A stretch of DNA of 25,052 bases from a virus. Below, piece after piece: positions 1-25,052 of this stretch. Location: the IMG/VR virus record IMGVR_UViG_3300031918_000138, positions 1 through 25,052 of that record; one strand, 5' to 3'. Numbering within the stretch: position 1 is the first letter of the stretch; every line of letters begins with the position of its first letter. Below the pieces are notes generated by a model. That model searched no databases. It had not been told where the DNA came from and was given only the letters and a program-made list of their open reading frames with translations. The translations under genes and the position numbers were made by a program.

Positions 1-20
1 GTGAGCCGGGCATCGCCCAT
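1..20 (-). CDS. Start of a further late gene, cut by the left edge
   Basis: An ATG at position 20 overlaps the TGA of the preceding tail gene by one base (TGATG). The same junction is used at 2846, 3640 and 7180. Only six codons (MGDARL) lie in the window, so no function can be given. By position it should be another tail or tail-fibre gene, or the first gene of the lysis block. No clear Shine-Dalgarno sequence precedes it, so it would depend on coupling. Confidence 0.45.
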
Positions 21-712
21 CACGGAGCGGTCGCAGGGCGGTAGGTGAACTCGCCGGCCGCGACGTGCGCCGCGGCCCAGGTCCAGGGTGACGTGGGGGT
101 GATCGCCGGGGCACCCAGCGGAGAGGTGCCCGCGACCAGCTGGACAGTCGATGCGTCGACCACGGCATGCACGACGTGGATGATGTCCTCGCGTCCCGAG
201 ACCGTGGTATCCCGGATCGAGGCGACCCCTGCGAGCACCGCGAACGGGTGCGCAGGGGTGACGGCCGGGACCGGCAGGGAGAACCGCGGGTCCGCGGTGG
301 GGAACGTGAACCCCGTCCCGAGGATGAACCGGAAGCGCACGCGCACCAGCTCGCCCTCGTAGCGCCACACGCAGTCGTTGACGGCCCCCGTGGTGCCCAG
401 CGACCACGACCCGGTGCCGGCGGTCAGGGTCGGCGTGTACGCCGTCCAGGCGCCCATCTTCCCGAGCGCCAGGGAGGCGAGCAGCTTGACCGTCGCGCCG
501 TCCGCGACGTACAGCTCCTTGGTGTCAGCCTGGTAGACGAACAGTGGACGGGACGTCGTCGGCACGATCGCCGCGATCGCGATCCCCCGCGCCGTCGCGT
601 TCGCCGCCATGACGATGTCGTTGATCGTGAGCAGCGACCCGAAGATGCCCGTGCGGGATGGCGGGACTCCAGTTGCGTCCGGGATCGTGTGCCCGCGTGC
701 GTTGGTGCCCAT
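20..712 (-). CDS. Minor tail / tail-tip protein
   Basis: A protein of 230 residues, probably part of the tail tip or fibre. The start is the ATG at 712, preceded by ACAGGAG at good spacing; the frame is open further upstream, but that part is Arg/His-rich and reads as a shadow of the neighbouring gene. Residues 1-85 are Ala/Ile/Val-rich and include the phrase FVYQADTKELYVADGATVK, of a kind seen where actinophage tail proteins display a short beta segment before the receptor-proximal part. From about residue 87 the segment AWTAYTPTLTAGTGSW opens a beta-rich domain of a type common in phage tail fibres of Gram-positive hosts. It is the last complete gene of the tail operon here and follows another minor tail gene by 14 nt. 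The tail role rests on position and this motif; no receptor can be inferred. Confidence 0.65.
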   Translation of the reverse strand: MGTNARGHTIPDATGVPPSRTGIFGSLLTINDIVMAANATARGIAIAAIVPTTSRPLFVYQADTKELYVADGATVKLLASLALGKMGAWTAYTPTLTAGTGSWSLGTTGAVNDCVWRYEGELVRVRFRFILGTGFTFPTADPRFSLPVPAVTPAHPFAVLAGVASIRDTTVSGREDIIHVVHAVVDASTVQLVAGTSPLGAPAITPTSPWTWAAAHVAAGEFTYRPATAP

Positions 713-726
713 GGTGCTCCTGTCGG

Positions 727-1743
727 TCAGGCGGGTCGGGTGTAGGTGACGGCGAGGACCATCGAGCCGGGCGTGCCGGTGCCGCCCCAGCCGGCGTACG
801 TGCCGCCGACAGCAGCCAGGCCCTTGGTGGCGCCCGTGCGCATTGCTTCGCACACGTCTGATGGCAGGTCGACGCTCACCCAGCCGCCCGGTGCGGCGGC
901 GGACGTCGCCGCGGACGTCCCGCTCGAGGAGGGCGCGCCGGCTGGCTGACTGCCCGACGCGGATCCGCGGACCGTCAGTGCAACCGACCCGCCGCCGGAG
1001 CCGTTGCGCTTGGCAGTGAGCGTGACCTTGTCGAAGCTGGTGGCGCCCAGGTTGACGAGCTGGTCACCGTAGGTGGCGAGGCCGATCAGCGTCCCTGAGC
1101 CGTAGTCCGAGCCCTGGTAGAGGTCGGAACGGCCGCCGTAGTCGCCGGTGTTCCACCGGTCCCACGCGGAACGGTCGACGCGCCACGTACCCGACCACTG
1201 CGGGCCGACGCTCGTTGTCGCCTGCACGGGGGCGGGCGCAGCCGGTGGTGGAGTCGGTGCGGCCTGCGACTGGTCCGCGATCGCCGACGGTCCCAGCACC
1301 CACATCGGGGTGCCCCAGTCGTCGAGCAGCACGAGCACCGGCTTCGGGAGCGTGCCGTACGTCGCCGCCTGGAACGGCAGCGTGTACGTCGCGCCGTCCA
1401 GCGTGACGGTGCACGTCGACGCCCCTGAGGCGGTCATCGTCCCCGCGACCGCCGTGGCGCGCGGATCCACCGGACCCAGGACCAGCACGGGACGGCCCGC
1501 GACCGGATCCAGCAGGACCCGCGCCAGGCCCTGCGGGGCCACGATGCCGACGGCCGCCACCCGGTAGCGGCCCGGCAGGGCCGGCAGCCACATCAGGGCT
1601 CCCCGCCACGACACCTGCACGCGGCGGCCGGTCGCGTCCGTGGCCCACACCGGCACGATCACCGTCAGCCCCGAGTCGGCGTCCTGCGCTGCACCCTGCG
1701 GTGCGGCCGCGGCGATCAGCCCGTCCAGGTCGAGGTCGCTCAC
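727..1743 (-). CDS. Minor tail protein with C-terminal beta-sandwich, possibly carbohydrate-binding
   Basis: A protein of 338 residues starting at GTG 1743, which overlaps the previous stop as GTGA. Residues 1-155 form a beta-rich N-terminal part (WRGALMWLPALPGRYRVAAV) with an OB-like feel. A Pro/Ala-rich linker covers about 158-178. Residues 183-338 look like one beta-sandwich: GTWRVDRSAWDRWNT, then YGGRSDLYQGSDYGSGTLIG, then alternating hydrophobic strands. A Ser/Ala/Gly-rich loop at about 268-287 sits inside that domain. Similar C-terminal domains occur in minor tail proteins of other actinophages, where binding to wall sugars is suspected. The tail-tip location follows from its position after the hub gene. 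The sugar-binding idea is inference. Confidence 0.7.
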   Translation of the reverse strand: MSDLDLDGLIAAAAPQGAAQDADSGLTVIVPVWATDATGRRVQVSWRGALMWLPALPGRYRVAAVGIVAPQGLARVLLDPVAGRPVLVLGPVDPRATAVAGTMTASGASTCTVTLDGATYTLPFQAATYGTLPKPVLVLLDDWGTPMWVLGPSAIADQSQAAPTPPPAAPAPVQATTSVGPQWSGTWRVDRSAWDRWNTGDYGGRSDLYQGSDYGSGTLIGLATYGDQLVNLGATSFDKVTLTAKRNGSGGGSVALTVRGSASGSQPAGAPSSSGTSAATSAAAPGGWVSVDLPSDVCEAMRTGATKGLAAVGGTYAGWGGTGTPGSMVLAVTYTRPA

Positions 1744-2846
1744 GCGCTCACCGCCACATCCACGCGCATCGCGCCGTCGGTGGCGACCAGAGGCAGCTCG
1801 AGGCCCGTCACCCAGCCCCAGGCGGTCGCCTCGTCGCTCGTTCCGGCGTCGGTGATCACAGCGACCGGGTCGTCCAGGTCGATGCGCGGATCGGGCAGGC
1901 ACGTCACTGGCACGCTCGACGCTGTGCGGACCGAGGTGGCGAGCATCGTGGCGGCTGACGCCTGCGCCATGGCCACGCTCGTCAGCAGCGGCGAGGACCA
2001 CTCGTCGGTGACGGCCCCATACGGACCCGTGGCCGACATGGGTCCGGTTGCCTGCTCAGCGACCGCCCAGACGTCCTGCGCGCCTGTCGCCGACGACCGC
2101 GCCACGATGCGGTTGGCAGAGCCGGAGCGCGTGTCGGATCCCGTGGCTGACATGAGGGTGCCGCGGGCGCCGGAGCGGATCGTCAGGACCGGAGTCGGGA
2201 CATCCGCCAGCGGTGGTCGCAGGACCACCTGTCCCCACTCGTCGGTGCGCAGCAGCGCTGGCCACGCGGCCGCGATCTCTCGTAGCGCGGCAAGTCGGTC
2301 CGTTGACCATGCCATCGAGCCGGGAGCGGTCCGGTCAGTGAGCGCAGCGCTGACGGACAGGCCCATGCCCGGCGGGAGGAGCCGCCGGGCCTCAGAGGTG
2401 AGGGTCCCGCCCGCGAGGGGCGCGAGGGCCACGGCGGGCCGGTCGTCGCTCACCCGACGCAGCAGGCCCTCACCAGTGACCTGGATCGACCCGTCGCTGT
2501 TCTCGTCCCAGTCGGTGACCAGGAACCTGCCGCGGCGCGTCTCCCAGGTCTGCCCCGACACCGACGACGCGACGATGACCGTCACGTCCAGCTCCTGCCC
2601 GAACCTGGCCAGCGGATGGGTTGCGCTGCGCGGTTTCCAGTCGAACCCGTGACCGTCCACGGTGCTGCGTCTGGGGACGTTCAGGGTCAGCAGCCACAGG
2701 GTGCCGCGGCTGGCCGACCCGACGATCTTCGACCCGGCCATCACCGGCACGTCGCCGGCGAGAAGGACACCGCTGAGCCACGACGAGACGCGGCAGCCCC
2801 ACCGGCATGACCCCGACAGCACCTCGTCCGGTGCGCCAGCCAGCAT
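1740..2846 (-). CDS. DUF5047-type tail protein, likely baseplate hub / tail-associated protein
   Basis: A protein of 368 residues starting at ATG 2846, fused to the preceding stop as TGATG. The N-terminal third (a short helical lead, then DVPVMAGSKIVGSASRGTLW, a long Arg-rich strand region and GRFLVTDWDENSDGSIQVTG) follows the pattern of DUF5047 proteins of actinophage tails. In these a gp27-like hub domain defines the tail tip under the distal tail protein. The middle part (GSMAWSTDRLAALREIAAAW) and the C-terminal beta domain (DPRIDLDDPVAVITDAGTS) fit the rest of such hub proteins. It lies directly after the distal tail gene and before two minor tail genes, the usual order. No enzymatic motif is visible, so wall hydrolysis is not claimed. 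Confidence 0.75.
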   Translation of the reverse strand: MLAGAPDEVLSGSCRWGCRVSSWLSGVLLAGDVPVMAGSKIVGSASRGTLWLLTLNVPRRSTVDGHGFDWKPRSATHPLARFGQELDVTVIVASSVSGQTWETRRGRFLVTDWDENSDGSIQVTGEGLLRRVSDDRPAVALAPLAGGTLTSEARRLLPPGMGLSVSAALTDRTAPGSMAWSTDRLAALREIAAAWPALLRTDEWGQVVLRPPLADVPTPVLTIRSGARGTLMSATGSDTRSGSANRIVARSSATGAQDVWAVAEQATGPMSATGPYGAVTDEWSSPLLTSVAMAQASAATMLATSVRTASSVPVTCLPDPRIDLDDPVAVITDAGTSDEATAWGWVTGLELPLVATDGAMRVDVAVSA

Positions 2847-3640
2847 CAGAGCTGCGACCAGTCGTAGGTGTCGAACTGGTCCCACGTCATCCCGGCGAAG
2901 ATCGTGTCGAAGTTCGTCCAGGTGCGGGTGAGCATCGGGGTGTCGAAGTCGTCCCAGTTGAACGAGGCGACGGGCGTGCTGGGCTCCGGGTCGTCGACCA
3001 GGATGTACGGCAGCGCCCAGCGCCGCTTGTCCCCCCACTGCGTGGACGCGCCGACGATCTGGTGACCCGCCCGCGTGGGCTGCAGCAGATCCACAGCCGG
3101 CCGGAGGGGCAGTACCGTGCCATCGGTGCGCAGCACAACCGGGCCGCCCAGCAGCAGGAGCTCCTCGAGGCCGATCGTCGCCGCACCCACCGTTGTCAGC
3201 GCGAGTTCGCCGCCGCCGTCACCGCCGAGCATGTAGCGCACCGGTGGGCGACGCCGACCGGGGACGGTGAGGACCACCGACATCAGCTCGAGCTCCCGCG
3301 GATCCGCGTTGTCACCGAGCTGCACCGGGACGACGCGCTGCCCGTCGAGGGACTGCAGCACCGCCCGGCCGCCGTAGGACACCGTCACGGGGGCAGAGGT
3401 GTAGGTGACGCCCGCGACGACCGCCGTGTAGGTGACGGGGGTGTTGAGCGCGGAGCGTGTGTCGGCGAGGATCACCTGGGCCCCCGTGGAGATGCCGGAC
3501 CCGCCGGGGATCGTCCAGGTCGATGCCCCAGTCGAACCGGTGACGAGGTACGTCTGTCCGGCGGTCGTGCCGTTGAGGAGCACCTGCACGGGGCAGGGTG
3601 CGGCGGTGCCGACGAGGGCAGCGGTCAGGGTGACGGCCAT
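2846..3640 (-). CDS. Distal tail-like minor tail protein with C-terminal aromatic repeats
   Basis: A protein of 264 residues starting at ATG 3640, which overlaps the tape measure stop as TGATG. Residues 1-95 are Thr/Val-rich strands resembling an Ig-like fold. Residues 96-225 are beta-rich and contain RYMLGGDGGGELALTT and DKRRWALPYILVDDPEPSTP, a pattern seen in actinophage proteins placed right after the tape measure. This slot normally holds the distal tail protein, which joins tail tube and tip. The last 36 residues carry three copies of a 12-residue unit with Trp at 229, 241 and 253, each followed by a Phe-Asp-Thr core. Short W/F repeats of this sort are known at the ends of some actinophage tail proteins. 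The Dit role is inferred from gene order. Confidence 0.7.
   Translation of the reverse strand: MAVTLTAALVGTAAPCPVQVLLNGTTAGQTYLVTGSTGASTWTIPGGSGISTGAQVILADTRSALNTPVTYTAVVAGVTYTSAPVTVSYGGRAVLQSLDGQRVVPVQLGDNADPRELELMSVVLTVPGRRRPPVRYMLGGDGGGELALTTVGAATIGLEELLLLGGPVVLRTDGTVLPLRPAVDLLQPTRAGHQIVGASTQWGDKRRWALPYILVDDPEPSTPVASFNWDDFDTPMLTRTWTNFDTIFAGMTWDQFDTYDWSQL
2849..2965 (-). repeat. Three 12-residue W-x-x-F-D-T protein repeats
   Basis: The C-terminal 39 residues of the distal tail-like protein contain WDDFDT, WTNFDT and WDQFDT with an exact spacing of 12 residues (W229, W241, W253) and a final W261. The period is clear at protein level, while the codons differ, so selection on the protein rather than recent duplication maintains it. 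Confidence 0.8.
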
Positions 3641-5277
3641 CAGCGCACCGCCCGTCGCACAGCTGAGGTGGCTTCGGCCTTGGCGATGCCCCGCATCTGA
3701 CCGACGAGGCCGCCGCCGAGATCGAGGGTGCCTTCGATGATGAGCCGGTCAGACAGCCCGCCAGGGTTCGCGTTGACGATGCTGCCGTCAGCCATGGGCA
3801 TGAGGCGGTTGGCCTCGGTGAGCAGGGCCCGCGACCTGGCTGATCCGTCGAGGGGGATGTAGGCCTCGGGGACGTCGGTGCGGTCACCGACGACGCGCCA
3901 CGTGCCCGGGGGCACCTTCGTGGCGAGGGGCTCCATCGGCGACAGGACGCCGCCGGCGGCCATCGGCAGCACGATGCGACCCATCGCGTTCCCGACGACC
4001 TGACCACCGCTGCCGCCGGCCCCGGTGGCGATGCGGAAGCCGTGGTCGCCGGTGATGTTGCGGATGATGGCCTGGGTGTCCTGGAGGTAGCGGTACGTCT
4101 CGGCGTAGTTCAGGTACTTGATGTCGAACTCGCCGCTGTGCACCTCGCTGATCGAGGTGACGAGGGCGTCGACACGCGTCGACGCGCCGTACGCCTTGTC
4201 AGCGGAGGCGTCCATCGCCGCGTTGTAGGCCTGCTGCGCGCCCGTGGCGGTCGCGAGGTCAGTCGCAGCTAGCCCGTACGTGGCGCGGGCCGCCTCGAGG
4301 GAGTCGATGGTGTCCCGCTCGGCGGTGATCTGGTTGCGCAGCGTCTCGACCTGGTCGACGGTCAGATCCTTATTCGTCGTCAGCTCTTCGCCGAGCGCCT
4401 TGATCCGCTGCGTGTGCGGAGCGAGCAGGTCGTCGTACGCGCCGGTGACGCGCTTGGCGGCGTCGACGTCGCCGGCGAGGGCCCGCAGCACGTCACCGAG
4501 GCTGGCCCCGGACTCCTTCGCGGCGGCCTGCGCGTTCGCGAGCTTGCCGGCGTCCTGGACGAGGGTCTTCACGTTGTCGGAGATCAGCGACTCAGAGGCG
4601 ACGCGCCGCTGGGAAGCGATGAGGTCATCGGACAGAGAGGTGACCCGCGCGTTCGTCTCCTCGGCGCTGGCTGACGCGCCGGAGAACACGGCGCCGATGG
4701 CGGCACCGACGCCGGCGATGAGCAGGCCCCAGCCGGGGATGGCGGCCGCGAGGCCGCCGAGGGTCCCCTGGACGAGGTCGACCGCGCTGGTCATGTCGCC
4801 GCGGAACGAGGAGGCGACCTCGGAGATGTTGGCCACCGCTTCGGACTTGAACTCACCCACGGCCGCTCCGGCGCGACCGACACCGTCGCCGGTGTTCTTG
4901 TCGACGGCGTCGCCGGTGCGCTGCGACTCCTCACGCACCTGGCCGAGCGCGTCGTCGTACGCCTCCTGCAGCTGCTCGGCGGCGTTCTTGTGGGCCTTCT
5001 CGATGTCGTCGGCGGACAGTTCACCGGATCGGGCCGCGGCGTCCAGGGCCTTGTCGATCTCCCGCTTCGCGTCATCGAAGAACCCGGGCAGGTCGTCTGC
5101 GGATGCCCCGACCTCACGCAGGGCGAGGAGGATCTTCTTCGTGTCGACCGACAGCGGGAGCTCGGTCTTCTTCCCGGTCAGGTCCTTGCGGATCGCGTCG
5201 ACCTCACTGACGCCCTTCTTGACGGGGTCAGTGTTGGCGGTGAACACGTACTCGAGCTCGCCGACGCGAGTGCTCAC
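3640..5277 (-). CDS. Tape measure protein
   Basis: A protein of 545 residues starting at GTG 5277, just after the stop of the frameshifted chaperone, with GGTGAG as ribosome site. It sets tail length and is packed inside the tail tube. Residues 1-160 and 205-400 are largely helical, charged and Ala-rich; residues 173-200 form one hydrophobic segment (GLAAAIPGWGLLIAGVGAAI) expected in membrane-penetrating tape measures. The C-terminal part has the typical phrase MAAGGVLSPMEPLATKVPPG, then WRVVGDRTDVPEAYIPLDG, common near the ends of actinophage tape measures. At about 0.15 nm per residue it would specify a tail near 80 nm, short for the group. No lytic transglycosylase or peptidase motif is evident. 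Position after the G/GT genes supports the call. Confidence 0.9.
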   Translation of the reverse strand: MSTRVGELEYVFTANTDPVKKGVSEVDAIRKDLTGKKTELPLSVDTKKILLALREVGASADDLPGFFDDAKREIDKALDAAARSGELSADDIEKAHKNAAEQLQEAYDDALGQVREESQRTGDAVDKNTGDGVGRAGAAVGEFKSEAVANISEVASSFRGDMTSAVDLVQGTLGGLAAAIPGWGLLIAGVGAAIGAVFSGASASAEETNARVTSLSDDLIASQRRVASESLISDNVKTLVQDAGKLANAQAAAKESGASLGDVLRALAGDVDAAKRVTGAYDDLLAPHTQRIKALGEELTTNKDLTVDQVETLRNQITAERDTIDSLEAARATYGLAATDLATATGAQQAYNAAMDASADKAYGASTRVDALVTSISEVHSGEFDIKYLNYAETYRYLQDTQAIIRNITGDHGFRIATGAGGSGGQVVGNAMGRIVLPMAAGGVLSPMEPLATKVPPGTWRVVGDRTDVPEAYIPLDGSARSRALLTEANRLMPMADGSIVNANPGGLSDRLIIEGTLDLGGGLVGQMRGIAKAEATSAVRRAVR

Positions 5278-5281
5278 GCTC

Positions 5282-5994
5282 TCACCGCCTCAGTGCTCGG
5301 CCCAGGCGGGTCCCTGGGGTGACGGTCAGATCGAGGATGAGGGTGCGGACTCCTGGCCAGGGCCGGTCAAGGACGGCGGGGTCCCACAGGTCCAGCTGGT
5401 GCCGCTCGGACAGGTCCGCGATGACGAGGTCCCAGTGGGGCAGGATCGCGGACCAGGAGTCGTCGACGTGGATGGTCCCGCGGCGAGGGGCGTCGGGTCG
5501 CAGCTGGGCGGGCAGCCGGTAGTCGGGGTACCAGCCGTCGGCGTCGGGCTGGCCTACCCCGTACGGCGCCCACTCCTGCGCCGTGGTGGGCCTTTTGGGT
5601 CCGGCTCACCGGCGCCGGCCGCCTCGCTCTGCTCGCCCCACAGGGCAGTGCCGTACGCGTCGGCGATGGTGCGGCCGCGCGCCCAGTAGATGACCGTCCA
5701 GATCGCGGCACGCTGCATCTCGATGGCGGGGAGCTCGTCGTCGAGCATGCGGTCGTACACGTCCTGCCCGAACGCGACCACCTCGAGGAGGGTGCCGCCG
5801 ATCTCCTCGAGCAGCGTCGCGAGCTCGTCGGGGATCGGTCCGGTGACGACCCCGACGGAGTGCTCGATGCGGATCGCACAGGCGAGGATCCGGCGGGCGC
5901 CCCGCACGCTCGGAGGACGCACCGTGTAGGTGTGCCCTCCGAGCGGCAGGACCAGGTCGGGGCTCGCCCAGGAGGTGAAGTCCGCGACGGGCAC
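5282..5994 (-). CDS. Tail assembly chaperone, -1 frameshift product (GT type)
   Basis: The product expected when ribosomes slip at CCCAAAA (5599-5593). It reads frame 0 from GTG 5994 to the Lys codon at 5595-5593, then re-reads base 5593 and continues in the -1 frame to TGA 5284-5282. It would have 237 residues: 134 shared ones, then 103 of the T part. The T part starts RPTTAQEWAPYGVGQPDADG, runs on through HVDDSWSAILPHWDLVIADL and ends LGRALRR. This frame has no start codon of its own, is free of stops from 5605 to 5284 and has strongly coding third positions. In siphoviruses the longer form helps wrap the tape measure and recruit tail tube subunits. It ends 4 nt before the tape measure start, as usual. 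Confidence 0.88.
5554..5994 (-). CDS. Tail assembly chaperone, unshifted product (G type)
   Basis: A protein of 146 residues read without frameshifting. The start is taken as GTG 5994, two bases after the stop of the major tail protein, with no clear ribosome site, so reinitiation is likely. Residues 1-40 (VADFTSWASPDLVLPLGGHT) and the helical core (IPDELATLLEEIGGTLLEVV, then AAIWTVIYWARGRTIADAYG) match the small helical chaperones encoded between major tail protein and tape measure. The final 12 residues after the slip site (GPPRRRSGRRTG) are basic and look like read-through of the alternative frame rather than a folded domain. It should be the major product, with a minority of ribosomes making the longer form. 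Confidence 0.88.
   Translation of the reverse strand: MPVADFTSWASPDLVLPLGGHTYTVRPPSVRGARRILACAIRIEHSVGVVTGPIPDELATLLEEIGGTLLEVVAFGQDVYDRMLDDELPAIEMQRAAIWTVIYWARGRTIADAYGTALWGEQSEAAGAGEPDPKGPPRRRSGRRTG
5593..5599 (-). other. Slippery heptamer CCCAAAA for -1 frameshifting
   Basis: On the coding strand the sequence is GAC CCA AAA GGC, giving the canonical X XXY YYZ heptamer C-CCA-AAA in the correct phase. Slipping back one base re-pairs both tRNAs as CCC and AAA and enters the frame that is open to 5282. It is near the end of the G gene, its standard place in siphophage tail operons. Confidence 0.9.
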
Positions 5995-5996
5995 GG

Positions 5997-6764
5997 TCAG
6001 GCGCGGGTGTAGGCGAGCGCGTTGCTCGTGCCGGTCGGGTTGATGACGGTGACGGGTGCGGAGCCGGCGCTGCCGGCGGGCATGACCGCGACGATCGTGG
6101 CGTCTCCGATGATGGAGAACACGGTGGCCGACACGGCCGCGAACTTCACGCTCGTCGCCGTGGCGAAGCCGGTGCCGGTGATGGTGACGAGCGCGGCCGC
6201 GGCGGCGCCCGACGGGGTGGCGGACAGGACCGTCGGTGCGGCCGCACCCCACCCGGTGAACGGGTTGGTGATGTCGACCGCCGCGCCCTTCCCGGTGAGG
6301 GTGATGTTCAGCATCTCGACTGCGCCGTCGGGGCCGGTGTTGGCGCGCTGCGCCGCGACCGTGAAGAAGCCGCGGCCGGCGTCCGTGGGGTTGGCCACGC
6401 CTGCCTCGGGCTTGTGGTACCAGCGCACGTCGATGACGGCGTTGTCGCCCTTGGAGGCGTTCTTCGTCCGCTGGAGGAGGGCCTCGATCTCCGGCAGGTA
6501 CAGGCCGGTGCTGGACGAGCGGTTGACCTGCACGGCGAACGCGAGGTTGACGTTCCAGCCGACGACGTCGGCGTTGTCCGCGCCGAAGTCGTCGTAGCTC
6601 TGGGCGGTCTGCGTCTTGGGTGACGGGGTCGGCTGGAACCCCGAGATGCGGCGCACCGGCTGCCAGGTGGGCGATGCGTACGTGCCGAGGTTGACGTCCA
6701 GGCCGTATTCGTAGGAGTGTCCGAGGACGCTGCCGCCCGGGAGGGCGGGTGCGGTGGGGCTCAT
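5997..6764 (-). CDS. Major tail protein with C-terminal IPT/TIG (Ig-like) domain
   Basis: A protein of 255 residues that should polymerise into the tail tube. The start is ATG 6764 (ATGA overlap), with GGAGG eight bases upstream. Residues 1-175 form the tube domain; typical pieces are NLGTYASPTWQPVRRISGFQ and WNVNLAFAVQVNRSSSTGLY, and KGDNAVIDVRWYHKPEAG. Residues 176-255 match the IPT/TIG pattern: PTVLSATPSGAAAAALVTIT, GTGFATATSVKF, then AVMPAGSAGSAPVTVINPTG and a final aromatic strand. Such Ig-like domains project from phage tail tubes and may bind host surface sugars weakly. It precedes the chaperone pair, which confirms the slot. The start of the C-terminal domain is approximate. Confidence 0.9.
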   Translation of the reverse strand: MSPTAPALPGGSVLGHSYEYGLDVNLGTYASPTWQPVRRISGFQPTPSPKTQTAQSYDDFGADNADVVGWNVNLAFAVQVNRSSSTGLYLPEIEALLQRTKNASKGDNAVIDVRWYHKPEAGVANPTDAGRGFFTVAAQRANTGPDGAVEMLNITLTGKGAAVDITNPFTGWGAAAPTVLSATPSGAAAAALVTITGTGFATATSVKFAAVSATVFSIIGDATIVAVMPAGSAGSAPVTVINPTGTSNALAYTRA

Positions 6765-7180
6765 GAGGATGCCTCCGGGTTGTCGAGGATGATCTGGTAG
6801 GAGTCGGCGCGCTCCTGGCGGGCGGACTCGTCGGTGCCGAGCTGGGCCACCAGGACCCGGGTGACCAGGGACAGGCCGGCGACACGGGCCAGGCCGTGCA
6901 GCGCGGTGAAGGCGGCGGCGGCGAGCGTGTCGGCGCTGGCCGGGTCGTTGCGGGCGCCGCGGAAGCGCAGCTGTACCCGCCGCACCCGGACACCGACGGG
7001 GTGTGGGTCGTCGGCGTAGTAGACGCGCAACCCCACCCCCTGGTCGGGGGCGGGGGCGATCGCGCCGTAGTAGATGCCGACCTCGCTGGGGTCGTAGGCG
7101 GGGCCCGTGGGGCGCCACGGCCAGCCGGTCCCGTCGGCGAGCAGCTGCGCGAGGGTGATGGTGAGCGTGGTGTCGTCCAT
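6761..7180 (-). CDS. Tail terminator / minor capsid-type protein
   Basis: A protein of 139 residues starting at ATG 7180, overlapping the previous stop by one base, with GGGGAG close upstream. It has an alpha/beta make-up: an N-terminal helix (TLTITLAQLLADGTGW), then IYYGAIAPAPDQGVGLRVYY, a strand RRVQLRFRGARNDPASADTL and a helix AAAAFTALHGLARVAG. This pattern of paired inputs and Leu-rich helix is that of the phage minor capsid/tail terminator family (gpU-like role), which caps the tail tube and joins it to the head. Position immediately before the major tail protein agrees. Exact family membership is inferred by eye. Confidence 0.72.
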   Translation of the reverse strand: MDDTTLTITLAQLLADGTGWPWRPTGPAYDPSEVGIYYGAIAPAPDQGVGLRVYYADDPHPVGVRVRRVQLRFRGARNDPASADTLAAAAFTALHGLARVAGLSLVTRVLVAQLGTDESARQERADSYQIILDNPEASS

Positions 7181-7515
7181 CAGCTCCCCAGTGCTCGTCG
7201 GGCGGCGGCGGCCATCAGCTGGTCGCAGTCAGGCAGGGCCTGCTGGCCACCGACCTCGAGGTACTTGGCCTGTCCGTCGTCGTGCCGGTAGGTGAGGTCC
7301 TCGTGCTGGCGGACGGCGTACGGGAGGTCGCTACTGACGGACGCGGTCAGGTCGTCAGCGGTGGCTTCGGTGACGACGAGGCTGTCGCGCAGGTCCCCGT
7401 ACTCGAGGGGTGTGAGGGGGATGGTGACGGCCTGGACGCGTGCGGCGGCGAGGTTGAGGCCTTCGGCGGCGGCGGCGTCGATGAGCGAGCCGATCTGCTC
7501 CGGGGTCAGGCTCAC
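7180..7515 (-). CDS. Neck / tail-completion protein, Minor_capsid_2 or gp10-like
   Basis: A protein of 111 residues starting at GTG 7515 in a GTGA overlap, with GAGGT nine bases upstream. An N-terminal helical region (LTPEQIGSLIDAAAAEGLNL) is followed by PLTPLEYGDLRDSLVV and the motif SDLPYAVRQHEDLTYRHDDG, then AKYLEVGG. The Tyr-Ala-x-x-x-His near a Gly/Lys-rich strand is characteristic of Minor_capsid_2 and HK97 gp10-like proteins that act between head closure and tail terminator. The gene order on both sides is that of the connector cluster. Confidence 0.75.
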   Translation of the reverse strand: MSLTPEQIGSLIDAAAAEGLNLAAARVQAVTIPLTPLEYGDLRDSLVVTEATADDLTASVSSDLPYAVRQHEDLTYRHDDGQAKYLEVGGQQALPDCDQLMAAAARRALGS

Positions 7516-7838
7516 GTAAGCGCGACCTCGACATGGTCGGGCAGATCCAGGCCGCCGGAGGTGCGGGCGGCGACGGTGATGACGGTGGCCACGCGCCCCG
7601 ACGGCAGGGTGACTTCGCTGCCGGTCGTGTACAGCGCTGCGTGGGCCTGGTCGACGTCGTAAAGGGTCGCCTCGGACACGACCTGGCTGGCGTCGGCACC
7701 TCGCACGAGCCGCCGCTTGTCGTCGACCCAGCAGGTGACGTCGACGGGGGTGCCCCAGGTCTGTCCGAGGCCGGTGGTGGCGACCAGGGTGCGCACGGTG
7801 ACGGCGTGCACCATGAAATCGTCCAGGTCGCTGCTCAT
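7512..7838 (-). CDS. Head closure / stopper protein
   Basis: A protein of 108 residues starting at ATG 7838 (ATGA overlap). It is a small beta-barrel candidate: FMVHAVTVRTLVATTGLGQT, WGTPVDVTCWVDDKRRLVRG, then VSEATLYDVD, VTLPSGRVATVITVAARTSG and a closing LDLPDHVEVALT. This order of strands, including the CWVDDKRRLVR phrase and the SGR-VITVA turn, is that of head-tail joining proteins (SPP1 gp16/HK97 gp7-like role) of actinophages. It would close the portal channel after packaging. The exact Pfam family (Minor_capsid_1 or H_T_join) cannot be settled here. Confidence 0.75.
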   Translation of the reverse strand: MSSDLDDFMVHAVTVRTLVATTGLGQTWGTPVDVTCWVDDKRRLVRGADASQVVSEATLYDVDQAHAALYTTGSEVTLPSGRVATVITVAARTSGGLDLPDHVEVALT

Positions 7839-8263
7839 CGGCTCGTCACCGGGACGGGGCTGATGATGCCGGTGTCGGTGAGGATCGCGGTCGCTTCCTC
7901 GCACAGTCCGGTGCGCAGCCGCTCCTGTGCGGCGGCGAGCTGCTCACCGTCCGCGTACGCGACGTTGCCGGAGCCGAGGCCCTTGGATGCGACGACGCGA
8001 TGCGTCCCGGCCGCGGCGGTGACTGCGGGGTCGATGCCGGCGGTCACCCAGGCGGCGACCTGCGCGCAAGCGGCGTCACGGAACGCCGTGATGAGGGTCG
8101 CGTCGAGGGGGCCGCCGGTGGCGTCGACCTGGTAGCGGCTGGTGATGGTGGCGACGCGGATCATGCGGGATGCGGACGCCAGGAGCCGGTCGGCGTTCGC
8201 GGGCGCTGAGGCCAGCCAGCTGCCGTCGACAAGGTCGGTGGAGGTGGCGTAGACGAGGCTCAC
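7835..8263 (-). CDS. Head-tail connector (adaptor) protein
   Basis: A protein of 142 residues starting at GTG 8263, with AGGGAGGG just upstream; a much longer frame stays open upstream but is an Arg/Pro-rich shadow of capsid and scaffold genes. It is mainly helical: WLASAPANADRLLASASRMI, ATLITAFRDAACAQVAAWVT and QLAAAQERLRTGLCEEATAI, the layout of gp6/gp15-type adaptors that bind under the portal as a ring. A short central part (GTHRVVASKGLGSGNVAYAD) would be the loop typical of this family. It is the first gene after the 161-nt gap behind the capsid gene and leads the connector cluster. Confidence 0.78.
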   Translation of the reverse strand: MSLVYATSTDLVDGSWLASAPANADRLLASASRMIRVATITSRYQVDATGGPLDATLITAFRDAACAQVAAWVTAGIDPAVTAAAGTHRVVASKGLGSGNVAYADGEQLAAAQERLRTGLCEEATAILTDTGIISPVPVTSR

Positions 8264-8293
8264 GGTGCCCTCCCTGGACGTGGTGTGGTGGTT

Positions 8294-8416
8294 GGTGAGG
8301 GGCGGCGCAGGTCGCGCTCCTGGCAGCGGGCGAAGTGACCACCGTGGGGGTACCCGCCGAGCGGCCTTCTGCCGGGGGAACGGAGCTGGTGGCGGCAGTT
8401 GACGCCGCCCCTCACC
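8294..8416. repeat. 14-bp perfect inverted repeat bracketing the capsid-connector gap
   Basis: GGTGAGGGGCGGCG at 8294-8307 is the exact reverse complement of 8403-8416, with 95 nt between. The pair lies almost wholly within the 161-nt non-coding gap between the capsid stop (8425) and the adaptor start (8263). A 6-bp inner stem (8369-8374 with 8393-8398) is also possible. In RNA this would close a large GC-rich structure, perhaps one that limits read-through or protects mRNA ends. No T-run follows, so it is not called a terminator. Confidence 0.7.
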
Positions 8417-8424
8417 GAGATGTG

Positions 8425-9630
8425 CTACGCGAGCAGGCCGCGCAGGACGCCGTGCTGCAGCGGCGAGCCGAACTTCAGGCCGATCTCGCCGTACAGCTGG
8501 GTGTCGTCGGAGGCGCCGGTCTTGGCGAGGGGCTCCTCGAAGAAGACGCCCTTGCCGGGGACGCTCAGGAAGAAGGGCGCGAGGTCGGACAGCGACGCGA
8601 GGATGATCGTGTCCCGCGGCACCGCCCGGTCGAGCAGGATGTTGAGCCGGCCGAAGTCGGTCTCGATCTGGTCGACGGAGACGCCGCCGATCTTCTCGCC
8701 GCTGATCAGCGGGTTCACCTTGGCGTACGCCGTGGCGTAGGCCTTGGTGAGGGCGATCTTCTGCGAGGAGCCGACGAGGAAGGTGCCGAGCCCGTCGGTC
8801 AGGCCGCCGTTGTCGAAGACGGTCTGCACGAACGGGCTGATGTCGGCGTCGACGTCGAGGGCGCCGGTGCGCACCAGGTGCACGGCGATGCCGGAGGCGG
8901 TGCCGATGGTGATGGCGGCCCCACCGGAGGTCGCGGCGACCTTGAAGGACACGGTCGTCGAGATGGACTGCACCCAGTAGACGCGGCCGACGACGATGGC
9001 CGTGGCCACGCCGACGTTGGTGAAGACGACCTTGTCGCCGACGGACAGGGAGTGGGTGACGGTGATCGTGTCGGTCGCCGCGGTGGCGGCCGTGTACGAC
9101 TTGCCGCCCTTGTCGACGAGGTTCCCGGACGCGAGGGCCTCGACGGCGGAGATCAGGCCGCGGGTCTGGCGGGCCGTGGTGTTGTCGACCGGCTTGACGT
9201 ACAGGCCGTTGATGAACGCCCAGTTGACGTCCCGGGCGATCTGCTTGAGGGCCTGCTCGACCTGCCAGGTGCCCTCGTTCAGGACGGGGCTCGGCGTGCC
9301 GGCGACGTTCGCGCCGCTGAACGCGCCGGTCGCGCCCTGCTTGGTGTAGGAGACGCTGACCTTCTCCTGGTGGATCTCGCAGACGTTCGAGAAGTTCGTG
9401 CGGACACGACCCTCGGCGGTCGGCGCGGTCGCGCCCTCGACGCGGGTCCGCTGCGCGGGGTCGCGCAGGTCGTAGCCCTGCCACTCGCCCTCGGTGGCGG
9501 TCGTCGCCTGGCCGCCGGTGAGGCCACCGATGGTGGACAGCAGCGGCGTGTCGGCGGGGGACAGGGCGAACAGCTCGCCGTGGTAGTTCGGCAGACCGAA
9601 GGTCGTGCCGATGCCGGTCAGGGTTGCCAT
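8425..9630 (-). CDS. Major capsid protein, SU10/DUF5309 type, with inserted beta domain
   Basis: A protein of 401 residues starting at ATG 9630, with AAGGAG seven bases upstream, among the strongest ribosome sites here. Residues 1-175 and 257-401 read as a DUF5309/SU10-type HK97-fold capsid: LFALSPADTPLLSTIGGLTG, then the N-arm and EGEWQGYDLRDPAQRTRVEG, the helix QVEQALKQIARDVNWAFING, and near the end GKGVFFEEPLAKTG. Residues 178-256 interrupt this with a Thr/Val-rich piece (SLSVGDKVVFTNVGVATAIV, then GRVYWVQSISTTVSFKVAAT) that resembles small beta modules found in other phage structural proteins. It probably sits on the outer capsid face. The scaffold gene directly precedes it, which confirms the role. 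Confidence 0.88.
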   Translation of the reverse strand: MATLTGIGTTFGLPNYHGELFALSPADTPLLSTIGGLTGGQATTATEGEWQGYDLRDPAQRTRVEGATAPTAEGRVRTNFSNVCEIHQEKVSVSYTKQGATGAFSGANVAGTPSPVLNEGTWQVEQALKQIARDVNWAFINGLYVKPVDNTTARQTRGLISAVEALASGNLVDKGGKSYTAATAATDTITVTHSLSVGDKVVFTNVGVATAIVVGRVYWVQSISTTVSFKVAATSGGAAITIGTASGIAVHLVRTGALDVDADISPFVQTVFDNGGLTDGLGTFLVGSSQKIALTKAYATAYAKVNPLISGEKIGGVSVDQIETDFGRLNILLDRAVPRDTIILASLSDLAPFFLSVPGKGVFFEEPLAKTGASDDTQLYGEIGLKFGSPLQHGVLRGLLA

Positions 9631-9647
9631 GGTGATGCTCCTTGAGG

Positions 9648-10400
9648 TCAGACGGTCGGTGCGAACGCCTTGGAGCGGCGCAGCTCGATCGCGAGGTGGT
9701 GGTTGCCGGCCGCGGTGGCGGCGGCGATGCGTGCGTCGATGTCGGCCTCGTCGGTCCCGCCGGCGGTGTCGACGCTGGAGCGGCGCGCCACCTGGGCGGC
9801 CTTGAGCTTGCTGTTCTCGTCGACGGCGGTCTTGATGGCGTCGGCGACCTTGGTGGTGAAGTCCTCGGCCTTGGGGTCGAGGGCCGCGACCTTCGCCAGG
9901 AAGGTGCGCGAGTCGAGGAGGGCGTCGGGGTCGCCCTGGTGCTTGCTGGCGGTGCGGTAGACGGCGAGCTCGATGGCGGCCTGCCGGGCTTCCTGCTTGG
10001 CAGCGGTCGCCTCGGTGGTGAGCTGCTCCGTGGTGAGGGCGCCGTCGCCCTCCTTGATGAAGCCGAGGGCCTTGCCGAACTCCTGCAGGACGGCGTCCCG
10101 GGCTTCGGTCGCGGCGGCGGTCTTCGCGTTGGTGCGCTCGGCGCCGTTCTCGCGTCGCAGGCGGGCGATCTCGGCCTTGAGGGCGGTGGGGTCGTCGGGC
10201 AGTCCGTCACCTGGCTGCTGCTCGCCGGCCGCAGGGGGTACCGGTGCAGCCGTGGGCGCGGCGGCCGGCGGCGCGGGGATGGCGGGGGGCGGGGGGGCCG
10301 CGGGCGCAGCGGCTGCGGCCGGGCCGGCACCACCCGGGACAGCGGGGGCCGGTTCGGTCATGAAGCGCAGACGCAGCGGGATGCGACGGAAGGTGAACAT
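9648..10400 (-). CDS. Capsid scaffolding protein
   Basis: A protein of 250 residues starting at ATG 10400, preceded by AGGAGG with eight-base spacing; an ATG 13 codons later has no ribosome site. After a basic lead (FRRIPLRLRF), residues 15-62 are Pro/Ala-rich and low-complexity. Residues 70-165 are strongly helical and charged (DPTALKAEIARLRRENGAER, then TEARDAVLQEFGKALGFIKE), as expected of a coiled-coil scaffold. Residues 165-215 carry RTFLAKVAALDPKAEDFTTK followed by ADAIKTAVDENSKLK, a region common to actinophage scaffolds before their capsid-binding end. The product should fill the procapsid and leave or be degraded. It stands directly upstream of the capsid gene, separated by 17 nt. 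Confidence 0.85.
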   Translation of the reverse strand: MFTFRRIPLRLRFMTEPAPAVPGGAGPAAAAAPAAPPPPAIPAPPAAAPTAAPVPPAAGEQQPGDGLPDDPTALKAEIARLRRENGAERTNAKTAAATEARDAVLQEFGKALGFIKEGDGALTTEQLTTEATAAKQEARQAAIELAVYRTASKHQGDPDALLDSRTFLAKVAALDPKAEDFTTKVADAIKTAVDENSKLKAAQVARRSSVDTAGGTDEADIDARIAAATAAGNHHLAIELRRSKAFAPTV

Positions 10401-10457
10401 GAGACGGGCCTCCTGGGTCCGGGTCGGGCGATGGTCCCCGCACCGGGCGGGGTCGGC

Positions 10458-11654
10458 TCAGCTCGGACGCTGAGACGGGTAGGGGGCGCGCGGGGCGGTC
10501 ACGGAGTCGCCGCCACCGCCCGGGTTGCCGAGGCTGATCTGCTCACGTCGCCGCTGCCGCATCAGCTGGTGCTCGTCGACGTGCGCGCGGATCTGCGTCT
10601 GCAGGCCCCGTGCTGTCGCGTTCGCGGCGCGCCTCTGCTCCGGGTCGACCGCGGCCGCGGCGTCCGCCTTCGCCTTGCGGACCTGCACCTCGAGGTCCCG
10701 CAGCTTCGCGCGGGCGGCCTCAGCGTCGGGGTCGTAGGTGGTGACGTCGGCGACAACCGATAGGCCAGGCATGTACGCGACGGGCCGGCATCGGCAGTTC
10801 GGGTGGCGCCATCCGGCGGCGCGGGCCTGCGCGAGGGTTCCGGCGACGGTCACGGTGACGTGTTTGTCGGGGTCGGTCATGGATGGCAAGGTGAGTGCCC
10901 CGATGGGGCCGTCGTCGATGCGCAGGATCAGGCCCGCCCACGCCGCGCACCGCTCGCACGCGCCGCGGCCGACGATGATCGACACCAGGTTGACGCCGTT
11001 CTGCGTGAGGGTCGCAGTGTGCTGCGACTCCCAGGCGCGGCGCGCCGCAGTGCGGCTGGCCATCTCGACGTACGTGCCGAGGTTCCATCGCCGTCCAGCC
11101 CGGTCGGTGAACCCGGACACGCCCTGCGCGACGAGCTGATGCCAGGCGCGGGCCTGCACGCTCGTCTGGGTGGCGCCCATGCCGAGCAGCAGGTCGGTCG
11201 TCGACTGCGCGATCGCACGCCGGTACACGTCGTCGGGCCAGCGCAGGATCCGTGCAGTCAGGTCGTCGAGCATGTTGGTCAGGTCGCCGACGAGCGACTG
11301 TGCGGCGGGCGCGCCGGCGACCTGCTGCAGGGCCGTGGTCGGGTCGGGGACCCCGGCCAGGTCGGACATGTCCTGCAGGGCGGCCAGTGCGCCGTGCTCT
11401 TGCGCGACCTGCAGGAGCCGGCTGATCTGGTCGGGCAGCATCTGCCGCAGCTCGGCGACGATCTGCTGGGCGTCGCGTTGCAGCTCGTCGAGGCGGATTT
11501 GCTTGGCGACCTGTTCCGGGTCGGCGCGTAGGCCTTGGCTGACCTGCGCGGCGAGGGTCGTGCGGAGCCGCTGCTCGGCCTGTTCGAACAGTGCGGCGAC
11601 GTCACGGGCGAGGTCGTCGAGGCGGTCCCGGTCGTCGGGCACCCACGTCGGCAC
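10458..11654 (-). CDS. MuF-like minor head protein (phage minor capsid)
   Basis: A protein of 398 residues. GTG 11654 is chosen because GAGGA lies seven bases upstream, in the 17-nt gap after the portal gene. Residues 1-160 are helical (VAALFEQAEQRLRTTLAAQV). The MuF-type domain covers about 160-300, with RAWHQLVAQGVSGFTDRAGR, then the metal-site pair CERC (C233, C236) and the hallmark HPNCRC (H284, C287, C289). A basic helical tail follows (LRDLEVQVRKAKADAAAA). Proteins of this type are packed with the portal in the procapsid and may be ejected with DNA. There is no toxin domain fused at the C-terminus, only a Gly/Pro-rich end. Its place between portal and scaffold is standard. Confidence 0.88.
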   Translation of the reverse strand: MPTWVPDDRDRLDDLARDVAALFEQAEQRLRTTLAAQVSQGLRADPEQVAKQIRLDELQRDAQQIVAELRQMLPDQISRLLQVAQEHGALAALQDMSDLAGVPDPTTALQQVAGAPAAQSLVGDLTNMLDDLTARILRWPDDVYRRAIAQSTTDLLLGMGATQTSVQARAWHQLVAQGVSGFTDRAGRRWNLGTYVEMASRTAARRAWESQHTATLTQNGVNLVSIIVGRGACERCAAWAGLILRIDDGPIGALTLPSMTDPDKHVTVTVAGTLAQARAAGWRHPNCRCRPVAYMPGLSVVADVTTYDPDAEAARAKLRDLEVQVRKAKADAAAAVDPEQRRAANATARGLQTQIRAHVDEHQLMRQRRREQISLGNPGGGGDSVTAPRAPYPSQRPS

Positions 11655-11671
11655 TGCGGGTCCTCGCCGGG

Positions 11672-13204
11672 TCAGCCTGTGAACGCGTACGGGTCGGCCG
11701 CGGCCCCGGGCTGTTCGGCGCCGATCTTGGCCGCCTCCTCGTCGACCTGCAGGTCGGTCCAGTCGGGGTGGGTAAGTGCGACCAGGGACCGTGTCGACGC
11801 CGCACCAGCGGACTTGAGCGCGAGGGCGGTCTGGGCGAGCTGCAGCTGCGTCTCGCTGATCCCGTCGGGGAACGCGACGGCGAGGTCGGTGGGGTCGCCG
11901 TGCTTCTGGAACACGGCCGCGTCGGTGAGGAGCAGCTTGGTGACCAGGGTCCGCAGTGCGGGACGCCAGGCGCGGATCTTGCGGTCGCGGGTCAGCATGG
12001 TGCGGGACTGGCGGGCGACGACCTCGGTCGCAGTCTGTGCGGACTGTCCCTGCTCGCCGAACGTCGCCTGGCTGTAGCCGGCGGCGCGCACGATCTGGGT
12101 GCCCCAGTGCTCGGCGGTGGCCTGGTGCTCGGCGAAGCGGATCGCGAACTGGGCGGGCGTGATCGGGGAGGTGCCGTTCTCGGCGGGGGCGATCTTCAGG
12201 GGGCTGAAGATCTCGGTGTCGAGGTTGAAGGTGGCGCCTCGGCCGGGGCCGAGGTCCTCGAGCATCTCGCGGGACACCAGGAGCCGTGCCTTGGACAGGC
12301 GCAGGTCCCGCAGCCATGAGGCGTGGACCTCGTCGAGGTTGTCCAGGAGCGGTTCGATGCCGTCGATGTCGGCGGCGCCGAGCCCTGCAGCGCTGGGGAT
12401 GTGGCGCCAGGCGCGTGACGTCGACGGCTCGGTGTTCGGCACGTAGACGGCGCCGAGGCCTGGGGTGCGGCCGGCGGTGATGTACCCGTCGGCGTCGACG
12501 GCGTCGACCAGGCCGCGGGTGACCTGGTGCTCGCTGAGGGAGAGCCGGCGGCCGAGGTCGGTGACGGTGCCGAGGTACAGGCCGTGCTGGACGTACCCGA
12601 TGCCGTCGATGAGCTCGTGCCGCTCGAGGTGGCGGATGACGTCGGATCCGTCGCGGTCCAGGACGGTCCAGAACGTCACGGCACGCAGTCGGCCCCACAC
12701 CATCTCGGGGACGGCGTGGTCGGCGGTGACGGGGGCGACGAAGGCGGCGTCGGCGACGTCGCCGTCCCACACGACCCGCAGCCAGGATCCGCCGAGTGCG
12801 GCGCCCTGCTCGGCGGCGCCGGTGAGGGTGGCGAGCAGGTGCTCCTCGAGGGCTCCCTCGATGCGGGTCTGCGTGGCGGCGTCCTTGACGGTGATGCTCG
12901 GCGGCTCGGCGAACAGCAGGTCGGCGCTGGTGCGGGCGATGTCGGCGGCGAGGGGGACGTGCGTCTGGTCGCGGTGCTGCGACAGGTCGGCGAGGGGCCG
13001 ACCCCACCAGAAGCGGGCCAGGGCGCCGACGACGCCGCCGCGGTGCTGCGACGGCCGGTCGAGCAGCACGCCGCTGTACGCCTGGTAGGCGCTGGTCAGG
13101 GCGGTGGGGTCGCCGGTCCACCAGGCGTCCCAGCGTCGCAGCACGGGGGTGATCTGCTCGAGCTGCTTGGGGGGCCACGGTATCGATGCGACGGGCAGCG
13201 GCAC
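11672..13204 (-). CDS. Portal protein, SPP1 gp6-like
   Basis: A protein of 510 residues forming the DNA entry ring. GTG 13204 is preferred because TAGGAGGT lies at ideal spacing and contains the terminase stop; an ATG at 13228 inside the terminase gene has no ribosome site. Features of the SPP1 gp6 family include WDAWWTGDPTALTSAYQAYS near the N-terminus, the region ADIARTSADLLFAEPPSITV, a wing with LRVVWDGDVADAAFVAPVTA, and GLGAADIDGIEPLLDNLDEV before the stem (RDLRLSKARLLVSREMLEDL). The crown part (SAQTATEVVARQSRTMLTRD) is helical. It is followed by the MuF gene, the usual partner, so the call is secure. Confidence 0.92.
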   Translation of the reverse strand: MPLPVASIPWPPKQLEQITPVLRRWDAWWTGDPTALTSAYQAYSGVLLDRPSQHRGGVVGALARFWWGRPLADLSQHRDQTHVPLAADIARTSADLLFAEPPSITVKDAATQTRIEGALEEHLLATLTGAAEQGAALGGSWLRVVWDGDVADAAFVAPVTADHAVPEMVWGRLRAVTFWTVLDRDGSDVIRHLERHELIDGIGYVQHGLYLGTVTDLGRRLSLSEHQVTRGLVDAVDADGYITAGRTPGLGAVYVPNTEPSTSRAWRHIPSAAGLGAADIDGIEPLLDNLDEVHASWLRDLRLSKARLLVSREMLEDLGPGRGATFNLDTEIFSPLKIAPAENGTSPITPAQFAIRFAEHQATAEHWGTQIVRAAGYSQATFGEQGQSAQTATEVVARQSRTMLTRDRKIRAWRPALRTLVTKLLLTDAAVFQKHGDPTDLAVAFPDGISETQLQLAQTALALKSAGAASTRSLVALTHPDWTDLQVDEEAAKIGAEQPGAAADPYAFTG

Positions 13205-13214
13205 GCGGCACCTC

Positions 13215-14540
13215 CTACTCGGTGTCATCCCCAGGAGCGGTGGGGTCTGCGGGTGCCAGTGGGATCAGGTCCCGCCATGAGCCGCGGGTCGTGTAGATCG
13301 CGTAGCGCAGGGCGTCGACTTCGTCGTCGTTGGCCTTCACGGGCGCGTCCTCGCCGCGGGAGGTGGCCTTGGCGTCCCACACGTAGCCGGGTACTCGCTC
13401 GATGAGGTGGGTGCAGGTGTCGGCGACGAGGAGCCGGTCGGTGGCGAGCAGGCCGGCAACGGTGCGGATGCCGGGCAGGACGGCCTTGTGGGCGTTGATG
13501 ACGCCGCGGACCCCGTCGTGCCACAGCTGGTTGCGGAAGGACGCGGCGGCGCTGTCGACGGCGACCCATTCGGGGGTGCGCCAGGCGTCGATGGGCTGGG
13601 TGGCGAGCCAGCGTCGGAACGCGGCGGACTGCTCACCCTGGGTCGCGGTGCCGGGCGCCCACTCGGCGAGGACGTACAGGGCGTGCCCGCCGGTGGGGCG
13701 TGGGGCGAGGCCGAGGAGGTAGCCGCGGGTGTGGTGGGTGTCGCCGTAGTCGACGCCGACGGCCAGGACGCGATCCATGGGTGGCAGGTCCGCGGCAGGT
13801 GTGACGTGACGGGCGGGGTCCCAGGTGTCGTAGATCGCGCCGGCGGCCTGCACCCATTCGCCGAGGATGAAGCGGCGGTACCACAGGCCGACGTACTCGC
13901 GGGTGATCTGCAGGACGTAGGCGGGGTCGAGGTGAGTGTTGTCGGCGAGGCGGAACCGGAAGACGCGGTAGCCGAGCTCGGTGGCGCGGTCGACGACTTG
14001 CCGCTTGAGCCAGTGCGCGGGCCCGTCGGGGTTGGTGGTGGCGAAGAGGCGGGCACCGGGGACGCTCATGCGGCCGAGGAGCGTCGTCCAGAACGCTTCG
14101 CTGACGAGGGTGGCTTCGTCGACGTAGGCGCCGGCAACGGTCAGGCCGCGTAGCACCATCTCGGCGCGGGTGTCGGATGCGCCAAGGACGTGGACGGTGC
14201 GGCCGAGGACGATGGCGGTGGGGGCGCCGGCGGTGTAGCTGATGTGCCTTGTGAGGACCCCGAAAAGGCTCGGGTCTTGTAGGGGTCCGAAGACGTTGCG
14301 GGCGATGGACTCGCGGGTGCGGCCGACGACGACGAGGGCGCCGCCGCGGGGTGCGTGGGCGACGTAGATGAGCCAGGCGAGCAGCGACGCGATGGTCTTC
14401 CCGGAGCGGATGCTGCCGGTCCAGAGGTTGACGCGGGCGGTGGCGCGGGCGATGGACCACACCTGGCGTGGGGACAGGCCGGCGAGGACAGCAGCGAAGA
14501 CCGTGGTGGCGATCAGGGTGGCGCCGGCGGCTGCGGTCAC
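13215..14540 (-). CDS. terL: Terminase large subunit (packaging ATPase and nuclease)
   Basis: A protein of 441 residues starting at GTG 14540 in a GTGA overlap with the small subunit. The ATPase has a Walker A-type loop GSIRSGKT (42-49) and Walker B VDEA with D141 and E142, then a coupling motif ATTNPDGP (168-174). The RNase H-like nuclease shows VGVDYG (D264), VAVDS (D329) and NDDEVDALRY (D406, D409), a complete acidic set. The form agrees with XtmB-like terminases of Gram-positive phages. It drives DNA into the procapsid through the portal encoded next to it. Whether packaging is headful or from cohesive ends cannot be judged from these motifs alone. Confidence 0.95.
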   Translation of the reverse strand: MTAAAGATLIATTVFAAVLAGLSPRQVWSIARATARVNLWTGSIRSGKTIASLLAWLIYVAHAPRGGALVVVGRTRESIARNVFGPLQDPSLFGVLTRHISYTAGAPTAIVLGRTVHVLGASDTRAEMVLRGLTVAGAYVDEATLVSEAFWTTLLGRMSVPGARLFATTNPDGPAHWLKRQVVDRATELGYRVFRFRLADNTHLDPAYVLQITREYVGLWYRRFILGEWVQAAGAIYDTWDPARHVTPAADLPPMDRVLAVGVDYGDTHHTRGYLLGLAPRPTGGHALYVLAEWAPGTATQGEQSAAFRRWLATQPIDAWRTPEWVAVDSAAASFRNQLWHDGVRGVINAHKAVLPGIRTVAGLLATDRLLVADTCTHLIERVPGYVWDAKATSRGEDAPVKANDDEVDALRYAIYTTRGSWRDLIPLAPADPTAPGDDTE

Positions 14541-15055
14541 GGCGTCGCCTGATCGGGGTCGGGGAGCCGGTCGGCGGCTGCGGCGATCGCGGCGGCGATG
14601 GTGTCGAGCATGCCGACGGCCTCGTCGACGCCGTTGTCAGCGTCGATGCGGGCGAGCCGCTCGAGGGTGGCGACGGCGGCGCCGACCGCCTGGACGAGCT
14701 TCAGCTGGTCGGCAATGGGCGGCTTGTCGAGGGTCCGCTGCTCGTAAGTGTTGTCCTTGCCGCCGAAGTTGAAAACGACGGTCGGGGCGAAGAGCTGCCG
14801 GCGCAGTCGTTCAGCGTCGCTCAGGTGCTCGAGGGCGAGGGTGGCGCGGCGGGCCTTCGCGTCGACGACGTGCGCGTGAGTGGCGGCTTCGGTGCGGGAG
14901 CGGTTCGCGGATGACAGGCCGAGGTGGGCGAGGCGTCGCGCGGTGCCGGTGCGGGAGCGGTCGATGGTGGCGGCGATCTGGCGGACGGAACGCTCGGCGG
15001 CGTGCAGCTCGCGCAGCTGGTCGTCGTCGCTGCTGGTCCAGGGGCGTGTGGCCAC
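14537..15055 (-). CDS. terS: Terminase small subunit
   Basis: A protein of 172 residues starting at GTG 15055, with GAGGTG five bases upstream. Residues 1-48 read as a helix-turn-helix of SANT/Myb or GcrA appearance: WTSSDDDQLRELHAAERSVR, then QIAATIDRSRTGTARRLAHL. Residues 60-120 include a helix rich in Ala/Arg and a strand piece VVFNFGG; residues 115-165 form an amphipathic helix for oligomerisation. The family recognises the packaging site on phage DNA and feeds TerL. The call rests on the DNA-binding N-terminus and the overlap with terL. It is the first gene of the late operon, preceded by a hairpin. Confidence 0.82.
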   Translation of the reverse strand: MATRPWTSSDDDQLRELHAAERSVRQIAATIDRSRTGTARRLAHLGLSSANRSRTEAATHAHVVDAKARRATLALEHLSDAERLRRQLFAPTVVFNFGGKDNTYEQRTLDKPPIADQLKLVQAVGAAVATLERLARIDADNGVDEAVGMLDTIAAAIAAAADRLPDPDQATP

Positions 15056-15117
15056 GGGTCACCTCGCCCTCGCCTCACAGCGGTCGGCGCCTGGCCGATG
15101 CGCTCGTGGCATGACGA

Positions 15118-15147
15118 AGGCCCCGCACCGTGAGGGTGTCGGGGCCT
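15118..15147 (-). terminator. GC-rich hairpin terminator between early block and late operon
   Basis: The minus strand reads AGGCCCCG, a bulged A, CACC, a five-base loop CTCAC, GGTG, then CGGGGCCT: 12 base pairs with one bulge. The following bases TCGTC are not a T-run, as is common for actinobacterial terminators. It lies in the 160-nt gap between the lipoprotein stop (15216) and terS. Being near-symmetrical, it could act on both strands. Confidence 0.65.
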
Positions 15148-15215
15148 GGTCTGATGGCTGTTGCCACCGTCGCACAACATAGCGTGACAAGCGGACAGGT
15201 TCGACGACACGCCGG

Positions 15216-15725
15216 TCAGTAGTCGGCGGCGTGTGCGGTGTCGTAGGCGTCGAGGAGGGCGACGAAGGTGGCTTCCTGGTCGGGGCAGCCGGTGCGGATC
15301 GCGCTGATGGTCATCCAGACGCCTTCGGTGGTGGGGCGGATGTAGCCGAGCTGTGCGGAGCCGCCGGTCATGATGCCGTGGGTGAAGCCGTCGTCGATGT
15401 GGGCGGCGGTGATGTCGGCGCAGATGGTGGGGGCGAGGGCGGCGAGGTAGTCGGCGGTGATGACGTCGGTGTAGGCGCTGCTGAGGGTGCCGTATCGCTC
15501 CCAGATGGGCGCGGCTGCGACGGGTGCGGGTGACGGCGCAGCCGTCGGTGTCGGGGTTGGTGTCGGGGTGGGTGTGATCGTGGCGTGCGGACTGCTCGTC
15601 GCTGTGGCCCTAGCCGCGACCGTCGCAGGCGGCAGGTCTGCGGTGGCGGTGCTCGTCGACGTACAGCCCGCGGTGACGCCGGCGAGCATGACGGCGGCGA
15701 CGGTGATGAGGGTGCCCCTGCGCAT
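15216..15725 (-). CDS. Secreted lipoprotein of unknown function
   Basis: A protein of 169 residues starting at ATG 15725, with GGAAGG eight bases upstream. It has a full lipoprotein signal: basic MRRG, hydrophobic core TLITVAAVMLAGV, and lipobox VTAGC with C21 as the lipidation site. Residues 22-74 are a Thr/Ala/Pro linker with an uninterrupted (TP)5 run at 51-60, of the kind that spans the cell wall. Residues 75-169 form one small domain with two cysteines (C102, C147) that could pair outside the cell. The neighbour downstream is terS, beyond a hairpin. Phage lipoproteins made during infection or lysogeny sometimes block later DNA injection; that role is an inference here. A host gene picked up by the phage is another possibility. 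Confidence 0.8.
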   Translation of the reverse strand: MRRGTLITVAAVMLAGVTAGCTSTSTATADLPPATVAARATATSSPHATITPTPTPTPTPTAAPSPAPVAAAPIWERYGTLSSAYTDVITADYLAALAPTICADITAAHIDDGFTHGIMTGGSAQLGYIRPTTEGVWMTISAIRTGCPDQEATFVALLDAYDTAHAADY

Positions 15726-15757
15726 GGTGTGAGCCTTCCACTCGTCGGACGTGAGCA

Positions 15758-15937
15758 CTAGCGCCGCGAGGTCAGGTGCCAGCCGTGGCACGACGGGCAC
15801 GGGTACGCGCGCTTCTCGATCTTGGGGCGTCCCGACCTGTCGGCGTGGCGGGTGTCGGCCAGGGCGAGCAGCGCGGCGACGCGATCGCGGTAGCGGATCT
15901 TGCCGCTGCTCGCGCACGTCGGACGCCGGCTGGTCAT
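15758..15937 (-). CDS. Small zinc-ribbon-like protein, actinophage type
   Basis: A protein of 59 residues starting at ATG 15937, which overlaps the preceding stop as ATGA. The sequence has C8 near the N-terminus, a basic central helix (KIRYRDRVAALLALADTRHA) and the C-terminal motif YPCPSCHGWHLTSRR. The arrangement of an early Cys, a Tyr-x-Cys-Pro-x-Cys pair and a His-x-x-x-His-like ending is that of short basic proteins found in many actinophages, probably binding one zinc. No reaction can be named; nucleic-acid binding is suggested by the charge. The next gene downstream is the lipoprotein, 32 nt away. Confidence 0.78.
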   Translation of the reverse strand: MTSRRPTCASSGKIRYRDRVAALLALADTRHADRSGRPKIEKRAYPCPSCHGWHLTSRR

Positions 15938-16857
15938 GACGGCACGCTGCCACCGGCCGCTGACACGGCACGCTGGGCGACGAGGTCGAGGACGTCGCCG
16001 ACGCGGTACAGGGGGCGGCCGTCGGTGGTGGCGCGTGGCCGGCCCTGCTCGTCGTGTGCGGGGGCGAGGAGGCGTCGGCGCTTCCATTGGCGGATGAGCT
16101 CGGGGGTGATGTCGCGGCCGAGGCCGGCGACGGCGCGGGCGATGTCGACGGCGGGCAGGACGTGGTCGCGCAGCTGCTCGAGCATGGCGGCCTGGCGTTG
16201 GTGTACGTCCCAGGTGGTGCCGCAGCGTGGGCAGGTGACGTCGGTGCGGTCGGCGCGGGCGTAGAGCTCTTCGGCGCAGTCGGTGGCGGCGAGGTGTTCG
16301 GGGGTTTCGATGAGGGCGCCGCAGCGGCCGACGTACACGCGGTCGGCGGGGCGGTCGATGGCGGCGCGTGCTTGGCGGGTGGCGGCGAGGATCTCGTCGA
16401 CGACTTGGGGGCCGTCGGGGTGGCGGGCGATCCAGTCGACGGCGTCGGTGAGGTAGGTGGCGATCGCGAGCCATGACTGGGGGACGGTGTGGCCGCGGAT
16501 GCCGGCGACCCAGTCGACGTTGGCGAGGATCGTCATGCGGGCGACCCAGCCGGCTTCGCTGGCGCGCAGGTCGAAGGGTAGTGGGGTGGCGGCTGTGGTT
16601 TGCGGCCAGGCGGTGTCGGCGTCGGTGTAGCCGATGCGCAGCTGCCGGGCGAGGGTGATCTCGAGGTCGGCCATGAGGCTGGGGAGGTCTTCGAGGGTGC
16701 GGCGTAGGCGGACGGTGCAGTGGTGGCACAGGTACCGGTCGGGGCGCAGCTGGGGTGCGGCGGTGGGTTGCCCGTCTGGGGTGCGGCCGTGGGGCAGGGG
16801 GCAGGTGCCGTCGGTGGTGACGAGGCGGGTGTAGCCGGCTGGGCGGGTGCGGGTCAT
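15934..16857 (-). CDS. Two-zinc-site protein with C-terminal MerR-like helix-turn-helix
   Basis: A protein of 307 residues starting at ATG 16857 (ATGA overlap). An N-terminal site is formed by C19, H23 and the pair C44-x-x-C47 (YLCHHC). A second site uses C179, C194 and C209-x-x-C212 (VTCPRCGTTWDVHQRQ). Between them lies a helical region (EITLARQLRIGYTD, then VDWVAGIRGHTVPQSWLAIA). Residues 236-293 read as a MerR/excisionase-like helix-turn-helix: ITPELIRQWKRRRLLAPAHD, a turn, then GRPLYRVGDVLDLVAQR. This architecture recurs in actinophages and their hosts with no assigned function. A regulator or DNA-adaptor role is plausible from the HTH, but no target is known. Confidence 0.78.
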   Translation of the reverse strand: MTRTRPAGYTRLVTTDGTCPLPHGRTPDGQPTAAPQLRPDRYLCHHCTVRLRRTLEDLPSLMADLEITLARQLRIGYTDADTAWPQTTAATPLPFDLRASEAGWVARMTILANVDWVAGIRGHTVPQSWLAIATYLTDAVDWIARHPDGPQVVDEILAATRQARAAIDRPADRVYVGRCGALIETPEHLAATDCAEELYARADRTDVTCPRCGTTWDVHQRQAAMLEQLRDHVLPAVDIARAVAGLGRDITPELIRQWKRRRLLAPAHDEQGRPRATTDGRPLYRVGDVLDLVAQRAVSAAGGSVPS

Positions 16858-17102
16858 GCGTGCTCCTCGTGGCTCGCGCGCGGGCCAACCTCGGAACGTC
16901 CCGGGCCGGGCACGTCTGGGTCCGCGAGGAGACCGGCGGCGGCGAGAGCGTCGAGTACGGCGTCGGCGGCGGCAGCGGCGTGCTGGTCTAGCGTCAAGCG
17001 GACACGAGACCGCACCCGTGAGATCAGGGCGTTACGGGCAGCGTGACGGCACGCCTCGCGCACGTCCTCCACCGCCGCTCGCGCCGTCACGTCCGGGGCC
17101 AT
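16854..17102 (-). CDS. Small helical protein of unknown function
   Basis: A protein of 82 residues. ATG 17102 is chosen because GAGGTG lies six bases upstream; it starts inside the end of the preceding gene (16-nt overlap). The frame stays open to 17162, but that extension lacks a ribosome site. The product is almost wholly helical: VTARAAVEDVREACRHAARN, a basic stretch SRVRSRVRLTLD, then AAAAADAVLDALAAAGLLAD and a Pro/Gly-rich end. It is not recognised. Its stop overlaps the start of the zinc/HTH gene, so the two are probably co-translated. Confidence 0.68.
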   Translation of the reverse strand: MAPDVTARAAVEDVREACRHAARNALISRVRSRVRLTLDQHAAAAADAVLDALAAAGLLADPDVPGPGRSEVGPRASHEEHA

Positions 17103-17377
17103 TTGGACACCTCGCCGACGGCCTTGCCCTGGCAGAAGAGCAGATCGAAGTCGTCCAGGCATGGCCCGCAGAAGTGGACCTCAGCCTGGAGGACGCGTGG
17201 GACGCCGTCTCCGAGCCGGTTCCCCACGACCGCGATGGCGCGGAGGCGTGTCGAGGTGCGTGTCTCGGTGATGCGCGTGAGCGTCTTGGTGAACTGGGTG
17301 CGGTTCGCGTCGGTGATCTCGGCGCGGCAGCGGTCACAGGTCACGATGGTGCGCGCCGCGATGCGTCGCTCAGTCAT
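17087..17377 (-). CDS. Small four-cysteine zinc-binding protein
   Basis: A protein of 96 residues starting at ATG 17377, with AGGAAG seven bases upstream. Two CxxC knuckles, C14-x-x-C17 (VTCDRC) and C70-x-x-C73 (VHFCGPC), flank a beta-rich centre and would bind one zinc ion. The C-terminus continues LDDFDLLFCQGKAVGEVSKW. Many actinophages carry small proteins of this shape in the region before the structural genes; no function is established. It is one of several Cys-rich products in a row here. Confidence 0.75.
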   Translation of the reverse strand: MTERRIAARTIVTCDRCRAEITDANRTQFTKTLTRITETRTSTRLRAIAVVGNRLGDGVPRVLQAEVHFCGPCLDDFDLLFCQGKAVGEVSKWPRT

Positions 17378-17428
17378 GGTCCGCTTCCTCTCGGATCGTG
17401 TTCATGGGTTCGGGCTGGTGGCTGGTCT

Positions 17429-17989
17429 TCATGGGTGCGGCTGGTTGGGATCGCCGTAGCCGGCGGCGCGGAGGAGGTGGAGGGCGTCGGCGAGGAGGAG
17501 TCGGATCGGGGTGAGGTGGTTGGTGTCCTGGGGGTCGCAGCTGGTGCAGCAGGGCGGTCCGGGTTCGTTGTCGCGCCAGGCGCATCCACCGAGGCAGGCC
17601 TGGGCGTCGGTGCAGCTGCAGACGCGGCAGCGGGGTTCGGGTGCGCGGAGCTGCTCGAGGTTGCCGAGGCGGATCCAGGCCCACCAGCGGTGGGCGTTGG
17701 GTGCGCCGACGCCGCGGCGTTGGACGACGAGGAGGGCGATGTCGGCGTCGGCGTGGCGGCGTTCGGTATCGGTTTCGTTGAGCCAGCGGTCGATGTCGAG
17801 GTCGGAGGCGTGGCGGGCGGCGTCGCCGCCTTTGACTTCGAGGATGGCTCCGGGGCACAGGAGGATGTCGCCGCGGTCGGCGGCTCCGGCGAGGGCGCGG
17901 CGTTCGGCGGTGCCGAAGCCGTTGGTGCGGGCGGCGCGGACGACGGCGGTTTCGGCTGCGGTGCCGATGGCTTTGGGGCGGTTGACCAT
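17429..17989 (-). CDS. Hjc-like PD-(D/E)XK nuclease with Cys-rich C-terminal domain
   Basis: A protein of 186 residues starting at ATG 17989, with GAGGAG about eight bases upstream. Residues 1-115 fit an archaeal-type Holliday junction resolvase fold: E13 in AETAVVRAARTNGFGTAERR, D41 in RGDILLCPG, and E51-V-K53 in AILEVKGG, followed by a helix and a strand ADIALLVVQRRG. Residues 121-151 form a separate domain with eight cysteines (CRVCSCTDAQACLGG, then CAW and CCTSC), a pattern shared with small phage zinc-binding domains. The fold predicts cleavage of branched or ended DNA during replication or packaging. Junction specificity is an inference from similarity to Hjc. The gene lies 12 nt after the preceding one. 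Confidence 0.75.
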   Translation of the reverse strand: MVNRPKAIGTAAETAVVRAARTNGFGTAERRALAGAADRGDILLCPGAILEVKGGDAARHASDLDIDRWLNETDTERRHADADIALLVVQRRGVGAPNAHRWWAWIRLGNLEQLRAPEPRCRVCSCTDAQACLGGCAWRDNEPGPPCCTSCDPQDTNHLTPIRLLLADALHLLRAAGYGDPNQPHP

Positions 17990-18001
17990 GGGGGTGGCTC
18001 C

Positions 18002-18430
18002 TCAGAACGGTGGGGTGTCGGGGTAGCCGGCGCCGTGGGGGGTGGTGACGGGGAGGGGTTGGGTGGCGATGGGTGGTGTGCCGCAGTGGTGGGCGATGAG
18101 GACGGTGACTTGGTCGGCGGGGCGTCGGGTGGCGATGGGGTGGAGGCCGGGCCAGTGGCGGTTGATGAGTTCGCCGCGGGTTGGCCAGGGTCCGGCGAGC
18201 TGCCAGGTGGGGCGGGCGAGGATGACGGCGGCGGCTTCTTCGCGCCAGGTGGCTCGGTAGGGGTCGGTGATGGCGAGGCCGGCCATGAGGGGGGCGTCGT
18301 ATCCGGCGATGACGGTGCGGCCGCAGGTGGCGCAGTGGCGGGTGTGGGCGTTGGTTCCGGTGAGGGTGGGGTCGTCGCCACGACGGGTGGCGAGGGCTGC
18401 GTGGATGGCGCTGGTGCGGGTGGTGGTCAT
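18002..18430 (-). CDS. Zinc-ribbon-like hypothetical protein beside the repeat region
   Basis: A protein of 142 residues starting at ATG 18430. No Shine-Dalgarno sequence is visible, and repeat copy 1 ends only 15 nt upstream; further upstream the frame runs through the non-coding repeats. Metal-site candidates are C33-x-x-C36 (HCATCG) and HHC at 114-116 near the C-terminus, with a centre of TVIAGYDAPLMAGLAITDPY and helices EEAAAVILARPTWQ. The spacing of CxxC and a late HxC resembles small zinc-ribbon proteins found in actinophages. It is the first gene after the half-site array, so it may be controlled from there. No enzymatic role is claimed. Confidence 0.68.
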   Translation of the reverse strand: MTTTRTSAIHAALATRRGDDPTLTGTNAHTRHCATCGRTVIAGYDAPLMAGLAITDPYRATWREEAAAVILARPTWQLAGPWPTRGELINRHWPGLHPIATRRPADQVTVLIAHHCGTPPIATQPLPVTTPHGAGYPDTPPF

Positions 18431-18444
18431 GGGTGGTGGGGTGT

Positions 18445-18646
18445 CGGATGACGCGTGACACGTTGGTCTGGTATCGACGTCTGTCGCATGTATGTGTGCG
18501 CGCGCGTAGAGGGGCGAACGTAGACACACGTGTCATGCGTCATCCGTGGCATTGAGTGGATGCGGGGTTGACGTGTCATATGCGTCATTACCTGCGGAGA
18601 TGCTGGGCTGATGTGTCGCGGTGTTGGGATGACGCGTGTGACGCGT
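18445..18646. repeat. Four paired GYGTCAY repeats (iteron-like)
   Basis: Copy 2 (18529-18546) reads CGTGTCATGCGTCATCCG. Copy 1 (18445-18462) is its reverse complement with one change in 18 bases. Copy 3 (about 18572-18590) has the same two halves two bases apart, CGTGTCATATGCGTCATTA. Copy 4 (about 18627-18646, inverted) reads GCGTCACACGCGTCATCCC on the minus strand. Each is a direct pair of 7-mers, spaced 0, 0, 2 and 2 bases. Orientation alternates: minus, plus, plus, minus. Confidence 0.8.
18485..18508. other. 24-nt alternating purine-pyrimidine tract (possible Z-DNA)
   Basis: The plus strand runs CGCATGTATG then TGTGCGCGCGCGTA with strict pyrimidine-purine alternation over 24 bases, ending in four CG steps. 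Such tracts can flip to Z-DNA or unwind under negative supercoiling. It lies between repeat copies 1 and 2. Confidence 0.6.
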
Positions 18647-18686
18647 CGGTGCTGGCGATGTGTCATGGCGGTGGGCATCGTGGGGG

Positions 18687-21332
18687 TCACCAGCCGGTCG
18701 CGTAGCCGTCGCGGGGTTCAGCTGATGACGCATCGGCTTCGTCGGTGACGGGTTCGAGGAGGCGGATTCCGTCGATCCAGCGGGCTGCTGTGTCGCGGTT
18801 GAGGCGTGCGCTGAAGCGGGCGACGAGCTGCTGGGAGAGGGCTTTCGGGGAGACGGGTTCTTCGCCTTCGGTGCGGCACCAGGCTTCGTAGGCGGAGCGC
18901 AGGGCGCTGCTCTTGACGTGGTGCAGCTGGCTGTTGGGGGAGCCGACGCTGCAGCGTTCGTCGACGAAGCGGGCGACGGTGTCGGTGTCGCGTTCGTAGG
19001 CGATGGTTGCGGCGCGTGCGGCGGGGGGTTCGGCGAGGCCGTGGGTGAAGTAGTCGGCGGCGCCGCGGATCGCCCAGGCGAGGATGGCGGGGCCTTCAGC
19101 GGTGACGAGCTGGTCTTCGAGGCCGGCGATGCGGGCCTCTTCGGGGACGACGTGTTCGAAGGGGAGCATGCGGATGCGGCGCCAGAAGGCTGGGCCGCCG
19201 GCTTTGACGGTGGGCAGGTGGTTGGCGAGGAGCCAGAGGGTGTGGGTGGGGGTGAAGGTGAACCAGTCCTGGCGCATGAAGCGGCCGCTGATGGGGTCGG
19301 AGCCGGTGAGCTGCTTGACGCGGGCTTCACCGAACCGTTGGCCGTCTTCGAGTTCGGAGGAGATGACGAGGCGTGCTCCGGATAGGCGCGCGATCTCGGT
19401 GGGGTGGCCATGGTTGGTGGTGTCGAGGAGCATCTCGGCGGGCGCGGACAGGGCGTAGCCGTCGTCTCCGAGGCCGAGGAGGCGTTGCAGGACGCCGGCG
19501 AAGGTGGTCTTGCCGTTGGCGCCGGAGCCGTGCGCGAAGGGCATGAGCTGTTCGAGGACCTGGCCGACGAGGCTGATGCCGATAAGGCGCTGGATGTAGG
19601 TGGCCATGGTGGGGTCGCCGGCGAAGGTGTCGGCGAGGAAGGAGTTCCAGCGGGCGGGGGTGGTGGTGAAGTCGGGGGCGACGGTGGTGGTGCGGGTGTG
19701 CAGGGCTGCGGGGTTGGGGTGGGACAGTGTCCCGGTGCGGAGGTTGACGACGCCGGCGGGGGTGTTGAGCTCGTAGGGGTGAGCGTCGAGCTGGTCGATG
19801 TCGACGGCGACGCGGGTGTCGTTGCGGGCGATGGCGGGCATGGCTTCCAGGCCGCGGCGCGACAGGCTGCTCTTGCGGTGGCGGGCGAGCTCGTCGTTGC
19901 GGTGCCCGTCGGGGTCGGCGGTGGGCAGGTGGCGTGCGATGTCGCGTGCGAGCTCGCTGACGGCGCCGTTGTCGTAGACCCAGCGGTGCCCGTTCCAGGT
20001 GATCCAGGCGCCGCGTTGGCGGACGTAGCGGATGGTCTGGCCGTAGGTGTCGACGAGGCGTAGGGCGTTGCCGTCGTCGGTCGGTGAGTAGGTGACGGGC
20101 TCTGCTGTGACGGGTGTGGGGGTGGGTGTCCCGGTGTTGGTGGTCCGCGTCCCGGGTTGGGGGGTGGGTGTCGCGGTGGTGGGGGCGAGGAGGGCTGCGA
20201 GGTCGTCGGAGGTTGCGTGATCGACGGTGCGGCGTTCTTCGGCGCGTTGCCCGTAGCCGGCGGCGTAGAGGGCCTTGGCCGCGGCAGCGTGGTCGCCGGC
20301 GTGCTCGAGGACGGTGTACGCGCCGGGCTTGGTGTAGGGGATCTCGGTCTGGAAGTCGGTGCTCGAGGTGAAGACGTAGAGGCGGTCGCGGCCGTCCTGT
20401 GCGCCTCCGGTGGTGGCGCTGATACCGATGGTTTTGCCGGGGCGGCGCCAGTAGCGGCGGCCGCCGCGTTGGGTGACGAACACCCAGCCGTGGGGGGTGA
20501 GGATGTCGGCCCAGTCGGTGCGGGCCTCGTAGTCGTCGAGCGGCGACACGCCTTCGCTGGGGTCGCGTGGTCCGGTGGTGTGAACCACTGGACCGGTCTG
20601 GGTGGAGGCGAGGTCGGGGGTTTCGTCGAGGGTGCGTAGGAGGGCGTGGAAAGCGTCGCGCTCGTCGAGGGTGAGGGTTACCGCGGTCGACGGGCCGCCG
20701 ATGAGGCGCATCCAGGGTCGGCCGGTGGCGTGGTGGCGTGATGGGGCGACGACGACCTGTCCGCCTTCGCCGCGGGTCTCGGCGAGGACCTGTAGGACGT
20801 CACGCTCGGTCGTGTGGGCGATCTTCTGCAAGCGCGCGGCCTGGAGGGCCAGGTCGGTGATGTCGGCGGCTTTGGCGGTCTCCTGCGTCTTCCAGTCGGC
20901 GAGCTCGTCGGGTGTGCTGGGGCGGCGGGCGAGCTTGGTGTTGCCGGGGACGATGCCGTCGAGGCGGTAGTGGAAGTGGATGCCACCGGAGGGGGAGGCT
21001 TCGACCCAGCCGCTGGTGATCTTCGACCAGAGGGTGCCGAGGCCGGAGTCGTCGGCGAGGGCCTTCAGCTCGGACAGGCGCGCGGCGGCGCGGCCTTCGA
21101 TCTCGGTCATCTCGGCGTTGCCGGAGACGGCGCCTTGGACGACGCCGAGGTCCCATTGGCGGGGGTCGTCGGGGGCGAAGAAGGCGCGCACGACGTCCTC
21201 GGTGGGGAGCGCCTGGGTGAGGCGCTTCCAGTCGATCGCGGGCGCTTTCGATCCGTCGCTGCGGATGGGGACGACGCTGTAGCCGGCGGCGAGCATGGCG
21301 AGGGCGGCGTCGAGGATCGGGGTGTCGTTCAC
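18687..21332 (-). CDS. Primase-polymerase fused to D5-type SF3 helicase
   Basis: A protein of 881 residues starting at GTG 21332 in a GTGA overlap. Residues 1-215 form a prim-pol domain: LDAALAMLAAGYSVVPIRSD, the strand QWDLGVVQGAVSG followed by MTEIEG, and the catalytic-type GGIHFHYR (117-123). Residues 216-420 are a linker, partly Thr/Pro-rich (PTPQPGTRTTNTGTPTPTP). Residues 421-590 correspond to D5_N. The SF3 helicase follows with Walker A GSGANGKTT (602-610), a Walker B-like strand ARLVISSELEDG, the NHLP motif (704-707) and an arginine-finger region FWRRIRMLPFEHVV. A C-terminal domain may bind DNA. It would prime and unwind phage DNA, and no DNA polymerase is visible in the window. The repeat region immediately after its stop could be its origin. 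Confidence 0.93.
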   Translation of the reverse strand: MNDTPILDAALAMLAAGYSVVPIRSDGSKAPAIDWKRLTQALPTEDVVRAFFAPDDPRQWDLGVVQGAVSGNAEMTEIEGRAAARLSELKALADDSGLGTLWSKITSGWVEASPSGGIHFHYRLDGIVPGNTKLARRPSTPDELADWKTQETAKAADITDLALQAARLQKIAHTTERDVLQVLAETRGEGGQVVVAPSRHHATGRPWMRLIGGPSTAVTLTLDERDAFHALLRTLDETPDLASTQTGPVVHTTGPRDPSEGVSPLDDYEARTDWADILTPHGWVFVTQRGGRRYWRRPGKTIGISATTGGAQDGRDRLYVFTSSTDFQTEIPYTKPGAYTVLEHAGDHAAAAKALYAAGYGQRAEERRTVDHATSDDLAALLAPTTATPTPQPGTRTTNTGTPTPTPVTAEPVTYSPTDDGNALRLVDTYGQTIRYVRQRGAWITWNGHRWVYDNGAVSELARDIARHLPTADPDGHRNDELARHRKSSLSRRGLEAMPAIARNDTRVAVDIDQLDAHPYELNTPAGVVNLRTGTLSHPNPAALHTRTTTVAPDFTTTPARWNSFLADTFAGDPTMATYIQRLIGISLVGQVLEQLMPFAHGSGANGKTTFAGVLQRLLGLGDDGYALSAPAEMLLDTTNHGHPTEIARLSGARLVISSELEDGQRFGEARVKQLTGSDPISGRFMRQDWFTFTPTHTLWLLANHLPTVKAGGPAFWRRIRMLPFEHVVPEEARIAGLEDQLVTAEGPAILAWAIRGAADYFTHGLAEPPAARAATIAYERDTDTVARFVDERCSVGSPNSQLHHVKSSALRSAYEAWCRTEGEEPVSPKALSQQLVARFSARLNRDTAARWIDGIRLLEPVTDEADASSAEPRDGYATGW

Positions 21333-21757
21333 GCGCGGCGTCCGATCGCGGCGACGTCGACGGGTGGCCCGGCGAGGCCTGCGCGTGAGGGGTGCGGATC
21401 CCAGACGAGGGCGCCGGTGCGGGCGTCGACGATGACGGCGTGCTCGAAGTCACCGCGGGGTGAGGGCCCGGTGGCGATGGCGTGCGGCCAGGCGTTGTCG
21501 GGCTCGAGGTAGATGGGGAAGGTCGGCTGCAGCAGGTGGAGGGTCTGGCCGGCGGGGATCAGCTGGGTGACGAAGGCGACGGTGTCGGTCCACCAGGCGG
21601 TGGAGGTGTCGTCGCCGCGCGCCTGGTCGATGGCGATGAAGTGGGGCACGTCGGCCGGGTCGGTGAGGTCCAGGAGGCAGGCGATCGCGGTCCGCCAGCA
21701 GTCGCCGGCGATCGGGCCGCCGACGTCGGTGATGGTCTGTGTGAGGAACGTGGTCAC
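21329..21757 (-). CDS. Papain-like fold protein (predicted cysteine peptidase-like)
   Basis: A protein of 142 residues starting at GTG 21757. The possible catalytic set is C20 in GGPIAGDCWRTAIACLLDLT, H106 in FEHAVIVD, and D120 in VWDPHPS. Phage proteins with this Gly-x-Cys helix, DVPHF and WDPHPS-Gly pattern are frequent in actinophages and related to papain-like or C39-like folds. The gene sits between a small gene and the primase, with a GTGA overlap to the latter, so it may belong to replication or to host takeover. Activity cannot be shown; an inactive fold or an amidotransferase-like role is possible. Confidence 0.65.
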   Translation of the reverse strand: MTTFLTQTITDVGGPIAGDCWRTAIACLLDLTDPADVPHFIAIDQARGDDTSTAWWTDTVAFVTQLIPAGQTLHLLQPTFPIYLEPDNAWPHAIATGPSPRGDFEHAVIVDARTGALVWDPHPSRAGLAGPPVDVAAIGRRA

Positions 21758-22083
21758 CGCGTCAGGCTTCCGAGAGCAGGTCGAACACGTCCGGCTGCGT
21801 CAGGCCGCTGGTGGGGTTGCGTCGGGGCAAGCCCCCCCCCCTGTGCTGGCGTGGCGCTGGCGGGGGCGACGTATCCGTCGTCGTCGCAGCCGTCGGGGTT
21901 GACCTCGACTTCGAGGGGGGTGTCGTCGCAGCGGCGCATGGTCAGGCGCCAGCGGTGGGCTTCGATGAGGGTCTTGACGGCGGTGACGCGCAGGGTGGCG
22001 GTCGCGGGGCCGTGGTGGGCGCAGGTGTGCACGACGTTGACCAGGGAGCCGGGTCGGTAGGGGTTGTGTGTCCTGCGTGGCAC
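21754..22083 (-). CDS. Small protein of unknown function; reading frame changes at a G10 run
   Basis: As written, the frame from GTG 22083 (AAGGAG seven bases upstream) runs to TGA 21756-21754 for 109 residues. The first 80 residues are sound: NPYRPGSLVNVVHTCAHHGP, then VTAVKTLIEAHRWRLTMRRC and a Cys/Asp-rich strand. After ten G (21841-21832, coding strand) the written frame becomes Arg/Pro-rich with 11 of 25 codons ending in A or T. Reading one base further along gives LPRRNPTSGLTQPDVFDLLS then EA and TGA at 21764-21762, with 20 of 22 third positions G or C. That tail is the likely true one. The gene is not recognised beyond resemblance to short actinophage proteins. Confidence 0.6.
   Translation of the reverse strand: MPRRTHNPYRPGSLVNVVHTCAHHGPATATLRVTAVKTLIEAHRWRLTMRRCDDTPLEVEVNPDGCDDDGYVAPASATPAQGGGLAPTQPHQRPDAAGRVRPALGSLTR
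21832..21841 (-). other. Run of ten G (coding strand), probable frame-change point
   Basis: Ten consecutive C on the plus strand. Nine instead of ten would put the good-looking downstream frame in phase. This could be a sequencing error, real length variation, or transcriptional slippage. Confidence 0.75.
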
Positions 22084-22184
22084 GGGGTGTCTCCTTGGTC
22101 GTGGTGCTGGTGTGTGGTGGTCCCCGCGGCCCTGACGTGATCGGGCTGCACCGCGTGGTGGCGCGGGGGTACGTGCGTGCCGGG

Positions 22185-22400
22185 TCAGCCGGCGAGAGGG
22201 AACGGGTCGACGTCGTCAGGGGCTTCCTTGGGCGGGGTCGTATCGGCGCGGACGGCGTCGACGTCGATCCAGCCTCGGGTGAGGAGCGCTTCGGCCATCG
22301 CGGAGGTGGCGGTGGAGGTGGTCTTGGAGCGCAGGACGCCGGCGACGGCGGTGCGGATCTTGAGCCAGTCGCTGACGGGGATCTCGGTGTTCTTGGCCAT
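22185..22400 (-). CDS. Small unknown protein with acidic, Pro-rich tail
   Basis: A protein of 71 residues starting at ATG 22400. The ribosome site AGGAG overlaps the stop codon of the preceding gene (TAGGAG). Residues 1-50 are helical (SDWLKIRTAVAGVLRSKTTS, then TSAMAEALLTRGWIDV); residues 51-71 are acidic and Pro-rich (APDDVDPFPLAG). Acidic C-termini ending in hydrophobic residues occur in replication accessory proteins, but nothing more can be said. It follows an ssDNA-binding-like gene by 9 nt. The next 101 nt (22184-22084) are non-coding, with no clear hairpin. Confidence 0.7.
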   Translation of the reverse strand: MAKNTEIPVSDWLKIRTAVAGVLRSKTTSTATSAMAEALLTRGWIDVDAVRADTTPPKEAPDDVDPFPLAG

Positions 22401-22409
22401 GGCGCGCTC

Positions 22410-23102
22410 CTAGGCGGCGATGAGGGTGGCGACGACGGTGGGGTCGAGGCCGAGCTGGGGGGCGATCTGCTCGGCGGTCATGCCGAGCGCGGCCAGGGCC
22501 TTGGCCTTGGCGAGCGGCGTGTCCCCGGCGGGTGCCGGCGCCGCGGCGGGGGTGGGCGCCGGGGCACTCACGGGGGCCGGTGCGGGGGCGGAGACGGGCG
22601 GGGTGGTGGGTGCGGTGGGCTGGCCGCCGACGGCGCCGAGGAAGTCGCCGGACGCGGCCGCGGCGTCGGGCACCTTGTACTGCGCGGCCCACAGCTTGCG
22701 GTCGTTGAAGCCGCGGGTCTTGGACGGCTCGTCGCCGATGTAGGCCATGGTCAGGGTGCCGCCGGGCTCGAGGCCCTTGGCGCCGGCGGCCTGTACGGCG
22801 GCGCGGACGGCGTCGTGCACGCTCTTGGAGCCGACGCTCTTGGAGCCCTTGACGTAGATGGCGCGGCGTCCGTCGTCGTCCTCGTCGTCGCGGGTGTCGG
22901 TCTGGACGACGACGACGAGCTGCATGCGCGGGTCGCCGTTCTCCCACTCGAGGGGCTTGCCGGTCTCCATGTCGGTCTGCTGGCGGATCTCGGTGGACAC
23001 GACGGTGCCGGTGACGGTGGCGCCGACGGGGTCGGTCTTGCTGAAGGCGCTCTTGGTGCCGCCACCCATGAGGAAGGTGTCGGCGTTGCTGGGGGTGCTC
23101 AT
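22410..23102 (-). CDS. Predicted ssDNA-binding-like protein (actinophage type)
   Basis: A protein of 230 residues starting at ATG 23102, with AAGGAG eight bases upstream. Residues 20-155 look like an OB-fold: PVGATVTGTVVSTEIRQQTD, WENGDPRMQLVVVVQTDTRD, RAIYVKGSKS, then LEPGGTLTMAYIGDEPSKTR and AAQYKVP. Similar proteins lie beside recombination nucleases in many actinophages and are thought to bind single strands. Residues 160-200 are Pro/Ala/Thr-rich. Residues 203-230 form a short helical end (LAALGMTAEQIAPQLGLDPT) resembling a UBA or HTH helix pair. It is 39 nt after the Cas4/RecB-like nuclease gene. The DNA-binding role is inferred from pattern and context. Confidence 0.7.
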   Translation of the reverse strand: MSTPSNADTFLMGGGTKSAFSKTDPVGATVTGTVVSTEIRQQTDMETGKPLEWENGDPRMQLVVVVQTDTRDDEDDDGRRAIYVKGSKSVGSKSVHDAVRAAVQAAGAKGLEPGGTLTMAYIGDEPSKTRGFNDRKLWAAQYKVPDAAAASGDFLGAVGGQPTAPTTPPVSAPAPAPVSAPAPTPAAAPAPAGDTPLAKAKALAALGMTAEQIAPQLGLDPTVVATLIAA

Positions 23103-23141
23103 CTCTGGTTCTCCTTGGTGTCGGTGTTGCGGTGGTGCGGG

Positions 23142-23978
23142 TCAGGCGACGGCCGGCAGGAGGTCGGCGAAGTCGCTGGTGCGGGGGTGGTGCCCGGGTG
23201 CGGTGTGGCCGGCGGGCCGGTCGGGGTAGCGGGCGCAGTCGTGGCAGCTGCGGTCGCGGGGCAGCCCCCCGATCCAGGCGGCGACGGCGGCGTCGCCGAG
23301 GGCTCGTAGCGCGGTGATGTTGGCGCCGAGCCTGTTGGCGCGCTCGAGGGCCTGTTCGGCTCGGCTGCGGTCGTGGGGTGCGGTCCACCAGACGGCGTCG
23401 TCGAGGGAGATGGAGTTGCGGGGCAGGTAGGCGATCGCGACGTGGTCGACGCGGACGCCGGCGTCGTTCCAGCCCTTGGCGTACAGGTCGGCCTGGGCGC
23501 GGTAGACGGGTGAGGGGCCGGCGGCCTTGGCGGCGCGCAGGGTGGTGGCGCCGACGATCTTCCAGTCGACGGTCATGCCGACGGCGTGGTCGAGCAGGTC
23601 GGTGGAGCCCCAGATGTCCTGGCCCATGACCTGGCCGACGAGGACGTCGGCTTCGGTCTCGTAGCGCAGCCCGGTGCTGTGCATGGCGTTGCGGTCGATC
23701 TCGAGCTGCACGAACACGTCCTCGAGCTGGGCGTGCATGGCGGTGCCGATGTAGGGCAGCCAGGGGATGCCGTCGTCGGTGCGAGGCCAGCCGGCGAGCT
23801 TCGCGGCGAGGCAGTGGTCGCAGGGGGTGCCGAGCTCAGAGGGGCCGATGCGGGTCTGCAGGGAGCGGGGCTGGTGGGTGATGGCGTGTTCGATGACGTG
23901 CTGCAGCTCGGCTAGGGCGGTGGTGGGGTCGCCGCCGCTGTAGGTCAGCCGCGGTGGGGGCAGGGTGGCGATGGTCAT
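23142..23978 (-). CDS. Cas4/RecB-like PD-(D/E)XK exonuclease
   Basis: A protein of 278 residues starting at ATG 23978 (ATGA overlap), with GGGGAG upstream. PD-(D/E)XK motifs are in order: E47 in RIGPSELG, H82 in YIGTAMHAQLEDVF, D127 in GSTDLLDHA, D138-W-K140 in MTVDWKIVG and Q162-x-x-x-Y166 in YRAQADLYAKG. Four cysteines, C53, C56, C245 and C248 (RDRSCHDCARYPD), could hold an iron-sulfur or zinc site as in Cas4 and AddB. Cas4-like proteins digest DNA ends; in phages lacking CRISPR they are usually recombination exonucleases paired with an annealing or ssDNA-binding protein, which fits the next gene. No CRISPR array or other cas gene is present. Confidence 0.87.
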   Translation of the reverse strand: MTIATLPPPRLTYSGGDPTTALAELQHVIEHAITHQPRSLQTRIGPSELGTPCDHCLAAKLAGWPRTDDGIPWLPYIGTAMHAQLEDVFVQLEIDRNAMHSTGLRYETEADVLVGQVMGQDIWGSTDLLDHAVGMTVDWKIVGATTLRAAKAAGPSPVYRAQADLYAKGWNDAGVRVDHVAIAYLPRNSISLDDAVWWTAPHDRSRAEQALERANRLGANITALRALGDAAVAAWIGGLPRDRSCHDCARYPDRPAGHTAPGHHPRTSDFADLLPAVA

Positions 23979-24265
23979 GTGCTGCTCCCCGTGGTGGTCT
24001 CTGGGAGGGTGATCAGGTCGGTGAGGTTGATGGTCTGGTCGGGGAAGAGGAGGGCGTGGGCGGCCTGGTGCAGGGCGTGGCCGACGGCGACGAGCACGCT
24101 GCGGCTGTCGAGGCCGGCGCCGAGGTTGGTGGCGACGGCCAGCGACAGGACGTCGCTGTCGACGTCGTCGATGACGACGCGGATCTGCGGGGTGTCGTGG
24201 GTGACGGCCGGCCACTTGTGGGTGCAGCCGGACGTGAAGTGGACGGCGACCGGGGTCCCGCTCAC
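23975..24265 (-). CDS. Small protein of unknown function
   Basis: A protein of 96 residues starting at GTG 24265 in a GTGA overlap; its own stop overlaps the nuclease start, so the three are coupled. Residues 1-45 contain a HFTSGCTHKW cluster (H10, C14, H16) and the strand QIRVVIDDVDSDVLSLAVAT; residues 46-75 are a helix (SRSVLVAVGHALHQAAHALL). The cluster could bind a metal, but no family is recognised. Two-component action with the Cas4-like nuclease is possible from gene order only. Confidence 0.7.
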   Translation of the reverse strand: MSGTPVAVHFTSGCTHKWPAVTHDTPQIRVVIDDVDSDVLSLAVATNLGAGLDSRSVLVAVGHALHQAAHALLFPDQTINLTDLITLPETTTGSST

Positions 24266-25052
24266 GGCTGGTCCTGGGGTGTGACGGCGTAGGGGATGGG
24301 CTCGTCGATGGGGTCGCCGAGCAGGTCGACCTCACGCAGGACCGTCACCTGGCGGGACTTGGCCTTGGTGGTGTCGATGGGGCGCAGCTCGGCGAGGGGG
24401 ACGCTGACCTCGAGGAAACGGGTGGCGCCCGTGTAGTGGGCCTTGGCCTGGCCGGGGGTGGGGCAGGTGTGCAGGCCGCCTCCGCAGCTGTTGTCGTCGC
24501 ACCAGTGCGTGTCGGTGAGGGTCTGGCCGATCGGGTAGGCGAAGTCCTGCGCCGATCGCAGCTGGTCGTCGACGGCCTTGTACAGGTGGGCGTGGCCTTG
24601 GTCGTCGATCTGGACGCCGGCCAGGTCTGCCCAGTCCTGCGGGTCGTGCTCGTCGAGGCCGGACACGTCGATGATGTGGCCGCCGGTGACGGTGACCTTC
24701 TGGTGGTGGAGGTATACGGCGACGTACGGGCTGGCCTTGGTGAGGGTTCCTCCCGCGTACAGGTGCACGGTGCTGGTCCCTGCTGCGCGGTCGACGCTGG
24801 CGGAGTCGCCGACCCGGACGACGCTGGCGGAGTCGCCGACCGAGCCGACGCGGGCGGAGCCGCCGACCCAGTCGACGCGGGCGGAGCCGCCGACCGAGCC
24901 GACGCGGGCGGAGCCGCCGACCGAGCCGACGCTGGCGGAGTCGCCGACCCAGTCGACGCTGGCGGAGTCGCCGACCCGGACGACGCGGGCGGAGCCGCCG
25001 ACCGAGCCGACGCGGGCGGAGTCGCCGACCCAGTCGACGCTGGCGGAGTCGC
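24262..25052 (-). CDS. Repeat-bearing actinophage protein, partial at right edge
   Basis: The frame is open from the window edge (first full codon at 25050) to the stop at 24262, so at least 262 residues are visible and the start lies outside. An internal GTG at 24768 is not accepted because the upstream frame is stop-free and the whole is one known layout: a repeat of short units followed by a conserved C-terminal domain. The first 86 residues are 9-residue units such as DWVGDSASV and GSVGGSARV. The domain then runs from VHLYAGGTLTKASPYVAVYL and TGGHIIDVSGLD through QIDDQGHAHLYKAVD to CGGGLHTCPTPGQAKAHYTG, ending ATRFLEVSVPLAELRPID plus about 35 more. Similar proteins with A-x-V type repeats are frequent in actinophages; the repeats probably form a beta-helix stalk. 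Function is unknown. Confidence 0.8.
   Translation of the reverse strand, partial: DSASVDWVGDSARVGSVGGSARVVRVGDSASVDWVGDSASVGSVGGSARVGSVGGSARVDWVGGSARVGSVGDSASVVRVGDSASVDRAAGTSTVHLYAGGTLTKASPYVAVYLHHQKVTVTGGHIIDVSGLDEHDPQDWADLAGVQIDDQGHAHLYKAVDDQLRSAQDFAYPIGQTLTDTHWCDDNSCGGGLHTCPTPGQAKAHYTGATRFLEVSVPLAELRPIDTTKAKSRQVTVLREVDLLGDPIDEPIPYAVTPQDQP
24793..25052 (-). repeat. 27-bp coding tandem repeat, 9.6 units, mosaic
   Basis: Nine full 27-nt units and a 17-nt partial unit, head to tail without gaps, encode 9-residue units of the type x-x-V-G-[D/G]-S-A-[S/R]-V. Each unit differs at three places: position 2 (gct or gcg), position 5 (gtc or gcc) and positions 8-9 (ccg gac, cga gcc or cca gtc on the plus strand). 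The first two vary together in all full units except the one at 25009-25035. Confidence 0.92.

Follow-up and report, generated by a model that had tools for sequence, protein, structure and literature searches.

What is the function of the 256-bp non-coding gap which follows the primase gene of this contig and which carries an array of paired GYGTCAY half-sites? The DNA analysed here (the window) is the complete IMG/VR record IMGVR_UViG_3300031918_000138, 25,052 bp in length, and probably represents part of the genome of an actinobacterial phage. Genes of the contig are on the - strand. Portal DNA of the contig matches Gordonia phages and reading of its ORF list reveals terminase-, portal- and tail-like ORFs, which indicates that the contig is not a satellite island devoid of its own capsid and tail genes. 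The end of the contig (24750-25052) encodes tandem repeats of about 8-9 residues (DSASVDWVG / GSARVGSVG).

The gap is bounded by the primase stop codon at 18687 and the next start codon at 18430. Pfam matches of the primase are Prim-Pol (PF09250, residues 10-206, 3.5e-9), D5_N (1.3e-28) and DUF5906, and its PHROG matches are DNA polymerase/primase families (3.7e-144); its assignment to SF3 rests on the D5_N/DUF5906 and PHROG matches. Together with an AlphaFold2 model, these matches reveal a prim-pol domain, an SF3 helicase and a C-terminal winged helix combined in one protein. The features of the region are as follows.

18687-21332, - strand: Prim-Pol / D5_N / SF3 helicase gene (881 aa), the proposed initiator, with Pfam and PHROG matches
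18753-18986, - strand: C-terminal winged-helix domain of the primase (about residues 783-860), the proposed iteron binder
18431-18686, no strand: proposed replication origin (non-coding replicator), 256 bp, G+C 0.61 against about 0.71 around it, layout kept in relatives
18660-18666, + strand: unpaired ninth half-site, GTGTCAT
18629-18644, - strand: iteron pair 1, GCGTCACACGCGTCAT, gap 2, 9-bp period, outer
18590-18597, - strand: box CCGCAGGT beside pair 2, kept in many relatives, with a weak likeness to part of a DnaA box
18573-18588, + strand: iteron pair 2, GTGTCATATGCGTCAT, gap 2, 9-bp period, inverted with respect to pair 1
18530-18543, + strand: iteron pair 3, GTGTCATGCGTCAT, gap 0, 7-bp period, core-flanking
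18446-18463 and 18528-18545, no strand: arms of an 18-bp inverted repeat, with one mismatch between them
18485-18508, - strand: core, 24 nt of strict pyrimidine-purine alternation, TACGCGCGCGCACACATACATGCG, Z-DNA-prone, between the inner inverted pairs and the 18-mers
18448-18461, - strand: iteron pair 4, GTGTCACGCGTCAT, gap 0, 7-bp period, core-flanking, in inverted orientation
18002-18430, - strand: gene for a small CxxC...HxC (zinc-ribbon-like) protein directly after the array, conserved in relatives

The first-pass annotation had described four GYGTCAY pairs beside the primase gene, and our analysis recovers them exactly as described, with its spacings of 0 or 2 bases. The 18-bp inverted pair with a single mismatch is likewise present, and the array lies, as had been claimed, in the non-coding stretch next to the prim-pol/SF3 gene. 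Along the direction of the primase gene the pairs are oriented + - - +. Search for GYGTCAY-N0-2-GYGTCAY in the whole record returns these four pairs only, and the reversed control pattern returns none. The single 7-mer is not enriched contig-wide (18 found against 25 expected), and one further half-site is located within the primase gene at 18725-18731. The gap itself holds nine half-sites against a shuffle mean of 0.85 and four pairs against a shuffle mean of 0.018, a number which none of 2000 shuffles reached.

The first-pass annotation had proposed a search of related phages for the same motif next to their primase gene, absence of which would speak against its interpretation. A scan of viral contigs with the single primase sequence gave no matches, whereas a scan with a primase alignment gave 80 viral loci, and 39 loci from bacterial genomes were fetched in the same way. 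Within 96 related loci, RYGTCAY pairs with gaps of 0-3 number 52 in the 600 bp after the primase stop codon (56 kb in total) and only one elsewhere (929 kb). The motif is conserved directly 3' of the primase in many relatives, and this check therefore does not refute the interpretation. In the Arthrobacter phage RootBeer, the primase of which is 43.6% identical, the same paired motif lies just after the gene, and the array DNA of RootBeer is kept in 15 Arthrobacter phage records, most of them at about 80% identity. The complete Arthrobacter phage Peas contains four pairs of the variant RYGTCAY only at 40765-40958, again just after the primase, and the + - - + order of the pairs is repeated in locus L023. 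Hypothetical genes are annotated over or beside the array, on either strand, in Bridgettevirus records (Peas gp61, L013 481-822; Bridgette gp62, L006 5481-6074; RootBeer gp49, L005 5484-5762) and no gene is annotated over it in PeggyLeg03; any of them which extends across the array is probably a spurious call.

A search of the phage collection for direct DNA homology to the gap returned no match, and homology is visible only in its architecture. Relatives without the GYGTCAY motif carry other repeats in the same place, for example AGTGACCG, AGTGCCGT, GGTGGCAG, GGTGCAG, CGAAGGG and AGGGGAG, and the plan common to them is a tandem iteron pair, a core and an inverted tandem pair. A first de novo repeat scan allowing one mismatch was swamped by codon-period repeats in the G+C-rich genes and exact 6-mers were used instead. 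About half of the loci have inverted tandem pairs of an exact 6-mer in the 400 bp which follow the gene, and the other windows of the same loci almost never do; these counts are not independent because some loci (e.g. the AGGGGA group) are close relatives. The exact scan misses the array of the window itself because its half-sites vary at the Y/R positions. A mismatch-tolerant scan reveals an inverted tandem iteron set after the primase in 67 loci, with many iterons unrelated to one another, while random places yield such a set, with up to one mismatch, in 5 of 400 trials. Typical geometry is a pair, about 19-23 nt, the core, about 19-23 nt and the inverted pair, with longer left gaps in several clades if the count is limited to the best 6-mer set.

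Counting against the origin reading, roughly one in three of the examined loci has no array within the 420 bp scanned. The more distant primases of BPP-1, Sebastisaurus, BAjuniper, Moss and StarStruck are also not followed directly by an array; BPP-1, which was predicted to be pRN1-like by Berkner et al., has no clear iteron set in the stretch read. By eye, repeats in inverted sets are observed after the primase in the archaeal Methanoculleus virus Blf4 (L138) and in the Firmicutes phage Streptococcus Javan424 (L144), and similar iteron layouts around an AT-rich core are observed in the Firmicutes phages Lactobacillus CL2 (L140) and Staphylococcus phiSP15-1 (L141), which have lower-G+C hosts. 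The phages of loci L024, L027, L028 and L039, as well as L012 and L013, contain two origin-like modules in succession, both with an alternating tract and inverted iterons of their own; tracts in the double modules of L027 and L028 are 18 nt and 26 nt in length.

Which protein recognizes the iterons? The first-pass annotation had suggested a replication initiator, perhaps the prim-pol/SF3 helicase itself, and conservation of the array 3' of that gene supports the suggestion. Moreover, if the primase reads the iterons, changes in the iterons should follow changes in its DNA-binding domain. Across 48 loci, similarity of the iterons is correlated with identity of the C-terminus when identity of the helicase is held constant (partial r 0.376, permutation p 0.0005), whereas the reverse relation, with the helicase tested and the C-terminus held constant, is about zero (0.040, p 0.29); these partial correlations are moderate and the Mantel-type permutations do not model phylogeny or fully correct for shared ancestry. 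Restricting the comparison to machine-picked iterons gives 0.327 (p 0.001) for the C-terminus and 0.067 (p 0.15) for the helicase. When helicase, prim-pol and zinc protein are controlled together, the value for the C-terminus is 0.379 (p 0.001). Iteron sequence does not track the helicase or the prim-pol domain, and this difference between domains of the same protein carries more weight than the rest of the covariation argument.

The C-terminal 142 residues of the primase are modelled by AlphaFold2 as a winged helix (pLDDT 87.7). The best matches of this model among solved structures are the RFX DNA-binding domain, the origin-binding domain of P4 (1ka8) and the C-terminus of ASFV PrimPol. The match to 1ka8_A has a Z score of 8.0 over 79 residues at 3.2 A and that to RFX scores slightly higher; since Foldseek E-values are weak, the likeness is a match at the level of fold only. 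We regard it as highly probable that the array is a phage replication origin which works like SaPI Rep/ori, and that its iterons are bound by the C-terminal winged helix of the phage's own primase-helicase.

The gene located directly after the array offers another candidate. The small zinc-ribbon family is encoded right after the array in 48 of 102 loci, including the window, L008, L019-L042 and L098-L118. Its invariant residues are CxxC ... R ... HxC, it has a weak match to PHROG 10480 (no function assigned there), and the AlphaFold2 model of the protein (pLDDT 83) finds no convincing match in the PDB. The downstream zinc protein had been named in the first-pass annotation as a possible binder. 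Our data do not favour this proposal: of the 67 array loci, 28 have no gene for the protein, and the extent to which it has diverged has no predictive value for the iterons (partial r 0.037, p 0.27, beside 0.379 for the C-terminus). The protein looks like a conserved replication partner.

The same numbers bear on the possibility that the pairs are operators, through which the zinc-ribbon protein or another HTH regulator controls the operon starting at 18430. Direct-repeat operators exist for some regulators, the array is located just upstream of a start codon, and the frequent presence of the zinc-ribbon gene behind it would fit such a role. However, the zinc protein is missing from many array loci and adds nothing to the prediction of the iterons, and location of the array follows the 3' end of the primase while the genes downstream differ among loci. 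A search for a sigma-70-like promoter also found none, although actinobacterial promoters may differ. Control of the operon as the primary function of the pairs is thus unlikely, but autoregulation may take place on top of the origin function.

The core between the inner pairs had been overlooked in the first-pass annotation. It is the only alternating run of 13 or more in the contig. Its G+C content is 62%, and local G+C (0.52-0.64) is below that of the surroundings, yet the region is not AT-rich. In about 100 loci, alternating tracts of at least 16 nt are found 55 times within 700 bp after the primase and 15 times elsewhere; inverted iteron pairs flank 40 of the 55 but only one of the 15. 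The tracts are 16-32 nt in length and differ in sequence. In L037 and L119 a 24-nt alternating tract is located at about +2036 after the primase, with none next to the primase, and inverted pairs are not recognised around it.

Substitutions in the core were counted in aligned clades other than that of the window because the core alignment of the window's own clade is unreliable. Of the variable core columns, 22 of 23 are transition-only and one includes a transversion, whereas outside the core 96 of 268 variable columns are transition-only and 172 include a transversion (Fisher p 1e-8). In these several clades, the pattern fits selection on alternation rather than on sequence. The alternating core is not universal, because alternation is broken in the L045-like subgroup and in the mycobacteriophage Aminay (L008) the iterons are not accompanied by such a tract. 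We tentatively suggest, and consider the chance to be somewhat less than even, that the core represents a novel type of origin-opening element, centred between inverted iterons and selected for its alternation and not its sequence, which replaces the AT-rich unwinding element in G+C-rich phages; energy of the B-Z transition or flexibility of YR steps might help SF3 helicases to open the duplex.

An alternative reading places the function in a large stem-loop or cruciform of the kind proposed for pRN1, with the inverted pairs merely forming its stem. Pairing of the inverted 18-mers can give rise to a long stem around the tract (single-strand DNA fold z -5.2), in Arthrobacter phages the tract is itself a palindrome, and pRN1 requires integrity of its stem (PMC4234260). 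However, the tract of the window folds no better than shuffles, and pairs 1 and 2 are in the opposite inverted order. Moreover, about a dozen loci have unequal tandem spacings on the left and the right (e.g. 7/10, 9/7, 10/7), so that the stem is broken while the tandem sites are kept, which argues that iterons and not a stem are what is kept. A stem-loop as the functional feature is therefore very unlikely.

Short direct repeats are also bound by recombination factors of the Cox/Xis type, and the array might accordingly have a role in some other DNA transaction, be it partition, packaging, excision or termination, and lie near the primase by chance or linkage. This is extremely unlikely, given that the array stays tightly linked to the primase while the surrounding genes are unrelated and that the iterons covary with the winged helix of the primase. 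In addition, no terminator-like site was found and there is no credible Rfam match, those near the array being due to chance.

Perfect DnaA boxes, TTATCCACA, are present inside the arrays of L033, L102, L104 and L106 (within 300 bp after the primase), and the CCGCAGGT box of the window and many relatives sits where those arrays have their DnaA boxes. Overall, seven DnaA boxes are near and 16 are far, which is only suggestive. GC skew, proposed in the first-pass annotation as a check, is uninformative here, as its near-monotonic rise follows gene direction and shows no turn at the array; the skew of the complete phage Peas likewise does not turn there.

On the origin reading, winged helices of the prim-pol/SF3 protein would bind the tandem TGACRC (GYGTCA) iterons directly 3' of their own gene. 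The inverted tandem pairs would then load two helicase assemblies head to head across the core, the helicases would open the strictly alternating pyrimidine-purine tract, and the prim-pol domain would prime both strands for the host replisome. We infer binding, double-hexamer assembly, melting of the core and origin activity from the comparative analysis; binding of the iterons by the winged helix is the one step of this series with comparative support.

Such an origin and its initiator would provide a testable pair for a large group of phages and prophages of actinobacteria, the origins of which we did not find described: a literature search, a weak negative as few subscription papers were covered, returned no description of such an element in actinophages. 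The plan would unite pRN1-type prim-pol replicons and SaPI-type iteron origins, and the naturally occurring combinations of iteron and winged helix would amount to a recognition code ready for use. How a G+C-rich replicator melts when it has no AT-rich element is a question posed by the alternating core, which could also help to locate origins in genomes for which GC skew is of no use.

Parts of this plan are already known from the published origins of pRN1 and SaPI. SaPI Rep recognizes, through its C-terminal domain, iterons directly downstream of its gene, and Cch2 of SCCmec binds direct repeats at a putative origin, where direct and not inverted repeats are needed for binding (PMC7581432). 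PICI origins consist of two iteron sets flanking an AT-rich region (PMC6092414). The window shares with these systems a helicase initiator gene immediately 5' of the origin, a C-terminal DNA-binding domain of that initiator (predicted here) and a core with a set of short iterons on each side (PMC6092414, PMC7581432). In contrast to SaPI and PICI, a prim-pol domain is fused to the initiator here, the element is a phage which has genes for terminase, portal and tail, and the place of the AT-rich core is taken by an alternating pyrimidine-purine tract with a G+C content of 62%.

With pRN1, the ORF904 protein of which has the same prim-pol/SF3/winged helix plan, the window shares the position of the origin 3' of the gene (PMC4234260). 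The inverted iterons of the window could resemble the pRN1 stem-loop, although pRN1 is reported to be without iterons, whereas explicit tandem iterons which covary with the winged helix are present here. Sequence-specific binding of the pRN1 replication protein to the origin region was not detected (PMC4234260), which counts against the origin reading. The alpha protein of P4, which acts at ori/crr, shares the winged-helix origin-binding fold (1ka8, Z 8.0), the recognition of direct repeats (proposed here) and the union of primase and helicase in one protein. Unlike the archaeo-eukaryotic prim-pol (PF09250) of the window, the P4 primase is of the Toprim type, and sequence and arrangement of the iterons also differ.

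Short sites, paired and inverted around a melting region, are also where the SF3 helicases SV40 large T and papillomavirus E1 assemble. In these proteins the DNA-binding domain is located at the N-terminus and has a different fold, and no homology of DNA is claimed; the analogy to these origins is noted in PMC7581432. The element of the window may be described as having iterons as in SaPI, a protein as in pRN1 and a binding domain as in P4.
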